64,000 nucleotides of DNA. Source: Spirochaetota bacterium. Lineage in GTDB: Bacteria; Spirochaetota; Spirochaetia; Treponematales; UBA12059. The position numbers and the translations under genes were made by a program. The notes below the pieces were generated by a model. That model searched no databases, was not told where the DNA came from, and worked only from the letters and a program-made list of their open reading frames with translations. The DNA lies in contig JAKLDN010000002.1 of the NCBI GenBank assembly GCA_022703505.1, positions 496,001-560,000 of the forward strand, written 5' to 3'. This document shows, piece by piece, positions 1-64,000 of the stretch (position 1 is the stretch's first letter; every line of letters starts with the position of its first letter).

Positions 1-1
1 C

Positions 2-556
2 ATCGTCTCCCCCGGCACGGACCTCTCCTTCTCGATCAAGGGCCTGCCGCCGGTCAAGTGCGACGGCAGGATGAACATCCCCGACGGGGAGGTCTACACC
101 GCCCCGGTCAAGGAATCCGTGAACGGGGTCCTGGCCTACAATACCCCCAGCGAGAAGGACGGCTTCACCTTCGAGAACGTGCGGCTGGAGTTCAAGGACG
201 GGAAGATCGTGAAGGCGACGGCCAACGACACGGACAGGATCAACGCCATCCTGGACACGGACCCGGGGGCCCGGTACGTGGGCGAGTTCGCCCTGGGGGT
301 CAACCCGTACATCACCAAGGCCATGAAGGAGACCCTCTTCGACGAGAAGATCGCGGGGTCCATCCACTTCACGCCGGGCAACAGCTACGACGACTGCTTC
401 AACGGGAACCGGTCCGCGGTGCACTGGGACATGGTCCTGATCCAGACCCCCGAGCACGGGGGCGGGGAAATCTGGATGGACGGGCGCCTGGTCCGCAAGG
501 ACGGCCGCTTCGTCGTGCCCGAGCTGGAATGCCTGAACCCGGAAAACCTGAAGTAA
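2..556 (+). CDS. M29-family (thermophilic-type) metallo-aminopeptidase, C-terminal part
   Basis: This is the 3' part of a gene whose start lies before the window; the frame is open from base 2. The visible protein of about 184 residues contains the conserved M29 features: a GTDL segment at the very start, an NIPDGE motif just after it with the metal-ligand Glu, and HFTPG and HWDMV motifs toward the end that hold further metal ligands and substrate contacts. M29 enzymes (AmpS, PepS, AmpT) are cytoplasmic dimeric exopeptidases that release N-terminal residues from peptides. Only 13 bases separate it from the nuclease gene. The peptidase would suit the oligopeptide transporter found at the other end of the window. 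The family call is secure; substrate preference cannot be read. Confidence 0.93.
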   Translation: MVSPGTDLSFSIKGLPPVKCDGRMNIPDGEVYTAPVKESVNGVLAYNTPSEKDGFTFENVRLEFKDGKIVKATANDTDRINAILDTDPGARYVGEFALGVNPYITKAMKETLFDEKIAGSIHFTPGNSYDDCFNGNRSAVHWDMVLIQTPEHGGGEIWMDGRLVRKDGRFVVPELECLNPENLK

Positions 557-569
557 CGGATCCCGCCCC

Positions 570-1214
570 ATGAGGCCGAGACCCCGCGCGCCCCTCCTGC
601 CCACGGTCATCGTCTTCGCCTGCGTCACCGTGGCCGCGGCCTTCCTGGCCGCGGGCATCCCCGTCGCCTGCCAGTCCCGCCCGGCGCCCTCAGCCTCGGG
701 CGCGGGCGCCACGGCGCCGGTCCCGGCGATCCCCTACAGCATCCACACGGAACGCATCCGGGAGCCCTCGGCCGCGGATCCGTCCCGGATGACGGTCGCC
801 CGGGTGCTGCGCGTGGTGGACGGGGACACCGCGGTCGTCGAGATCCCCCGGCCGCCCGCGGGCCTGGGGACCCGGGAGACGGTTCGCCTCATCGGGGTGG
901 ACGCCCCGGAGCTCGGGCGGGAGAGCCGGGCCGCGGATCCGGGAGGCCCCGAGTCCGCCGCGGCCGCCCGGGCCCTTCTGGAAGGCCGAGCGGTCTTGCT
1001 GGCCTTCGACCGGGAGCTCCGGGACCGGTACGGCCGGGTCCTGGCCTACCTGTATTCGCCCGACGGGGTCTGCCTGAACCTGGAGCTGGTGCGTTCCGGG
1101 GCGGCCCGGGCCCTCCTGAAATACCCCTTCGCCTTCTCCTCGGCCTTCGCCGCGGCGGAGCGGGAGGCCCGCTCGGCCGGCCGGGGACTCCACTCCGAAT
1201 TGTACATTCCGTGA
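570..1214 (+). CDS. Secreted thermonuclease-like (SNase-fold) protein
   Basis: This is a 214-residue protein with an N-terminal hydrophobic segment (about residues 10-34) ending in a possible lipobox around Cys34, followed by an Ala/Pro-rich linker and one SNase-like domain (about 74-212). Residues corresponding to the staphylococcal nuclease active site are all present: Asp86 in VVDGDT, Arg106, Asp111 and Glu114 in RLIGVDAPE, and Arg156 in DRYGR. It should therefore be an active Ca-dependent phosphodiesterase on DNA or RNA outside the cytoplasmic membrane. It follows the aminopeptidase by 13 bases and may be co-transcribed with it. Lipoprotein versus soluble export is not settled, because the region before the Cys is only a fair lipobox. 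Confidence 0.88.
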   Translation: MRPRPRAPLLPTVIVFACVTVAAAFLAAGIPVACQSRPAPSASGAGATAPVPAIPYSIHTERIREPSAADPSRMTVARVLRVVDGDTAVVEIPRPPAGLGTRETVRLIGVDAPELGRESRAADPGGPESAAAARALLEGRAVLLAFDRELRDRYGRVLAYLYSPDGVCLNLELVRSGAARALLKYPFAFSSAFAAAEREARSAGRGLHSELYIP

Positions 1215-1278
1215 AAACTAGGTTAGAATATCGTTTCCCATCGGAAGGAATCCGATGAGCAGAACGGGAGGAATACCT

Positions 1279-2283
1279 ATGAAACGCATTCTCGCAGTCG
1301 CGGCGATCCTTCTTGCCGCACTTTCCTTCGCGGCCGCCCAGGAGACCCTGAGCGTGTACACCACCCTGGAGGAACCCCTGGCCAAGGCCATCCTGGAGAA
1401 GTTCCAGGCCGAGACGGGGATCCGGACCAGCTTCGTCCGCCTGTCCGGCGGCGAGGCCATCGCCCGGATGGAGGCGGAGGCCGCCAATCCCCAGGCCTCC
1501 ATCTGGCTGGGCGGGGTGGGCCTGGACCACATCACCGCCAAGGACAAGGGCCTCACCACCGCCTACAAGTCCCGCTTCGCCTCCAAGACCGCCGCGGAGT
1601 TCAAGGACAAGGACGGGTTCTGGATCGGCCTGTATGTTGGCCCCCTCACCTTCGTGACCAACACCAAGCGCGCAGCTGAGCTCGGGCTCACCCCGCCGAA
1701 GAGCTGGGCGGACCTATTAAAGCCCGAGTACAAGGGCCAGATCCGCATGGCCAACCCGAACACCTCCGGCACGGCCTACAATGTCATCACCACCCTCCGC
1801 TACGTCTACAAGGGCGACGAGGAGAAGGTCTTCGACTACATGAAGAAGCTGGACGCCAACATCGACCAGTACACCCGCTCCGGCTCGGCCCCCGGCAAGA
1901 GCGTGGCCATCGGGGAGATCCCCATCGCCATCGGCTACGCCCACGACCAGGTGAAGCTCAAGGTCGAGGGCGCCCCCGTCGTGATCAACGCCCCCTCCGA
2001 GGGCACCGGCTACGAGCTGGCCTCCATGTCCCTGATCAAGGGGGGCAAGGACGCGGTCAACGCAAAGAAGCTCTACGACTGGGTGCTCTCCTCCAAGTCC
2101 GCCCAGGACCTCTTCGTCCAGTGGTACCTGGTCCTGGTGGCCACCGGCGCCCCCTCCCACCCGGACGCCCTGTCCATCAAGCAGATCAAGACCGTCAAGC
2201 AGGACCTCCTGTGGGACGGGAACAAGGACAACCGGGCCCGCCTGCTGAAGCGCTGGACCGACGAGATCGGCTCCAAGCGGTAA
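1279..2283 (+). CDS. Ferric-iron-type ABC transporter, substrate-binding protein
   Basis: This 334-residue protein has a classical signal peptide (MKRILAV...AAAQ, cleavage near residue 20) and the fold of family 1/6 binding proteins, with an early YTTLEEPL segment and a central RSGSAPGKSVAIGE segment. It belongs to the AfuA/FbpA/IdiA-like group, although 2-aminoethylphosphonate-type binders share this architecture. The chosen ATG at 1279 has GGGAGG 6 nt upstream; an in-frame ATG at 1255 would place extra residues before the signal peptide and is less likely. It is the first gene of a binding protein-permease-ATPase set, separated from the permease by a 111-base GC-rich gap with hairpins, which fits higher expression of the binding protein. 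Iron is inferred from family resemblance. Confidence 0.87.
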   Translation: MKRILAVAAILLAALSFAAAQETLSVYTTLEEPLAKAILEKFQAETGIRTSFVRLSGGEAIARMEAEAANPQASIWLGGVGLDHITAKDKGLTTAYKSRFASKTAAEFKDKDGFWIGLYVGPLTFVTNTKRAAELGLTPPKSWADLLKPEYKGQIRMANPNTSGTAYNVITTLRYVYKGDEEKVFDYMKKLDANIDQYTRSGSAPGKSVAIGEIPIAIGYAHDQVKLKVEGAPVVINAPSEGTGYELASMSLIKGGKDAVNAKKLYDWVLSSKSAQDLFVQWYLVLVATGAPSHPDALSIKQIKTVKQDLLWDGNKDNRARLLKRWTDEIGSKR

Positions 2284-2394
2284 ACCCCCGTTCGGCCCGG
2301 CACCGGACCGGCCGCCCCGCGGGGCCGGCCCGGCTCCGGCCGACGCCGGCGGCCGCTCCCGGCCGCCGGGCCCCACGCTCCGACGGGAGACCCC
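2284..2394 (+). other. GC-rich intercistronic hairpin region between binding protein and permease
   Basis: This 111-base gap is almost entirely G and C and contains several inverted repeats. The clearest is an 8-bp stem (2348-2355 with 2360-2367, loop CTCC). No T-tract follows, so it looks like an mRNA-stabilising or partially attenuating structure instead of a full terminator. Such hairpins after a binding-protein gene commonly raise its level relative to the permease. Confidence 0.45.
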
Positions 2395-4593
2395 ATGCCC
2401 AAAAAAACGACGATCCTGAGATTCCTGGCCGCCCTGGCCCTGTTCGCGGCGGTGGACGCCTGGGTGTACTTCACCCTCCGCGGGACCCTGCGGTCCCAGG
2501 AAGCCCGGGATTCCGAGAGCCGCCTGACCCTCCTGGCCCGCAGCGCCCCCGCGGATCCCGAGAACCTGGACACCTGGCTGGCCTCGGTGCCGGAAAGCCT
2601 GCCCGGTGGCGCCGCGGTCTATCTGATACCCACCGAGGATCCGGAGGCCTACGAGACTCGGAGCTCCGACGAGGAAGCCGCCCGCCTGTGGGACTCCGTG
2701 TCCGGCGGTGCGGACGCGGCCAAGGGCCTGGAGTCCGCGTACTACTTCGAGAACTACGCCTCCCCCCAGCGGGTGGAGTACGGGGGACAGCGGGTCCGGC
2801 TCTTCTACGCCCCGGTCCTGGACGAAAGCGAGTCCGAGCTTTTGGGGATAGCCGTGTTCCTGGCCCCTGAGGCCGGGAACCGGACCCTGGAGCGGCTCTT
2901 CGCCCTCTTCGCGGTGGGGACCCTCGTCCTCTACGCGGCCCTGTCCGGGATCTCCCGCTTCGCCCGGGACCCGACCGTGGGCTACGCCGTCGTGATCCTG
3001 GCGGGGATCGCCGGGGTCTTCATCGCCTACCCCCTGGCCGAGGCCCTCCGCCTTTCGTTCCTGAAGGAGGGGAGGTTCTCCTTGGAGATCTGGAAGGACG
3101 TCCTCTCGGGCGCCCACCTGCAAGCCCTCTGGGGTTCCGTGCGCCTGGGGATCTGGACCGCCTCGGTGTCCACGGTCATCGGCTTCGTGTTCGCCTTCGC
3201 GATCCACCGGACCGGCATCGGCGGCAAAAAATTCCTGTCCACCATCGCCCAGCTTCCGGTGATCTCCCCGCCCTTCTCCCTGACTCTCTCGGTGATCCTC
3301 CTGGCGGGGAACAACGGCCTCATCACCCGTCAGCTGCTGGGCCTCCAGAACTTCTCCATCTACGGCCTGTCGGGCCTGGTGATCGTCCAGACCGTGGGGA
3401 TGTTCCCCATCGCCTACCTGACCTTGGCGGGGGTGCTCCAGGCCATGGACTCCACCCTGGAGGAGGCTGCCCTGGACCTGAACGCCGGACGCTGGAGGGC
3501 ATTCCGCACCGTGACCCTGCCCCTGGCGGTCCCGGGCATCCTGTCCGCGTGGCTCCTGGTGTTCACGAACTCCCTGGCGGACTTCGCCAATCCCCTCCTG
3601 CTGGCGGGGAACTACCGGGTCCTCTCCGTGGAGGCCTACATCCAGGTGACCGGCCGGAACGACCTGGGAGGCGGAGCGGCTCTATCCCTCCTGCTGCTCC
3701 TGCCCACGTTGACGGCCTTCTTCCTCCAGCGGAACTGGGTGGCCAAGAGGTCCTTCGTGACCGTCACGGGCAAGCCCAACGCCAAGCTGGTGGAGATCGC
3801 CTCCCCCCGGGTGCGATTCGCCCTGGGGGCCGGGGTGTGGACCTGCGTCGCCCTCATCCTGGGCCTCTACGGCACAATCGTGGCGGGCTGCTTCGTGAAG
3901 AACTGGGGGATCGACTACTCCTTCACCCTGTCCAACATTGGCGAGGCCCTGACCCGGGGCCGGGACGCCATCCGGTCCACCGTGACCCTGGCCGCAGCGG
4001 CCACCCCCGTGGCGGGCCTTCTGGCCATGGCGGCGGCCCTGGTCTTCGTGCGCAAGACCTTCGCGGGCAAGCGGGTCCTGGAAGCCCTGATGATGACCCC
4101 CTTCGCCGTGCCGGGGACTCTGTTGGGCATCGCCTACATCCTGGCCTTCAACAAGGCCCCCCTGATCCTGGTCGGCACCTCGGCCATCATCGTGATCAAC
4201 TACGTCATACGGGAGCTTCCGGTGGGGATCGAGTCGGGCGTGGCCTCCCTGCGGCAGATCGACCCCTCCATCGAGGAGGCGGCCAAGGACCTGGGGGCCG
4301 ACGAGGGCACCGTCTTCCGGACCATCGTCCTGCCCCTGGTGCGCCCGGCCTTCATCACCAGCATGTCCTACACCTTCGTGCGGTCCATGACCGCGGTCAG
4401 CGCGGTGATCTTCCTGATCTCCGCCCGCTGGTACCACATGACGGTGCTGATCTACAACTTCTCGGAAAACCTCCGGTTCGGACTGGCCAGCGTGCTGGCC
4501 ACGGTGCTCATCGTCATCGTCCTGGGCGCTTTCGCCCTGATGCGGCTCCTGGTGCGGGACACGGGAGCCTTGGAAAAGACCATCACCCGGTAG
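2395..4593 (+). CDS. Ferric-iron-type ABC transporter permease with extra N-terminal module
   Basis: This 732-residue protein is a fused double permease with two BPD_transp_1-type halves, as in FbpB/SfuB: the first spans about residues 200-450 and the second about 480-730. Each half carries the EAA-type coupling loop, seen as EEAALDLNAGRWRAF in the first and EEAAKDLGADEGTVF in the second. FbpB relatives are typically about 500-570 residues. The excess is an N-terminal module: one transmembrane helix (about 7-28), roughly 140 residues predicted outside the membrane, then another helix (about 170-190). It lies between the binding-protein and ATPase genes, with 18 bases before the latter. The transport role is firm; the module has no function I recognise. 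Confidence 0.9.
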   Translation: MPKKTTILRFLAALALFAAVDAWVYFTLRGTLRSQEARDSESRLTLLARSAPADPENLDTWLASVPESLPGGAAVYLIPTEDPEAYETRSSDEEAARLWDSVSGGADAAKGLESAYYFENYASPQRVEYGGQRVRLFYAPVLDESESELLGIAVFLAPEAGNRTLERLFALFAVGTLVLYAALSGISRFARDPTVGYAVVILAGIAGVFIAYPLAEALRLSFLKEGRFSLEIWKDVLSGAHLQALWGSVRLGIWTASVSTVIGFVFAFAIHRTGIGGKKFLSTIAQLPVISPPFSLTLSVILLAGNNGLITRQLLGLQNFSIYGLSGLVIVQTVGMFPIAYLTLAGVLQAMDSTLEEAALDLNAGRWRAFRTVTLPLAVPGILSAWLLVFTNSLADFANPLLLAGNYRVLSVEAYIQVTGRNDLGGGAALSLLLLLPTLTAFFLQRNWVAKRSFVTVTGKPNAKLVEIASPRVRFALGAGVWTCVALILGLYGTIVAGCFVKNWGIDYSFTLSNIGEALTRGRDAIRSTVTLAAAATPVAGLLAMAAALVFVRKTFAGKRVLEALMMTPFAVPGTLLGIAYILAFNKAPLILVGTSAIIVINYVIRELPVGIESGVASLRQIDPSIEEAAKDLGADEGTVFRTIVLPLVRPAFITSMSYTFVRSMTAVSAVIFLISARWYHMTVLIYNFSENLRFGLASVLATVLIVIVLGAFALMRLLVRDTGALEKTITR

Positions 4594-4611
4594 GGGAGGA
4601 AAGGATACCAC

Positions 4612-5712
4612 ATGGCCAAGCAACCGGTAGCGGTGACCCTGGACGACGTGACCCGGGTGTACAAGAACGTGAAAGGGCGGCCCGACGTGGTCGCCGTGCG
4701 CCAGGCCTCCTTCGAGGTGGCCCCCGGGGAGCTCGTGACCCTCCTGGGACCCTCGGGCTGCGGCAAGACCACCACCCTGCGAATGATCGCCGGCTTCGAC
4801 CTGCCCAGCTCCGGCCTCATACGGATCGGCGGTGAGGACGTGACGAACCTTCCCCCGAACAAGCGGGACACCGCCACCGTGTTCCAGAGCTACGGCCTCT
4901 TCCCCCACATGACCGTGGCGGAGAACGTGGCCTACGGCCTGCGGGTCCGGAACGTGCCCAAGGCCGAGCAGGAGGAGCGGGTCCGCCGAGCTCTGTCCCT
5001 GACGGGGCTTTCGGACTACGCCGAACGCTCCCCGGGCCGCCTGTCCGGCGGCCAGCAGCAGCGGGTTGCCCTATCCCGGAGCCTCGTGGTGGAGCCCGGG
5101 GTCCTCCTGCTGGACGAGCCGCTTTCGAACCTGGACGCCCTCCTGCGGGAGCAGATGCGGGTGGAGATCCGCCGCATCCAGAAGTCCCTGGGCATCACCG
5201 CCGTGTACGTGACCCACGACCGGACCGAGGCCATGAGCCTTTCGGATCGGGTTATCGTCATGAAGGATGGCCGGATCCGCCAGATCGGCTCGCCCTCGAC
5301 GATCTACGAGGACCCGGACTCCGTGTTCGTGGCGGGCTTCGTGGGCAAGGTGGCCTTCTTCCCCGTGGCCGTGGAGGGCCTCGAAGGGCCCGGTTGCGCC
5401 TGTGTTCTCCACGGGAAGACCGTGCGAGCCGGGAAACGCGCCCCCGGGGTGGCCGCCGGCAAACCCGGCATCCTCATGGCCCGCCCCGAGTCCCTGCGTC
5501 TGGGAGCCCCCGGCCAGGGCGTGGCGGACGGGACCGTCCGGCAGAACGTGTACCTGGGCTCCAGCGTGGAGACCTTCGTGACCACCGAGTACGGGGAGTT
5601 GTTGGTGCAGGTGGACGACCCCGCGGGCAAGCGCATCCCCGCAGAGGGGGAGGCCGTGTCCATCTCCTTTAACGAGGCCCGGGTAAGGGTGCTGCCGCCG
5701 GAGACGGAATAA
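4612..5712 (+). CDS. Ferric-iron-type ABC transporter ATPase (FbpC/AfuC-like)
   Basis: This 366-residue ATPase has a Walker A motif GPSGCGKTT (about residues 45-53), Q-loop FQSYGLF, signature LSGGQQQR, Walker B LLLDEPLSNLD and an H-loop TH in VTHDRTEAMS. The final ~120 residues form a TOBE-type regulatory domain, as expected of the MalK/FbpC/PotA branch. The Shine-Dalgarno GGGGAGGAAA lies about 10 bases before the ATG. It completes the importer and would bind the EAA loops of the permease in the cytoplasm. A short perfect palindrome begins 9 bases after the stop codon and may end the transcript. Confidence 0.92.
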   Translation: MAKQPVAVTLDDVTRVYKNVKGRPDVVAVRQASFEVAPGELVTLLGPSGCGKTTTLRMIAGFDLPSSGLIRIGGEDVTNLPPNKRDTATVFQSYGLFPHMTVAENVAYGLRVRNVPKAEQEERVRRALSLTGLSDYAERSPGRLSGGQQQRVALSRSLVVEPGVLLLDEPLSNLDALLREQMRVEIRRIQKSLGITAVYVTHDRTEAMSLSDRVIVMKDGRIRQIGSPSTIYEDPDSVFVAGFVGKVAFFPVAVEGLEGPGCACVLHGKTVRAGKRAPGVAAGKPGILMARPESLRLGAPGQGVADGTVRQNVYLGSSVETFVTTEYGELLVQVDDPAGKRIPAEGEAVSISFNEARVRVLPPETE

Positions 5713-5721
5713 ATTCATGGG

Positions 5722-5755
5722 GACAGAGCTCGATGCAATCATATCGAGCTCTGTC
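5722..5755. repeat. 13-bp perfect palindrome ahead of the transposase gene
   Basis: The arms GACAGAGCTCGAT (5722-5734) and ATCGAGCTCTGTC (5743-5755) are perfectly complementary with an 8-base loop. The hairpin lies between the ABC ATPase stop codon and the transposase start. It could be the transposase's cognate end or a transcription stop for the transporter operon; there is no T-tract, so the former is preferred. A GGGGACAG-type sequence is often seen beside genes of this transposase group, which is a recollection and not a computed result. Confidence 0.7.
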
Positions 5756-5770
5756 GCGCGTATTGCAGGC

Positions 5771-6292
5771 ATGAGAAAGCCAAGAGAGTTGCGCGAAGGC
5801 GCCCGCTACCATGTGACGGGCCGGGCGAATCGGAAAGAACTAATCTTCGACACAGGAGCGATGAAGGATCTTTTTCTTTCGGTCGTGAAACGGGCTAAAA
5901 GGAAATATGCCTTTCGGATCGAGAATTTTTGCATTATGGGAAATCATTTCCATCTTGTGATCATTCCGGGGAAGGGCATGAGCTTATCCACGATCATGCA
6001 GTGGATCATGAGCGTCTTTGCTATGGCGTACAATCGTATCTGCGGTTATACGGGTCATGTGTGGGGGGAACGGTTCTTCTCCCGGATACTATCGGGGTTC
6101 CGGGAATTGCTCGCGGTATTCGCATACATCGACAATAATCCGGTACAAGCGAGCCTGATAGAGGATCCCCGCAAGTGGAGATTCGGGGGATTATGGCATA
6201 ACCGTACAGGGTGCCGTGATATCGTCGAAGTAGAACCATCCTGGTTGCCTCTTACCTTTCCGGAACGGGGAATGCTCCTCCTGACGAACTGA
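5771..6292 (+). CDS. REP-associated tyrosine transposase (Y1/HUH family)
   Basis: The 173-residue protein has the single-strand transposase hallmarks: an HUH motif as NHFHL (His59 and His61), and a C-terminal AYIDNNPVQA segment with the candidate nucleophile Tyr119. This matches the solitary IS200/IS605-related RAYT group that mobilises or maintains REP palindromes by single-strand cleavage. I chose the ATG at 5771 because relatives begin MRKPREL; an upstream in-frame ATG at 5717 would run through the palindrome. The gene is visibly richer in A+T than its neighbours, suggesting acquisition. No accessory genes or IS ends are evident, and several REP-like elements occur elsewhere in the window. 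Confidence 0.9.
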   Translation: MRKPRELREGARYHVTGRANRKELIFDTGAMKDLFLSVVKRAKRKYAFRIENFCIMGNHFHLVIIPGKGMSLSTIMQWIMSVFAMAYNRICGYTGHVWGERFFSRILSGFRELLAVFAYIDNNPVQASLIEDPRKWRFGGLWHNRTGCRDIVEVEPSWLPLTFPERGMLLLTN

Positions 6293-6629
6293 AACGCCCA
6301 GAAAAGCCTGCCTGTCGGAGTGTACCGCGATCCCCGGGCACGGGGATTCCGGATGGGCAGCAGGGTACCGTGGTATCGGAGGCGGGCTCCCGGGGTGGAG
6401 CCCGGGTCCTGCCCCCGAATACGGACTAGCGCGGGGCGGGAGTCATTCAGGACTTCCCGAGAGTCCCTGCGACGCTCGACTATGTCTCCGAGACATTTCG
6501 GAGACTCCCGAAGACCTATCCACCTGTCCATGGAGGATTCCACCCGCGTCGGGAAGCTCGGCGGCCGGGCGACGAACGGCGGCCGCGGATGCCGTATCCC
6601 TGAGTATATTTGTTCACGGAGGTACCTCC
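6293..6629. other. Non-coding gap with several short inverted repeats
   Basis: There is no convincing gene in these 337 bases. I see small stem-loops, including a perfect 8-bp stem (6484-6491 with 6498-6505) and a GC-rich stem around 6384-6405. The last bases form the self-complementary GGAGGTACCTCC directly before the next start codon. No T-rich terminator is present. Confidence 0.6.
6618..6629 (+). promoter_or_regulatory. Self-complementary ribosome-binding site
   Basis: The Shine-Dalgarno GGAGG is part of the perfect 12-base palindrome GGAGGTACCTCC that ends exactly at the base before the ATG at 6630. A four-base-pair stem with a GTAC loop could partly occlude the ribosome site. This is a small structure and its effect is speculative. 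Confidence 0.4.
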
Positions 6630-8273
6630 ATGAACGACGCCATCCTGAGCGCCCCGCCCGCGGGAAACGAACCCGTCCGTTCCTACGCCCCCGGCACGCC
6701 CGAGCGGGCGGCCCTCAAGGCGGAGCTCGGGTCCCTGCTGTCCGAGAGCTTCGACATACCCTTGATCATCGGCGGCCGGGAGCTGCGGACGGGACGCACG
6801 GCCCCCCTCGCGCAGCCCCACGACCACGGCCGACCGCTGGGGCGGTTCCACCTGGCCGGGGAAGAGGAGGCGGCCCTGGCCGTCGACGCGGCCCTCGCGG
6901 CCAAGCCCGGTTGGGAGGCCATGCCCTGGGAGGAGCGGGCGGCCGTCTTCCGCCGCGCCGCGGCCCTGGTCGCCGGCAAGTACCGCTACCGCCTCCTGGC
7001 CGCGACCATGCTCGGCCAGTCTAAGACCGTCCACCAGGCCGAGATCGACGCGGTCTGCGAAACCGCGGATTTCCTCCGGATCAATCCCCGCTTCATGGAG
7101 GAGCTCTACTCCATCCAGCCGCGAAGCTCCGATTCGGAGTGGAACCGCGTCCGCTACCGCCCCCTGGAGGGCTTCGTCTACGCCGTCTCGCCCTTCAACT
7201 TCACCTCGATCGCCGCCAACCTCGCGAGCGCTCCCGCCATGATGGGCAACGTCGTGGTGTGGAAGCCGGCTTCCACCTCCGTCCTCTCGAACTGGATCCT
7301 GGCGCGGATCTACGAGGAGGCCGGCCTCCCGCCCGGGGTCATCAACTTCCTTCCCGGGAGCGGCGCCGCGGTCTCGGCGGTCGCTCTTTCCCATCCGGCC
7401 TTCGCCGGCCTCCACTTCACGGGCTCGACGGCGGTCTTCAACGGGCTCTGGAGGCAGGCGGCCGCCAACCTGGGTTCCTACCGCTCCTATCCCCGCCTCG
7501 TGGGCGAGACGGGGGGCAAGGATTTCGTCTTCCTCGATCCCTCGGCCGACCCGGACGCCGCCGTCGCTGCCCTTGTCCGGGGCGCCTACGAGTACCAGGG
7601 CCAGAAGTGCTCCGCGGCCTCGCGGCTCTACGTGCCCGCCTCCCTGGGGAGGGCCTTCCTCGACCGCCTGGCCGAGACCGTGCGCTCCATCCCCGTCGGC
7701 CCCCCGACGGACCTCCGCGCCTTTATGTGCGCCGTCATCGACGGGGCCTCCTACCGGAACATCCTGCCCTACCTGGAGCGAGCCTGCTCCCGGGGCGCGG
7801 CGCGCTGCGAGCTCGAGCTCCTCGCGGGGGGACACGGGAGGGCCGAGGAAGGCTGGTTCATCGAGCCCAGCCTTCTCCTGGCCGAGTCCCCGGACTACGA
7901 GACCATGAGGGAGGAGCTCTTCGGGCCGGTCCTGACCGCCTACGTCTACGACGACCGAGACATGGAGGCGGCCTACCGCCTCGTGGACGGGACCTCGCCC
8001 TACGCCCTGACCGGCGCCGTCTTCGCCCGGGACCGGCGGGCCATTCTGGCCGGCCTGGAGGGCCTGAAGAACGCTGCGGGAAACCTCTACGTCAACGACA
8101 AACCCACCGGCGCGATCGTCGGCAGCCAGCCCTTCGGCGGCATGCGGGCCTCGGGCACCAACGACAAGGCCGGCTCCATCCTCAACCTGATCCGCTGGAC
8201 GAGCGCCGGGGCGGTCAAGGAGAACTTCGATCCGCCCGTCGACTGGCGCTACCCCTACATGTCCGAAGAGTAG
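6630..8273 (+). CDS. pruA: 1-pyrroline-5-carboxylate dehydrogenase
   Basis: This 547-residue aldehyde dehydrogenase matches the long ALDH4A1-type P5C dehydrogenases. They oxidise glutamate semialdehyde, in equilibrium with pyrroline-5-carboxylate, to glutamate with NAD. The general base is Glu293 in VGETGGK and the catalytic nucleophile is Cys327 in YQGQKCSAA; the nucleotide-binding FTGST segment is at about 263-267. The C-terminal half has the usual QPFGGMRASGTNDKAG motif. It stands alone on its strand, with no proline dehydrogenase beside it. The two-subunit FAD dehydrogenase at 16.5-19.7 kb is one candidate source of its substrate, but that link is inference. Confidence 0.94.
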   Translation: MNDAILSAPPAGNEPVRSYAPGTPERAALKAELGSLLSESFDIPLIIGGRELRTGRTAPLAQPHDHGRPLGRFHLAGEEEAALAVDAALAAKPGWEAMPWEERAAVFRRAAALVAGKYRYRLLAATMLGQSKTVHQAEIDAVCETADFLRINPRFMEELYSIQPRSSDSEWNRVRYRPLEGFVYAVSPFNFTSIAANLASAPAMMGNVVVWKPASTSVLSNWILARIYEEAGLPPGVINFLPGSGAAVSAVALSHPAFAGLHFTGSTAVFNGLWRQAAANLGSYRSYPRLVGETGGKDFVFLDPSADPDAAVAALVRGAYEYQGQKCSAASRLYVPASLGRAFLDRLAETVRSIPVGPPTDLRAFMCAVIDGASYRNILPYLERACSRGAARCELELLAGGHGRAEEGWFIEPSLLLAESPDYETMREELFGPVLTAYVYDDRDMEAAYRLVDGTSPYALTGAVFARDRRAILAGLEGLKNAAGNLYVNDKPTGAIVGSQPFGGMRASGTNDKAGSILNLIRWTSAGAVKENFDPPVDWRYPYMSEE

Positions 8274-8655
8274 GAGCGCGTCGCGGCCTCGCGGCGACGA
8301 AGTGCTTCGCGCTTCGTCGAGTCCATGCGATTACGGTACGAGGGGGTAGCGGAGAAGCGCCGCGCGGTACGCGCGGCCTTCGGAGCGAGGGGGAGCCGCG
8401 CCTGAGGACCCCGGCTCCGGCGCGGCATAAAACCGCGACCGCAGCCTATCTCTGCTATTGCGCCGGAGTCGGGCGCACCCGCGGAAGCATGCGGGAAGCG
8501 CCGCTTCACTCCCAGCAACGCGCGGGTGCGGAGGGAACCCACGGCTCGCGGTTCCGCAGGCGAAGCCGAGGACGTAGCGAGCCGTGGGTTCCCGCAGCAG
8601 GCCCCGCGTTGATCGGGATACCGGCGCTTCCCGCTTTTCGTCGCGGGCGCTCCCC
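8274..8655. repeat. Composite REP-like intergenic element, copy 1
   Basis: This 382-base gap is filled with inverted repeats. They comprise a GGCGACGAAG...CTTCGTCGA hairpin (8293-8320), stems around 8360-8380 and 8396-8427, and a perfect 17-bp inverted repeat (8533-8549 with 8577-8593). The 13-mer GCGGGAAGCGCCG occurs at 8491-8503 and inverted at 8622-8634. The same hairpin and 13-mer, followed by GCGGGCGCTCC, recur at 39.66-39.82 kb. No gene or known RNA family is apparent. Confidence 0.75.
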
Positions 8656-9501
8656 CTACTTCTCCGTGTCCGTCATCCCCGCGATGAACTGCTTCTGCAT
8701 GACCACTACGACCAGGGCCGGCGGGATCAGGGCCAGCATGGTGGTGGCCATGACGATCTGCCACTCGATGAGGACGTCCGCGCCCTGGAGCATGCGGTTG
8801 ATGCCGATGAGGAGGGTGTAGTACTCCTGCTTGGTCGTGATGAGGAGGGGCCAGAGGTACTGGTTCCAGCCGTAGATGAACTGGATGACGAACATGGCCG
8901 CGATGGGGGTCCGGGTCATGGGCACCAGGATGCGGCGGAAGAACTGCATGGCGTGGGCCCCGTCGATCTGGGAGGCCTCGGCGATCTCACGGGGGACCGA
9001 GAGGAAGAACTGACGGAACAGGAACACCGCGGTGGCGGACACGACCATGGGAAGGATGAGCCCGGCATAGGTGTTCAAGAGGCCCAGGTCGGAGATGACC
9101 TTGTAGGTGGGCATGATGCGGACTTCCACCGGGAGCATGAGGGTGATGAAGATGCTCCAGAAGCAGAAGGCGCGGAGCTTGAAGTCGAAGAAGACGATGG
9201 CGTAGGCCGCCAGGAGGGACACGACGATCTTTCCGACCGCGATGCCCATGGCCATGATGAAGGAGTTCTTCAGCATGGTGAGGGCCGAGGCGCCCATGTT
9301 CGCGGAGCCCTCCAGGATGGCCCGGCGGTAATTTTCCAGGAAGTGGGGACCCGGGCTGATGGGCATGGGGGCCGAGAGGATCTCCGCGTTCGTGCGGGTG
9401 GAGGCGGTGAAGACGAGCCAGATGGGGAAGAGGATCACCATCACGGCCAGGATCAGGAAGACATGGGGCAGGACGCGGCGGAAGCGGGAGTGTTCGGTCA
9501 T
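8656..9501 (-). CDS. ugpE: sn-Glycerol-3-phosphate ABC transporter permease UgpE
   Basis: This 281-residue inner-membrane protein has six predicted helices and the EAA loop seen as EIAEASQIDGAHAMQFF near residue 170. It belongs to the MalG/UgpE branch and is the last gene of ugpB-ugpA-ugpE, 12 bases after ugpA. It would form the channel with UgpA for periplasmic glycerol-3-phosphate or its diesters. There is no ugpC-type ATPase next to it, so the energising subunit must come from elsewhere, as with shared ATPases in other bacteria. The substrate assignment rests mainly on the binding protein. Confidence 0.93.
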   Translation of the reverse strand: MTEHSRFRRVLPHVFLILAVMVILFPIWLVFTASTRTNAEILSAPMPISPGPHFLENYRRAILEGSANMGASALTMLKNSFIMAMGIAVGKIVVSLLAAYAIVFFDFKLRAFCFWSIFITLMLPVEVRIMPTYKVISDLGLLNTYAGLILPMVVSATAVFLFRQFFLSVPREIAEASQIDGAHAMQFFRRILVPMTRTPIAAMFVIQFIYGWNQYLWPLLITTKQEYYTLLIGINRMLQGADVLIEWQIVMATTMLALIPPALVVVVMQKQFIAGMTDTEK

Positions 9502-9513
9502 CGCGGTGCCCCC

Positions 9514-10404
9514 TTAGTAGTTGACGCGCCGCTCGATGAAGCGGAACTGCACGATGGTGAGGCCGATGACCATGAGCATCAGGATCACCGACTGGGCGGA
9601 GGAACCTCCCAGGTCCAGGTTCACGACCCCGTCCCTCCAGACCTTGTACACCAGGATGGCCGTGGACTTGCCCGGGCCCCCGGCGGTGACCTGATGGACG
9701 ATGGGGAAGGTCTCGAAGAAGCCGTAGACCAGGTTCATCACCAGGAGGTAGAAGGTGGTGGGCGAGAGGATCGGGAAGATGATCTTCCAGAAGCGGCGGG
9801 CCGGTCCGGCCCCGTCGATGGCCGCGGCCTCGATGAAGTCGTTGGGCACGCTCTGCAGGCCCGCCAGGAAGAAGACGAAGTTGTAGGACATCTGGCGCCA
9901 ACTGGCCGCCAGGATGAGCAACGTCAGGGCCTGTCCGGTGTTCAGGAGGTGCTGCCACTCGTAGCCCAGGCGATGCTTGAGGAACCAGGCCACGACCCCC
10001 ACGTTGGGGTTGAACATGAAGAGCCACAGGACGCCGGCGATCAGGGTGGCCACGGCGTAGGGCCAGATCATCATGGTCTTGTAGAACGAGGCGGCCCGGA
10101 TCTTCTTGTTGGCCTGGACCGCCAGGAACAGGGATAGGGACATGGCCAGGACCGTCACGCTGACGGCGAAGAACACGGAGACCCAGAAGGATTGGGCGTA
10201 GGCGCTGGCTTCGTCCGTGAACAGGGCCTGGTAGTTCTCCAGGCCCACGAAGATGTACTGTCCCCCGAAGGGGTCCTGGAGGAAGAAGGATTGCCAGATC
10301 GCCTGGGCGGCGGGCCAGAAGAAGAAGATGAAGACGATGACCATCTGGGGAAGGACCAGGAGGTAGGGCAGGCCCTTGATCCGGAACTCGTATTGCTTAG
10401 CCAT
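9514..10404 (-). CDS. ugpA: sn-Glycerol-3-phosphate ABC transporter permease UgpA
   Basis: This 296-residue membrane permease has six predicted helices and the EAA loop IEAAAIDGAGPARRFWKI at about residue 190. The N-terminus (YLLVLPQMVIVFIFFFWPA) is typical of UgpA/MalF-like subunits. It lies between ugpB and ugpE on the minus strand. A 97-base gap with two strong GC-rich hairpins separates it from ugpB, so permease synthesis is probably lower than that of the binding protein. With UgpE it makes the heterodimeric pore for glycerol-3-phosphate uptake. Confidence 0.93.
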   Translation of the reverse strand: MAKQYEFRIKGLPYLLVLPQMVIVFIFFFWPAAQAIWQSFFLQDPFGGQYIFVGLENYQALFTDEASAYAQSFWVSVFFAVSVTVLAMSLSLFLAVQANKKIRAASFYKTMMIWPYAVATLIAGVLWLFMFNPNVGVVAWFLKHRLGYEWQHLLNTGQALTLLILAASWRQMSYNFVFFLAGLQSVPNDFIEAAAIDGAGPARRFWKIIFPILSPTTFYLLVMNLVYGFFETFPIVHQVTAGGPGKSTAILVYKVWRDGVVNLDLGGSSAQSVILMLMVIGLTIVQFRFIERRVNY

Positions 10405-10430
10405 GGCGTATCCCGATGTTGCGAAAGGTG

Positions 10431-10501
10431 GGGGCCGCGGGGAGCCGCGGCCCCGGTGCGGGCGCCCGGCGCGTCGCGCCGGGCACCCCTTGGCAAGGGG
10501 T
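10431..10501 (-). promoter_or_regulatory. Three consecutive hairpins between ugpB and ugpA
   Basis: Downstream of the ugpB stop codon there are three stem-loops: 10485-10491 with 10495-10501; a stem spanning 10464-10484 (arms GCCCGGCG and CGCCGGGC); and 10431-10440 with 10445-10454. No T-run follows any of them. They probably protect the ugpB message from 3' decay or attenuate transcription into ugpA and ugpE. Confidence 0.55.
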
Positions 10502-11809
10502 CTATTTCTTGTAGAGCCGCTCGAACTTGCGGAGTTCCGCGTTGCCGTCGGCGACCATCTTGTTGAGGCCGTCCCGCACGGAGATCTTGCCCGCCAGGAT
10601 GTCCTCCCAGGTCTGGTCCTCGATCTCCCGGATGATGTTGAAGTTACCGAAGCGGATGCCCCGGGAGTTGCCCGTGGGGGCCTTGTTCAGCAGCTGCTTG
10701 ATGGCGACCTCGGGGCCGGGGTTGGCGTCGTAGAAGCCCTGCTTCTTGGTCAGCTCGTAGGAGGCCACGGTGATGGGCACATAGCCGGTGCTCTGGTGCC
10801 AGAAGGCCTGGATCTCGGGCTGGGAGAGGAAGGTGAAGAACTTGGCCACGCCCTTGTAGTCGTCCTTGGGCTTGCCGTTGAAGACCCAGAGGCTGGCGCC
10901 GCCGATGATCGTGTTCTGGGGGGCGTCCTTGACCTCGGGGTAGTAGGGCAGGCGCGCTACGCCGAAATCGAACTTGGCGGTGTTCTTGAAGTTCCCGTAC
11001 CCGCCGATGGACTCGAAGTGCATGCCCACGGTGCCGGAGGTGAACAAGGGGTTGGCCTTGTTCTCGCGTCCGCCGTAGATGAAGGTCTTGTCCTTGGACA
11101 GTTCGTACAGGGTCTCGAAGTGCTTGATCGTGAGGGGGGTGTTGAACACCAGCTGGGTGTCCAGACCGTCGAAACCGTTGTTCTTGGTCCCGAAGCTCTG
11201 GTTGTGCCAGGCGGAGAAGTTTTCCAGCTGGATCCAGGAGATCCAGTTGGTGGAGAAGCCACCCTCCATGCCCGAGGCCTTGAGCTTCTTGGCGACCTCG
11301 AAGAACTCCGGCCAGGTGACGGGGGGCTTCTCGGGGTCCAGGCCGGCCTTGCGGAAGGCGTCCTTGTTGTAGTACATGACCGCCGTGGAGGAGTTGAAGG
11401 GCAGGGAGAGCATCTCGCCCTTGGAGGTGGAGTAGTAGCCGGTGATCGTGGGGATGTAGACCTTGGGATCGAACTTCTCCCCCGAGTCCTTCATGAGCTT
11501 GTAGACCGGGTAGACGGCTCCCCCGGCGTTCATCATGGTGGCGGTCCCGACCTCGTAGACCTGGATGATGTGGGGGGCCTGCTTGGCCCGGAAGGCCGCG
11601 ATGCCCGCGTTCATGGTGTCGCTGTAGGAACCTTTGTAGACAGGAACAACCTTGTAGGCGGTCTGGCTGTCGTTGAAGCGCTTGGCCAGCTCCTCCACCA
11701 TCTGACCGTTCTTGCCGGTCATGGCGTGCCACCAGTCGATCTGGATCTGCGCGAAGATCGTGGACGCGCAGAGAAGCAAGGCGAGCATCAGCAGGGAAAA
11801 CCGTTTCAT
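10502..11809 (-). CDS. ugpB: sn-Glycerol-3-phosphate-binding protein UgpB
   Basis: This 435-residue periplasmic binding protein has a signal peptide ending CASTIFAQ. It aligns closely by eye with UgpB, sharing QVYEVGTATMMNAGG, PFNSSTAVMYYNKDAFRKAG, WIQLENFSAWH, KNNGFDG and APQNTIIGGASLWV. Those signature segments make the glycerol-3-phosphate/glycerophosphodiester specificity likely. It is the first gene of the operon, with AGGAGG about 9 bases before the ATG and a plausible promoter at 11864-11892. The downstream hairpins suggest it is made in excess over the permeases. Confidence 0.95.
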   Translation of the reverse strand: MKRFSLLMLALLLCASTIFAQIQIDWWHAMTGKNGQMVEELAKRFNDSQTAYKVVPVYKGSYSDTMNAGIAAFRAKQAPHIIQVYEVGTATMMNAGGAVYPVYKLMKDSGEKFDPKVYIPTITGYYSTSKGEMLSLPFNSSTAVMYYNKDAFRKAGLDPEKPPVTWPEFFEVAKKLKASGMEGGFSTNWISWIQLENFSAWHNQSFGTKNNGFDGLDTQLVFNTPLTIKHFETLYELSKDKTFIYGGRENKANPLFTSGTVGMHFESIGGYGNFKNTAKFDFGVARLPYYPEVKDAPQNTIIGGASLWVFNGKPKDDYKGVAKFFTFLSQPEIQAFWHQSTGYVPITVASYELTKKQGFYDANPGPEVAIKQLLNKAPTGNSRGIRFGNFNIIREIEDQTWEDILAGKISVRDGLNKMVADGNAELRKFERLYKK

Positions 11810-11863
11810 GCTAGAGCCTCCTGTTCGTAATACCCGCCTGCGAGCGGCGGGAGAGCACCTACC

Positions 11864-11892
11864 AGTGTACGTCCGGATCGTTAGCCGCGCAA
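11864..11892 (-). promoter_or_regulatory. Putative ugp operon promoter
   Basis: On the minus strand a -35 box TTGCGC (11887-11892) and a -10 box TACACT (11864-11869) are separated by 17 bases. The leader of about 50 bases before ugpB contains a CCCGCC/GGCGGG hairpin. Each box matches the vegetative consensus at four of six positions. Confidence 0.4.
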
Positions 11893-11940
11893 CAGAATTG
11901 TGTCAGGAAATCGCGAAGGGCCGGGGTTCCGGCAAGCCCG

Positions 11941-12228
11941 CTAGCGGACCTTGAGGAAGACGACCTTGCCCAGCCCGACGTAGGCGGTACCGCCTTTGGC
12001 CAGGCTGAAGACGCTCAGGACCCCGTAGCTCTGCCGCTGGAAGGCCGAGGCGGCCACGGAGGCCATGCCCTTGCCGATGCCGCCCAGGGCCTTGCCCAGG
12101 GTGCCCGAGGGGGCGGAGGCCGCCGCTTGTTTTCCGTACCAGGCGGCGAAGTCCTGCTTGGTGGGGTTCGTGACAACCAGGAGGGCCAGGATGATCGCGA
12201 GGAGGACGAGGGGCATGAGACTCTTCAT
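11941..12228 (-). CDS. Small single-helix exported or membrane protein (DUF4359-like)
   Basis: This 95-residue protein starts with an N-terminal hydrophobic helix (about residues 3-20) followed by TNPTKQDFAAWYGKQ and a Gly/Ala/Ser-rich stretch, ending in hydrophobic beta-like sequence. The TNP-x(4)-F pattern just after the helix resembles the DUF4359 group of small uncharacterised proteins. The start is well supported by AAAGGAG placed 5 bases before the ATG. It is divergent from the PIN nuclease gene, with a 170-base gap that holds a palindrome. Function unknown. Confidence 0.72.
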   Translation of the reverse strand: MKSLMPLVLLAIILALLVVTNPTKQDFAAWYGKQAAASAPSGTLGKALGGIGKGMASVAASAFQRQSYGVLSVFSLAKGGTAYVGLGKVVFLKVR

Positions 12229-12341
12229 GGAAGCTCCTTTGGGGGGCGGGGACGCCCCGCCTGGAAGGATAGCGCGGCGGGCCGGTATCCGCAACCCGGA
12301 CCTGGTGGTACGAAGCTCGTGAAGGTCTCCGTCCGCCCGGC

Positions 12342-12360
12342 TGTCACAAGCATCGTGACA
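12342..12360. promoter_or_regulatory. Operator-like palindrome TGTCAC-N7-GTGACA
   Basis: A perfect 6-bp inverted repeat with a 7-base spacer lies in the divergent gap, 13 bases upstream of the -35 box predicted for the PIN gene. A second site of almost the same design (CGTCAC-N7-GTGACA) lies at 55649-55667 before def. It resembles a dimeric regulator site; the regulator is unknown. Confidence 0.5.
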
Positions 12361-12373
12361 CCGGGAACGCGTA

Positions 12374-12402
12374 TCGACAAGGCCCGGGCGGGCGGCTATG
12401 CT
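12374..12402 (+). promoter_or_regulatory. Promoter predicting a leaderless transcript of the PIN gene
   Basis: The -35 box TCGACA (12374-12379) and -10 box TATGCT (12397-12402) are 17 bases apart. Only 7 bases lie between the -10 box and the ATG at 12410, so transcription should start at or next to the start codon. No Shine-Dalgarno sequence is visible. Confidence 0.5.
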
Positions 12403-12409
12403 TTCTTCC

Positions 12410-12934
12410 ATGGATCTCGACCTGTCCCCGGGCTCCCGGATACTCGTGGACTCCTCCGCCCTGGTGTACTTGGTGGAGGACGTCCCCCGCCGCGGCCCCG
12501 CGGTCTCCGACTTCCTGGACCGGGTGCGCTCGGCGGGAGGGCGGCCCTTCGCCTCGGTCCTGACCCTGACGGAGCTTCTGGAGCGGCCGTTGTCCCGGGG
12601 GGACCGGGAACTAGCCCTGCGGTACCGCCGTTTCTTGGCGGATTCCTCCCTCCTGGTCCTGGTGCCCGTGGACGCGGAGGTGGCCGAGCGGGCGGCCCGC
12701 ATCCTGGGGGAGGGCACCTTCGACCCCCGGTCCCGGAAGCTTCCGGGGCTCCGTCCCGGGGATCCGGGATCCTCCCGCTTCGGGGTCTCCTTCGCGGACG
12801 CCGTGCACTTGGCAACGGCCCTGGTCCACAGGGCGGAGGCGATCCTGACCAACGACGAGGCCTGGCGGGACGTCCCGGAGGCCCCGCCCGTGTACCTGGT
12901 CGACGAGATCGCCGCGGAGCTGGAATGGTCCTGA
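12410..12934 (+). CDS. PIN-domain ribonuclease-like protein
   Basis: This 174-residue protein carries the acidic quartet of PIN nucleases: Asp in LVDSSALVYL near the N-terminus, Glu in TLTELLE, Asp in SFADAVHLATA and Asp in ILTNDEAW. It is expected to be a Mg-dependent RNase. The start is placed at ATG 12410, where a promoter predicts a leaderless message; ATG 12398 is the alternative. Unlike VapC toxins it has no small antitoxin gene upstream. Instead its last 10 bases overlap the start of a predicted nuclease-like protein. An insertion of about 20 residues before the third acidic motif makes it longer than a typical VapC (about 130-140 residues). Confidence 0.82.
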   Translation: MDLDLSPGSRILVDSSALVYLVEDVPRRGPAVSDFLDRVRSAGGRPFASVLTLTELLERPLSRGDRELALRYRRFLADSSLLVLVPVDAEVAERAARILGEGTFDPRSRKLPGLRPGDPGSSRFGVSFADAVHLATALVHRAEAILTNDEAWRDVPEAPPVYLVDEIAAELEWS

Positions 12935-13659
12935 GTCCGGAGGGTCCGAGCGCCCTCCGGGCGGCGGAACGCTCGGGCATCAACCTCTATTCCGAGCGGT
13001 CCCTCCACGACCAGGTGAAGCGCCTCTTGGCCGGTCCGGGGGACCGGATCGAGGCGGCCGTGGGAGGCCGGGTGGTCGACCTCCTCCGTTCGGACGGCTC
13101 GGTCGTGGAGGTCCAGACCCGGCACCTCTACGCCCTCCTGCCCAAGGTCCGGGCCCTGGCCGGAGCGGGCATCCGGGTCCGGGTAGTGCATCCCGTCCCG
13201 GCATCCCTGGAGATCCGGCGCCGGGACCCTGATTCCGACCGGATCGTGTCGACCCGGAGAAGCCCCAAGCGCGGAGACCTCTGGAGCGTCTTCGACGAAC
13301 TCGTGAAGGCCCCGGACCTGATCTCCCTGCCCGGCGTGGCCGTGGAGGTCCTCCTGGTGCGGGCCTCGGAAGTCCGGGTGCGGGACGGGACGGGCTCCTG
13401 GCGGAAGCGGGGCGACCGCACGGAGGACCGGTTCCTGGAGGGGATCGTCGGCGCCGCGAGCTGGGAATCCCCGGAGGACTGGCTGGCCCTGATCCCCCGG
13501 GACCTCCCGGAGCCCTGGAGCTCCGAGACCCTGGGTCGCTCCCTGGGGATCGCCCCTGCCCGGGCGCGGAAGGTCCTCTATTCCCTGGCCCGGGCGGGGT
13601 TCCTCCGGGAGGAGGGCCGGGCCGGGCGGCGGAAACTGTACCGGAACGCGGATAGTTAG
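12925..13659 (+). CDS. Uncharacterised EVQT-motif protein with PD-(D/E)XK-like N-terminus and winged-helix C-terminus
   Basis: This 244-residue protein belongs to a widespread family that I recognise by pattern but that has no assigned function. The N-terminal ~85 residues (SERSLHDQVK..., then VVDLLRSDGSVVEVQTRH) look like a PD-(D/E)XK nuclease core, with Asp, then Glu-x-Gln as catalytic triad positions. The middle has an RRSPKRGDLWSVFDELV segment typical of the family. The last ~60 residues look like a winged helix (SLGIAPARARKVLYSLARAGFL). Its ATG at 12925 overlaps the PIN gene by 10 bases, implying translational coupling. Both partners being predicted nucleases is notable. The nuclease assignment is an inference from motifs. 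Confidence 0.72.
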   Translation: MVLSPEGPSALRAAERSGINLYSERSLHDQVKRLLAGPGDRIEAAVGGRVVDLLRSDGSVVEVQTRHLYALLPKVRALAGAGIRVRVVHPVPASLEIRRRDPDSDRIVSTRRSPKRGDLWSVFDELVKAPDLISLPGVAVEVLLVRASEVRVRDGTGSWRKRGDRTEDRFLEGIVGAASWESPEDWLALIPRDLPEPWSSETLGRSLGIAPARARKVLYSLARAGFLREEGRAGRRKLYRNADS

Positions 13660-13669
13660 GACTCAGGAC

Positions 13670-14818
13670 TCAGGAAAGAGCGGCGGCGGCCGGGCCGCCT
13701 TCGTCCAGCCATTTTTCCAGGCGGGCGAGAGACTCGGGCATCGATATCCGACCGTACCCCACCCGGAAGTGCCGCGCGTCGCAGCCGTAGTAGGATCCCG
13801 GCAGGATGAGGACCCCGGTCTCCCGCACCAGCCGCTCGGCCAGGACTTCGGCGTCCCCCGGGAAGGCCAGGCGGGGGAAGCCCACGGAGGAGCCCTCCGG
13901 CTCGGTCCACTCGGCGAAGTCGGGCCGGGCCGCGAAGAATCGGCGGAGGAGGGCGAGGTTGTCCGCCACGATGCGGCGGTTCCGGTCCACCAGGGCCGAA
14001 AGGTTGCGGACCGCGGACTCGGCGATCACCTCGCTGGGGCCGGAGGAGCAGATGGAGTTGTAGTCCTTGACCACGGCCACGGCGTCCAGGATGTCCGCCC
14101 GGCGGGTGGCCAGCCACCCGATCCGCAGGCCCGCCAGGCCCGCGTGCTTGGAAAGGACGTCCAGGGCCACCCCGTTCTCGTAGGTGTCCCGGATGGACGG
14201 CAGGCGCCGGGCGGGGTCGTGCTCCAGGCGGCGGTAGACCTCGTCCATGAGCACCACGGCCCCGACCCGCCGCGCCGCGGCCACGATCGCGTCGAATTCC
14301 GCCTTGGTCGGCAACCCCCCGGTGGGATTGTGGGGGGCGTTGAGGACGACGAGCTTCGGATCGGGTCCCGAGCGGAGGATGCGGTCCAGGTCGCCGGGAT
14401 CCAGGGCCCAGCGGCCTCCGGCCGGGCGCCACTCCCAGGGCAGGACCTCGCAGCCCAGGGCCCGGGGGATCTCCGCCAGGGACTGGTAGCAGGGGGTATT
14501 CACCACCACCCGGTCGCCCTTGGAAAGGAGGGCCAGGCAGAGGTTGAGGATGGCCTCCTCCGCCCCCGCGTGGACGAGGATCTCCTCCGGCGCGGCCCCG
14601 GGGTACTCCCCGGCGATCGCCTCGCGGAGGGAGGGGGCGCCCCGGGTCTCGGTGTAGCCCAGGCGCAGGGACGAAAGGCGCTCCGGAAGGCCCGGATCCA
14701 GGGCCGCCAGGTCGGAGACCGGGACGCTCTCGCAGTCGGAGCAGCACAGGAGATGCGGGGCGGAGAACTCCCAGCGGGCGAAGAAGCGCTCCAGCCGGAA
14801 GGGTTCGAAGAACGCCAT
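13670..14818 (-). CDS. PLP-dependent aminotransferase, class I/II
   Basis: This is a 382-residue fold-type I aminotransferase. The Schiff-base lysine is Lys224 in DVLSKHAGLAGLRIGW, the Asn of NAPHNPTGG is residue 164, and MDEVYRR supplies the Asp contacting the pyridine nitrogen. Sequence features resemble the capreomycidine-synthase-like/aspartate-aminotransferase subgroup, so the amino donor cannot be named. The ATG has ACGGAGG 6 bases upstream. It converges on the EVQT-motif gene with only 10 bases between the stops. The Cys-rich LCCSDCES segment near residue 24-31 is unusual for the family and might bind a metal or be incidental. Confidence 0.87.
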   Translation of the reverse strand: MAFFEPFRLERFFARWEFSAPHLLCCSDCESVPVSDLAALDPGLPERLSSLRLGYTETRGAPSLREAIAGEYPGAAPEEILVHAGAEEAILNLCLALLSKGDRVVVNTPCYQSLAEIPRALGCEVLPWEWRPAGGRWALDPGDLDRILRSGPDPKLVVLNAPHNPTGGLPTKAEFDAIVAAARRVGAVVLMDEVYRRLEHDPARRLPSIRDTYENGVALDVLSKHAGLAGLRIGWLATRRADILDAVAVVKDYNSICSSGPSEVIAESAVRNLSALVDRNRRIVADNLALLRRFFAARPDFAEWTEPEGSSVGFPRLAFPGDAEVLAERLVRETGVLILPGSYYGCDARHFRVGYGRISMPESLARLEKWLDEGGPAAAALS

Positions 14819-14897
14819 GGATGCCTCCGTTCTCGGGCGCGGGTTCGGCGCGCGGAATTCCGGGAGCGGCGCCGGATTGGGATCGGCCCGCGGTCGT

Positions 14898-15635
14898 TCA
14901 ACCCTCGGGCAGGGTGTATTCCGCCAGGAAGGTGGACAGCTCGGCCTTGTCCTGGACCCCCAGCTTCTTGTAGGCCCGGGCCAGGGTGTTCCGGACCGTG
15001 GACTCGGAGACCTCGAATTTCCCGGCGATCTCCTTGACGTTGAGGCCCTTGGCCAGGGCCAGGATGTAGGCGGCCTCGGTGTCCGCGAGTCCCTTGGCCT
15101 GGAGATCCAGGAGGGGTTTGGGCTGCTTCAGGTAGACGATGACCTGTTCCTTGTACAGGATGTAGAGGAAGATCAGGAAGACCGTCACGAAGAACACCGG
15201 GGTCAGGGACAACCCGGTATGTCTTCCGGCCCGGATCGCCGCGAACAGCTCCCATCCGTACAGATACACCAGGAGCCCGATGACCTTCGGGATCCGGCCC
15301 CGTTCGAAAAAACCGATCTTGAACAGGAGAAGGACCGCCATCACGAAAAACCCGAGGCCGTAGAAGGAGTCATGGGAATCCAGAAAGTTGATCGGAGCTT
15401 GTATCAATAAGAGGATCGGTTGGATGATGTACAGCTTCGGGCTGCGGGAGCTGATGTAAAAGAGCAAGGCCACCAGAAGCTGAATCCCGATGTACGGGTG
15501 GGTTATGGTCTTGACGAAGCCCCATCCCCGGGACATCCAAACGACGAACATGAGCAGGCTTCCCGCCACGAACACCAGGGCGGTGAACCTCCCGATACGA
15601 GCCAGCGGATTGATCGCGGTCTTTGTCTCAGCCAT
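14898..15635 (-). CDS. Membrane-anchored LuxR-type transcriptional regulator
   Basis: This 245-residue protein has six predicted transmembrane helices in residues about 15-160 and a GerE/LuxR helix-turn-helix at about 175-240 (LADTEAAYILALAKGLNVKEIAGKFEVSESTVRNTLARAYKKLG, described here by its ends). No receiver, PAS or kinase domain is present, so the membrane part is presumably the sensor. It overlaps the upstream hypothetical gene by 8 bases and shares its promoter. Two palindromes upstream of that promoter are good candidates for its own binding sites, making autoregulation likely but unproven. The six-helix-plus-LuxR design recurs in several uncharacterised bacterial regulators. Confidence 0.84.
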   Translation of the reverse strand: MAETKTAINPLARIGRFTALVFVAGSLLMFVVWMSRGWGFVKTITHPYIGIQLLVALLFYISSRSPKLYIIQPILLLIQAPINFLDSHDSFYGLGFFVMAVLLLFKIGFFERGRIPKVIGLLVYLYGWELFAAIRAGRHTGLSLTPVFFVTVFLIFLYILYKEQVIVYLKQPKPLLDLQAKGLADTEAAYILALAKGLNVKEIAGKFEVSESTVRNTLARAYKKLGVQDKAELSTFLAEYTLPEG

Positions 15636-16155
15636 CCCAGTACCCCCTTACCGACGCCTCGTCGGTGCTGATGATCGCGTCCAGTTCCGGCACCTTGGCG
15701 GAGGCAGCCTCGGCCTGAAGCCTCGCCCGGACTTCCCCGGCCTTCCACGCCCCGGAGTTCAGGGGGTTGTACTCCCCGCCCGCGGTGTCCTTCTCCCGGT
15801 CCCGTTCGTAGCCCCCGAGCATCAGGAGACCCAGAAGGGCCATGCCCTTGCGGATCACCGCGGGGTCCCCGCCGGGGAAGCGGGCGATGGGCTCCAGGCG
15901 CGCCAGGGGCTCCGCGTCGTCCGCCGGTCCGTGGTCGAAGACCTTCCGGGTCCCGCCTCGGCAGGCCAGGACGAAGGCGGCCAGGTGGGCCAGGGCCGTC
16001 CGCTCGGGATTCCGGCAGCCCGCCAGGTAGGGCAGGGCCCCGGTGATCCGAGCTGCTCGGGAACCAGCCAGGCGGGCGCGCTCGGAGCCGTCCATCCGGA
16101 AGGCTTCGGCGACGAGGCCGCACAGGCGCTCCCAATCGGCGTCCGGGAACTGCAT
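15628..16155 (-). CDS. Hypothetical cytoplasmic protein co-transcribed with the LuxR regulator
   Basis: This is a 175-residue soluble protein without a signal peptide or recognisable motif. It is rich in Ala, Gly and Arg, with a predicted helical N-terminal half. A promoter (16162-16189) lies so close that the ATG at 16155 is the expected first base of the transcript. Its end overlaps the membrane LuxR gene by 8 bases, so the two are probably translationally coupled. It could be an anti-activator or partner of the regulator, but nothing in the sequence shows this. Confidence 0.7.
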   Translation of the reverse strand: MQFPDADWERLCGLVAEAFRMDGSERARLAGSRAARITGALPYLAGCRNPERTALAHLAAFVLACRGGTRKVFDHGPADDAEPLARLEPIARFPGGDPAVIRKGMALLGLLMLGGYERDREKDTAGGEYNPLNSGAWKAGEVRARLQAEAASAKVPELDAIISTDEASVRGYWDG

Positions 16156-16161
16156 GGAGGG

Positions 16162-16189
16162 AGTATATCATGCCGGAACTAGCCGTCAA
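16162..16189 (-). promoter_or_regulatory. Promoter predicting a leaderless transcript of the regulator operon
   Basis: On the minus strand, TTGACG (16184-16189) and TATACT (16162-16167) are 16 bases apart, both close to consensus. Six bases separate the -10 box from the ATG at 16155, so the transcript should begin at the start codon. Confidence 0.6.
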
Positions 16190-16203
16190 TAGAGATTTTT
16201 GGG

Positions 16204-16226
16204 CGCGTCTACAACGTGTAGACGCG
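16204..16226. promoter_or_regulatory. Operator-like palindrome 1 (GTCTACA core)
   Basis: A perfect inverted repeat with 10-bp arms and a 3-base spacer has the core GTCTACA-ACG-TGTAGAC. Its near edge is 14 bases upstream of the -35 box of the LuxR operon promoter. It shares the TGTAGAC half-site with the second palindrome. Confidence 0.65.
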
Positions 16227-16257
16227 GATTGCGGCCCGAAAACCGGGCCAAATCGGG

Positions 16258-16279
16258 CTTGTAGACAAATGTCTACAAG
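16258..16279. promoter_or_regulatory. Operator-like palindrome 2 (TGTAGACA core)
   Basis: A perfect inverted repeat with 10-bp arms (CTTGTAGACA and TGTCTACAAG) and a 2-base spacer is centred about 53-54 bases from the centre of palindrome 1, close to five helical turns. The half-sites are the same sequence as in palindrome 1 but in the opposite orientation. Confidence 0.65.
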
Positions 16280-16440
16280 TCGAATCAACATTTCAACTTG
16301 CGAACCCTCCGGGGCGGTGGTAGCCTGATTCTGTCGGGCGATGCGCAGCCGAAGGGCTCCGTCGGCCGGCCGGGTGAAGAAACCAGAAAGAACGATCGAA
16401 AAACCATTTAAAAAAGCCAAGAAACCATCATCAAATGGAA

Positions 16441-16467
16441 AAGGCGCCCGGGTTCCCCGGGCGCCTT
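16441..16467 (-). terminator. Intrinsic terminator, probably bidirectional
   Basis: A perfect 12-bp stem (16441-16452 with 16456-16467, loop TTC) ends the minus-strand oxidoreductase operon. Reading on the minus strand it is followed by a short T-run (TTTTCC), and on the plus strand by CGTTTTATT, so it could stop transcription from both sides. Confidence 0.8.
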
Positions 16468-16505
16468 CGTTTTATTAAGCGTATGCGACGCCGCGCGGCC
16501 GCGCC

Positions 16506-17654
16506 CTACTTCAACAATTCCATGCCCTCGAACTTCCGGTACAGGGACAGCTCCTCGAAGACCTGGCCGTACCGCGCCCCGTCCCCGGTGAGGGTGTCCG
16601 CCAGGATCTTCCCGAGCCCCGGGCCCAGCATGAAGCCCTGGCCGCACATCCCCACGGCCAGGAGGAGGTTCTCCGGCTCCCGGGGATAGCCCACGACGGG
16701 CAGGCCGTCCGGGGTCATGGGGTAGCAGCCCCGCCAGGTCCGGCGGACCTTGAGGTTCCGCAGGCGGGGGTAGAGGGAGACCATCCGGCTGACACAGTGG
16801 GGCAGGAAGGCGGAGGTATTGTCCGTGTCGGTCCCCCAGATCTGGGGCTTGGGGGTGATGCAGAAGATCACCTGGCCGGTGCCCGCCTGGTAGAAGTAGT
16901 AGTTCCCCGACCGGTCGTCCCCCCGCATGTCCACGACCATGGGCTCCATGAAGCGTCGCACGGGCTCCGTGACCCCGCCCTCGTGGAGGTCCGGGTGCAC
17001 GGGGAGCTCGAGCCCCGCCAGGTTCCCGAGGCCTGCGGCCTCGGCGCCGGCGGCGTTCACGAAGGTGCCGGCCGAGTATTCCCCGGCGTCGGTCCGGACG
17101 GTCCGGATCCGGCGGCCCTCGATCCCGAAGCCCGTCACGGTCTCGCCGAAGCGGAACTCCGCCCCCGCGTCCAGGGCCAGCTTGTGGAAGGCCGTGGAGG
17201 TCATGAGGGGGGAGGCGAAGCCGTCCCCGGGGCTGTAGGTTCCGCCCCGCAGGCCCTCGGGATTGAGGCCCGGCGAGAGCTCCAGGACCCGGTCCGGGGA
17301 GATCCAGTCGATGTCGAGGCCCGCGGCCTTCTGGACGACCAGGAGGTCCTTGAAGGATCTCTCCCGCTCCTCGTCGTAGGCCACGAACATGTAGCCGCCC
17401 TGGTGCCACTCGATGTTGAGGCCGTGCTCTTCCTTCATGTTCCGGGCGATGTCCAGGGACAGAAGGCCGATCTTGATCTTGGCGGGGTCCGAGTGGGTGG
17501 CCCGGATGCCGCCGATGGCGGCCCGGTTCTGGCCCCGCCCCCAGGAGGGCTCCTTGTCCAGGACCAGGACGGAAAGTCCCTTTTTGGCGCAGTAGTAGGC
17601 CAGGGGCACGCCGATGCTTCCGGCGCCCAGGATCGCGACGTCACAGGTCTTCAC
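16506..17654 (-). CDS. FAD-dependent amino-acid-type dehydrogenase, beta subunit (DAO fold)
   Basis: This 382-residue protein starts with a Rossmann FAD motif (DVAILGAGSIGVPLAYYCAKKG) and has the DAO-family ending GMCGQGFMLGPGLGK. It resembles the beta subunits of heterotetrameric sarcosine oxidase, HcnC and dye-linked proline or hydroxyproline dehydrogenases. I place the start at GTG 17654, which has GGGAGG about 7 bases upstream and overlaps the alpha-subunit stop by 4 bases. With the alpha subunit it would oxidise a secondary or imino amino acid at FAD and pass electrons through the partner's iron-sulfur centres. The actual substrate is unknown; proline-type is plausible because P5C dehydrogenase is nearby. 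Confidence 0.86.
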   Translation of the reverse strand: MKTCDVAILGAGSIGVPLAYYCAKKGLSVLVLDKEPSWGRGQNRAAIGGIRATHSDPAKIKIGLLSLDIARNMKEEHGLNIEWHQGGYMFVAYDEERERSFKDLLVVQKAAGLDIDWISPDRVLELSPGLNPEGLRGGTYSPGDGFASPLMTSTAFHKLALDAGAEFRFGETVTGFGIEGRRIRTVRTDAGEYSAGTFVNAAGAEAAGLGNLAGLELPVHPDLHEGGVTEPVRRFMEPMVVDMRGDDRSGNYYFYQAGTGQVIFCITPKPQIWGTDTDNTSAFLPHCVSRMVSLYPRLRNLKVRRTWRGCYPMTPDGLPVVGYPREPENLLLAVGMCGQGFMLGPGLGKILADTLTGDGARYGQVFEELSLYRKFEGMELLK

Positions 17655-19729
17655 AGGGGCCTCCCGGCGGCTTCGTTGATCAGGTCCTTCATGGGGATCT
17701 CCAGGGCCAGGGGGCGGAGGGTGCCCGCTGTGGTCCGGGCGGGATCGATCCCGGCCTTGCGGAAGACCTGGGGCAGGAGGACCGAACAGGTCTTGGACCC
17801 GCAGGCCCCCATGCCCACCCGCAGGGTCTTGAGCTGGTTCACGTCGGTGACCGCGTTTTCCCGGATGAAGCGGACGATCTCCCCCACGGTGATCCGCTCG
17901 CAGCGGCAGACGACCGCGTCGTCCGGCAGGTGCTCGAACCTCGGCGCCGGCAGGGGCCGGGTGGCCGCCTCGGACTGGACCCGGATGCCGATGGCCCGGG
18001 GAGCGTTCGCCCGGCTGACCTTGAGGGTGAGGATCCAGGTGCGGTACTTCCGGTTGAAGACCTTCTTGAGGAGCTCGGCGTCCTCTAAAAAGGCCCCCTC
18101 CTGGTCCAGGACGGGCAGGCGGGCTCCGGGCTCGAAGTCCGCCTTGAACTCGAAGGGCAGGACCACCTCGGCCCAACCCTCGTCTACGCGGCGCATGAGG
18201 GACATGGCCAGGCCCGGGCAGGCGGCCACGCAGACCGTGCAGCCCTTGCAGGAGGATCCCTCGAAGTAGGGGAGGTCCATGATGGAGCCTTTGCGCTCCT
18301 TGAGCTGGATCGAGTGGGTGGGGCACACCGTGGTGCAGGGATTGCAGGGGATCTCCTCGGTGCAGAAGAATACGGGCTTCCAGAATTCCGTCGGGATCTC
18401 CTCGTCCCGGCAGAGGTTGTCCCCGGGCCGGGACTTAAGGACCTCCCGCTTGGCTAGCCAGGACTCGTCGATGTCCACTTTCTTCCCCAGTAGCTTGGCC
18501 AGGCTCAGGGCCGCGATCCGGCCGCCGAACATGGCGCTGGAGGCCTCCGCGATCTCCTCCGCGTCCCCGGCGGTGACCGCCAGGAACCCGAAATCGACCG
18601 CCTGGCGGTAGAACTCGTCGCAGGGTGAGAGGCCCGCGGCCACCAGGACCGTGTCCACCTCGTAGGTCCGGGCGGTGGACAGGATCGGACGCCAGTCCTT
18701 GTCGACCTCGGCCACCGTGGCCCGCTCGACCTTCCCGTTTCCCTCCACGGACACCACCGTGGTGTTAAGGTAGACCGGAACCCCCATGCGGACGATCTTG
18801 TCCGCGTGGACTTTGTAGCCGTTCACCTTGGGCAGGATCTCAACGATCCCGGCCACCTCGATTCCCGCCTGGAGGGCGTGGTAGGCCCCGATGAGGCCCA
18901 CGTTCCCGGACCCGATGATGAGGACCCGCCGAGCCGCCCGCACCAGGTCCCGGTTCACCAGGGTCTGGAAGGCTCCGGCTCCGTAGACCCCCGGCAGGTC
19001 GTTGCCCGGGAAGAGGACGCTCTTTTCCCGGGCTCCCGCGGCCACCACCAATGCCTTGAAGTCCACGAGGACGTAGGATTCGTAGTTCCGCCAGACCCCC
19101 GCCTTGCGGTCCTTGTAGAGGCCCGCCACCGGGGAGTTCTCCAGGACCGTCACACCCGGGAGGGAGCGGATGTCTTCCTCTAAACGTTTGGCGATCTCGA
19201 TCCCCCGGGTGCCCGCGTAGCAGTCCTCCTCGGAGCCGAAGAACTTGTGGGTCTGGAGGACCAGCTTCCCGCCCAGGGAGACCTTGTCGTCCGCGAGGAT
19301 GACGGACAGGCCCAGCCGGGCCAGCTCCGCCGCCGCGGCGAGCCCCGAGGGGCCCCCCCCGATCACGAGGACGTCCGTGGACAGGGTCTCCCCGGAGACG
19401 GCGGCCCTGGGGGCGTCCCGTGCCGGGAGCTCCGGGAACCCGTGGAGGGTCCGGACATCCATCCCCTCCGCCAAGGGGGTGATGCAGGCCTTCCGGGCCA
19501 CCCCGTCGATCAGGACCGTGCACTGGGAGCACTGGCCGTTGGCGCAGAATATCCCCTGGGGTGCGTCCCCCCGGGGGTGGACGGAGAAGGTCTGGACCCC
19601 CGCCGCGAAGAGGGCCGATGAGACGGCCTCGCCCTCGAAGCCGGACAGGGCCGCCCCGTCGAAGGAGAAGGTCACGGAGGTCCGGCCTTCCGGGGCGGAT
19701 AATATAGGATGATCGACGATTCTGTTCAC
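17651..19729 (-). CDS. Multidomain iron-sulfur/FAD dehydrogenase alpha subunit (HcnAB-like fusion)
   Basis: In this 692-residue fusion, the N-terminal 2Fe-2S domain (about 20-90) shows CANGQCSQC plus a later Cys. Residues ~115-440 form an FAD/NAD(P)-binding disulfide-reductase-like domain starting VLVIGGGPSG. An 8Fe ferredoxin-type segment at ~470-550 has CNPCTTVCP and CKGCTVCVAACP. The C-terminal ~100 residues carry a BFD-like 2Fe-2S motif (CRCERIT and CGSKTC). HcnA and HcnB or separate small subunits are joined here, and the ferredoxin segment is added, giving a wired electron path from the beta subunit to a ferredoxin-type acceptor. The beta-subunit gene overlaps its end. Direct repeats flank its promoter. 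Confidence 0.87.
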   Translation of the reverse strand: MNRIVDHPILSAPEGRTSVTFSFDGAALSGFEGEAVSSALFAAGVQTFSVHPRGDAPQGIFCANGQCSQCTVLIDGVARKACITPLAEGMDVRTLHGFPELPARDAPRAAVSGETLSTDVLVIGGGPSGLAAAAELARLGLSVILADDKVSLGGKLVLQTHKFFGSEEDCYAGTRGIEIAKRLEEDIRSLPGVTVLENSPVAGLYKDRKAGVWRNYESYVLVDFKALVVAAGAREKSVLFPGNDLPGVYGAGAFQTLVNRDLVRAARRVLIIGSGNVGLIGAYHALQAGIEVAGIVEILPKVNGYKVHADKIVRMGVPVYLNTTVVSVEGNGKVERATVAEVDKDWRPILSTARTYEVDTVLVAAGLSPCDEFYRQAVDFGFLAVTAGDAEEIAEASSAMFGGRIAALSLAKLLGKKVDIDESWLAKREVLKSRPGDNLCRDEEIPTEFWKPVFFCTEEIPCNPCTTVCPTHSIQLKERKGSIMDLPYFEGSSCKGCTVCVAACPGLAMSLMRRVDEGWAEVVLPFEFKADFEPGARLPVLDQEGAFLEDAELLKKVFNRKYRTWILTLKVSRANAPRAIGIRVQSEAATRPLPAPRFEHLPDDAVVCRCERITVGEIVRFIRENAVTDVNQLKTLRVGMGACGSKTCSVLLPQVFRKAGIDPARTTAGTLRPLALEIPMKDLINEAAGRPL

Positions 19730-19759
19730 GGTATGCTCCAGTTGGCGCTATTTTCCCTC

Positions 19760-19790
19760 TGATATTTCAGTACGTCAAGTGATATTTCAG
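19760..19790 (-). promoter_or_regulatory. Promoter region with direct repeats CTGAAATATCA
   Basis: Reading on the minus strand, the 11-mer CTGAAATATCA occurs twice (19780-19790 and 19760-19770), exactly 20 bases apart. Between them lies TTGACG, which with a GAAAAT 17 bases further makes a plausible promoter for the dehydrogenase operon. The repeats thus embrace the -35 box, as expected for an activator or repressor binding two helical turns apart. Confidence 0.55.
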
Positions 19791-20445
19791 CCGTTTTCCG
19801 AAAGCGGGCGCCCGGCGTCGGGACGGGAACCGGAAAGCGTCGCGGCTTCCGGGCGGGAAGCGCCGAACGCGGGATGGGCACGGGGCGCTGCGGACCCCGG
19901 GGTCTCACTCGGTCCTCGCGCCTCTCCTGCATTAAAGCGGAAGCTTCACCTGTCATCGACGGTCATCGGCTACTCGGCGGGGCGCTGCGGAAGCGTTCGA
20001 CCCCGGGGTCCTCCGCGTCCCTTGCGGTCTTCTCCTGGTTCGGCGCTTCCCGCCTAAATTTACGAAGCTTCACGATCGACCGGCGGCGCCGGGCGCGGGG
20101 ATTTCGGAAGGCGGCTTCTCCCGGGGGGCGGGAAGCGCCGAACGCGGGATGGGAACGGACGCTGCGGGCCCCGGGGTCTCACTCGGTCCTAGGAGTTTGT
20201 TGGGCTTGCCCACCTTAATAGTAGAAAATCGCATCTATGTGATTTTTCTACTTTGCAAACTCCAAAGGAGCCGGATAATCGGGATTTTTAGCGCCTGTCG
20301 GCGCCAAAAATCCACAAGTCCGACAGGCTCCTAGGACGCTTCGCGTCGTTTGACGTAGGAATGGATCGACGTGTGCGCTATCGCGCACGGCGTCATCGCG
20401 CCCCGGGGAGAATCGAGCCGGCGGATCCGGCGGGCGGGCCCGGCT
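19791..20445. repeat. Repeat-rich non-coding block with REP-like copies
   Basis: There is no gene here. A 65-66 base unit beginning GGGCGGGAAGCGCCGAACGC occurs at 19851-19916 and again at 20126-20190 with few differences. An inverted, more diverged copy of its start lies at 20037-20054 followed by the shared GACCCCGGGGTC core near 19999-20010. From 20190 the block contains an element with imperfect terminal inverted repeats (20190-20335). The 78-bp tandem repeats begin at 20446. Confidence 0.8.
20190..20335. repeat. About 146-bp element with 20-base imperfect terminal inverted repeats
   Basis: The end sequences CTAGGAGTTTGTTGGGCTTG (20190-20209) and, on the other strand, CTAGGAGCCTGTCGGACTTG (20315-20334) match at 16 of 20 bases. 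Inside are two stem-loops: one at 20221-20251 and one with 14-base arms at 20282-20295/20300-20313. The segment TCCGACAGGCTCCTAG also occurs at 27458-27473, overlapping the stop codon of the beta-barrel gene. Confidence 0.6.
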
Positions 20446-20655
20446 TACAACCGTGTCCCCATCTGGTTGCCCGACTCGTATCTGCGCAGGCCCGCCCGGG
20501 GCTTCCTGGCCGGGCGCGCCTGCTACAACCGTGTCCCCACCTGATTTCCCGATTCGTACCGTCGCAGGCCCGCCCGGGGCTTCCTGGCCGGGCGCGCCTG
20601 CTACAACCGTGTCCCCATCTGGTTGCCCGACTCGTATCTGCGCAGGCCCGCCCGG
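20446..20655 (-). repeat. 78-bp tandem repeat copied from the 3' end of the ABC-2 permease gene
   Basis: Units run at 20446-20523, 20524-20601 and 20602-20655 (partial), with a period of exactly 78 bases. The partial unit is the last 17 codons plus most of the stop codon (its final base is 20601) of the permease gene; the other two lie beyond the gene and each still encodes the same C-terminal residues and a stop. The outer two copies of this coding segment are identical except for the last base of the stop codon. The middle copy differs at seven bases, six of them silent. Confidence 0.85.
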
Positions 20656-21410
20656 AACAGCCCATACGCCCCGCCGGCGTAGACGGCCGCCACTCCCAGC
20701 AGAACGGGCACCAGGGGCCAGTCCAAGCTCCGGTACACGGCCAGGGGGACGAAGGCGATGAATCCCGACGGAAGGATGGTATAGAAGATCCAGCGCATCC
20801 CGGAATCGAAGATGGTCTCCGGATAGAGGGAGAACGAGATCAGGAACTCCGTCACCGCCTGGGACAGGGGTCCCGCGTTGCCCAGGAAGAAGGTCAGGCT
20901 CTCGGCGGCTGAGAAGACGGCGGCGAAGATGACCGCCCCTCCCAGGGCCAGAAGGGTGAACAGGGCCAGGCGTTCGGGCCCCGTCCCCGGGAGGAAGGCC
21001 AGGACGAGGTAGCCGTAGGCCAGGTCGCCCCAGGCGGAGACGATGGTACGGGAGGCCAGGACGTTCACGAAGGGGTCCTTGGGCTGGAGGAGGTACACGT
21101 CCAGCTCGCCCCTCTGGATGATGGAGCCGAGGCTGCGGACGTTGCCCCAAAGCACGTGGGCGATCCCGAAGGAGGTCGAGGTCAGGGCCCAGATGACCAT
21201 CACGTCGGTGAACCCGTATCCTCCTACGGAGCCGGTGCGGGCGATCAGGACGGCCCAGAAGGCGGCGAAGGCGGCGTTGTTCAGCATCATGCCGAAGACC
21301 TGGATCAGGAAGGAGATCCGGTATTCGACCACCGCCTGGAGGTTCGCCGTGAAGGCCGCGGCCAGGAAGCGCAGGTAGGCCGCCGGGCGGCCGGTTCGGG
21401 GACGGTTCAT
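20601..21410 (-). CDS. ABC-2 type exporter, membrane subunit 1
   Basis: This 269-residue membrane protein has about six predicted helices and belongs to the ABC-2 permeases that pair with a second permease and one ATPase. Features include a long first cytoplasmic segment, then EYRISFLIQVFGMMLNN at the first helix, and the LLQPKDPF motif near residue 112. It follows subunit 2 by one base and is the last gene of the three-gene set. Its C-terminal codons are repeated twice downstream as 78-bp tandem units. Substrate is unknown; family members export lipids, antibiotics or polysaccharides. Confidence 0.85.
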   Translation of the reverse strand: MNRPRTGRPAAYLRFLAAAFTANLQAVVEYRISFLIQVFGMMLNNAAFAAFWAVLIARTGSVGGYGFTDVMVIWALTSTSFGIAHVLWGNVRSLGSIIQRGELDVYLLQPKDPFVNVLASRTIVSAWGDLAYGYLVLAFLPGTGPERLALFTLLALGGAVIFAAVFSAAESLTFFLGNAGPLSQAVTEFLISFSLYPETIFDSGMRWIFYTILPSGFIAFVPLAVYRSLDWPLVPVLLGVAAVYAGGAYGLFRAGLRRYESGNQMGTRL

Positions 21411-21411
21411 C

Positions 21412-22248
21412 TCAGCCTCCGTTCGCGGTGATCTTGCCGCGTCCCGCCGCGAACACGGCCCGGCACAGGAGTGCGGCCGCGGCGGTCCAGGCCGCCTGGG
21501 CCGCCAGCAGGAGAAGGGCCTCCCGGGAATCCCAAGCCACGGCGATGCGAGCGGGCGCCCAGGAAAGGTAGGGGAAGGGTGTCCATCGGGCCGCGGCCGA
21601 GGCGGCTCCCGGAAGGAATTCCAGGGGCAGGAAGGTCCCGGCTATCAGGGCGAGCTTCTGGTAGATCCAGAAGAAGGCGGCGTTCTCCTCGATCCAGAAG
21701 GCGGTCATCGCGATGGCGAACTGCAGGAAGAACTGGAGGCAGCCCGCAAGGAGCAGGGAAAGGACGAGGGCCGCACCCTGGGTAAGTGTGGTCAGGGGAA
21801 ACGGACCTCCCAGCAGGAGGCCCAGCAGGATCCCTTCCAAGGCCAACACCAGGCAATCCGCCAGGGCCGGACCCAGGGCCTGGGAGAAGTGGTAGGCCGT
21901 GAACCCATACGGCCGGGTCAGCAGGTAGGCCACCTGCCCGCTCTTCATGTCCTCCGCCAGGGAGTAGTAGAACCGTCCGAAGCCGAAGGCCGGTATCTCC
22001 GCGACGATGAAGTACCAGACCATCATGGTCCGGTCGTACCCGGCGATTTCGGCGCGACCGGAATAGAGGGCCGCCCAGATCCGGGAGAACACGAAGACGA
22101 AGAGTCCGTAGGTCAGGAGGCTCCCCGCGAAGGCCGCGGGATAGGCCATCCGGCTCTGCAGGCTGACGAGCCCCGCGGTGCCGTATTTCCGGAGGGCCGC
22201 CGACGGCTTTCCCGTCCGTCCCGGTCCCTTCAGGCTGTGCGCGATCAC
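21412..22248 (-). CDS. ABC-2 type exporter, membrane subunit 2
   Basis: This 278-residue membrane permease has about six predicted helices and the LLTRPYGFTAYHFSQALG motif that corresponds to the LLQPKDPF motif of its partner. The start is taken as GTG 22248, which overlaps the ATPase stop codon by 4 bases (GTGA) and indicates translational coupling. It would form a heterodimer with subunit 1. The first ~40 residues are cytoplasmic and basic. No signal for the exported substrate is available from sequence. Confidence 0.83.
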   Translation of the reverse strand: MIAHSLKGPGRTGKPSAALRKYGTAGLVSLQSRMAYPAAFAGSLLTYGLFVFVFSRIWAALYSGRAEIAGYDRTMMVWYFIVAEIPAFGFGRFYYSLAEDMKSGQVAYLLTRPYGFTAYHFSQALGPALADCLVLALEGILLGLLLGGPFPLTTLTQGAALVLSLLLAGCLQFFLQFAIAMTAFWIEENAAFFWIYQKLALIAGTFLPLEFLPGAASAAARWTPFPYLSWAPARIAVAWDSREALLLLAAQAAWTAAAALLCRAVFAAGRGKITANGG

Positions 22249-23270
22249 GATTCGGCCTCCCCGCCCGCCCGGGCGGCGCCGCGGGCCTCCTCCTCGCTCC
22301 GGCCGCGGAACACCTCGGCGATGATGTCCTCCAGGGGCTCGTCCTCCACGGTGAGGTCCAGGACCTCGCCCCGGTCCACCAGGGCGCGGATGACCTCCTG
22401 GAGATTGTGCTTCCGGGTGTCCACGACGAAGCTGGCCGCGTCCTCGGTCCGCTTCACCGGGGCCAGGCCCGGAAGCTCCAGGTCCGCGGGAGCCGCGTAC
22501 TTCACCCCGATGTACTTTCGGGCAAGGGCTCGGTGCTTGAGGGTCTTCATGGATTCGTCCACCACCACCGCGCCGTGGTGGATGATGATCGCCCGCTTGC
22601 AGATCTTCTCGATGTCCCCGATGTCGTGGCTGGTCAGGAAGATCGTGACCCCCTCCCGGGCCCGCAGGTCCGCGAGGAGGGCCCGGATCTCCCGCTTCAC
22701 CACCACGTCCAGTCCGATGGTGGGCTCGTCGAGGAAGAGGACCCGGGGGGCGTGGAGGAGGCTGGCGGCGATCTCGCAGCGGATCCGTTCCCCCAGGGAG
22801 AGCTTGCGCACCGGGACGTCCATGTAGGGGCCGATCCCGAAGCGCTCCACCAGCTCGGCCCTGCGGCGGGCGAGCTCCGGGGCGGGGATCTCGTAGATCG
22901 CCCCCAGGAGGCGAAAGGAATCCGACGGGGGCAGGTGGAACCAGAGCTGGCTCTTCTGGCCGAATACCGCCCCGATGCCCATGGCCAGGCGGGTCCGGTC
23001 CCTGGAGGGTTCGAGCCCCAGGACCCGGGCTCCGCCGGAATCCGGCGTCAGGATGCCCGTGAGCATCTTGATGGTCGTGGACTTGCCGGCGCCGTTCGGG
23101 CCCAGGAAGGCCACGACCTCCCCCTCCTCCACGGAGAAGGATACCTCCCGGACCGCCTGGACGGTTCGCCATTCGGGTCGGATCAGGGCGCGGAGGGATG
23201 CCCCCAGCCCCTCGCTCCGCACGCGGGTGCGGAATGTCTTGGACAGATTCTCGACGGTTATGACGGGCAC
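22245..23270 (-). CDS. ABC-2 type exporter, ATPase
   Basis: In this 341-residue ATPase, Walker A GPNGAGKST is near residues 57-65, the signature is LSLGERIRCE, Walker B is VLFLDEPTIGLD and the H-loop is TSHD. The QKSQLWFHLP segment after the Q-loop and the long N-terminal extension (RTRVRSEGLGASLRALIRPEW) are characteristic of the ATPases that serve two-permease ABC-2 exporters. The C-terminal ~110 residues form an accessory domain. It leads a tightly overlapping three-gene operon. The signature LSLGE in place of LSGGQ is usual in this subgroup. Confidence 0.9.
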   Translation of the reverse strand: MPVITVENLSKTFRTRVRSEGLGASLRALIRPEWRTVQAVREVSFSVEEGEVVAFLGPNGAGKSTTIKMLTGILTPDSGGARVLGLEPSRDRTRLAMGIGAVFGQKSQLWFHLPPSDSFRLLGAIYEIPAPELARRRAELVERFGIGPYMDVPVRKLSLGERIRCEIAASLLHAPRVLFLDEPTIGLDVVVKREIRALLADLRAREGVTIFLTSHDIGDIEKICKRAIIIHHGAVVVDESMKTLKHRALARKYIGVKYAAPADLELPGLAPVKRTEDAASFVVDTRKHNLQEVIRALVDRGEVLDLTVEDEPLEDIIAEVFRGRSEEEARGAARAGGEAES

Positions 23271-23431
23271 GGCGACCTCCCGGTGCGCTCCCGCCCGGCC
23301 GCGGCGGCCGGGAAGCGGGATTCGGTGGTCGAGACTCCGTCCTCGGGCTTTTTTCCCGTGGGTGTGCGGGCGGAAAGCGCCCGCCGGCGCCGCTCGGACC
23401 TTGCCGTCCGCGTTTCCGCGGACGAGGAACC

Positions 23432-23629
23432 CTAGGCGCCCTCTCGAGGTTCCGGGAAGAGTAAATCCGGAATTATCGGAAGGTCAAGGGGGTAAAGTGT
23501 TTCTATATATAGAATAAATTTGTTGATCCTTGCTTGGATATCAGTATCCACGGTGTTCTTAGGGTTATCACAATCTTCGTGCCACCTAGGGCGTGATTCC
23601 TCTTTACGGCTATAAAGGCACCGCTCCAT
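23432..23629 (-). CDS. Possible small ORF in an AT-rich patch
   Basis: A 65-residue frame lies within a stretch that is clearly richer in A+T than everything around it. The predicted peptide is polar at the N-terminus and ends in a Pro/Leu-rich tail. I see no Shine-Dalgarno, no family resemblance and several small palindromes inside it (TTCTATATATAGAA at 23501-23514 and TGGATA/TATCCA at 23535-23550). It may be a remnant of an acquired gene or simply non-coding regulatory DNA for the gene at 23675. Confidence 0.25.
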   Translation of the reverse strand: MERCLYSRKEESRPRWHEDCDNPKNTVDTDIQARINKFILYIETLYPLDLPIIPDLLFPEPREGA

Positions 23630-23674
23630 AATGCATTGTTGCCGCCGCGACGGCAGGCTTCGGAGGAATACATC

Positions 23675-23911
23675 ATGAACTCCTCACTCCTCGAGGATAT
23701 CCTCGCCGTTCAGCGCGAGGAACGGACCGGCCGGATCCTGTACGGGTGCCTGGCCGGGGTGGTCAAGGACGAGAGGAACGCCCGAACTCGGGGCCTGACC
23801 TTTGCCCTGAGGAACGGTCCCCTGCCGGCCATCCGCGGGATCGTCACGGGGATCGCCGCGACCTTCAACTTCCGCCTGCCGGTCCGGGCTCTGTTCGGGA
23901 TCGAGGTCTAG
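23675..23911 (+). CDS. Small hypothetical protein upstream of the GH2 glycosidase
   Basis: This 78-residue protein has a strong ribosome site (GGAGGA 7 bases before ATG 23675). The sequence begins MNSSLLEDILAVQREER and continues with a mildly hydrophobic C-terminal half. Its stop codon is 4 bases from the GH2 gene, so the two are probably one operon. I recognise no family. The good start signals and tight spacing argue that it is expressed. Confidence 0.55.
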   Translation: MNSSLLEDILAVQREERTGRILYGCLAGVVKDERNARTRGLTFALRNGPLPAIRGIVTGIAATFNFRLPVRALFGIEV

Positions 23912-23915
23912 CGGG

Positions 23916-25778
23916 ATGCCGACGGACTCTGCTTCGCCCTCGCCGCCCGCCGGCCCGGAGGATCGGCCCTCCGTCGCCCGGGGCTCCGGCTTCGTCGAGG
24001 ACGACTTCCTGTACTCCGCCCATCCCGATCCCTCCTGGGCCCGCCGCTCCTGGGTGTCCCTCGACGGCACATGGAAGGTCCGGCGGGGCGGGAAGGTCCG
24101 GGAGATCCGGGTCCCGTTCCCGATCGGGAGCGAACTGGGCGGGGCGGAGTTCCCGGACCGGGGCAACTTCCGGTTTTCCCGGTCCTTCGAGCTGAGCCCC
24201 GAGGCGGCCGGCGGCTCCGTGATCCTGCGGATCGGCGCCTGCGACTACGAGACCGGGGTGGAGATCAACGGCCGCCTCGTGGAAAGGCATGTCGGGGGAT
24301 ACGCCTCCTTTTCCGTGGACCTGTCGGGCCTTGTCCGGCCGGGGGGCAACGAACTTGTCCTTCGGGTGCGGGATTCCCACAGCCCCTTCCAGGTCCGGGG
24401 GAAGCAGACCTTTTTGCCCGGACCCTTCATGGTCTGGTACGCCGGAATCTCCGGCCCCTGGCAGCCCCTCTGGTTGGAAACGACGGGAACTCCGTACCTT
24501 CGGCGGCCCCGGGTGCGTGCGGACTTCGACGCGGGGGTCCTGCGGATCGAGGCCCGCGCGGCCGGGGCGGGGCCGGGGTCCCTCCGCCTTTCCGTGGTCC
24601 TCGAATCTCCCGGCGGCGAAGCCTCGAGGTTCGAAGCGGATGCGGAGGGAGGGTCCGGGGATTCCGGCGGGGTCTTCCGGATCGACATCCCCTTCGAGGC
24701 CGTACCGGGTCCCCGGTGGTCGCCGGAAACCCCGGAGCTTCACAAGGTTCGTTATACTTTGTACGAGGGAGACCGAGTCTCGGACACCGTCGATAGTTAT
24801 TTGGGTCTGCGCAGGATCGAGGCCCGGGACGGCCGGATCCTCCTGAACGGAAAGCCCATCGCCCTGCGCATGGCCCTGGTGCAGGGGTACTATCCCGGGG
24901 GCTGGTACGCGCCCGAATCCGCCGATCGGTACCGGGACGACATCCTCGCCCTGAAGGGGCTGGGCTTCAACGGGGCGCGGATCCACCAGAAGATCGAGAG
25001 CCCCTACTTCCACTACCTGGCGGACCGCCTGGGGCTCCTCACGACCTTCGAGATGCCTTCCTTCTACCTGCCCTCCCGGAAGGCCTTCCGGGCCTTCGAG
25101 TCCGAACTTCGCGAGGTCGTGGAGCGGGACGCGGCCCATCCCTCGGGGATCGCCTGGGTGTTGTTCAACGAAACCTGGGGGATCTGGGGGATCTACGGCC
25201 GCCGGTCCCGGACCCGGGCGTTTGTGCGGTCCATGATCGACCTGGTCCGGAACCTGGATCCCGGTCGGCCGGTGATCGACAATTCCGGCTGGGAGCACAT
25301 GGAAACGGACATCACGGATATCCACCACTATCTCGAGACCGCGGAGCTTGCGCGGTCCGGCTATTCGGCGCTCCGGGAGCGGGATCCGCGACGGCTTCAT
25401 TCGGTTTCCGTGCCTCGGGTGATCTTTTTCTATATATTCAACCGTATCGGAAGGGAGACCCGTTCGGTGTTCCTGGACGAGGCCACCCGGAAGGCCTGCG
25501 AAGGGACCCCGTGGCTGGTCTCCGAGTACGGAGGCTTCGGCTGGTACGCCAGCGCCGATCCGGGCTCGATCCCGGACCGCATCGAGGCGTACACCCGGGA
25601 CATCGCGGAGAGCGGGCTGTTCCAGGGTTACTGCCTTACCCAGCTCTACGACGTGGGGACGGAGACGAACGGAATCCTGGACTTCGGACGGAACCCCAAG
25701 GTGCCCGTGCAGAAGATGCGAGACGTGAACCAAGCGCCCTTCCGTGCCGGGGATCGGGGAAAGGACGGAACGACATGA
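23916..25778 (+). CDS. Glycoside hydrolase family 2 (beta-glycosidase)
   Basis: This 620-residue protein has the GH2 order: jelly-roll sugar-binding domain (about 40-190), Ig-like domain (~190-310) and TIM barrel (~310-600). The acid/base is Glu419 in FNETWG and the nucleophile is Glu537 in LVSEYGG. No signal peptide is present, so it should act in the cytoplasm on imported oligosaccharides or glycosides. Beta-galactosidase, beta-glucuronidase and beta-mannosidase share this layout, and the sequence alone does not choose between them. It overlaps the following DUF2141-like gene by 4 bases (ATGA), which is an unusual partner for a glycosidase. Confidence 0.88.
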   Translation: MPTDSASPSPPAGPEDRPSVARGSGFVEDDFLYSAHPDPSWARRSWVSLDGTWKVRRGGKVREIRVPFPIGSELGGAEFPDRGNFRFSRSFELSPEAAGGSVILRIGACDYETGVEINGRLVERHVGGYASFSVDLSGLVRPGGNELVLRVRDSHSPFQVRGKQTFLPGPFMVWYAGISGPWQPLWLETTGTPYLRRPRVRADFDAGVLRIEARAAGAGPGSLRLSVVLESPGGEASRFEADAEGGSGDSGGVFRIDIPFEAVPGPRWSPETPELHKVRYTLYEGDRVSDTVDSYLGLRRIEARDGRILLNGKPIALRMALVQGYYPGGWYAPESADRYRDDILALKGLGFNGARIHQKIESPYFHYLADRLGLLTTFEMPSFYLPSRKAFRAFESELREVVERDAAHPSGIAWVLFNETWGIWGIYGRRSRTRAFVRSMIDLVRNLDPGRPVIDNSGWEHMETDITDIHHYLETAELARSGYSALRERDPRRLHSVSVPRVIFFYIFNRIGRETRSVFLDEATRKACEGTPWLVSEYGGFGWYASADPGSIPDRIEAYTRDIAESGLFQGYCLTQLYDVGTETNGILDFGRNPKVPVQKMRDVNQAPFRAGDRGKDGTT

Positions 25779-26203
25779 ATCGAATCGGGATCGCGGCGGC
25801 GCTCACCCTCCTGGCCGCGGCATCCGCGGAGGCTCAGGAAGCGGTCGTGCGCTTGACCGTCTCGGGAGTGAAGCCCGCCGGGGGAACCGTATACACCGCG
25901 GTTTTCGACTCCGCGGACGGCTATCGGAAGAACGTTCCCCTCCGCTCCCTGACCCTCCAACCAGCCTCCTCGGTTGTGGAAGCGACGGTCACCCTGCCCC
26001 CGGGGGAGTACGTCTTCTCCCTGTACCAGGACCTCAACTCCAACGGAAAGCTGGACACGAATTTCATCGGCATACCCCGGGAGCCCGTGGGGATCAGCAA
26101 CTACGACGGCAAGGGGCCTCCGGGGGGCTTCGACAGGCAGAAGGTCCGGGTGCCCTCGGGAGGGATGTCGTTGGCGATCCGCCTGATCTCGATCAATCCC
26201 TGA
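25775..26203 (+). CDS. Secreted DUF2141-like protein
   Basis: In this 142-residue protein a signal peptide (cleavage after ASAEAQ, about residue 21) precedes a single beta-sandwich domain. Typical DUF2141 motifs are the early GGTVYTAVFDS and the central GEYVFSLYQDLNSNGKLDTNFIGIPREPVGISN, described here by content: a Ca-binding-like DLNSNGKLD loop followed by the IPREP segment. The family is periplasmic or extracellular and of unknown function. The ATG overlaps the GH2 stop codon. The gene ends 10 bases from the convergent diguanylate cyclase. Confidence 0.85.
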   Translation: MNRIGIAAALTLLAAASAEAQEAVVRLTVSGVKPAGGTVYTAVFDSADGYRKNVPLRSLTLQPASSVVEATVTLPPGEYVFSLYQDLNSNGKLDTNFIGIPREPVGISNYDGKGPPGGFDRQKVRVPSGGMSLAIRLISINP

Positions 26204-26213
26204 CGGCGGCCGC

Positions 26214-27332
26214 CTAGCCCTCGCATTCGATCCTGTCCCGGCCGTTGTCCTTCGCCCGGTACAGGGCCCGGTCCACCCGGGCGACCGCGCTCTCCACGGT
26301 ATCCGTTTCGGAGAGCATCGTGATGCCGATGCTGGCCGTGATGGTCCCGGCGCATCCGAAGGGGGTGCCGGAGATGCGCGACCGGATCCGGCCGCCGAAC
26401 TCCTCGGCCGATTTCAAGTCGGCCCGGGGCAGGAGTAGGACGAATTCCTCCCCTCCCCATCGGGCCAGGGAATCCTCCGTCCGAAGGGAGGACTCCAGCC
26501 GTTCGGCGATCTCCCGGAGGACCGCGTCTCCGACGTGATGCCCGAACTGATCGTTCACGGACTTGAACTTGTCGATATCCAGCATGAGGAGGGCGGTCTC
26601 CTCGCCGTGCCGCCTTCTCCGGGCCAGGGAGGATTCCAGGCGGTCCTCGAAGTCCCTCCGGTTTCCGACCTTGGTTAGCAGGTCCGTCCGGGAGATCCAC
26701 TCCAGTTCCCGGGTGCGGGCGTATTCCCTGCGCCGGGTTGCCGAGAAAGTCCTTCCGAGGAGCGCGGACAGCAGGGCCATCAGCAGGAAGTCCGCGATGT
26801 ACGCGGCCCGTTCCGACGCGAGGAGTTCGGGAGGCGCCAAGAGCAGCAGGTACGCCAGGCCCATGCCCGCCAGGAGCAGGGAAAGCAGGAGCGACACCCG
26901 GAACCGGTTGGGTATGAGGTAGATCGCCGCGATCATCAGGACGACGCTGACGGCCTGGAGATGGAAATTCGCTTTCCGGTAGGTGAAGAGGGCCACCCCG
27001 AAGGAGGTGATCCCCAGGAGCGTGATCCCGACCAGCAGGCGTTCCCTGCGGACCCGGGGCTTCTCCGGCGTCATCTGGGAGGACGCGAAGATCAAGAGGC
27101 CGAAGGATACGCCTCGGGCGACCGCGGTCAAAAAGAAGGAAGGTCCGGGGCCCAGGATCCAGTAATCCGGCACGACGAAGGCGGCGAACAGGGTTCCCAG
27201 GAGGGGCAGGAGCTTTCGGAGGAACGGCGAGGCCGCGTCGAGTTCGAAGCGCCGGAACTCCTCCTCCCGGGCGGGGTCGCGGAAGGAACCTCCGGATCTG
27301 CGGAGCTCGAAGTCCGGCTGGGGTTGCGTCAT
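26214..27332 (-). CDS. Membrane diguanylate cyclase (GGDEF)
   Basis: In this 372-residue protein, residues ~40-195 contain about six predicted helices and form a membrane sensor. The C-terminal ~165 residues are a complete GGDEF domain with the active motif GGEEF in RWGGEEFVLLL and substrate-contact segments DIDKFKSVND and GHHVGDAVL. An inhibitory I-site RxxD (RTED) lies exactly five residues before GGEEF, so product feedback is expected. It makes cyclic di-GMP from GTP at the inner membrane face. It is a single gene, divergent from nothing obvious, with no EAL partner in the window. Confidence 0.92.
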   Translation of the reverse strand: MTQPQPDFELRRSGGSFRDPAREEEFRRFELDAASPFLRKLLPLLGTLFAAFVVPDYWILGPGPSFFLTAVARGVSFGLLIFASSQMTPEKPRVRRERLLVGITLLGITSFGVALFTYRKANFHLQAVSVVLMIAAIYLIPNRFRVSLLLSLLLAGMGLAYLLLLAPPELLASERAAYIADFLLMALLSALLGRTFSATRRREYARTRELEWISRTDLLTKVGNRRDFEDRLESSLARRRRHGEETALLMLDIDKFKSVNDQFGHHVGDAVLREIAERLESSLRTEDSLARWGGEEFVLLLPRADLKSAEEFGGRIRSRISGTPFGCAGTITASIGITMLSETDTVESAVARVDRALYRAKDNGRDRIECEG

Positions 27333-27457
27333 GGTTGTACTCTACCTCGCCGTCCGACCGACATCCAGCTTACCGGGACCCGGAGTCATCGAGTTTTTCC
27401 ATGGGGGAACGATACTCCCCGCCGTCCGGCTTGGCAAGCCTCGGGAGGGGGTATGAA

Positions 27458-27473
27458 TCCGACAGGCTCCTAG
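27458..27473. repeat. Second copy of TCCGACAGGCTCCTAG
   Basis: This 16-mer is identical to 20319-20334, the end of the 146-bp inverted-repeat element. Here it overlaps the stop codon of the beta-barrel gene (27470-27472). It suggests a dispersed repeat end or insertion scar. Confidence 0.5.
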
Positions 27474-28846
27474 AAGCTCAGTTTCAGGGAGACGAAGGCC
27501 GTCGGTGCGGTCAGGTCCACGGTCCCCAGGCCGTAGGCCGCAAGGTCCCGACGGCCGTCGAACTCGCTTCCTCCCGGTCCGAAGGGCAGGACGGCCCCCG
27601 CCTCGAGTTCCAGGTTCTCCTTCGCATCCCAGATGAACCGCGGCAGCAGAACCCAGGATCCGTCCCCGGCGTTGGCCAGGCCGGCCAGGCTCGCCGTCCA
27701 ATAGTCCGAGAAGGTCCGGGCGGCGTACAGGAAGAGGTAGTGCCGCCCGAGCACGGAGGAAGCCCCGGACAGGAGGACCGAAGGGTCGTATTCCTCGGGC
27801 CGGACCGGGCCGGAACCCCGGTAGTGGTACTCTCCCCGGACCTCGACCCGGATTCCGGGCACCGTCCAATCGATGCCTCCGGAGGCTTCCAGGTCTCGGG
27901 CGGCATCGAAGTCCGCGGGCCCCGTGCCGGAGAGCACCGAGGCCGGAAGGCCCAGGACGGCCTCGCCGTAGACGCCGACGGGGCCCAGGGCCCCCGCGAA
28001 GTCCAGGCCCAGCCAGGCCCGGCGCCGGAAGGCCGCGGTTCCCGCCAGGGTCTCCTCCCAGAGCACCTCCCGCAGGAACGAGAAGGACAGGTCGAAGGTT
28101 CCGATCACAGCCTGGACCTTCACGCCGAAGGGCAGGTTGTCCGGGCTTCCCTCCTCCAGGGTGGAGTCGCCCCGGAGGCTCCGCTCCTGGAAGGCCAGAT
28201 AGGCCTGCACCGAGGAGTTCCCGCCCAGGGCCAGGCTCGGGGCCAGGGCCAGCACCCCCGGGGTTTCCTCGGAACCCGGGTCGAGGCCTCCCGCGGGGCC
28301 GGTCCGGGAGGTGGGGTTGAAGACGTAGGCGGTACCCCAGGCCAGGGGCATCTTGCCGAACGCCAGATCGAGGGGGCCGAAGTTCGCACGGCCGTAGGCG
28401 TGGTCGATCGAAAGCGAGCCGTGGAGATCCTCGTAGGGGTAGAGGTCCCCGGACGAGGACGCCGGGCCTCCCAGGGCGGCCAGGACGGACGCCAGGTAGG
28501 TCGGGATCCCGTAGTGGCCGAGCCGGGCGTATTCGTTCGCTCCGCCGTAGGCGGCGTCGTACTCCGCCTCCAGGCGGAAGGCCAGGCTCCCGGAGGGGTT
28601 CCAATCCGCCTTGAGGCGCACCCGGAAGTCGGCGCCGGCTGTCGTACCCGGGGGAACCGCGAAGCCGTAGCCTCCGGCCGTCACCCGGGCGTACCCGTAT
28701 ACCGCGAAGGGCTCCGGGACGAGGTTGCCGTCCCCCGGGCCGGAGGCCGGGTCCTGGGCCCGCGCGACGCCGGTCCCCGCCAGGAGGACCGCGGCCAGGA
28801 CGGCCCGGATCGCCCCGCCCGATCGCATGCTTCGGTGCTTGTCCAC
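27470..28846 (-). CDS. Outer-membrane beta-barrel-like protein of the MMPL operon
   Basis: This 458-residue protein has a signal peptide (AVLLAGTGVARA) and alternating Gly/aromatic amphipathic strands through to the terminal FVSLKLSF, typical of outer-membrane barrels that end in Phe. I favour GTG 28846 as the start because AAGGAGGT lies 4 bases upstream; ATG 28861, which overlaps the previous stop codon, is the alternative. It is the last gene after the LolA-like protein and MMPL pump, and such trios are found together in many bacteria. A role as the outer-membrane partner of the pump or receiver of the exported lipid is inferred from context. Confidence 0.75.
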   Translation of the reverse strand: MDKHRSMRSGGAIRAVLAAVLLAGTGVARAQDPASGPGDGNLVPEPFAVYGYARVTAGGYGFAVPPGTTAGADFRVRLKADWNPSGSLAFRLEAEYDAAYGGANEYARLGHYGIPTYLASVLAALGGPASSSGDLYPYEDLHGSLSIDHAYGRANFGPLDLAFGKMPLAWGTAYVFNPTSRTGPAGGLDPGSEETPGVLALAPSLALGGNSSVQAYLAFQERSLRGDSTLEEGSPDNLPFGVKVQAVIGTFDLSFSFLREVLWEETLAGTAAFRRRAWLGLDFAGALGPVGVYGEAVLGLPASVLSGTGPADFDAARDLEASGGIDWTVPGIRVEVRGEYHYRGSGPVRPEEYDPSVLLSGASSVLGRHYLFLYAARTFSDYWTASLAGLANAGDGSWVLLPRFIWDAKENLELEAGAVLPFGPGGSEFDGRRDLAAYGLGTVDLTAPTAFVSLKLSF

Positions 28847-28857
28847 GATGACCTCCT

Positions 28858-29619
28858 TCATTTGTAGAACTGGGTCGGGTTGAACAGCTTTTCCGGCACC
28901 GAGACCCCGTAGGATGCCGAGAGGATGGTCACAACGGTCCGGGAGCCCTTGCGGTGGTTGGACATGACCAGCCGGGTCGCCGTGTCCCGGCCGCCCAGGG
29001 TCCTGTACTCCAGGAACTCGAGGGTCTTGAGGCGGCCGTCCTTGGCGGTGTGGTACTCGATGCTCTCCGTGCGGTACCCCTCGCGGGCGACCCGGATCAC
29101 GAGCCGAGAATACACCCCGTCCGGCTTCCGGGGGGTGCCCTCCAGGGTCCAGGAACGGGGCTCGGAGGCCAGGATCCGGAATTCGTACTTCTCCTCGAAG
29201 CGGCCGCCCCCGAGGTCCTCGTAGGAGAAGTCCCCGCCGATCCCCTGGACCGATTCGCCCCGGGAGGCGCCGGCGATCTTGCGCACCCGGCCGGAGGAGG
29301 GGAAGAAGAGCCAGGCGTCGTCGCCTACGGAGAGGATCTTGAGTCCCTTGACGGACCGGGGTTCCAGGACCTCCCGGTAACTCTCCGAGTCCCCGCGTTC
29401 GTAGCCCTCGATCACGAACTCCCGGTACTCCGTCTCGTTTCCCCCGTCGGGATAGATCCGCATCGCCGTGCGGGTCAGGCTCGTGTCGACCCGCTGGCGG
29501 CGGTCCACCTCGCGGATGATGGTCAGGGCGTCCTCCCCTGCGGTCAGGGGTGGGACAGCGGCCGCGGCCAGGGCCGCGAACGCGGCGGCCTTTCCGAATC
29601 GTTCCAGGGTCTTCTTCAT
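28858..29619 (-). CDS. LolA-like outer-membrane lipoprotein-sorting protein
   Basis: In this 253-residue periplasmic protein, a signal peptide (residues 1 to ~27) is followed by the incomplete beta-barrel of the LolA/LolB superfamily variant annotated as outer membrane lipoprotein-sorting protein. Distinctive segments are KGLKILSVGDDAWLFFPSSGRVRKI and GGDFSYEDL near the centre (each quoted only in part). It probably ferries a hydrophobic cargo across the periplasm for the MMPL pump. The ATG overlaps the pump stop codon by 4 bases. Confidence 0.87.
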   Translation of the reverse strand: MKKTLERFGKAAAFAALAAAAVPPLTAGEDALTIIREVDRRQRVDTSLTRTAMRIYPDGGNETEYREFVIEGYERGDSESYREVLEPRSVKGLKILSVGDDAWLFFPSSGRVRKIAGASRGESVQGIGGDFSYEDLGGGRFEEKYEFRILASEPRSWTLEGTPRKPDGVYSRLVIRVAREGYRTESIEYHTAKDGRLKTLEFLEYRTLGGRDTATRLVMSNHRKGSRTVVTILSASYGVSVPEKLFNPTQFYK

Positions 29620-32390
29620 TTCGAAACCTTCCTTTCCGGGACCATGCCCGGCCGGCCCGCCGGTATCCGACGGGCGCTCGCTCGATGGAATGGAATCCCG
29701 GCCAGGGCCGGGACCAGGGTCAGGGCGGCGGCGTAGCAGGACAGGATGCCGAGGGTCAGGGTCTCCCCCAGGGCCGCGATTCCGGCGAACCGGCCCGCCA
29801 GGGCCAGGGACCCGAAGCCCAGGGCCGTGGTGAGCATGGAGAGGGTCACGGCCTTGATAGAGTGAACCAGGTCCTCGGGGTTCCCGGTTCTAAGGGCGGA
29901 AAGCACGTGGACGCAGTAGTCGATCCCCACGCCCAGGATGAGGGGGAGGGAGAGGGCGTTGACGATGTTGAAGCGCCCGAAGAGGGGCTGGAGCCCGAAG
30001 GTCCAGGCCAGGGCCGCCGCGAAGGCCGCTCCGGCCAGGACCGAGAGGGAGAGGGACCGGAAGCCCGCGGCCACGACGGCGAACACGAGGATGCCCACGA
30101 TCAGGGCGGAGGACCGGGCTTCGGCCAGGATCTCCCGGGAGAGCTCCACCCCCAGGGCCAGGGAGCCGGTGGCTTCGGGATCGACCGCCGAAAGCCCCGC
30201 GGCGAAGCGCTCGATGGCCGCGGATTCCGCGAGGCCCGAGGCCCCCCTGATCAGCACGAGGTATCGGGATCCGTCGGGGCTGACGTACTCGGACCTGAGA
30301 TCCTCCGGGAGGTCCTCGACCGTCAGGGCCCGGTCCGCGGCAGCCAGGAAGCGGACCTTCCGGTCCAGGGCCGCGGAGAACCCCCGGTCGATTCCGGAAA
30401 GGATTTCCGCGGCCCGTGCCCGGGGCAGGGCTTCCACCCGTTCCCGGAGGACTCCGAACACCTCCCGGCCGGGAGTTCCCGCCCGGCCGTCCGTGATCTC
30501 CCGGACCAGGGCGTTCCTCTTCCGCACCGGCAGGGACTCCTCCCCCAGGGACATCGCGGCCAGGTCCCCCAGTTCGAGGACGTTCCACTCGAGCCGCCGG
30601 ACCTCGTGGAGCAGATCCTCGACGCCCTTGTCGTCCCAGCCCGGCCCGGAGTCCCGGGACGGCCGGGCCGCGATCAGGGCGATCCGGGCGAGCCGTTCCT
30701 CCTGCTCCGCCGCCCCGGGGATCCAGTCGGCGGCGGACTCGGTCCCGCGCACCAGGGGCGCGTCCCGGAACCGTTCCTGGAGGGCCCGAGCCTCCTCCAG
30801 GCTTTCGGCCAGTGCCATGTGCTGCCAGGTGGAGATTCCGAAGCGCTCCGCCACCAGCCTCTCCGCCTCCTGGGCCGCCGTGCCCTGGGGACCGATGCGG
30901 CGCATGTCGAAGTCGAAGGCGTTTCGCGGGATGTTCGAGCCGGCCAGGACGGCCAGGGCCGCTCCGCAGGCCAGGACGAGACCGGGTCGCCTCCCGCAGG
31001 CCCGGGCCGCCCGGACGGGCAGGGAGAAGGAGAGCACGGGCCGGGCGCGCCCGGATCCGGGCCGGCCCGGGAAGGCCGCGACGAGGGCCGGCAGCACGAA
31101 GAACGACGCGGCCAGGGTCGTGAGGATGCCCGTCCCCGCGATCAGGCCGAATTGACGGAAGGCGAGGGTCCGGGACAGGAGCAGGGAATAGAAGGCCAGG
31201 GCGGTGGTCAGGCCTCCGACCAGGACCGGGTTGCCCACCGAGGCGAAGACCCTGCCCATCCGCTCTGCGGGATCGGCTATCTCATCGGACAGGGAATCGT
31301 ACCGGGAGGCCAGGTGGATGCCGAAGTCGATGCCCAGGCCCACAAGAAGGGCGCCGAAGGAGGTGGTGATCATGTTGAGCTTGCCCACCGTCAGGGCCGC
31401 GAAGCCCAGGTCCGCGACGATGCCGACCCCCAGGGCCGCCGTGGCGAAGAGGATGGACCGGCGCCGCCGGAAAGAAGCCAGGAAGAGGATCAGGATCAGG
31501 GACAACGCCAGGAGGCTCGGGTAGAACAGGTCCGAGCCGATGGCCCGTTCCTCGTCGGCCTCGTTGGCCACGTCCCCGGTGAAGGAAAAGCGGATTCCCG
31601 GCAGGCCGGATTCCACCTCCCGGGCCAGGGCTTCCGCGTTCTCCGTGAGGGAGGTCAGGCGTTTCCGGTCCCCCAGGTCGAAGGTCGGCCGCAGGGTGAG
31701 GAGCAGGGTCCTCTCCTCGGGGTCCAGGAAGTACTCCTCGCCGAAGAGCCAGGCGTCCGCCAGCCCCGCGTCCGTGGCGAGCTCGTCCGGAGCCGTTCCG
31801 ACGGCCTCCGCGGCCACGCGACGGTCGAGGATCTCCGCGAAGAGCCCGAGCCGGGACATGAGGGCGAAGGCCTCGTCCTCGCCCTCCGGGCCTTCCACCT
31901 CCTCGTCGGAGCCGTCGGAGAGCTTCTCCTCCATCAGGTCGTTGGCCGCACGGAGGAGGGGCACGAGACGGGTGGATTCCATGAGGCGGTCCGTGTCCTC
32001 CAGCTCCTCGGCGTCCTGGAGCAGGAGCCCCCACGTCTCCAGGAAGGCCCGGTCCGCCTTGAGCCGCGCCGAGCCGACCAGGTCCGAGGTCCGGGGATCC
32101 TCCCGGATCCGCGCGGTGAAGGCCTCCGCCGCCCCGATCAGGGCAGCCCGGTCCGGACCCTCGACCACGACCACCAGGGAGGAGGTGGTGGCGAAGGCCT
32201 CGGATACTTCCGAGAAACCTCGGGCGGCCGGGTTCTCCGGCGGGAGCATTTGGGAAATATCCGTTTCCACGCCGAGCCCCGCGGCGGCCCAAATCGCGGC
32301 CGCGGTCAGCACGGCCGTGGCAGCCAGGATGCCCAGAGGGTGCCGTACGGTCCAGGCTCCCAGGCGGCTTAGTCCCGATTCGAATTTCAT
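29616..32390 (-). CDS. MMPL/RND-family transporter
   Basis: This is a 924-residue inner-membrane exporter with two repeats, each with one helix, a large periplasmic loop and a five-helix sterol-sensing-like bundle. The first helix is near residues 15-38 and the first bundle near 300-440; the second half repeats this with its bundle near 750-890. The GIDFGIHLASRY and GIDYCVHVLSA segments are the MMPL proton-relay regions with paired acidic residues. The family moves lipids such as hopanoids or mycolates. Operon order TetR (separate), MMPL, LolA-like, barrel suggests an envelope-spanning lipid route. Two operator-like repeats lie in the 67 bases before the TetR stop. Confidence 0.92.
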   Translation of the reverse strand: MKFESGLSRLGAWTVRHPLGILAATAVLTAAAIWAAAGLGVETDISQMLPPENPAARGFSEVSEAFATTSSLVVVVEGPDRAALIGAAEAFTARIREDPRTSDLVGSARLKADRAFLETWGLLLQDAEELEDTDRLMESTRLVPLLRAANDLMEEKLSDGSDEEVEGPEGEDEAFALMSRLGLFAEILDRRVAAEAVGTAPDELATDAGLADAWLFGEEYFLDPEERTLLLTLRPTFDLGDRKRLTSLTENAEALAREVESGLPGIRFSFTGDVANEADEERAIGSDLFYPSLLALSLILILFLASFRRRRSILFATAALGVGIVADLGFAALTVGKLNMITTSFGALLVGLGIDFGIHLASRYDSLSDEIADPAERMGRVFASVGNPVLVGGLTTALAFYSLLLSRTLAFRQFGLIAGTGILTTLAASFFVLPALVAAFPGRPGSGRARPVLSFSLPVRAARACGRRPGLVLACGAALAVLAGSNIPRNAFDFDMRRIGPQGTAAQEAERLVAERFGISTWQHMALAESLEEARALQERFRDAPLVRGTESAADWIPGAAEQEERLARIALIAARPSRDSGPGWDDKGVEDLLHEVRRLEWNVLELGDLAAMSLGEESLPVRKRNALVREITDGRAGTPGREVFGVLRERVEALPRARAAEILSGIDRGFSAALDRKVRFLAAADRALTVEDLPEDLRSEYVSPDGSRYLVLIRGASGLAESAAIERFAAGLSAVDPEATGSLALGVELSREILAEARSSALIVGILVFAVVAAGFRSLSLSVLAGAAFAAALAWTFGLQPLFGRFNIVNALSLPLILGVGIDYCVHVLSALRTGNPEDLVHSIKAVTLSMLTTALGFGSLALAGRFAGIAALGETLTLGILSCYAAALTLVPALAGIPFHRASARRIPAGRPGMVPERKVSK

Positions 32391-32407
32391 GATGTCCTCC
32401 GTTAATC

Positions 32408-32441
32408 TAACAGGTTAGTTAAAACTATCCGGTTAGTTAGG
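32408..32441. promoter_or_regulatory. Two TetR-type operator repeats upstream of the MMPL pump
   Basis: The sequences TAACAGGTTAGTTAA (32408-32422) and TATCCGGTTAGTTAG (32426-32440) are spaced 18 bases apart. Both fit TAACNNGTTAGTTA, the second imperfectly, and match the sequence at the start of the tetR gene (33099-33113). Confidence 0.75.
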
Positions 32442-32457
32442 TCGCTTTCCAAAAAGA

Positions 32458-33096
32458 TCATCTTCCGGCCTTCCGCACCGTATACGCCAGGTGGGTACCC
32501 AGGAAGGCGTCGATGAACTGGGCCCGCAGGGCGGGCTCCTCCATCCCGAAGCGCTCCATCCAGATCTCGTGGTAGGCCACGTAGTTCAGGATGGGCATCA
32601 TACCCGTGAAGAATTCCGTCACCTTGGCCTTCTCCCGGTCCTTCTCGACCAGGTATCCCGTGTCCGCGGCCAGGGCCATCATCCGGTCCAGGATCTCCCC
32701 GATCATGGAAAAGATCATGTCGTTGATGGGAGTCCGCTTGGCGCACTCCATCAGGACCACCCGGATGACATCCTGCCGCTCCTCCAGGACCTCCAGGAAG
32801 GTGGTCAGCATCCTCCGTGCGTCGTCTCCGGTGCCGAAATCCATTTTCCGGATGACCCCCGCGTCGAAGAGGGCGAAGACCGCGTCCCGGGTCTCCTCGA
32901 AGAGGACGGCCAGGAGCTCCTCCTTGCTCTTGAAGTAGTAGTAGATGAGGGCCTTGTTCACCCCCGCCTTCCGGGCGATTTCGTCCACCCGGGCCCCGTC
33001 GAACCCCGACGCCGCGAATTCCCGGGCCGCCGCGTCCAGGATGCGCCTGCGCGCGGTGAGTTCGTTGTCGTCGGTGTTTGTCCGTCGTACCATCAT
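32458..33096 (-). CDS. TetR-family repressor of the MMPL operon
   Basis: This 212-residue protein has an N-terminal TetR helix-turn-helix (about 12-58): RRILDAAAREFAASGFDGA, then VDEIARKAGVNKALIYYYFKSKEELL (seen in parts) with the recognition helix NKALIYYYF. The C-terminal helical domain would bind a ligand and dimerise. It lies directly upstream of the MMPL gene on the same strand. Copies of TAACNNGTTAGTTA occur both immediately before its own start codon and before the MMPL gene, strong evidence that it regulates itself and the pump. The inducer is unknown. Confidence 0.9.
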   Translation of the reverse strand: MMVRRTNTDDNELTARRRILDAAAREFAASGFDGARVDEIARKAGVNKALIYYYFKSKEELLAVLFEETRDAVFALFDAGVIRKMDFGTGDDARRMLTTFLEVLEERQDVIRVVLMECAKRTPINDMIFSMIGEILDRMMALAADTGYLVEKDREKAKVTEFFTGMMPILNYVAYHEIWMERFGMEEPALRAQFIDAFLGTHLAYTVRKAGR

Positions 33097-33114
33097 ATTA
33101 ACCAGTTAGTTAAT
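33097..33114. promoter_or_regulatory. TetR-type operator at the tetR start codon
   Basis: ATTAACCAGTTAGTTAAT begins on the base next to the tetR ATG (33096) and contains TAACCAGTTAGTTA, the same pattern as the two repeats before the MMPL gene. Binding here would block transcription of tetR itself. Confidence 0.7.
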
Positions 33115-33172
33115 AATAGACCGATCCTCGAGGGCTGTCAAGAAAGATTCCGCACCACGGAGAGCGAAATTG

Positions 33173-33201
33173 TGGACAAGCCCGTGCAGTCGGGCTAGGA
33201 T
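33173..33201 (+). promoter_or_regulatory. Promoter predicting a leaderless deaminase transcript
   Basis: TGGACA (33173-33178) and TAGGAT (33196-33201) are 17 bases apart. Six bases (TCCCCC) separate the -10 box from ATG 33208 and no Shine-Dalgarno sequence is visible. Confidence 0.45.
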
Positions 33202-33207
33202 TCCCCC

Positions 33208-33696
33208 ATGAACGACACGGACAGGCGGCTCCTGGCCCTCGCGGTGGAACGGGCCCGGAAGGCTCGGGCCGAGGGGAACCACCCCTTCGGGGCTGTCCTC
33301 GCGGACGCCGCCGGGCGGATCCTGCTGGACGCGGGCAACACGGTCGTGACCGGGCGGGACTGCACGGGCCACGCGGAGACCAACCTTGCACGGGCGGCCT
33401 CGGCGGCCTACGACCGGGATATCTTACGGACCTGCACCCTCTACACCAGCGCGGAGCCCTGCGCGATGTGCGCCGGGGCGATCTACTGGTCCGGAATCGG
33501 CCGGGTGGTCTACGCCCTGTCCGAGTCGGACCTCCGGGGCCTGACCGGGGACGATCCGGAGAACCCCACCCTGGACCTGCCCTGCCGGGAGGTCTTCGCC
33601 CGGGGCCAGCGCCCCGTGGCCGTGGAGGGACCCGGGGATGCGCCCGGGGCCGCGGAGGTGCACGAAGGGTTCTGGAAGCCCGACACGAAAGCGTAG
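33208..33696 (+). CDS. Nucleoside/nucleobase deaminase (CDA superfamily)
   Basis: This is a 162-residue zinc deaminase. The zinc ligand and catalytic acid are His55 and Glu57 in GHAET, and the two cysteines are Cys85 and Cys88 in PCAMC. The layout and the WSGIGRVVYALSE and C-terminal GFW segments resemble guanine deaminase and related purine deaminases rather than TadA, which acts on tRNA. The start follows a promoter so closely that the message is predicted to be leaderless. It ends 33 bases before the MalT-like regulator. Confidence 0.84.
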   Translation: MNDTDRRLLALAVERARKARAEGNHPFGAVLADAAGRILLDAGNTVVTGRDCTGHAETNLARAASAAYDRDILRTCTLYTSAEPCAMCAGAIYWSGIGRVVYALSESDLRGLTGDDPENPTLDLPCREVFARGQRPVAVEGPGDAPGAAEVHEGFWKPDTKA

Positions 33697-33729
33697 CCCG
33701 GATCGCGGAACGTCGGCCCGGGGGTGAGC

Positions 33730-36003
33730 ATGAACAACCATGTCCTGTTCGACATCAAGCTGAATCGACCTGAACTCCCTGCCGGTTTCCTACCCCGCAA
33801 GGGACTCGAAGCGCGTCTTGAGGAAGCCTGCTCCAAGGATTTCATCCTTGTCTCCGGGCCCGCGGGGTACGGCAAGTCCCTGGCGGTCTCCGCCTGGGCG
33901 CGCACCACGGGACGAGCCGTTCTCTGGTTCTCCCTGGGGCCGGAAGACTCCTCCCTCGCATCCCTGGCTTCCCTGCTTTCCTACGGCCTTTCCCGCATGT
34001 TTGCGGGCGATCCGGGCTCGCCTCTCCCGGAAGGGCCGGATTCGGGGGCGGTCGGCGTGACGGATCAGGCGCCCCGATACCTTGCCGCCCTCCTGGCCCG
34101 GCAGGTGCGGGAACGCCTGTCGGACCGGGAGCTCGTCCTGGTCCTGGATGACTACCACCTCTGCGACGGCGAGGCCAACAACTCCTTCATCCTGGAACTT
34201 TCGAACCAGTCGTCCTCCCGGATGAAGATCCTGATCAGCGGCAGATCGGACCCGGGACTTCCGATCTCGAGGCTGCGCGCCCAGAACCGGATCGACGAGA
34301 TCCGGATCGACGACCTGAGGTTCTCGGCGGTCGACCTGGCCGCCTTCCTGGCGGCCCACGTGGACCGTCCCGTCCCGGAGGAGCTCCAGTCCCTGATCGA
34401 CCGCAAGACCGAGGGCTGGCCAGCGGGCCTCCAGATGCTGTGCCTGGCCATGGGACGCGCTCCCGAGATCGAGGACTTCGTCCGGGACTTTTCCGCGAGC
34501 CACCGGTTCATCCTGGATTACCTCATGGAGGAGGTACTGGCCGGATTGGACGAGGAATGGATCGGCTTTCTGTACAGGACTTCCATCGCGGAGCCCTTTT
34601 CCGCGGGATTGTGCGCGGAGCTCTGCGGAATCCCGGACGCCGAGGACCGGCTCCGCCGGCTGGACCGCATGAACCTCTTCCTGATCAAGCTGGACGGGGA
34701 CGGTCACTGGTACCGGTACCACCACCTGTTCCGGGACCTCCTCAGGATGCGGGCGCAAAAGGCCCTGGAGCACGACCTGCCCGGACTGCACGGCGCCGCG
34801 TCCCGCTGGTACCGGAAGGAGGGCCTACGGGAACTCGCCTTCCTCCAACTGATGGAGGGTGGCTTCACGGAGGAGTGCTTCCGGTTCCTGGAGGAGGAAA
34901 GCCGGGACCTGTACATCAAGGGGGGAATCCCTTCCCTCCTCGGACTATACGAACGGCTCCCCTTTGAGGCGTTCCAGTCCCATCCGGAAGCCTGCGTCTG
35001 GTTCGGGTGGCTCCTGGCCTCGACGGGCAAGGTCCGGCAGGTGCCGGCCCTGGTCGCCTGGGCGGAGGAGGCGGTACGGCGGCAACCCGATGAGGGGATC
35101 CGGAACCGTCAGAGCGCGGGCCTAGCCTCCATCAAGGCCATGACGGCCAATCGGAACGGGAATTTCGCGGCGGCGGAATCGGAGGCGGCCAAGGCGAAGG
35201 AGCTCTTCCCGGAAGGGGCCTTCCGGGACCGGGCCGTCGCCTCCTACATCCGGGCCACCGCCCTTATCCTGGGCGGGAGGCTGTCCGATGCGGACAGGGA
35301 ACTCGAGGATTCCCACCGCCTGGCGACGGCGGGAGGCGACACGTATACCCAGGGGATGGCCCTGAGCGAGCGGGCGAGGCTCCGGATTCTCGAAGGCAGC
35401 CCGAAGGAGGCCCTGACGCTGCTGGCTCGGGCGGAGGTCCTGGCCAATCCCGGCGGGGCCCCGGCCCTGTGGTGCGGCATGGTGTACATCTACCAGGCCC
35501 TGGCCTATCGAGCCTCGGGAGACGACGACAAGGCTCTGTCCTGCGCCCTCCGGGGCGTGGACCTTGCCCGGCTCCGGGGCAACGCGACGCCCCTGGTCCT
35601 GGGATACCGCCTGCTTTTCGATCTGTATCGGGAGTCGGGCCAGACGGGCCGATGCGGGGAATTGCTGGCCTCCATGGAGGGACTGCTCGAGGAGTTTCAC
35701 CTCTACCCCGACAGCGTTCGGGTCATCGAGGAAGCCCGGAGCATCTACGCGGAGCGTATCCGGAAGGACGCGCGGGGACCCGGCCCGGCATCGGAGCGGG
35801 TCGACGGACTCCTCTCCCGGCGCGAGGCGGAGGTTCTCGAGCTCCTCGCCCTGGGCTGCTCGAACCAGGAGATCGCGGACCGCCTGTTCCTGAGCGTAGG
35901 CACCGTCAAGACGCACCTGCACAACATATCCGAGAAGCTCGGGGCCGCGAACCGCACGGAAACCGTCGCCCTGGCTCGGCGCCATGGGTACCTAAAGAGC
36001 TGA
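33730..36003 (+). CDS. MalT-like ATP-dependent LuxR transcriptional activator
   Basis: This protein of about 757 residues has a STAND-type NTPase at the N-terminus (Walker A VSGPAGYGKS near residue 41-50, acidic LVLDDYH near 139), a central helical TPR-like region, and a C-terminal LuxR helix-turn-helix (LSRREAEVLELLALGCSNQEIA..., last ~60 residues). This is the MalT/AlkS architecture, in which ligand and ATP drive oligomerisation. I use ATG 33730, with GGGGG 5 bases upstream; GTG 33724 is possible. The inducer cannot be read; the genes just downstream (methyltransferase, hydrolase, flavin reductase) are candidate targets. Confidence 0.9.
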   Translation: MNNHVLFDIKLNRPELPAGFLPRKGLEARLEEACSKDFILVSGPAGYGKSLAVSAWARTTGRAVLWFSLGPEDSSLASLASLLSYGLSRMFAGDPGSPLPEGPDSGAVGVTDQAPRYLAALLARQVRERLSDRELVLVLDDYHLCDGEANNSFILELSNQSSSRMKILISGRSDPGLPISRLRAQNRIDEIRIDDLRFSAVDLAAFLAAHVDRPVPEELQSLIDRKTEGWPAGLQMLCLAMGRAPEIEDFVRDFSASHRFILDYLMEEVLAGLDEEWIGFLYRTSIAEPFSAGLCAELCGIPDAEDRLRRLDRMNLFLIKLDGDGHWYRYHHLFRDLLRMRAQKALEHDLPGLHGAASRWYRKEGLRELAFLQLMEGGFTEECFRFLEEESRDLYIKGGIPSLLGLYERLPFEAFQSHPEACVWFGWLLASTGKVRQVPALVAWAEEAVRRQPDEGIRNRQSAGLASIKAMTANRNGNFAAAESEAAKAKELFPEGAFRDRAVASYIRATALILGGRLSDADRELEDSHRLATAGGDTYTQGMALSERARLRILEGSPKEALTLLARAEVLANPGGAPALWCGMVYIYQALAYRASGDDDKALSCALRGVDLARLRGNATPLVLGYRLLFDLYRESGQTGRCGELLASMEGLLEEFHLYPDSVRVIEEARSIYAERIRKDARGPGPASERVDGLLSRREAEVLELLALGCSNQEIADRLFLSVGTVKTHLHNISEKLGAANRTETVALARRHGYLKS

Positions 36004-36082
36004 CCCTCCCGGCCGCTAAACCCGCCGCTCGGTCCGATGCGCAAAAACCCATCCTTCGATGTATTTTTAGGGCCCGGGTTTA

Positions 36083-36097
36083 GCTGTACGGTACAGC
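36083..36097. promoter_or_regulatory. Palindrome GCTGTACGGTACAGC at the methyltransferase start
   Basis: A perfect inverted repeat (7-bp arms, 1-base centre) ends one base before the ATG at 36099. No Shine-Dalgarno is visible here, so this could be an operator at a transcription start or a translation-blocking stem. Confidence 0.5.
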
Positions 36098-36098
36098 C

Positions 36099-36821
36099 AT
36101 GGAAGCAAGGAACTACGAAGTCCGGGTCTCCGGAGAGCTGGATGAAATCTGGAAGGCGTACTTCGCGCCCTTCGTCTACTCCCGTGCCGGCGCGGGGGAG
36201 ACGGTGTTCACCGGAACCGTTCGGGACCAATCCGAGCTGATCGAAGCCCTGGACCGGTTCCAATCGGTCAACGTGCCGATCCTGTCCGTCACCGCGATAC
36301 AAAGGAGTCATGAGATGAGCCGCAAACCCTTGAAGCCCTTCGGGGGCATCGTGCCCGTGTTCGCGCCCGTGTTTTTCGTCCTGCTGGCGGCCGCCGTCCT
36401 CGGGACATCGGTATTCCGGGAGTTTTTCCGGATTCCGTTTCTGCCGGAGCCTCTGCGCCTGGGGCTGGGGGCGGCCATCGCCCTTGTCATGATCCCCTTC
36501 TACGCCAGCACCGTCCGGGTCTTCCTTGCGGACTTCAAGACCGGCCAGGTCGTGACCCGGGGCACCTACGCGTATTGTCGAAACCCGATCTATGCCACCT
36601 GGATCGTGTTCCTCCTGCCCGCGGCGGCCCTCCTGGCGGACTCCTGGCTCCTTCTGGCTCTGGACCTTGTCCTGTACGGGATTTTCAAGATCCTGATCCC
36701 CCGGGAATACGCGGAGTGCCGGGAGGCATTCGGGGAAGACTATGTCCGGTACGAGAACAGCGTGAGCGAGATTTTTCCGGCCTTCTGGAAGCCCTACCGT
36801 CAGGAGGACGCCCGTGAGTGA
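36099..36821 (+). CDS. Isoprenylcysteine-methyltransferase-like membrane protein fused to a small N-terminal domain
   Basis: This is a 240-residue protein. Residues 1-~68 form a soluble alpha/beta module (NYEVRVSGELDEIWKAYFAP..., ending VPILSVTAI) that resembles small stand-alone proteins of unknown role. From Met73 onward it is an ICMT/PEMT-type methyltransferase with about four helices and the signature TRGTYAYCRNPIYATWI and PREYAECREAFGEDYVRYENSV (given in part) near the C-terminus. A perfect AAAGGAG lies 7 bases before the in-frame ATG 36315 (Met73). The fusion may therefore be recent, or a short form may be made by internal initiation. It overlaps the next gene by 8 bases. Confidence 0.83.
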   Translation: MEARNYEVRVSGELDEIWKAYFAPFVYSRAGAGETVFTGTVRDQSELIEALDRFQSVNVPILSVTAIQRSHEMSRKPLKPFGGIVPVFAPVFFVLLAAAVLGTSVFREFFRIPFLPEPLRLGLGAAIALVMIPFYASTVRVFLADFKTGQVVTRGTYAYCRNPIYATWIVFLLPAAALLADSWLLLALDLVLYGIFKILIPREYAECREAFGEDYVRYENSVSEIFPAFWKPYRQEDARE

Positions 36822-38118
36822 TCGGATAGAATCGCTTCGGATCGCGGGAATAAGGATGGCCGTGATGCTGACTTCGATCTCGGTTCTTTTTGGGATGGGC
36901 TGTTCGACGGTTCCGAACAAGGACGGGAGCCCCGCGCAAGGCTTCGTCGCACCCGGGTACGAGGAAGTCCGCCAGGAGTTCGAGAGGAACATCCGGGGCC
37001 GGGGAGAACTGGGCGGAGCCTTCGCCGCCTACGTCGACGGACAGCTCGTGGTCGACCTCTGGGGGGGCTGGGCGGACCCGAAACGGACCCGGCCCTGGAA
37101 TAGGGACACATCCGTCGTGGTGTTCTCCGCCACGAAGGGGGTGGGCGCCATGACCCTGGCCCACCTCCACTCGAAAGGACTTCTGGACTACGACCGGAAG
37201 GTTTCCGACTATTGGCCGGAGTTCGCGGCCAAGGGCAAGGCGGACATCACCGTGCGCCAGCTCCTTTCCCACCAGGCCGGGATCGTCCTGACTCCGGAAC
37301 CCCTGGACGCCCGGAATCCCGGGGAGGCGGCGCGGATCCTGGCGGACACGGAGCCCCTCTGGACCCCCGGGGACTACCACGGCTACCACGCGGGAACCGT
37401 CGGATTCGCCCTGCAGGCCCTGGTGCTTCGGATCGACCCCCGGGGCCGCAGCATCAACCGCTACCTCCAGGAAGAGTTGGCGGAGCCCCTGGGCGCGGAC
37501 TTCACGATCGGGCTGACCCCGGGGTACGACCGGAGCCGGATCGCGGTCATCAAACCCTTCAGCCCGATGGAAGCGCTGTTCCACCTGGGCGAGATGCCCA
37601 AGGGGCTTCGCAAGGTGGTATTCGACGGGAAGAGCCTTTTCTGGAAATCCATGGGGGAGGGCAAGGTCGACGTGAACTCCACGGAGTACCTTTCCGGAGA
37701 GAATCCCTCGGGGAACGGCATAGGCACGGCTCGGGGCCTGGCGGCCCTGTACGGCGAGTTCGCCTCCGGCGGCAGGCGGATCGGCCTTGCGCCGGAAACC
37801 CTGGCGGAGGTCTTCGGCCCCGCGGAGACCCCGAGGCTGGACCGGCTGGATAGGGTCATGAACCTGGACTCCTACTTCGGCCTGGGCTTCCAGAAGCCGA
37901 ATCCCGCGGACGGATGGTTCAGCCAGAATCCTGTCGCCATAGGCTTTCTGGGCGCCTCCGGGGCGATCGGGGTCGCGGATCCCGCGCACCGGGTCGGGTT
38001 CGCCTACGTGACGAACCGGATGTCCCCGGGAACCCAGGTGAACGATCCCCGGGAGCGGGCACTTCAGGACGCCCTCTACAGGGCGCTTCGAACCAAGATG
38101 CAGGAAGGTTCCAAATGA
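36814..38118 (+). CDS. Lipoprotein serine hydrolase (class C beta-lactamase/EstB-like)
   Basis: This is a 434-residue protein. A hydrophobic stretch ending GMGCST (Cys near residue 30) is a lipobox, placing it at the membrane outside the cytoplasm. The catalytic Ser-x-x-Lys is SATK in VVVFSATKGVG, and YHAGT is a candidate tyrosine motif, so it fits the class C beta-lactamase fold family, most like EstB-type esterases. GTG 36814 has AGGAGG 7 bases upstream and overlaps the methyltransferase. Its stop overlaps the flavin-reductase start. True beta-lactamase activity is unlikely; esterase or peptidase activity is more common in this group. Confidence 0.86.
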   Translation: MSDRIESLRIAGIRMAVMLTSISVLFGMGCSTVPNKDGSPAQGFVAPGYEEVRQEFERNIRGRGELGGAFAAYVDGQLVVDLWGGWADPKRTRPWNRDTSVVVFSATKGVGAMTLAHLHSKGLLDYDRKVSDYWPEFAAKGKADITVRQLLSHQAGIVLTPEPLDARNPGEAARILADTEPLWTPGDYHGYHAGTVGFALQALVLRIDPRGRSINRYLQEELAEPLGADFTIGLTPGYDRSRIAVIKPFSPMEALFHLGEMPKGLRKVVFDGKSLFWKSMGEGKVDVNSTEYLSGENPSGNGIGTARGLAALYGEFASGGRRIGLAPETLAEVFGPAETPRLDRLDRVMNLDSYFGLGFQKPNPADGWFSQNPVAIGFLGASGAIGVADPAHRVGFAYVTNRMSPGTQVNDPRERALQDALYRALRTKMQEGSK

Positions 38119-38690
38119 AGGTCGTGGCGTTCAACGGAAGTCCCCGGGAGGAGGGGAATACCCACTTCCTGATCGAGGAGGCCGCCAAGGTACTCCGGTC
38201 CCGGGGTATCGAGGTCGAGGAGATCCGCGTCGGAGGCCGGGCCCTCCGGGGCTGCAACGTCTGTTTCTCCTGCAAGGAAAAGAAGGACGGCCGCTGCGCC
38301 ATCGACACCGATCCCGTCAACGATTGGATCGCTCGGATGATAGAGGCCGACGGGATCATCCTGGGCTCTCCCTCGTATTTCGCGGACCTGAGCCCGGAGC
38401 TGAAGGCCCTCATCGACCGGTCCGGTTTCGTCACCCGCGCGGGCGGGGGACTTTTAAGGCGGAAGGTCGGGGCCGCCGTAGTGGCCATGCGCCGCGCGGG
38501 GGCCTGCCACGCCTTCGATTCCATCAACCACTTCTTCCTTTCCTCCCAGATGGTGGTCGCCGGCTCCAACGCCCTGAACATCGGGATCGGAGGCGAGGAA
38601 GGGGCGGTGCTCCAGGACGCGGAGGGCCTGGCGAACCTGCGTTCCCTGGGGGAGAACATGGCTTGGCTGCTGGAGAAGATTCGTTCATGA
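38115..38690 (+). CDS. Flavodoxin-fold NAD(P)H-dependent FMN reductase
   Basis: This 191-residue protein begins with the FMN-binding loop FNGSPREEGNTHFLIEEA and has a second flavin contact segment GSPSYFADLSPELKALIDR. The CNVCFSCKEKKDGRC cluster is the cysteine motif of the iron-sulfur-flavoprotein-like branch, so a redox role beyond simple flavin reduction is possible. The ATG overlaps the stop of the serine hydrolase (ATGA). It is the last gene of the small + strand operon. Confidence 0.88.
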   Translation: MKVVAFNGSPREEGNTHFLIEEAAKVLRSRGIEVEEIRVGGRALRGCNVCFSCKEKKDGRCAIDTDPVNDWIARMIEADGIILGSPSYFADLSPELKALIDRSGFVTRAGGGLLRRKVGAAVVAMRRAGACHAFDSINHFFLSSQMVVAGSNALNIGIGGEEGAVLQDAEGLANLRSLGENMAWLLEKIRS

Positions 38691-38756
38691 CCGCGGCCGT
38701 CGAAGTTTGGCGGGGCCCCTCACAGCGGGAGGGTCCCGTCGGGACTACAGAGGAGG

Positions 38757-39575
38757 TTACGGCAGCGGCGCCAGGGTCACGACTCTGGCGGATTCATCCC
38801 TAAGGGTTTCCGGATCGATCACGTAGCGCCAAGATGCGTTTTCTAGCCCGCCCATGGCTTCGGCGACGCCCCGGACAACCTCCTCCGAAGGATGGATCGG
38901 GAACGCGAGTCTCGGGCGAAGTTGGTCCAACATCGTCCGGGTGTTCTCCAGGCTGTAGCCGTACTTCGGGGCAAGCTCCATGATCACGATCGCCACGTCC
39001 ACCGCCCCCATCGCCGAAAGTTGGGCGTCCGTAAGCCGGGTCTGGGCGATGTCCCCCATGACCGCTATCCGGAGGTCGTCCAGGTCGAGGAGGTAGATGA
39101 CGTCGGTCGGGGCGGCCGGATCGAAATCGTCCCCGTAATGCGAGGCGGCCACCGTGTAGATCGAGACGTCTTTCACCGTGAAGGATTCCAGGACGTAGCG
39201 GGACGTGCGGGCCTTCGTCCGGGAGTAGAACTCCGGGTCATTGTGGTCATGGTCCTTGTGGGTGGAGATGACGATGTCGGCCTCGATCCCCGGAAGGACC
39301 TGGTACGGATCCGCGACGATCACAGTGCCGGATTTCGAGACGATCAGGAAACTCGTCTGGTACAGGGCGTCCCGATTAACCCGGCTGATCATCGTTCGTC
39401 CCGGGACGCTGGCCATCAGCGTCCCGGCCAGGCTGCGGTCGGCGGCCTCTTGCTCCGCCCGGGCTTCGGCGTCCTTTCTCGTGGCGCTACCGGGCCCGCC
39501 TGCGCAGGCCGCGGCGAGCAGTACCGAACCCAGGATGGCGGCCCCGGGCCACATCTCGTTTATAAGGATCGACAT
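38757..39575 (-). CDS. MBL-fold metallo-hydrolase lipoprotein
   Basis: This is a 272-residue protein. The N-terminal LLAAACAGG is a lipobox (Cys near residue 24), followed by a charged linker. A metallo-beta-lactamase-fold domain (about 65-270) has the metal motif ISTHKDHDHND, then ASHYGDD, MGDIAQ and PIHPSEE as further ligand sites. It resembles the UlaG-like/YtkL-like branch, whose members hydrolyse phosphodiesters or lactones, but the HxxHxH-like spacing of the first motif is not the canonical HxHxDH. ATG 39575 has AAAGGAA 5 bases upstream. It converges on the flavin reductase. Confidence 0.8.
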   Translation of the reverse strand: MSILINEMWPGAAILGSVLLAAACAGGPGSATRKDAEARAEQEAADRSLAGTLMASVPGRTMISRVNRDALYQTSFLIVSKSGTVIVADPYQVLPGIEADIVISTHKDHDHNDPEFYSRTKARTSRYVLESFTVKDVSIYTVAASHYGDDFDPAAPTDVIYLLDLDDLRIAVMGDIAQTRLTDAQLSAMGAVDVAIVIMELAPKYGYSLENTRTMLDQLRPRLAFPIHPSEEVVRGVAEAMGGLENASWRYVIDPETLRDESARVVTLAPLP

Positions 39576-39883
39576 GGCGGTTCCTTTTCTGGATTCTGTC
39601 GGATCAGGGCATTGTCGAACCGGGAGGTTTTTCTGTCAAGAATGGACCTGCGATTGATGAGTGGGTGCACGTGAAACCGCTTCGCGGTTTCACGGCGACG
39701 AAGCTGCGCTTCGTCGATCGCCCGGAACCGTTCGCCCAAGGCGGCGCACCTGCGGAAGTCGGCGGGAAGCGCCGGATATGGAACCATGCACGGCCCTGGG
39801 TTCCACAGGGCCGCGGGCGCTCCTCCCACAAGCAACGGCCGCCCCGTAGGGGGCGGCCGTTTGATCACTAGATCGTCAATGGT
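39576..39883. repeat. Composite REP-like intergenic element, copy 2
   Basis: This 308-base gap holds no gene. It contains a perfect 11-bp stem (39670-39680 with 39684-39694), a GGCGACGAAG...CTTCGTCGA hairpin (39694-39717), the 13-mer GCGGGAAGCGCCG (39762-39774), a hairpin at 39791-39813 and GCGGGCGCTCC (39813-39823). The order of these parts matches the element at 8.28-8.65 kb. The nifJ terminator follows. Confidence 0.75.
39834..39861 (-). terminator. Terminator-like hairpin downstream of nifJ
   Basis: A perfect 12-bp stem (39834-39845 with 39850-39861, loop GTAG) lies 22 bases past the nifJ stop. On the minus strand it is followed by only a modest T-rich stretch (TTGCTTGT). Confidence 0.6.
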
Positions 39884-43447
<3,564 letters not shown>

Positions 43448-43497
43448 GTTGGATCCTCAGAGTAGGGGTGTGGGGCCGGCAACCGCCGGACCCACTT

Positions 43498-43526
43498 ATA
43501 GTATGCCCTTTCGGGATTTATATCAA
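43498..43526 (-). promoter_or_regulatory. nifJ promoter
   Basis: On the minus strand TTGATA (43521-43526) and TACTAT (43498-43503) are 17 bases apart. GAGGATC precedes the ATG by a few bases, so the message has a leader of about 40 bases. Confidence 0.55.
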
Positions 43527-43548
43527 GCGGAGATCTTGGAATCTGCTT

Positions 43549-43590
43549 GTCAAATGATAAATCCGTATCTATAATTTTATACGATTTGAC
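43549..43590. promoter_or_regulatory. AT-rich inverted repeat upstream of nifJ
   Basis: GTCAAAT (43549-43555) pairs with ATTTGAC (43584-43590), and inside it CGTAT (43564-43568) pairs with ATACG (43579-43583). It lies upstream of the nifJ -35 box in an unusually AT-rich 60-base patch, so it may be a regulator site. It does not match the Rex or Fnr patterns I know. Confidence 0.45.
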
Positions 43591-43644
43591 GATCACGCCC
43601 GAAATGGACTCTCGGACGCCCGGAGGAGCGGGCAGAGCGAGCCC

Positions 43645-43673
43645 TTTGCATCCGTCCGCTTAGGTTGTAGTAT
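43645..43673 (+). promoter_or_regulatory. Putative chemoreceptor-nfn operon promoter
   Basis: TTTGCA (43645-43650) and TAGTAT (43668-43673) are 17 bases apart. The ~50-base leader includes a 7-bp GC-rich stem around 43679-43699 and GGAGGG before ATG 43732. Confidence 0.4.
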
Positions 43674-43731
43674 GGGGTGCCTCCGGGTTTTTGCCGGAGG
43701 ACGTTCCATCGGTCGTACCCGGAGGGCTTCC

Positions 43732-45645
43732 ATGAACAAACTGAGGTTCAAGGCCATCACCCGCATGGTTTCCATCAGCCTCGGCGCGGCCCTCCTCATG
43801 AGGGCCTTCCTGGCGCTCTACCTGGCCCGGGACGCGGCTTCCGTGCTGGACGGCCTGGGTTCCTTCGCCGCGATCGTGGGAATCCTGCTCGCCGCCTCGG
43901 CCCTCTGGATCTACGCCCTCATGGGACCCCTGGTCCGGGCCGCCGCCAAGGGCGCCTACGGGACCCCCCTGTCCCCGGAGGAGAAGGAGACCGCCGCCGC
44001 GGCCGGCTACCGCATCCCCACGGCGGTCACGGTCATCCTGGTCCTGGCCTTCCTCATCGGCCCCGTCATCTCCATGGGTATGAACGCCCTCTCCGGGACC
44101 GCCCGGTATACGGCGACGGAGACGGTCCTGATCGTGCTCCTCAATCTCTCCTTCGGGCTCATGGCCCGCACCCACATCACCGAGTCCCTGGAGGGAATCC
44201 TTTCCGAGGCGGTCAGGGCCCTGGGCATCCACGCCCTGCCCCCGGGGGCCCGGAAACGGGGGCTCCGGAACCGCCTGGTCCTGGCCGGGCTCTCGGGGGT
44301 CTTCCTGGCCCTCTTCCTCCTGGCGGTATCCGGCCTGGGCTACATCCGGAGCCTTTCCCGGGGCTTCCAGAACCCCGAGGCCTTCCAAACCCGGTACGCC
44401 GCGGAGACGGGCATCGTCGTGGTCCTGGTCCTGGCCTGGACCGCCTGGGTCATCGCCCGGCTGGCCCGGAACGTCGCCTCGGACATCGGGTCCGTGACAG
44501 GGCAGATCCTGACCATCGCGGAGGGACGGGGAGACCTGAGCCGAAAGGCCGACATCCACCGCACCGACGAGATCGGCTTCCTGGTGGAGGCCTTCAACCG
44601 CTTCCTGGCGGGCCTCGAAGCCCTGGTCGGCAAGGCCCGCGCCTCCGCCGAGGCGGTGCGCGCCTCCTCGGAGTCCCTGGCGGCCACCGCCGACGAGGCC
44701 ACCCAGGCGGTGGGCAACATGGAGGGCTCCCTGGAGAACATGCGGGCCGCCGTGGATCGGCAGAACGCCGAGATCGGGGACACCGAGGGCACCATTGCCC
44801 GCATGATCGAGTCCATCGACGAGGTGGCCGCCCAGGTCAGCACCCAGGCGGGCTTCGTGGAGCAGAGCTCCGCGGCGGTGGCCGAGATGGCCGCCAACAT
44901 CGGCTCGGTCTCCTCCGTGGCGGACCGGGCGGACGGGGTGGCCCGGAAGCTCAAGGAGGCGGCGGACGAGGGTGACTCTGCCCTGGCGGACTCCATGAAG
45001 GCCATCCAGGAGATCGACGAGTCCGCACGCTCGGTCCGGGAGACGGTCCTGGTCCTGTCCAAGATTGCGGCCCAGACCAACCTGCTGGCCATGAACGCGG
45101 CCATCGAGGCCGCCCACGCGGGCGAGGCCGGGAAGGGCTTCGCGGTGGTGGCCGCGGAGGTGCGGTCCCTGGCGGAGAACGCCGCGGCCAGCGCCAAGAA
45201 CATCGCGGCCCTCATGAAGGAGATGAACGGCAAGGTGGAGCGGGGCTCCGCCCTGGCGGGCAAGGCCGGCGAGGCCTTCATGAGCATCCGGCAGGGGGTG
45301 GAGCAGACCACGGAGCTGGTGCGGACCGTCTCCTCCTCCATGGCGGAGCAGAAGTCCGGGGCCCAGGAGATCCTGGGCAGCGTCAACTCCCTGATCGAGG
45401 CCACCACGGCCATCCGGGACCTGACCGCGGAGCAGAAGGACAAGTCCAAGGGCATGGAGCAGGCCATGCTGCGCATCGTGGAGGCCTCGAACAACATCTT
45501 CGAGGCGGTCCAGGAGGAGACGGGGAGCACCCAGGCCCTGTCCCGGGTGGTGCGCACGGTACGGGAAGAGGCGGAAAACAACCGCGGCCACGTGGGGGAC
45601 CTCGACGCCGCGGTATCCAAATTCAAGGTCGGAGAGGGAAGATGA
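43732..45645 (+). CDS. Methyl-accepting chemotaxis protein with six-helix membrane domain
   Basis: This is a 637-residue chemoreceptor. The N-terminal ~250 residues hold six predicted helices with almost no periplasmic loop, unlike the usual two-helix receptor with a ligand-binding domain. A HAMP-like segment (about 250-300) follows, then the long coiled-coil signalling domain with the conserved tip IAAQTNLLAMNAAIEAAHAG near residue 440-460. ATG 43732 is chosen because GGAGGG precedes it by 5 bases. Its stop codon overlaps the nfnA start (ATGA), so receptor and redox enzyme are translationally coupled. Signal sensed is unknown; membrane or redox state is plausible. Confidence 0.92.
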   Translation: MNKLRFKAITRMVSISLGAALLMRAFLALYLARDAASVLDGLGSFAAIVGILLAASALWIYALMGPLVRAAAKGAYGTPLSPEEKETAAAAGYRIPTAVTVILVLAFLIGPVISMGMNALSGTARYTATETVLIVLLNLSFGLMARTHITESLEGILSEAVRALGIHALPPGARKRGLRNRLVLAGLSGVFLALFLLAVSGLGYIRSLSRGFQNPEAFQTRYAAETGIVVVLVLAWTAWVIARLARNVASDIGSVTGQILTIAEGRGDLSRKADIHRTDEIGFLVEAFNRFLAGLEALVGKARASAEAVRASSESLAATADEATQAVGNMEGSLENMRAAVDRQNAEIGDTEGTIARMIESIDEVAAQVSTQAGFVEQSSAAVAEMAANIGSVSSVADRADGVARKLKEAADEGDSALADSMKAIQEIDESARSVRETVLVLSKIAAQTNLLAMNAAIEAAHAGEAGKGFAVVAAEVRSLAENAAASAKNIAALMKEMNGKVERGSALAGKAGEAFMSIRQGVEQTTELVRTVSSSMAEQKSGAQEILGSVNSLIEATTAIRDLTAEQKDKSKGMEQAMLRIVEASNNIFEAVQEETGSTQALSRVVRTVREEAENNRGHVGDLDAAVSKFKVGEGR

Positions 45646-46526
45646 ATCGCATCACCGCAAAGCGCCTCCTGTCGGAGGACGTGTACCGCATCGAGGTGGA
45701 GGCGCCCGACATCGCCCGGGAGCGCAAGGCCGGGCAGTTCGTCATCGTGCAGGCCGACACGGAGTGGGGGGAGCGCATCCCCCTGACCATCGCGGACGCG
45801 GATCCCGGGAAGGGCTCCATCGTCCTGGTGTTCCAAGCCGTGGGGGCGTCCACCCACAAGCTGGCCCGGAAGGAGCCGGGGGACGAGATCGCCGTCCTGG
45901 GGCCCCTGGGCAACCCGACCCACATCGAGAACTTCGGCCACGCGGTCTGCGTGGGCGGAGGGATCGGCGTGGCGCCCCTCCACCCGATCGTCCAGGCCCT
46001 GAAGGCCGCGGGGAACCGCCTGACCGTCATCATGGGCGCCCGCACCAAGAGCCTCCTCATCATGGAGGAGGAGATGCGGGCCCTGGCGGACGACCTCGTC
46101 GTGGTGACCGACGACGGATCCTACGGCCGCAAGGCCCTGGTCACGGAGCCCCTCAAGGAGCTCTGCCAGCGGGAGCCCAAGCCCGACCTGGCGGTGGCCA
46201 TCGGGCCGCCCGTCATGATGAAGTTCTGCGCCGAGACCACCCGCCCCTTCGGAGTGCATACCGTCGTGTCCCTGAACACCATCATGATCGACGGGACCGG
46301 GATGTGCGGGGGCTGCCGGGTATCCGTGGGCGGCGAGACCAAGTTCGTCTGCGTGGACGGACCGGAGTTCGACGGCCACAAGGTGGACTTCGACCAGATG
46401 ATGCGCCGCCTAAGGGCCTACAAGTCCATCGAGGACGCCGCCCACGAGAGGTGCCACCTGGAGCTGGCCGCCGAGGAGCTGGCCGGGAAAAAGGCCGCCG
46501 AGGCCGCGAAGGGAGGCGCTCGATGA
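45642..46526 (+). CDS. nfnA: NfnA-type FAD/NAD-binding subunit of NADH-dependent ferredoxin:NADP oxidoreductase
   Basis: This 294-residue protein belongs to the sulfide/dihydroorotate-dehydrogenase-like group. FAD-binding RIPLTIAD is near residue 45, the NAD-binding GGGIGVAPLHPI near 105, and a C-terminal 2Fe-2S site near 220-240 is formed by the cysteines in GTGMCGGC plus a later Cys. With the large subunit it makes the electron-bifurcating transhydrogenase that couples NADH and reduced ferredoxin to NADP reduction. It overlaps both the chemoreceptor upstream and nfnB downstream by 4 bases. Confidence 0.92.
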   Translation: MNRITAKRLLSEDVYRIEVEAPDIARERKAGQFVIVQADTEWGERIPLTIADADPGKGSIVLVFQAVGASTHKLARKEPGDEIAVLGPLGNPTHIENFGHAVCVGGGIGVAPLHPIVQALKAAGNRLTVIMGARTKSLLIMEEEMRALADDLVVVTDDGSYGRKALVTEPLKELCQREPKPDLAVAIGPPVMMKFCAETTRPFGVHTVVSLNTIMIDGTGMCGGCRVSVGGETKFVCVDGPEFDGHKVDFDQMMRRLRAYKSIEDAAHERCHLELAAEELAGKKAAEAAKGGAR

Positions 46527-48013
46527 TCCGCACCATGGAACAGCTCGCCTCCGAGGCCCGGGCCGTCTGGGCCGACATCTCGAGCCGGGAGCTGAAGCCC
46601 AAAGACCGCCTGGCCATCCCCGTCCAGGACATGCCCTGCCAGGATCCCGTGGAGCGGGGCCGCAACATGAACGAAGTGGCCCTGGGTTACACGGAGGAGC
46701 AGGCCCGGGTGGAGGCCTCCCGGTGCATCCAGTGCAAGAACGCCCCCTGCATCGCGGGCTGCCCGGTGCGGATCGACATCCCCGGCTTCATCGGCAAGGT
46801 CCGGGACGGGGACTACGCCTCCGCCGCGGCCATCATCAAACGGACCAACCTCCTGCCCTCCATCTGCGGCCGCGTCTGTCCCCAGGAGGTCCAGTGCCAG
46901 CTTCCCTGCACCCTGGGCAAGTCCCTGGGCGGGGTGGACAAGGCGGTGCAGATCGGGCGCCTGGAGCGCTTCGTGGCGGACCGGGAGGCCCGGGATGGAA
47001 CGGCCCGGGCTCCCGAGATCGCCCCGGACACGGGCAAGAAAGTGGCCGTGATCGGCTCAGGACCCGCGGGCCTGACCGTGGCCGCGGACGTGCGCAGGGC
47101 GGGCCATACGGTCACCATCTTCGAGGCTTTCCAGAAGCCGGGCGGGGTCATGGTCTACGGGATCCCCGAGTTCCGGCTGCCCAAGGCCATCGTCCAGTCC
47201 GAGGCCAAGGCCCTGGAGGCCCTGGGGGTCGAGTTCAAGCTCAACTTCCTGGTCGGCCGCACCCGGCCCCTCATGTCCCTGCTGTCCGAGGACGGCTTCG
47301 ACGCGGCCTTCGTGGGGGTGGGGGCGGGACTTCCCAAGTTCATGGAAATCCCCGGGGAGAACCTGGTGGGGGTGTTCAGCGCCAACGAGTACCTGACCCG
47401 GGCCAACCTGATGAAGGCCTACGACCGGAGCCGGGCCTACACCCCCATCTACCCCTCCCGCCGCGTGGCCGTCCTGGGGGGCGGCAACGTGGCCATGGAC
47501 TCCGCCCGCATGGCCCTGCGCCTGGGGGCCGAGGAGGTCCGGGTGCTCTACCGCCGCACACGGGAGGAGATGCCCGCCCGGGCCGAGGAGGTGGAGCACG
47601 CCATGGAGGAGGGGATTCATTTCGACTTCCTCTCCAGCCCCGTGGAGATCCTGGCGGACTCCGAGGGGAAGGCCGCGGGGCTCCGGGTCCAGGCCTTCCG
47701 CCTGGGTGACCCGGATTCCTCCGGACGCCGTTCCCCCGTGGCCATCCCCGGAGCGATCACCGAGGTGCCCTTCGACACCGTCATCGTGGCCATCGGCAAC
47801 GAGTCCAACCCCCTCCTGGCGCGCACGACCCCCGGGCTGGTGGTGGACAAGAAAGGCCGGGTCATCGTGGACGAGGCGCAGAAGAGCTCGGTGGACCGGG
47901 TCTACGCGGGGGGCGACATCGTCCTGGGGGCCGCCACGGTCATCCTGGCCATGGGAGAGGGCCGCAAGGCCGCGGCATCCATCAACGGGATCCTGTCGAA
48001 CCATCAGGGCTAG
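46523..48013 (+). CDS. nfnB: NfnB-type large subunit (GltD-like), NADPH-site flavoprotein
   Basis: This is a 496-residue protein. N-terminal cysteine clusters CIQCKNAPCIAGCP and CGRVCPQEVQCQ form two 4Fe-4S centres. Two Rossmann motifs follow: VAVIGSGPAGLT near residue 173 for FAD and VAVLGGGNVAMDSARMA near 317 for NADP(H). This is the GltD-like fold, and pairing with nfnA identifies NfnB and not glutamate synthase small subunit, since no GltB large subunit is nearby. The complex acts in the cytoplasm and would balance NADPH with NifJ-derived ferredoxin. ATG 46523 overlaps the nfnA stop. Confidence 0.92.
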   Translation: MIRTMEQLASEARAVWADISSRELKPKDRLAIPVQDMPCQDPVERGRNMNEVALGYTEEQARVEASRCIQCKNAPCIAGCPVRIDIPGFIGKVRDGDYASAAAIIKRTNLLPSICGRVCPQEVQCQLPCTLGKSLGGVDKAVQIGRLERFVADREARDGTARAPEIAPDTGKKVAVIGSGPAGLTVAADVRRAGHTVTIFEAFQKPGGVMVYGIPEFRLPKAIVQSEAKALEALGVEFKLNFLVGRTRPLMSLLSEDGFDAAFVGVGAGLPKFMEIPGENLVGVFSANEYLTRANLMKAYDRSRAYTPIYPSRRVAVLGGGNVAMDSARMALRLGAEEVRVLYRRTREEMPARAEEVEHAMEEGIHFDFLSSPVEILADSEGKAAGLRVQAFRLGDPDSSGRRSPVAIPGAITEVPFDTVIVAIGNESNPLLARTTPGLVVDKKGRVIVDEAQKSSVDRVYAGGDIVLGAATVILAMGEGRKAAASINGILSNHQG

Positions 48014-48067
48014 CTTGCCGCGGCGGGGGCATTTAAGGGATAATCGGGGCGCAGTCCGGAGGATTCC

Positions 48068-48850
48068 ATGCGCCCCAGATACCGAGCCCTAGCCCCGATC
48101 TTCCTGGTCCTCCTGGCCGCGGCCGCCTCGGCCGCCCAGGATGCCGTCCCGCAGCCGGAGCCCCAGCCTCCCGCGCCGGCGCCCGCCGCGCCCGCGGCTC
48201 CGGCCGCGCCGGTTCCCGCCCCGTCCTTCTCGCCGGCTCCGGCTCCGATCCCTTCCCGGGTGGACGCCCTGGAGCTCTATCGCCAGGGCCGGAACCTTGA
48301 ATCCGCGGGACGGACCGCGGAAGCCCAGGCGCGGTACCGGGAGGCCGTGGCCGCCTGCGACCGGGAGCTCGCCGCCGATCCGGCCCGCATGGACGCCTAC
48401 GCGGTCAAGAGCTGGTCCCTCTTCCGCCTGGACCGGTTCCGGGAGGTCGTGGACACGGCCACGGCGGGCCTGAAGGTCCGCTACGATCCCCGGCTGTCCG
48501 AGGTGATGGGGGAGGCCTACTTCCACCTGGGCAACAACGAGCTGGCCCTGAAGAACCTGCAAAGGTACATCGAGAACGTCGGGGAATTCGGAGACCGGGT
48601 GTCCACGGCCTATTTCTACATGGGCGAGGTCTACCAGCGTCTCAAGAAGTTCGACCACGCGGACATCGCCTATGCCCTGGCGGTGCACCGGGACCCCTCC
48701 ATGTCCCGCTGGTGGTTCCGCTACGGCCAGGCGGTGGAGGCCCTCTCGGACTATCGCAGGGCCGCGGACCTCTACGCCCGGGCCCTCAAGCTCTCCCCGG
48801 AGATGAAGGAAGCCTCGGACGCCCTGGCCCGGGTCCGTTCCCGGATATAA
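48068..48850 (+). CDS. Exported tetratricopeptide-repeat protein
   Basis: In this 260-residue protein a signal peptide (to AAASAAQ, about residue 23) is followed by a Pro/Ala-rich linker (about 25-65), then three to four TPR-like helical pairs (about 68-255). Such periplasmic TPR proteins are scaffolds, often for envelope complexes. GGAGG lies 7 bases before ATG, and GATAAT at about 48039-48044 may be the -10 box. It follows nfnB by 54 bases but probably has its own promoter. Confidence 0.82.
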   Translation: MRPRYRALAPIFLVLLAAAASAAQDAVPQPEPQPPAPAPAAPAAPAAPVPAPSFSPAPAPIPSRVDALELYRQGRNLESAGRTAEAQARYREAVAACDRELAADPARMDAYAVKSWSLFRLDRFREVVDTATAGLKVRYDPRLSEVMGEAYFHLGNNELALKNLQRYIENVGEFGDRVSTAYFYMGEVYQRLKKFDHADIAYALAVHRDPSMSRWWFRYGQAVEALSDYRRAADLYARALKLSPEMKEASDALARVRSRI

Positions 48851-48891
48851 ACGAAGCCTGCGCACCGTGATAGTTGCCGAAAGCTTTCCGG

Positions 48892-49118
48892 AATGAACCA
48901 CGGAGTGCACGGAGATCACGGAGAAAGACAGAGATCAGTCAAAGAAATTTCTCTGGATTAACAGTATGAAGGCCGGATGAACAGGATACGGGTGGAAGTG
49001 AATTCTCCAAGATCTTGATCCCGTCCATCGTTCTTCCATCTTGTTTATCCTGTCTCTCTTCGTGATTTAGCCGCGCTATCTTTTCCCCTCCGTGTCCTTC
49101 GTGCTCTCCGTGGTGAAT
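48892..49118. repeat. CACGGAG-type inverted-repeat element
   Basis: ACCACGGAG (48897-48905) pairs with CTCCGTGGT (49106-49114); the motif CACGGAG recurs inside both ends. The interior carries GATGAACAGGAT and TTTATCCTG, also complementary in part. Flanking-repeat sequences of this kind are familiar from many environmental genomes, by recollection. It is clearly richer in A+T than the neighbouring genes. It lies between the convergent TPR and priA genes. Confidence 0.75.
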
Positions 49119-49130
49119 CCTGAAATCGTT

Positions 49131-51134
49131 TTACAGTAAACTGACCGGATCCACGTCCGTCTCCAGGCGGCAGTCCGGGGGCGGCTCGAACTCCCGCACC
49201 AACCGGGAGACCGATCTGTGGAGGCCCCCCATGGTGGGCGCACGGAGGACCACGTGGAGCCGGAAGGTCCCGGCCATGGAGGAGATGGGGCATTCCGCGG
49301 GACCCAGGATCTCCGCGTCCGCGGGAAGGCTCCGGGCGGCCGCCTCGGCGAAAGCCCGGGCCCCCTCCCAGGCGCGGTCGGCCTTCCGGGACCGGAACAC
49401 CACCCGGATGATCCGGGAGAAGGGAGGGAAGCCCAGCTCCCGGCGGGCCGCCAGTTCGGCGGCGTAGAAGCCCTCCACGTCCTGGGCCGCCGCGTAGCGC
49501 ATCGTGGGCGACTCGGGGCGGAAGGTCTGCAGGATCACCCGGCCGTCCGGGGAGAACCGGCCCGCCCGGCCCGCCACCTGTACGACCAGGGAGAAGGTCC
49601 TCTCCGCGGCCCGGAAGTCCGGGAGGTTCAGGGAGGTGTCCGCCAGGACGATGCCCACGAGCTTCACCCCCGGGAAATTGAGCCCCTTGGCTACCATCTG
49701 GGTTCCCAAAAGGACGTCGATCCTCCCGTCCCGGAAGGAGTCCAGGATCCGGTCCAGCTCCCCCTTCCGGGCCGCGGTGTCCGCGTCCAGCCGGGCCGAG
49801 GAGAGGCCCGGGAACCTGGCGGCCAGTTCCTCCTCCACCCGCTCGGTGCCGAAGCCCGCCCAGCCCACGTCCAGGGACCCGCATTCCAGGCAGGCCCGGG
49901 GAGGCGCCTCGGAATAGCCGCAGTAGTGGCACAAGAGGCGGTTCCGGTCCTTGTGGTAGGTGAGCCCCACGGAGCAGTGGCGGCAGCGGATCTCGGCCCC
50001 GCAGGACCGGCAGCGGAAGAAGTACGAAAAGCCCCGGCGGTTCAGGAAGAGGATGCTCTGGCCGCCCTCGGCCTTGACCCGGGCGAGCTCCGCGGCCAGG
50101 CGGCGGGACAGGGCCCCCTCCTCGCCCCGCATGTCCACGACCTCCACGACCGGAGGCGCCCCGCCTGCCAGGCGCCGGGTGAGGTCCAGCCGCTCCAGGG
50201 TCCCCTCGGCCATGAGGCTCCAGGCCTCCGCGGAGGGAGTGGCGGAACCCAGGACCAGCCGGGCCCCCTCGTCGGCGCAACGCTTCATGGCCACCTGCCG
50301 GGCGTGGTAGCGGGGGGAGGATCCGGACTTGTAGGAGCCCTCGTGCTCCTCGTCGATCACCACCAGGCCCAGGTTGGCGACGGGGGCAAAGACCGCGCTG
50401 CGGGCGCCCACCACCACGTCGGCCCGCCCGGAAAGGATCCGCCTCCATTCCGAAAGGCGCCGGGAGGGGGAGAGCCCCGAGTGGAGGACCGCGCAGCGGT
50501 CCCCGAAACGGCGGGACACGGCGTCCACGACCTGCTTGGTCAGTGCTATCTCCGGGACCAGGTAGAGGACCCCCCGGCCTTCCTTGAGGGTGGCCTCCGC
50601 GGCCTGCAGGAAGACCTCGGTCTTCCCGGACCCGGTGGTGCCGTACAGGTATTTCCGTCCCGCCCGGTCCGCCAGGATCCGGGCCAGCCCCGCCTCCTGC
50701 TCCGCGGAGAGGGCCAGGGGTTCGCCCATCGGGGGATAGTCCTCGAAGGGCGGGGATGCCTCCGAGGGCTCCCGGCGGCCCGAGGGGAGCATGGCCGCCA
50801 GGGCCTCGCCCCGGGAACAGAGGTACATCCCCGCCAGCCAGGAGGCCAGCTCGGGGGTCCGGGGCCCGAAGAGGGGCTCGGAATCCAGGACCCGCAGCAC
50901 GGGTTTGACGGCGGATTCCCCCAGGCCCTCGGGGAGCGAGGGAGTCTCTCCGACCACCCAGCCCACGGCTTTCCGGGTCCCCAGGAGGGCCTCCACCCTG
51001 CAGCCCACCCGGGCGGGCGGTTCCGGGAGCCGGCGGTACGTGAAGGCCCGGTCCAGGGGGATGGGGAAGACTACCTCGACGAAGGGCGAGCTCTCCGCGG
51101 CGGGAATCCCGGGAACCGGGGTCTCCGGGTTCAC
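49131..51134 (-). CDS. priA: Primosomal protein N' (replication restart helicase)
   Basis: In this 667-residue helicase the N-terminal 3'-end-binding domain (about 1-170) is followed by a superfamily 2 core with Walker A YGTTGSGKTE, the DEEH box VIDEEHEGSYKS and motif VI VQVAGRAGRF. Eight cysteines between about 370 and 420 form the two zinc sites (CRSCGAEIRCRHC, CHYC, CLEC). PriA reloads the replisome at stalled forks. I use GTG 51134, which overlaps the UDG stop codon. It is the last gene of a def-fmt-PASTA-hypothetical-UDG-priA operon. Confidence 0.96.
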   Translation of the reverse strand: MNPETPVPGIPAAESSPFVEVVFPIPLDRAFTYRRLPEPPARVGCRVEALLGTRKAVGWVVGETPSLPEGLGESAVKPVLRVLDSEPLFGPRTPELASWLAGMYLCSRGEALAAMLPSGRREPSEASPPFEDYPPMGEPLALSAEQEAGLARILADRAGRKYLYGTTGSGKTEVFLQAAEATLKEGRGVLYLVPEIALTKQVVDAVSRRFGDRCAVLHSGLSPSRRLSEWRRILSGRADVVVGARSAVFAPVANLGLVVIDEEHEGSYKSGSSPRYHARQVAMKRCADEGARLVLGSATPSAEAWSLMAEGTLERLDLTRRLAGGAPPVVEVVDMRGEEGALSRRLAAELARVKAEGGQSILFLNRRGFSYFFRCRSCGAEIRCRHCSVGLTYHKDRNRLLCHYCGYSEAPPRACLECGSLDVGWAGFGTERVEEELAARFPGLSSARLDADTAARKGELDRILDSFRDGRIDVLLGTQMVAKGLNFPGVKLVGIVLADTSLNLPDFRAAERTFSLVVQVAGRAGRFSPDGRVILQTFRPESPTMRYAAAQDVEGFYAAELAARRELGFPPFSRIIRVVFRSRKADRAWEGARAFAEAAARSLPADAEILGPAECPISSMAGTFRLHVVLRAPTMGGLHRSVSRLVREFEPPPDCRLETDVDPVSLL

Positions 51135-51865
51135 GGCGCCGTTCCGCCGTCCAGGAAGGCCCGGAGCCGTTTGAGGTCCTCCCAGGCGGGGCGCTTCAGG
51201 GTCTCGTCCCGGAGTATCGCGCTGGGGTGGTAGGTCACCAGGACGGGGACTCCCCGGCGATCGTGGAAGGCGCCCCGGAGGGCGGCCACGCCGCGCTCGC
51301 TCTTGAGCAGGGTCTGGGCCGCGGTCCTGCCCAGGGCCAGGATCGCCTTCGGCCGCAGGAAGCGGATCTGGCGCTCCAGGTAGGGCAGGCAGGCTTCCCG
51401 CTCGTCCGGGGCGGGATCCCGGTTCATGGGGGGGCGGCACTTCACGACGTTGGCGATGTAGCAGTTCCGCCCCCGGTCCAGGTCCACCGCGGCCAGCATC
51501 TTGTCCAGGAGCTTCCCGGCGGGTCCCACGAAGGGCCGGCCCTGCTTGTCCTCCTCCTCCCCGGGGCCCTCACCCACGACCAGGACCTCGGGGGTCAGGA
51601 CCCCCTCCCCGAAGGCGGCGCACCTGCGGTTCAGGGCCAGCCGGCACTTGGCGCAGCGGAGCACCTCGTTCTGGATGTTCTCCAGGGTTTCCGGGTAGAA
51701 GGGATCGTCCAGCCACTCCGGTCCCCGGCGTTTGCCGGAGCCGGTCTCGGGGGGCGGGGGGACCCGGAATACCGGTTCGGGCCGCTGTCTGCGGCATCCC
51801 AGGGAGAGCCAGTCCGAGAGGAGTTCCAGACGGGTGTTGAGTTCCGCGCGGTCGGTCGGGTCCAT
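51131..51865 (-). CDS. Uracil-DNA glycosylase, family 4 (iron-sulfur type)
   Basis: This is a 244-residue enzyme. The signature GEGPGEEEDKQGRPFVGPAG (residues about 96-115) and the C-terminal YHPSAILRD motif identify the family 4 UDG. Cysteines in CAKCRL, in CYIANVVKC and nearby fit the 4Fe-4S site. It removes uracil from DNA in base excision repair. The first ~65 residues are an extension of low complexity before the core. It is 33 bases downstream of the DUF155-like gene and overlaps priA by 4 bases. Confidence 0.94.
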   Translation of the reverse strand: MDPTDRAELNTRLELLSDWLSLGCRRQRPEPVFRVPPPPETGSGKRRGPEWLDDPFYPETLENIQNEVLRCAKCRLALNRRCAAFGEGVLTPEVLVVGEGPGEEEDKQGRPFVGPAGKLLDKMLAAVDLDRGRNCYIANVVKCRPPMNRDPAPDEREACLPYLERQIRFLRPKAILALGRTAAQTLLKSERGVAALRGAFHDRRGVPVLVTYHPSAILRDETLKRPAWEDLKRLRAFLDGGTAP

Positions 51866-51898
51866 GGGGGGGATTGTATCGTGCGGGGCCGGGAACCG

Positions 51899-53110
51899 CT
51901 AGGGCGAGAGCATCACCTGCAGGATCTGCAGGATGGGAAAGGCGATGCAGACGATGATGAAGACGATCTCCAGGACGAGCATGGTACGCTCGCTCTTGTC
52001 GCTCTTGACGATCTCGTAGACGTTCTGGAGGGCTCCCAGGCGTCGCTCCACGCTCCGGGTCCAGCCTTCCACGCTGAAGACGCGCCCCAGGTGGACGTAG
52101 ATCTGGCCCAGGAAGTAGTCCCCGATGATCTTGGCGGAGTTCTCCAGGTTCTCCAGGATGAAGAGGGCCTCCAGCCGGAGCCCCTGGAGGCGGGCGAACT
52201 TGGCGGGCAGGGCCCGGATGCGGGCCTTGCGGCCCCGCCGGCCCCGGCTCTGGGAGTAGAAGGCGCGAAGGTCCTTCTCCGCGTCCTCCAGCCAGTGGTC
52301 CAGGAGGCGGTCCAGGACCCGGAGCTCCAGGAGCTGGTAGTTGGCGTGCTCCGCGATCAGGAGGATGTCCTCCCAGTCCCGGGACCGATCCAGGATGACG
52401 CAGTGGTCCAGGTCGAAGATGGCCAGGTCCTCTGCGCCGTAGGAGAAGGGATTGGCCAGGGACTTCTTGACCTGGAGGTCGTGGAGGTCCTGGGGCTCCG
52501 GCTCGCCCTCCAGGAGGGACGCCAGGGCGCGGCCGTGCTTGGCCACGAAGGCGTCCGGGGTTCCCCGCCCCCAGTCGCACACGCAGTAGGCCGTGTAGGT
52601 TTCCCGCTCGGGCACCGGGTCCGGGCCGTCGTCCCGGGAGATCGCCGGGCCCAGGCGCTCGTGCAGGTCCCGGAACCGTTCCTCCAGGAACTGGTCCACC
52701 GTGCAGTCCCGGCCGCCCAGGAGGAAGGTCCTGCGCTCCAGGGCGTGGAGCTCCGAGAGCCCCGCGGTCAGGCGGATCCGGACCGAGAGGGAGATGACCC
52801 CCTCGTCGTAGAGCTTGGCCGTGGCCTCCGCCCCCTCGTAGGCCGCCGGGGACGGGGACCCGAAGGCGTCCTTCTCCAGGGAGACCCGGAGGGTCTTGGG
52901 CAGGGTGAGGGAGGCCGGGGTGTTCCGGCGCTTGACGGACTTGGAGTCCGTGCGGCTCGGCAGGACCGAAGCCGCCTTCTTGAGGTCGATGGCCCGGCCC
53001 ACGTCGAACAGGACGAAGCGTACGTATTCCACCGCGAGCTTGGGCTCCCGGGAGGATGCCCGGCGTGCGGGAGGGGATACCGCGGCCCCCCTCGGCCGGG
53101 CCGGGCTCAT
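51899..53110 (-). CDS. Tail-anchored protein resembling the Rmd1/DUF155 family
   Basis: This is a 403-residue protein. The first ~80 residues are basic and low in predicted structure. The centre contains an alpha/beta portion (YDEGVISLSVRIRL...). The last ~150 residues are a helical region rich in Leu ending in one transmembrane helix (TMLVLEIVFIIVCIAFPILQIL, given in part). The C-terminal arrangement, long helices followed by a final membrane anchor, resembles Rmd1/YagE (DUF155) proteins, an uncharacterised family. It overlaps the PASTA gene by 4 bases, an association that may indicate an envelope role. Confidence 0.65.
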   Translation of the reverse strand: MSPARPRGAAVSPPARRASSREPKLAVEYVRFVLFDVGRAIDLKKAASVLPSRTDSKSVKRRNTPASLTLPKTLRVSLEKDAFGSPSPAAYEGAEATAKLYDEGVISLSVRIRLTAGLSELHALERRTFLLGGRDCTVDQFLEERFRDLHERLGPAISRDDGPDPVPERETYTAYCVCDWGRGTPDAFVAKHGRALASLLEGEPEPQDLHDLQVKKSLANPFSYGAEDLAIFDLDHCVILDRSRDWEDILLIAEHANYQLLELRVLDRLLDHWLEDAEKDLRAFYSQSRGRRGRKARIRALPAKFARLQGLRLEALFILENLENSAKIIGDYFLGQIYVHLGRVFSVEGWTRSVERRLGALQNVYEIVKSDKSERTMLVLEIVFIIVCIAFPILQILQVMLSP

Positions 53111-54114
53111 TCGGACCGCACCTCCCGGCGCAGGAGCTCCCGGTTGGCGGCGCTCAGGATGAGGACCGTGTTGTTCGGGACCAGGTAGGGAGCCGAGAAG
53201 GGACCGCCGGGGTGCTGGGCCGTGAGGAGGACCGCCTTCTCCCCCGTGGGGTATTGGGCCGTGAGGGTGACCTTGAGCAGGTAGGGGAAGACCGAGAGGG
53301 TTTCCTCCAGCAGGCCGGCGACCATGCCCTTCTCCGGGGCGGGCCGGGACACCAGGACGCTGACCGGGGCGTCCGGGGCCACCAGGGAGCCCGGGGCGGG
53401 CATCTGGGAGACCACCAGGCCCGGACGCTCCCGGCCCTCGGGAGGCCGCATGGAGAAGGCGAAGGCGACCTCCGACTCCTCGATCTTCCGGATCGCCTCC
53501 GGGATGGACAGGCCCATGAGGTCCGGCACCCGGACCCGGGCCAGCTCCGGCCCCCGGCTGACCACGAACACCAGCTCCGTCAGGCCCGCGATCTCCGTGC
53601 CCGGGACCGGCTTCTGTTCCAGGATCGTCCCCGCCGGGGCCCGGTCGAAGATGTAGACCGGCGGTTCCCGGATGGCCAGGAGGGGCCGGGTGGAGGAGAA
53701 GAGTGTCTGCAGGTGGATCTTGACCTCGTCCAGGGTCTGGCCCACGTAGTTCTCCACCTGGTTGACCGCGGGTCCCCGGCTGACGGTCAGGTGGATGCGC
53801 CGCCCGGCCTTGACGATGGTGCCCGCGGGAGGCTTCTGCTCCAGGATCCGGCCCCGGTCCGTGGGGTTCGAGGAGAACCGCAGGGCGATCCGAGGGTAGA
53901 GTTCCTTCTCCTGGAGCTTGATCAGGGCCGTGGTTAGTTCCAGGTCCGTGACCTCGGGAACCATGGTCTGCTCCGCCCCCTGCAAGGCCAGGAAGAAGGC
54001 GATGAGGCCGGATACCGTCATGAGGACGATGATGCCCACCAGGGCCAGGAGGGTGAATTTGTGGGCGACGGGGTCCAGTTCTTCGAGGCGCTTGATGTCG
54101 ATCGGCAGTTTCAT
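53107..54114 (-). CDS. Membrane protein with tandem PASTA domains, no kinase domain
   Basis: In this 335-residue protein a short cytoplasmic segment and one helix (about residues 22-46) precede three clear PASTA domains (about 50-115, 118-190 and 192-262) and a more diverged C-terminal part. Each PASTA unit shows the VPxVxGLxxxEA-like start and the final VSRGP/VSRP. PASTA domains bind peptidoglycan fragments; in many bacteria they sit on PrkC-type kinases encoded near fmt, def and priA. Here the kinase part is missing and the position in the operon is kept. Confidence 0.86.
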   Translation of the reverse strand: MKLPIDIKRLEELDPVAHKFTLLALVGIIVLMTVSGLIAFFLALQGAEQTMVPEVTDLELTTALIKLQEKELYPRIALRFSSNPTDRGRILEQKPPAGTIVKAGRRIHLTVSRGPAVNQVENYVGQTLDEVKIHLQTLFSSTRPLLAIREPPVYIFDRAPAGTILEQKPVPGTEIAGLTELVFVVSRGPELARVRVPDLMGLSIPEAIRKIEESEVAFAFSMRPPEGRERPGLVVSQMPAPGSLVAPDAPVSVLVSRPAPEKGMVAGLLEETLSVFPYLLKVTLTAQYPTGEKAVLLTAQHPGGPFSAPYLVPNNTVLILSAANRELLRREVRSE

Positions 54115-54166
54115 GCTCGGTCCCGGATTCGAGGATTCGACCCTCGGCCCCGCACGGTACCGGATG

Positions 54167-55129
54167 TCAGTGGAAACGAGCCCCCACGAGGTCTCTCACG
54201 CCGTTCGCGAATTCCCGGAACGGCAGAGGTTTCTTCGTCTGGAGCTGGAGGCGCCGCAGGGCCAGGAGGCCGTTCCCCGTTTGTACCATTATTCCCCGAG
54301 ACTTGTCTAGGGCGACCACGGTTCCGGGATCCCGTCGGCCCGCGGACCCGTTCCCCCCGGCGTCGAGGGCGCCCTCCGGGAAGGGCTCCGACTCCAGGAG
54401 GTTCACCCGCTGTCCCCGCAGCTCCGCGTAGGCCCCCGGCCAGGGATGGAAGGCCCGTATCCGGGCGTCGATGTCCGGGGCCGGAAGGGCCCAGTCCACG
54501 CGGCCGTCCTCCTTGCGCAACAGGGAGCAGTAGGTCGCCTGCCCCTCGTCCTGCTCCTCCTCCGTCGCCTCGCCCCGCTCGATGCGCTGGAGGACCGAGG
54601 CCAAAAGGTCGGCTCCCCGCTCGGCCATCAGGGCGGACAGGGTCTCCGTGGTCTCCCGGCCCGAGAGGGGCACGACTTCCCGGGCCAGGATAGCGCCGCG
54701 GTCCATCTCGAGGGCCAGGCGCTGGACCGTGACCCCCGTCTCGCTTTCGCGGTTCAGGATGGCCCAGGGGATGGGGGCGCAGCCCCGGTACCGGGGCAGG
54801 AGGGAAGGGTGGACGTTCACGCCCCCCCGGGGGAAGAGGGCCAGGAACTTCGGACCGAAGATCCGTCCGTAGGCGAAGCACGCCAGGATCTCCGGCTTCA
54901 GGGCCGCCGCCGCCTCCCGGGCCTCGGCTCCCAGCCTCTCGAAAGCCAGGATCGGGGTCTCCGGGATCAGGTCCGCCGCGGCCTCGGCCACGGGGGTCCG
55001 GACCGCACGGAGTCCCCGGCCTTTTGCCGCTTCCGGGTTGGTCAGGACCCCCACCACGTCGTGGTCCCGGACCACAGCCGCCAGGGCGGGCACGGCTATT
55101 TCGGGGCTTCCGGCGAACAGGACTCTCAA
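54167..55129 (-). CDS. fmt: Methionyl-tRNA formyltransferase
   Basis: In this 320-residue enzyme the N-terminal Rossmann domain begins RVLFAGSPEIAVPAL and has the folate-binding region SLLPRYRGCAPIPWAILNRESETGVTVQ (in part), with the catalytic Asn, His and Asp within FPRGGVNVHPS and downstream. The C-terminal OB-like domain (about 210-320) binds the tRNA acceptor. It formylates initiator Met-tRNA for translation start. It lies 7 bases after def, the usual partner. Confidence 0.95.
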   Translation of the reverse strand: MRVLFAGSPEIAVPALAAVVRDHDVVGVLTNPEAAKGRGLRAVRTPVAEAAADLIPETPILAFERLGAEAREAAAALKPEILACFAYGRIFGPKFLALFPRGGVNVHPSLLPRYRGCAPIPWAILNRESETGVTVQRLALEMDRGAILAREVVPLSGRETTETLSALMAERGADLLASVLQRIERGEATEEEQDEGQATYCSLLRKEDGRVDWALPAPDIDARIRAFHPWPGAYAELRGQRVNLLESEPFPEGALDAGGNGSAGRRDPGTVVALDKSRGIMVQTGNGLLALRRLQLQTKKPLPFREFANGVRDLVGARFH

Positions 55130-55136
55130 GGGCGCC

Positions 55137-55622
55137 TCACATCCGGATCCGGCGCTCGTACTGGGCCAGGACGCGCTTGCGCGCGGGTTCCGAGAGCCGG
55201 TCCACGAAGAGGATCCCGTTCAGGTGGTCCAGTTCGTGGAGGATGACCCGGGCCTCCAGGCCCTCCGCGTCCAGGTTGAAGGGACGGCCGCGCTCGTTCC
55301 AGGCCTGGATCCTCACCGCCTCGGGGCGCTTGAGCTTGGCGTAGACCCCGGGGATGGACAGGCAGCCCTCCTCCAGATCCGCCAGCTCCTGGGAGGTCAG
55401 TACGATCTCGGGGTTGATGAAGATCCGGGGGCGCTCGTCCACCTCCGTCACGAAGAGCCGGAGCCCCAGGTCCACCTGGGGGGCCGCCAGGCCGATACCC
55501 TTGCCGACCCGCATGGTTTCCAGCATCTCCCGTGCCAGGGACCGGATCTTGTCGTCGATATCCTTCACGGGCTCGGCGGTCCGGGTCAGGACCTCCCTGC
55601 CCAGGGTCACGATTTCCAGCAT
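55137..55622 (-). CDS. def: Peptide deformylase
   Basis: This 161-residue metalloenzyme has all three motifs: GIGLAAPQ (43-49 region), EGCLSIPG with metal ligand Cys87, and HELDHLNG with His129, Glu130 and His133. It removes the N-formyl group from new proteins. It is the first gene of the operon; a promoter TTGACC-N17-TACTAT lies at 55693-55721, and a palindrome in the leader may regulate it. Confidence 0.96.
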   Translation of the reverse strand: MLEIVTLGREVLTRTAEPVKDIDDKIRSLAREMLETMRVGKGIGLAAPQVDLGLRLFVTEVDERPRIFINPEIVLTSQELADLEEGCLSIPGVYAKLKRPEAVRIQAWNERGRPFNLDAEGLEARVILHELDHLNGILFVDRLSEPARKRVLAQYERRIRM

Positions 55623-55648
55623 CCTCTTCCTCCGGGACGTCGCGGTTT

Positions 55649-55667
55649 CGTCACAGGGTTCGTGACA
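55649..55667. promoter_or_regulatory. Palindrome CGTCAC-N7-GTGACA in the def leader
   Basis: The design matches the palindrome at 12342-12360 apart from one base. It overlaps a second possible stem (CAGGGT with ACCCTG), so it could act as RNA structure or as a protein site. Confidence 0.45.
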
Positions 55668-55692
55668 CCCTGCGGAGCGCGTCCCCAGTTAC

Positions 55693-55721
55693 ATAGTACG
55701 AACGGAAGTCCCCGCGGTCAA
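55693..55721 (-). promoter_or_regulatory. Promoter of the def-fmt-priA operon
   Basis: On the minus strand, TTGACC (55716-55721) and TACTAT (55693-55698) are 17 bases apart. The leader of roughly 65 bases ends with GGAGGAAGAGG before the def ATG. Confidence 0.6.
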
Positions 55722-55732
55722 ACCGTCCCGCT

Positions 55733-56191
55733 CTAGCGGGACCGGACCGAGTCCGGCAGGATCACCCGGTCCCCGACCCGTACCCCGGCCCGGGAGAACC
55801 AGCCCTGCGGGACCTCCAGGGCGTACCGCACCGAGTACTGGGAGGGCACCGGGGCCAGGGACCGGGGTTCCATGTCCAGGATCTCCCGGATGGTCCCGTC
55901 CGAGGAGATGTAGGCTATGGAGAGGGGCACCAGGGTGTTCTTCATCCAGAAGGAGAGACGCTCGTCCGTGTCGAAGACGAAGAGCATCCCGGCGCCGTCC
56001 GGAAGGGCCTTGCGGAACATGAGGCCCAGTTCCCGTTCCCCGGGGGTCCGGGCGATCTCCGCCGTGACCTGGGCGGGGCCGACGGTCAACCGCTCGGTCC
56101 GGAGGGGCGGGTTGCCCTTCTGGGCCGCGCAGGACGACAGGGCCAGAAGCCCGGCCGCCAGGACCGCCAGGATCGATTTAGGGTTTCTCAT
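55733..56191 (-). CDS. DUF192-family lipoprotein
   Basis: This is a 152-residue protein. A lipobox (LALSSCAA, Cys near residue 21) is followed by a DUF192 domain with the hallmark motifs RTPGERELGLMFRKALPDGAGMLFVF and FWMKNTLVPLSIAYIS, quoted here by their ends. The family is small, often periplasmic, with no proven activity. ATG 56191 is chosen because the longer frame would put arginine-rich sequence before the signal. It lies between the rpsU terminator and the def promoter and is probably monocistronic. Confidence 0.87.
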   Translation of the reverse strand: MRNPKSILAVLAAGLLALSSCAAQKGNPPLRTERLTVGPAQVTAEIARTPGERELGLMFRKALPDGAGMLFVFDTDERLSFWMKNTLVPLSIAYISSDGTIREILDMEPRSLAPVPSQYSVRYALEVPQGWFSRAGVRVGDRVILPDSVRSR

Positions 56192-56239
56192 CCCACGCCT
56201 CCGTGCTTTCCGAGCTCGACCTTCCGGCCGCGCCCGGTC

Positions 56240-56273
56240 AAAAAAAAGGCCTTGAAGGCGTACCCTCAAGGCC
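56240..56273 (-). terminator. Intrinsic terminator of rpsU
   Basis: The stem (56266-56273 with 56248-56255, loop of ten) is followed on the minus strand by eight T residues (56240-56247). It is a textbook Rho-independent terminator. Confidence 0.93.
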
Positions 56274-56317
56274 GTGTTCGCGTGCCTATGGATGCAAGGC
56301 CGCTTCCGGGTCCCGGA

Positions 56318-56533
56318 TCAGTACTTGCCGTCCCGGGACTTGCGCGTTTTCTTCATCAGCTTGCGCTGGAGGGCCTTCTGCTTGCGGTTCTTGATGAGGG
56401 AGGGCTTCTCGAAGAACTCCCGCTTCTTCCATTCGCGGATGATGCCTTCCTTCTCGACCATGCGCTTGAAGCGCTTGATGGCCTTCTCGAGGGGCTCGCT
56501 GTCGTCGACGATGATCTGGCTCGTGGGAATCAC
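56318..56533 (-). CDS. rpsU: 30S ribosomal protein bS21
   Basis: This 71-residue basic protein carries the bS21 signature [16 protein letters not shown] followed by [16 protein letters not shown] and a Lys/Arg-rich tail. It sits near the platform of the small subunit and helps initiation. The start is GTG 56533, within GGAAGGGAGGTG; no ATG is suitably placed. It has a strong private promoter and terminator, so it is transcribed alone. Confidence 0.96.
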
Positions 56534-56557
56534 CTCCCTTCCTTGTAGAATGCGGAG

Positions 56558-56586
56558 ATTGTACCGGCCCGGTCCGGGAAGGTCAA
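56558..56586 (-). promoter_or_regulatory. Strong rpsU promoter overlapping the end of the M23 gene
   Basis: TTGACC (56581-56586) and TACAAT (56558-56563) are 17 bases apart on the minus strand. The -35 box covers the stop codon of the upstream peptidase gene, so the two genes are tightly packed but independently transcribed. Confidence 0.7.
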
Positions 56587-57617
56587 GGTCCGGCAGGGAA
56601 GACGGCGAAGGCCGGCGTCTCGGGGTCGCAGGCGACGCCCCGGACCCGGAGCTCCCAGTGCAGGTGGGGTCCCGTGGCCAAGCCCGTGGAACCGACCGTC
56701 CCCAGCCGGGCTCCCCGCTCCAGGACCGCTCCCGGGGCGACGGAAAGTGAATCCAGGTGCATGTAGACGGTGTAGACTCCGGGGAGGTGCTCCAGGACCA
56801 CCGTCTTGCCCGTGACCTCGCGGTCCGCGGCCAGGACCACCCGGCCCCGGCCCGCGGCGACGACCGGGGTTCCCGTGGGCGCCGCGAAGTCGATCCCCGC
56901 GTGGACCGCGGAGGCCGTCCCCCCCGTGGCGTAAAGGTAGCGGCGCCGATCCCCGAAACGGCTGGTCCTGCGGTCCGAGGCCACGGGCCGAAGGAAGGGT
57001 CCGTCCAGCCAGATTCCGTCCGGATCGACGCGGCCCAGGATATCCGCGTAGACCCGGGCTTCCTCGTCCTTCCGGGGGCTGGGCTCCACCCGCAGGGTCG
57101 TAAGGTTCGTGGAGAGGGGGATGTCCTCGGCCAGGAAGTCCCGGGGACGTACGGTCACCGAGTGCCGGGAGAGGGCGGGCAGGATTCCGGGGCCGCCGGG
57201 GATTTCGACGGTGTAGATCCCCGCCGGGGCGTCCGTCGGAAGGCCGAACACGAAGGCCGTCCGGCCCGGCTCCGGACCCAGGCGGAAGCCGGCGGCCCGC
57301 TGAAGGACCGTCCCCGCCGGGGACTTCAGGACCGCCTCGCCCGCGGGCGTCCCGGATTCCGGCCGGGGAAGCCGGACCAGCAGGACATCCCCCGGCCGGA
57401 TCTCGGCGGGGAGCGCCGGGAGGGGGATCGCGGCGGGAGCCGGGGCCTCCTGCGGGGAAACCGGTTGGGCCGCCTGCGGGGAAACCGGTTGGGCCGCCTG
57501 CGGAATCGCGGGCGGGACCGCGTCGGGGGCGGGGGCCGGCGGGTTAGCCCCGGCGTCCTGGGCCGCGGACGCGCAGAGCAGGGCCAGGGAGAGCAGGGCG
57601 GAAAGGAACCGTCGCAT
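56583..57617 (-). CDS. Secreted M23-type zinc endopeptidase (LytM fold)
   Basis: This is a 344-residue protein. A signal peptide (LALLCASA) is followed by a Pro/Ala/Gln-rich linker with two copies of the octapeptide AAQPVSPQ (residues about 40-57), an Ig-like middle region, and the C-terminal peptidase domain (about 225-335). Metal ligands are in HAGIDFAAP and HLHWELR; the substrate loop has VYMHL. Members cut peptidoglycan cross-bridges during growth. All catalytic His and Asp residues are kept, so it should be active and not an EnvC-like activator. Confidence 0.9.
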
Positions 57618-57672
57618 ACCGGGACTCTACCCCGTTCCGAGGGACCGGGACAAGCGGTCGGATCCGCCGGGC

Positions 57673-57701
57673 TTGCCCTAGTCGAAGAGGCGGTGTACCC
57701 T
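57673..57701 (+). promoter_or_regulatory. Weak promoter predicting a leaderless transcript
   Basis: TTGCCC (57673-57678) and TACCCT (57696-57701) are 17 bases apart, with six bases to ATG 57708. The -10 box matches consensus at only three positions. The geometry is the same as in three other genes of this window. Confidence 0.3.
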
Positions 57702-57707
57702 CGAGTC

Positions 57708-58259
57708 ATGGAACTGCCCTTCACCCTTACGGAAACCCGGGACGGACGTCTCCGGTACGGGATCGCCCTCGGGTACCGGGTCCTGGCGGCGCTCATCTTC
57801 GGGATCCTGTCCTGGACCCTGTATGCCCAGGCCGAGGCCCCTTCCGTCGTGGCCTGGCTGCTCCTGGCCCTTTCCGCCTTCGGGGTACTGTACGAGGAGC
57901 GGTGGATTTTCGGACCCGCCGGGGCGGAGCACGCCGTGGGGATCCTCTTCGCGGCGCGCACTCTCCGGCTGGACCGGGAAGCCCTGGAAGCCCTCCGTCT
58001 GGTACCCCATGTCCACGGTACCGTGCCGGGCTCGGAGGACGAGGGCCGGGAAAACGCCCGCGCGCTTTCGGGGGAGCGGGACGCGGATCCCGACGGCCGG
58101 AAGAAATCTCTGTGGAAACGTCCGTATCTCATTCTCGTCCTGGCGGCCCGGGACGGCTCGGAATACGCCGTGGACAAGGTCCCTGCCCGGAACCGGGATC
58201 GGATCCTGGGGTACGCCCGCAGGATCGCGGAGCGGACCGGACTCGAACTGAGATCCTGA
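57708..58259 (+). CDS. Hypothetical membrane protein with PH-like C-terminus
   Basis: In this 183-residue protein two predicted helices (about 22-40 and 46-62) are followed by a soluble C-terminal part with alternating strands (FAARTLRLDREALEALRLV...) and a final helix. The pattern of two helices plus a small beta domain resembles bacterial PH-like membrane proteins, but I cannot name a family. It lies divergently from the M23 gene and ends in a hairpin-rich spacer shared with oppF. Confidence 0.6.
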   Translation: MELPFTLTETRDGRLRYGIALGYRVLAALIFGILSWTLYAQAEAPSVVAWLLLALSAFGVLYEERWIFGPAGAEHAVGILFAARTLRLDREALEALRLVPHVHGTVPGSEDEGRENARALSGERDADPDGRKKSLWKRPYLILVLAARDGSEYAVDKVPARNRDRILGYARRIAERTGLELRS

Positions 58260-58465
58260 AGGCGACGAAGGCCGCTTTCGCGGCCTTCGTCGATTTTCTT
58301 AAACTCCGGTCCCTCCGACCGGTTAAAATCCGTCAATCCGGTTCGTGGCTTCGGGCGCTAAGCGCCCGAAGGCAACGAAGGGGCGCCTTTGCGCCCCTTC
58401 GTCGACTCTTCTAACTCCAGCGCGGATCATACCGCACCTGAGTTTACGACTCAATCCGGTTCGTG
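58258..58465. repeat. Diverged tandem duplication with hairpins between a + gene and oppF
   Basis: Two units, 58258-58347 and 58368-58465, share GAAGGC(G/A)ACGAAGG at the start, a GC-rich hairpin with CTTCGTCGA, CT-rich DNA, and TCAATCCGGTTCGTG at the end. The second unit's end lies inside oppF. The first hairpin (58263-58292, 13-bp perfect stem, followed by ATTTTCTT) probably terminates the + strand gene. Another stem lies at 58349-58371. Confidence 0.75.
58263..58300 (+). terminator. Intrinsic terminator of the 57708 gene
   Basis: A perfect 13-bp stem (58263-58275 with 58280-58292, loop TTTC) is followed by ATTTTCTT. It starts 4 bases after the stop codon and is also a member of the GGCGACGAAG hairpin family. 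Confidence 0.75.
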
Positions 58466-59455
58466 ATAGAGGAAGCAAGCTACCTGGTGGTCGGGACCGG
58501 AGTCCTTCAGGCGCGGGAGGTTGTCCCGGCACTTGTCCATCCGCTTGGAGCAGCGGTCGTAGAAGTAGCAGCCCGTCCGGGCCTTGTCCGGGGACGGCAC
58601 GTCGCCGGTCAGGATGATCCGTTGGCGCTTCCGCTCGATCTTGGGATCCGGGATGGGGGCCGCGGACAGGAGGGCCTGGGTGTAGGGGTGCATCGGCGAC
58701 TTGTACAGCTCGCTCGACTTGGCGGTCTCCACGATCACCCCCAGGTACATGACCGCCACCCGGTCGGAGATGTACTGGATCACCGACAGGTCGTGGGCGA
58801 TGAACAGGTACGTGAGGCCGAACTCTTCCTGCAGGTCCTTGAAGAGGTTCAGGATCTGGGCCTGGATGGAGACGTCCAGGGCGGAGACGGGCTCGTCGCA
58901 GAGCACCAGCTCGGGCTTGAGGGCCAGGGCTCGGGCGATCCCGATGCGCTGGCGCTGTCCGCCGGAGAACTCGTGGGGGTAGCGGTTCTTGAAGAACCGG
59001 GAAAGCCCGACGCGCTCCATGAGCTGTTCCGCCCGGGCGTCCATCTCCTTGTCCGAGATGTCTAAAAGGCCCCTCTGCTTGAAGATGCGCAGGGGCTCCG
59101 CGATGATGGATCCCGTGGTCATGCGGGGGTTCAGGGAGGCGTAGGGGTCCTGGAACACCACCTGCATGTTCTTGCGGGCTGCCAGGAGGTCCTGCTTCGA
59201 GGCCTTCGTGAGTTCCTGGCCCTTCAGCACCACCTCCCCGGCGGTGGGCTTGTACAGCTGGGCTATGGCGCGCAGGGTGGTGGACTTGCCGCAGCCGGAC
59301 TCGCCGACCAGGCCGAGGGTTTCCCCCTTGCGGATCGAGAAGTCCACCCCGTCCACGGCGTAGATGAAGCCCTTCTTCCGGTTCCAGAGGAAACCCTGGT
59401 GGGTGGGGAAGTGCATCTTGAGGCCCCGGACCTCCAGCAGGTTGTTGTCGTTCAT
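58451..59455 (-). CDS. oppF: Oligopeptide ABC transporter ATPase, OppF-type
   Basis: This 334-residue ATPase has Walker A VGESGCGKST near residue 44, signature FSGGQRQRIGIARAL, Walker B LVLCDEPVSALDVS and the H-loop AHD. The C-terminal extension contains four cysteines (RTGCYFYDRCSKRMDKC and a later Cys) typical of Opp/Dpp ATPases that hold a 4Fe-4S cluster. It pairs with OppD, one base upstream, to power peptide import. The last 15 bases of the gene are repeated 118 bases further on. Confidence 0.94.
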   Translation of the reverse strand: MNDNNLLEVRGLKMHFPTHQGFLWNRKKGFIYAVDGVDFSIRKGETLGLVGESGCGKSTTLRAIAQLYKPTAGEVVLKGQELTKASKQDLLAARKNMQVVFQDPYASLNPRMTTGSIIAEPLRIFKQRGLLDISDKEMDARAEQLMERVGLSRFFKNRYPHEFSGGQRQRIGIARALALKPELVLCDEPVSALDVSIQAQILNLFKDLQEEFGLTYLFIAHDLSVIQYISDRVAVMYLGVIVETAKSSELYKSPMHPYTQALLSAAPIPDPKIERKRQRIILTGDVPSPDKARTGCYFYDRCSKRMDKCRDNLPRLKDSGPDHQVACFLYHEPD

Positions 59456-59456
59456 G

Positions 59457-60440
59457 CTATTTCCCCTCCGAGTAAAGCCAGCAGGCCACGTTGCGCCCCT
59501 TCGACAGCTCCGCCGTCGCGGGATACTTGATCTTGCAGATGTCCAGGGCCCTGTCGCAGCGGGGGTAGAAGGGACAGCAGTCCGGCAGGTTGATCACGTT
59601 GGGCGGCTGGCCCTTGATGGAGAAGAGCCTCTGCTGGGTGGCCTTGTCCAGGCGCGGCACGCTCTTGATGAGCCCCTGGGTGTAGGGGTGTTTCGGGTCC
59701 CCGAAGATCTCGTCCGCGGTGCCCCGTTCCACGATGCGGCCCGCGTACATGACGTTGATGTTGTCGCACATCCCCGCCACCACCCCCAGGGAGTGGGTGA
59801 TCAGGATGACCGCCGTGCCCAACCGGGCCGTAAGGTCCTTGATCAGCTCCAGGATCTGGGCCTGGATGGTCACGTCCAGGGCCGTGGTGGGCTCGTCGGC
59901 GATCAGGACCTCGGGGTTGCAGGACAGGGCCATGGCGATCATGACCCGCTGGCGCATGCCGCCGGAAAACTGGTGGGGATAGCTGTCGATCCGCTTCTCC
60001 GGGGAGGGGATGCCCGCGAGCTTGAGCATCTCGATGGACTTGTCCTTGGCGTCCTTCTTGTTCATCCCCTGGTGAAGCACGATGGTCTCGATCATCTGGG
60101 TCGAGATCCGGAGGAAGGGGTTCAAGCTGGTCATGGGGTCCTGGAAGATCATGGAGATCTTGTTGCCCCGGATCGTCCGGATCTCGTCGTCCGGCATCTT
60201 GAGGAGGTCCTTGCCCTGGAAGAGGACCTCGCCCCCCGCGATGCGCCCCGGCGGCACGGGAATCAGCTTCATGACCGCCAGGTTGGTCACGCTCTTGCCG
60301 GAACCGGATTCGCCCACGATCCCCAGGGTCTCGCCCTTGCGCAGGTCGAAGGACACCCCGTCCACGGCCTTGAGGAGCCCCTCGTCGAGCTTGAAATATG
60401 TCTTCAGGTCCTTGACCTGCAGGATGACGTCATCGGTCAT
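59457..60440 (-). CDS. oppD: Oligopeptide ABC transporter ATPase, OppD-type
   Basis: This 327-residue ATPase has Walker [11 protein letters not shown] near residue 43, signature [15 protein letters not shown], Walker [15 protein letters not shown] and H-loop THS. The [15 protein letters not shown] cysteine cluster near the C-terminus is the Opp-type iron-sulfur site. The start at 60440 is preceded by GGAGAGAACCG. It is encoded between the permease oppC (20 bases upstream) and oppF (1 base downstream). Confidence 0.94.
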
Positions 60441-60460
60441 TCGGTTCTCTCCTTGGGGTG

Positions 60461-61711
60461 TTAGCCCCGGTTTTTGCTCTGGGGATCCAACGCGTCCCGC
60501 AGGCCGTCGCCCAGGAAGTTCATGCAGAACAGGAACACCGTCATGGAGATGGCGGGCACGAAGAGCTGCCACGCGCGGAGCTCCATCCCCCGCACCCCCT
60601 CGCTGACCAGGGTGCCCCAGGAGGCCTGGGGGGCGGAGACTCCCAGGCCCAGGAAGGAGAGGAAGCTCTCCTGCATGATGAAGCTGGGCATGAGGAGGGT
60701 GGAGAAGACGATGATCACCCCGAGGGTGTTGGGAAGGAGGTGCCGGAAGATGATGCGGGGTGTGCCGGCGCCCATGGAGCGGGCGGCTTCCACGAACTCG
60801 CTGTTCTTGAGGCTGATGATCTGACCCCGTACCACCCGGGAGATGGTGAGCCAGGAGATGAGGGCGATGGCCACGAAGAGGATGACGATGCTCCCCCGGC
60901 CCTTATCCCCCACCATGGACATAATGATGATGACCACCAGCATGTAGGGCAGGGAGTACATGATGTCCACGAAGCGCATCAGGAAGTTATCGATCGCTCC
61001 GCCCACATACCCCGAGATCGACCCGATCAGGATGCCGATCAGCACCGCCGTCAGGGTTCCCACGATCCCGATCATGATGGAGATCCGGCCTCCGTAGATG
61101 GTCCGGGCCAGCATGTCCCGTCCCAGGTCGTCGGTGCCCAGAATATATACCTTGGAGTGCTGGGGATCCGTATGGATCGATCCCCGGAGAGCCTCGACCT
61201 CGGCCTTGGATCGCTCCAATTCATCCACGACGGAGTCCGAGTAGGTCGGCCCGTAGTAGGTGTCGTCCGCTTCCTCCGTCACTTCCTCGAGGGCTGCCTC
61301 CCCCTCGTCCACCTCGCCGTCGTCGAACTCGATCTCCGCCGCCGGGGCGAAATCGAAGCCCGTGGCCATGTTATAGGTGCTGTTGGAATCCTCCTCACGG
61401 GAGGCCAGGTTTTCCTCCAGCTGGGCGATGCGGAGCTCCAGGCTCTCGATCACCAGTTCCCCGGCCGGTCGGAACGAGGGGCGCAGGTTCTGGTGGGAGA
61501 TGATCTGCTCCGTGTAGCTGTGCAGAATGCCCGCGGATTGCAGGAGGGGAGCGGAGAGCGCCAGGAGGAAGTAGAATCCGACGACCCAGAGGGCCAGGAC
61601 GGCCATCTTGTTCCTTCGGAGCCGCTTCCACGCGTCCGCCCAAAGGGAGACGGGCTTGACATACTGGTTGAATTCGTTGACCGCGTCTTGGGTCGTATCG
61701 ATATTGGCCAT
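60461..61711 (-). CDS. oppC: Oligopeptide ABC transporter permease OppC with large acidic insertion
   Basis: In this 416-residue membrane protein the conserved permease core starts around residue 190 ([20 protein letters not shown]) and has the EAA loop [18 protein letters not shown]. Typical OppC proteins are about 300 residues. The extra ~110 residues lie between the first helix (about 36-58) and the core, on the outer face. This insert is strongly acidic (runs such as [19 protein letters not shown]) with a probable coiled coil ([14 protein letters not shown]). It may contact the binding protein or the cell wall. It is encoded between oppB and oppD. Confidence 0.92.
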
Positions 61712-61719
61712 AAGGGCTC

Positions 61720-62646
61720 CTACTTGTACGAGATCCGCGGATCGAGCAATCCGTAGACGAGGTCTACCACCAGGTTCGCGGTGATCAGCAGAAGGGAGTA
61801 GACGATGACATCGGCCATGATCATGGTGTAGTCCCGGTTGATGGCGGCCTGCACGAAGGGCCGGCCGAGGCCGGGGACCACGAAGACCGCCTCGACCACC
61901 ACGGACCCGGTCACGATGCCCGAAAGCGCCGGCCCCAGGTAGGTCACTACGGGAAGGAGGGCCCCTTTCAGGACGTGCTTGACGATGACCACGGATTCCT
62001 TGAGGCCCTTGGCCCGGGCGGTGCGGATGTAGTCGGACCGGAGGACCTCCAGGACCGAGGCCCGGGAGAGCCGGGCGATGTAGGCGAAATAGGGGAAGGA
62101 GAGGGTCACCGCCGGCAGGATGATTGCTTTCAATCCGTGATCCGATAGCCATTGGCCCGGCGGCAGCCATTTCAGCCAGATCGCGAAGACCATCTGAAGA
62201 ATGGGTCCCATCACGAACAGGGGGACGGAAATTCCCACGACGGCCACGGACATGGCGGTATAGTCGGGCCATTTGTTTTGTTTCAAGGCGGAGACGATGC
62301 CCACGTTCACGCCCAGGATCACGGCCAGGGAGAGGGCCGTAAGGCCTAAGGCAGTGGAGACCGGAAGGGTGGTGTCGATCATCTCGTTCACCGACCGGTC
62401 CCGGTACCGCAGGGAGGGGCCGAAGTCCCAGCGGATGACGTCCCCTAGGTACCGGAGATACTGCTTCGGCAGGGGTTCGTCCATGTGGTACCGCTTCAGG
62501 ATGTTCTGCAGGATGGCTTCCGGCAGGTCCCGCTCCCGGGCGAAGGGGCCTCCGGGAGCCAGCCGGATCAGGAAGAAGCTGAGCGTCACGATGATGAACA
62601 TTGTCGGGACGAGGCTCAGCAGGCGCCGAATGAAGAATCGTGCCAT
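61720..62646 (-). CDS. oppB: Oligopeptide ABC transporter permease OppB
   Basis: This is a 308-residue permease with six predicted helices. It begins MARFFIRRLLSLVPTMFIIV, the usual OppB/DppB start, and has the EAA-type loop DYIRTARAKGLKESVVIV. ATG 62646 is chosen over an upstream in-frame ATG because the longer form adds only basic non-conserved residues and AGGAG precedes 62646. A strong terminator separates it from oppA, so it is read at a lower level or from a further promoter. Confidence 0.94.
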   Translation of the reverse strand: MARFFIRRLLSLVPTMFIIVTLSFFLIRLAPGGPFARERDLPEAILQNILKRYHMDEPLPKQYLRYLGDVIRWDFGPSLRYRDRSVNEMIDTTLPVSTALGLTALSLAVILGVNVGIVSALKQNKWPDYTAMSVAVVGISVPLFVMGPILQMVFAIWLKWLPPGQWLSDHGLKAIILPAVTLSFPYFAYIARLSRASVLEVLRSDYIRTARAKGLKESVVIVKHVLKGALLPVVTYLGPALSGIVTGSVVVEAVFVVPGLGRPFVQAAINRDYTMIMADVIVYSLLLITANLVVDLVYGLLDPRISYK

Positions 62647-62715
62647 TCGGGTGCACTCCTTGTGGTTAACGCCGGATGGGCTCGGGTTCCTCGGCCGGCG
62701 TCGGAATCGGGGGAT

Positions 62716-62750
62716 AAAAAAAGCGGAGTACACTCTCGTGTACTCCGCTT
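62716..62750 (-). terminator. Intrinsic terminator between oppA and oppB
   Basis: A perfect 13-bp stem (62738-62750 with 62721-62733, loop GAGA on the minus strand) is followed on that strand by a run of seven T (62716-62722, overlapping the stem base). It would cut most transcripts after oppA, leaving read-through for oppBCDF. Confidence 0.92.
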
Positions 62751-62809
62751 GTTTCGTCGGATTATAACCCTATCTTCGCGATACGGCTAGTATCCTTCGA
62801 TCTCCGGCC

Positions 62810-64000
62810 TTACTTCCGGTAGATGTACTTCCAGGGGTGGCTTCCCAGGGGGTTCAGGTACCAGCCGCCCCACTTGGACAGGTCGATCAGGTTGTTCGTG
62901 ACGTAGAAGTAGATCGGCATGATCGCGTGGTCCTTCATGATGAGGACATCTTCCGCCTGCATGAGGGTCTTCATGCGGGTCGCGCCGGACTGGGTGCGGG
63001 CCTTGAAGATCAGGTCCGTGTACTCCTTGCTGTTGTACAGGCCGTCGTTCTGGGTTCCGCCGATGATCCACATGTCCGAGAAGGTGGACGGATCCAGGTA
63101 GTCGCCGATCCAGCCGGCCCGGGCGATGTCGAAGTCGTGGCTCTGGGAGCGGGTGTCCAGGTAGGTGCTCCATTCCTGGTTGATCAGGGTGACGGTGATC
63201 CCCAGGTTGCGCTTCCACTCCTCCTGGATGAAGGCCGCGATCCGCTGGTGGCCGGAGCTGGTGTTGTACAGGATCTGGAAGGTCGGGAAGCCCTTGCCGT
63301 CCGGGTAGCCGGCTTCGGCCAGGAGCTTCTTGGCCTGCTCGATGTTGTAGCCCAGGCCGGCGGGGGGCTTGAAGCCCGCGCTGGCGGGAACGAAGGTGAA
63401 GGCCGGGATCTGCCCGCCCTTGGTGACCTTGTCCACCAGGGCCTGGCGGTCGAAGGCCATGGACAGGGCCTTGCGGACCTTCGGGTCGTCCAGGGGCTTC
63501 CGGGTTACGTTATAGATGTAGTAGTAGGTCCCGTAGTACGGGGCGTTCTGGTAGTCCTTCCGGAGCTTGATCTCGTCCATGAGCTCGAGGGGGACCGCGT
63601 CGAGCCAGTCGACCTTCCCGGCCTTGTACATCTGGTAGGAGGTGGACAGGTCGTCGATCGGCAGGAGGGTGATCTTCTGGAGCTTGACGGTCTTGGCGTC
63701 CCAGTACTTGGGGTTCGGCACGAAGACCAGGCGCTCCTGGGGCTTCCACTCCTGGAGGAGGAAGGGGCCGTTGCCGACGAAGTTGCCCGGCTTGACCCAG
63801 TCCAGGCCGTGCTTCTTCACGGCGTGCATGGGGACCGCGGCGAAGGCGTAATGGGCCACCATGTCGGGGAAGTGGGGGGTCGGGCCGACCAGCTTCACCT
63901 CGAAGGTCGAGTCGTCCACGGCGCGGATCTTGAGGGCCTCGGGGCCGGCCTTGCCGGTGTTGTAGGCCTCGGCTCCCTCGACGACATACAGGAGGTCGGC
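62810..64000 (-). CDS. oppA: Oligopeptide-binding protein OppA, partial (N-terminus outside window)
   Basis: The 396 visible residues run from the window edge to the stop codon. They belong to the family 5 extracellular binding proteins: DLLYVVEGAEAYNTGKAG at the edge, GNGPFLLQEWKPQERLVFVPNPKYW, MYKAGKVDWLDAVPL and the GWIGDYLDP motif that lines the peptide pocket (long motifs quoted in part). The start and signal peptide are beyond base 64000. It captures peptides outside the membrane and delivers them to OppBC. The terminator after it fits the normal excess of binding protein. Confidence 0.93.
   Translation of the reverse strand, partial: ADLLYVVEGAEAYNTGKAGPEALKIRAVDDSTFEVKLVGPTPHFPDMVAHYAFAAVPMHAVKKHGLDWVKPGNFVGNGPFLLQEWKPQERLVFVPNPKYWDAKTVKLQKITLLPIDDLSTSYQMYKAGKVDWLDAVPLELMDEIKLRKDYQNAPYYGTYYYIYNVTRKPLDDPKVRKALSMAFDRQALVDKVTKGGQIPAFTFVPASAGFKPPAGLGYNIEQAKKLLAEAGYPDGKGFPTFQILYNTSSGHQRIAAFIQEEWKRNLGITVTLINQEWSTYLDTRSQSHDFDIARAGWIGDYLDPSTFSDMWIIGGTQNDGLYNSKEYTDLIFKARTQSGATRMKTLMQAEDVLIMKDHAIMPIYFYVTNNLIDLSKWGGWYLNPLGSHPWKYIYRK

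Follow-up and report, generated by a model that had tools for sequence, protein, structure and literature searches.

Tandem copies of gene 3' ends behind a permease gene and several housekeeping genes in a spirochaete

How does the end of a protein-coding gene come to be present several times in a row behind that gene, each time with a stop codon? This question is raised by a tandem repeat in a 64,000-nucleotide stretch of DNA (hereafter called the window), which corresponds to positions 496001-560000 of contig C7 in the genome of a Spirochaetota bacterium (G000; 3.66 Mb in 14 contigs).

Layout of the permease array

The gene concerned (20601-21410, minus strand) encodes an ABC-2 type permease of 269 amino acids (Pfam ABC2_membrane_6, PF06182, E 6e-24). 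Because it lies on the minus strand, the "first copy" of its end is the right-most one. Each unit of the array comprises the last 17 codons of the gene, a stop codon and a palindromic linker. Unit U1 is the working gene end, i.e., the last 54 bases of the gene including the stop (20601-20654, minus strand). It is followed, on the same strand, by two displaced copies, U2 (20523-20576; RAGLRRYESGNQVGTRL followed by TAG) and U3 (20445-20498). Both the sequence and TRF confirmed the first-pass annotation of three units with an exact 78-base spacing (20446-20523, 20524-20601 and 20602-20679, the last one being partial); the copies are in frame with the permease gene, at a spacing of 26 codons. The other details that had been reported were also correct: U3 is identical to U1 except for the stop codon (TAA instead of TAG), and U2 shows seven base differences from U1, of which six are silent and one replaces Met by Val. 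These differences are found in six codons, five of them silently changed. The two linkers of 24 bases each (20577-20600 between U1 and U2, and 20499-20522 between U2 and U3, both read on the minus strand) are identical, as had been stated.

The first-pass annotation, which had seen the array, overlooked that its linkers contain inverted repeats, as well as its recurrence at other genes. The copied segment starts with an arm X (CCGGGCGGGCCTGC; 20642-20655 on the minus strand in the gene, recurring at 20564-20577 and 20486-20499), which is the nearly exact inverted complement of a motif X' (GCAGGCGCGCCCGG) at the start of the linker. Most of X' is held by the linker in each case (X' spans 20588-20601 and 20510-20523). 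Thus, a palindrome joins consecutive units.

The array is by far the top-scoring tandem repeat of the window (TRF score 371, versus 115 for the runner-up). When the permease end was aligned with its own downstream sequence, the score was 108, whereas random pairs of gene ends and downstream sequences did not exceed 37 (n = 2595). No paralogue of the permease gene was found in G000, and the search for a phage, plasmid or viral-contig source of the unit yielded only matches at chance level. The window contains no Rfam match, no intrinsic terminator was called in the array and the folding energy of the array RNA was not unusual (z -1.3). No integrase gene was seen at the permease locus, where the linkers are only 24 bases long.

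Sister species and other genes

The only other genome of the genus that carries the permease gene, that of a sister species (G001; 88% amino acid identity), also has the array, which by this comparison is older than the species. It comprises at least five units in G001, with the gene and one copy on contig C72 and three units at the end of contig C198; both contigs end in the array, and the far side of C198 is syntenic with the intergenic region of the window. The units are spaced by 83 and 79 bases. Only silent differences are seen in the coding part of the three units closest to the downstream flank, whether these are compared with the gene end or with each other (CTG/CTA, CGG/CGA, GTG/GTC, GGA/GGG, TTG/CTA), and the linker arm co-varies with the coding arm. 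The copy adjoining the gene contains an internal stop. Outside the genus, each of 18 permease orthologues has a single end. Between species, the permease end (87% identity) is no more diverged than the gene body (86%), so the window units provide no direct demonstration of a foreign origin. The first-pass annotation had proposed to search for the exact sequence of U2 (CGACGGTACGAATCGGGAAATCAGGTGGGG...) at permease gene ends in related genomes; it was not found at any of those in the genomes examined, among which there was also no close relative with a single-copy permease end.

To look for similar arrangements, we compared each 3' end with its own 600 downstream bases in about 1.2 Mb of G000, using composition-based gene prediction; the gene calls are simple predictions, and the genomes are mostly metagenome assemblies. 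Downstream copies of the end were found for 4 of 865 genes, namely those of the permease (score 108), proS (74), aspS (65) and groEL (38). Since the groEL score barely exceeds the random maximum of 37, this case is recognized by its repeated structure only. The copies span no more than the last 6-27 codons. Gene starts and middles showed no such local copies, except for tandem paralogues and one start lying inside the proS array. In the sample of contig C7, there were three tandem repeats of at least 30 bp beyond the permease array, one of which is the proS array. The arrays are thus not unique to the window: the same layout is found at proS, aspS and groEL in G000 and in its relatives.

The groEL copies encode MGGMDY followed by TAA, TAG or TGA, and each has its own 3' flank, often with its own terminator-like hairpin. 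They were also found in G001 and G002, in several more genera of the same family and in G056, a genome that belongs to another family. In G024, a complete, single-contig and AT-rich genome of a third family, we found four short groEL copies (GGCATGTAYTAA or GGAATGTACTAA) with third-position variation. These were recognized by reading the sequence, as no gene stood out in a score scan of 390 kb of this genome (groEL 26, controls up to 39). Copies of the aspS end were also present in G001, G004, G005, G006 and G008, and in G010 end copies were found for 2 of 216 genes (390 kb). The linkers do not belong to a dispersed element family but are specific to each locus, and a pattern search indicated that the hairpin motif between the aspS and groEL copies is rare in G000.

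Three other repeats were observed in the course of this work. A dispersed hairpin pair (ATCGMCGAAGC..GCTTCGKCGCCG and a second hairpin), which is present in the groEL and proS arrays, occurs seven times in about 1.2 Mb, versus none in shuffled sequence (C7 26135, 290292, 327907 and 233322; C1 353841 and 224487; window 39718). In groEL 3' flanks (e.g., L178, L182, L184, L186), an inverted piece of the gene end (GCCGCCCAT...) is found behind the terminator in various genera, including at loci that lack a copy of the end. On contig C1 of G000, a 103-bp direct repeat of the 3' end of a GNAT gene (166587-166689 and 168524-168626), nearly identical in its coding part and far less so in its flank, encloses two genes, one TetR-like and one nitrilase-like; the C-terminus of the nitrilase-like one is fused to the repeated end. 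This 1.9-kb insert showed no recombinase gene.

We determined if the differences between copies were distributed as expected for random substitutions. In 18 pairs of copies from four genes, which are partly non-independent, there were 102 base differences, which changed the residue in 15 codons, versus 68.6 expected under random substitution. None of 20,000 simulations gave a value as low as 15, the minimum being 51. One proS pair was read out of frame but shows zero differences, so that the totals are unaffected. Some pairs were extreme even by themselves, such as those of aspS in G005 (17 codons changed, 4 of them in the protein) and in G004 (11 and 1, respectively). Two copies that are both outside a gene, U2 of G000 and U3 of G001, differed at eight positions, all silent. 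This bias towards silent changes, also observed between non-genic copies, indicates that the copies evolved as working gene ends. Neutral drift after duplication is thus excluded as the main source of the differences.

Further evidence, on the direction of the events, came from aspS and groEL. The single aspS end of G002 (...VEKVDSSEPR*) is followed by a characteristic 3' flank. In G000, this type of C-terminus (VDSSEPR*) and its flank are found in the downstream copy, while the gene itself ends with ...VEKAESK* (EKAESK*). Comparison with the uninserted G002 locus thus shows that the native end has been pushed downstream in G000. The displaced copy is 87.5% identical to G002, close to the value for the gene body (88.7%). 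Between G000 and G001, the identity is 83% for the working ends, versus 92.5% for the bodies, but this excess divergence is modest (binomial P 0.007 on 72 bases), and 4% of the windows in the body reach it. One aspS copy is frameshifted. In five genera, the aspS units are built alike (X'-hairpin-motif-hairpin-X), and in G006 a 71-bp hairpin element is found cleanly inside an aspS end copy, without target duplication. As to groEL, the gene body of G000 is 97.6 and 96.8% identical to those of its sisters, with an abrupt change of the tail right after the DLPE codons; beyond this point, G000 has a different sequence, which resembles that of other genera. The groEL end types, as told by their 3' flanks, vary in order and number among the three species. 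On these alignments, the gene tail is shown to have been exchanged between species.

Origin of the stacked ends

These data suggest that ordinary gene tails have been repeatedly duplicated and swapped in this group. We think that the permease array is probably a stack of alternative 3' ends, generated by tandem duplication of units linked by palindromes and by recombination with diverged homologues. In a first step, a tandem duplication of the gene end would arise with the help of palindromes whose sequence matches or is complementary to the beginning of the copied stretch. Such a palindrome-assisted step is suggested by the finding of young copies, with no or few differences and with palindromes between them, for aspS in G008 and G006 and for one gene of G010, where the copy begins at the point where the palindromic repeat shares GCCGCCC with the gene. 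The nearly identical copies in other genera also show that new duplications are still arising. In a second step, units would be added or exchanged through recombination with the homologous ends of diverged relatives, the gene end serving as the region of identity; recombination with the ends of other lineages would be needed because the units are diverged yet readable. The unit in first place would provide the C-terminus of the protein, while older ends would shift downstream as readable relics. The displaced units would still read as coding because they are recent former or donor gene ends. Candidate routes for the exchange are recombination of the RecA type between the repeated ends or a recombinase that acts on the palindromes. 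The second route is favoured by the hairpin layout common to aspS units from five genera, the 71-bp hairpin element in a G006 copy and the 1.9-kb stretch between the GNAT-end repeats. The lack of any recombinase gene in the arrays argues against it, and we found none tied to them. The fact that U1 equals U3 while U2 differs also fits with local conversion between U1 and U3.

How far this applies to the window itself should be specified. The first-pass annotation had considered that the end of a diverged homologue was recombined in, or that there was a 3'-end cassette arrangement. In its general form, this proposal is supported by the silent bias, the longer array of the sister species, the displaced aspS end and the swapped groEL tail. 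It is not supported for the window locus itself, for which we found neither a donor of U2 nor a paralogue, and no polarity. The permease locus may thus be brought under the general explanation through the likeness of its structure and its silent signature.

Could slippage alone account for the arrays? The end and its palindromic linker would be duplicated during replication, after which the copies would drift and unequal crossing over would homogenize them locally, with a functional end required of each unit that comes into first place. This would explain the identical linkers, the identity of U1 and U3 and the exact period (78 and 78 bases); palindromes are also known to promote slippage, and young identical duplicates exist. 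However, a rotation that purges non-silent changes would keep the units nearly identical, whereas the observed ones differ by 13-26% with hardly any change in residues, and the differences are not blind to the reading frame, as they should be after slippage. Furthermore, exchange is required by the swap of the groEL tail and the displacement of the native aspS end. Slippage as the sole process is therefore disfavoured, and we find it rather improbable. A possible, if unlikely, alternative is that the arrays are accretions of small mobile units (roughly 80-220 bp) that use the gene end as attachment region, integrate at the 3' end, restore the frame and are moved in trans by a recombinase recognizing palindromes. 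The topology matches that of e14 in icd (see below), with an insert that restores the end, a displaced native end and mostly silent changes. The layout that is conserved among aspS units from five genera, the insertion of the 71-bp hairpin element without target duplication in G006, and the 1.9-kb stretch with its two genes between the GNAT-end repeats are all in line with such units. Against them stand the lack of an integrase or transposase between copies, the units being gene-free, the locus-specific nature of the linkers, which do not form a dispersed family, and the resemblance of the young cases to plain local duplications. In the most specific version of this idea, the units would be gene-tail cassettes, i.e., undescribed minimal mobile units that contain nothing but a palindromic site plus the final codons of the host gene. 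A dedicated recombinase, provided in trans, would move them between related spirochaetes, where they would form stacks behind housekeeping genes and bring about the exchange of C-termini. This we consider speculative and would not expect to be correct.

It could also be argued that the downstream copies are under selection, either as coding sequence (through stop readthrough or ribosome bypassing) or as a regulatory 3' region, since residues and stops are conserved and the window copies are in frame at 26-codon spacing. However, the frame is lost in the sister species with its spacings of 83 and 79 bases, which led us to reject stop readthrough; an internal stop interrupts one of the sister units and a frameshift one of the aspS copies, and the folding energy is ordinary. 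Selection of this kind is thus very improbable. An assembly error, which had been mentioned as a possibility in the first-pass annotation, hardly deserves credence. The genomes are indeed mostly assembled from metagenomes, repeats are prone to mis-assembly and the contigs of the sister species end in the array, but independently assembled species have arrays with different units, and the groEL copies are also found in a complete single-contig genome of another family (G024); the units also differ from each other.

The closest precedent is prophage e14, whose insertion into the icd gene of E. coli leaves this gene intact by supplying a 165-bp end that differs at 12 nucleotides and 2 residues, the latter being conservative changes (PMC11148124). 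As in the arrays, the end brought by the insert restores the gene, the native end is displaced on the far side and the differences are mostly silent. A repeat with a displaced native end is found at aspS by comparison with G002, while at the permease gene the repeat is present but its polarity is not fixed; the restored ends differ mostly silently from the displaced ones (15 residue changes versus 68.6 expected). In contrast to e14, there is no integrase and no element body between the repeats: the ends are separated only by a 24-base palindromic linker or, at other loci, by a few hairpins, and several ends are stacked. What sets the arrays apart is the stacking of ends with almost nothing in between; in the open-access literature, we found no prior description of such duplicated ends with stop codons behind genes. 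It is common for elements to integrate into the 3' end of a gene and to provide that end themselves (PMC3715440). Integrative and conjugative elements similarly target the 3' end of a conserved gene, which is replaced by the end of the element with conservation of function (PMC3715440), but the arrays have neither an element body nor conjugation or integration genes.

Other systems share some features with the arrays. The silent cassettes of vls in Borrelia, another spirochaete, also consist of tandem partial homologues adjoining a working locus, but they diversify the protein while the array copies preserve it, and the array targets are housekeeping genes. Antigenic variation through silent cassettes was rejected, as the copies keep the residues and the targets include GroEL, AspS and ProS, with no diversification of a surface protein. 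Integron cassettes are also short tandem units bounded by imperfect palindromes, with an order that varies among relatives; the array units differ in that they repeat the end of the upstream gene itself and lack attC core sites, and in that no integrase was seen at the locus. Inspection of the unit excluded an integron array, the attC core (RYYYAAC / GTTRRRY) being absent: GTTGTAG does not fit GTTRRRY and has no RYYYAAC partner. REP/BIME-type repeats and MITEs also place palindromic units in 3' flanks, and the hairpin pairs of the groEL and proS arrays have further copies in the genome, but the repeated part of the arrays is gene-specific coding sequence with a stop. A diversity-generating retroelement was rejected as well, since, with either copy as the template, only three of the seven differences affect an adenine.

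If the preferred explanation, stacked and exchanged gene ends, is right, the 3' ends of essential genes (those of a chaperonin, aminoacyl-tRNA synthetases and a transporter) are targets of recombination in an order of spirochaetes. Past forms of the gene end, kept in line behind the gene, would then be a readable record of tail exchange. Partial gene copies beyond a stop codon in such genomes would be neither assembly errors nor random pseudogenes. The arrays would also represent a natural experiment on harmless replacement of gene ends, and make the responsible enzyme or repair process a testable question.

Sequences beside the permease array

Three differences or features were noted next to the array. 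In G001, the permease array is separated from the conserved intergenic region by a membrane histidine-kinase-like gene (C198 6503-8023, L094). This gene is missing in the window, the difference being presumably the result of an insertion or a deletion. The intergenic sequence at 19742-20194 of the window contains many direct and inverted repeats. Its identity with the sister species is 93%, versus 86% for the neighbouring permease gene, and it has no Rfam match; it is possibly a conserved structured region. Finally, a dispersed repeat of about 148 bp (20189-20335, plus strand) adjoins the array without being part of it. Roughly 30 full or partial copies are present in G000 and several in both sisters, but it is absent from the orthologous G001 site, which suggests that it was recently inserted or is mobile.
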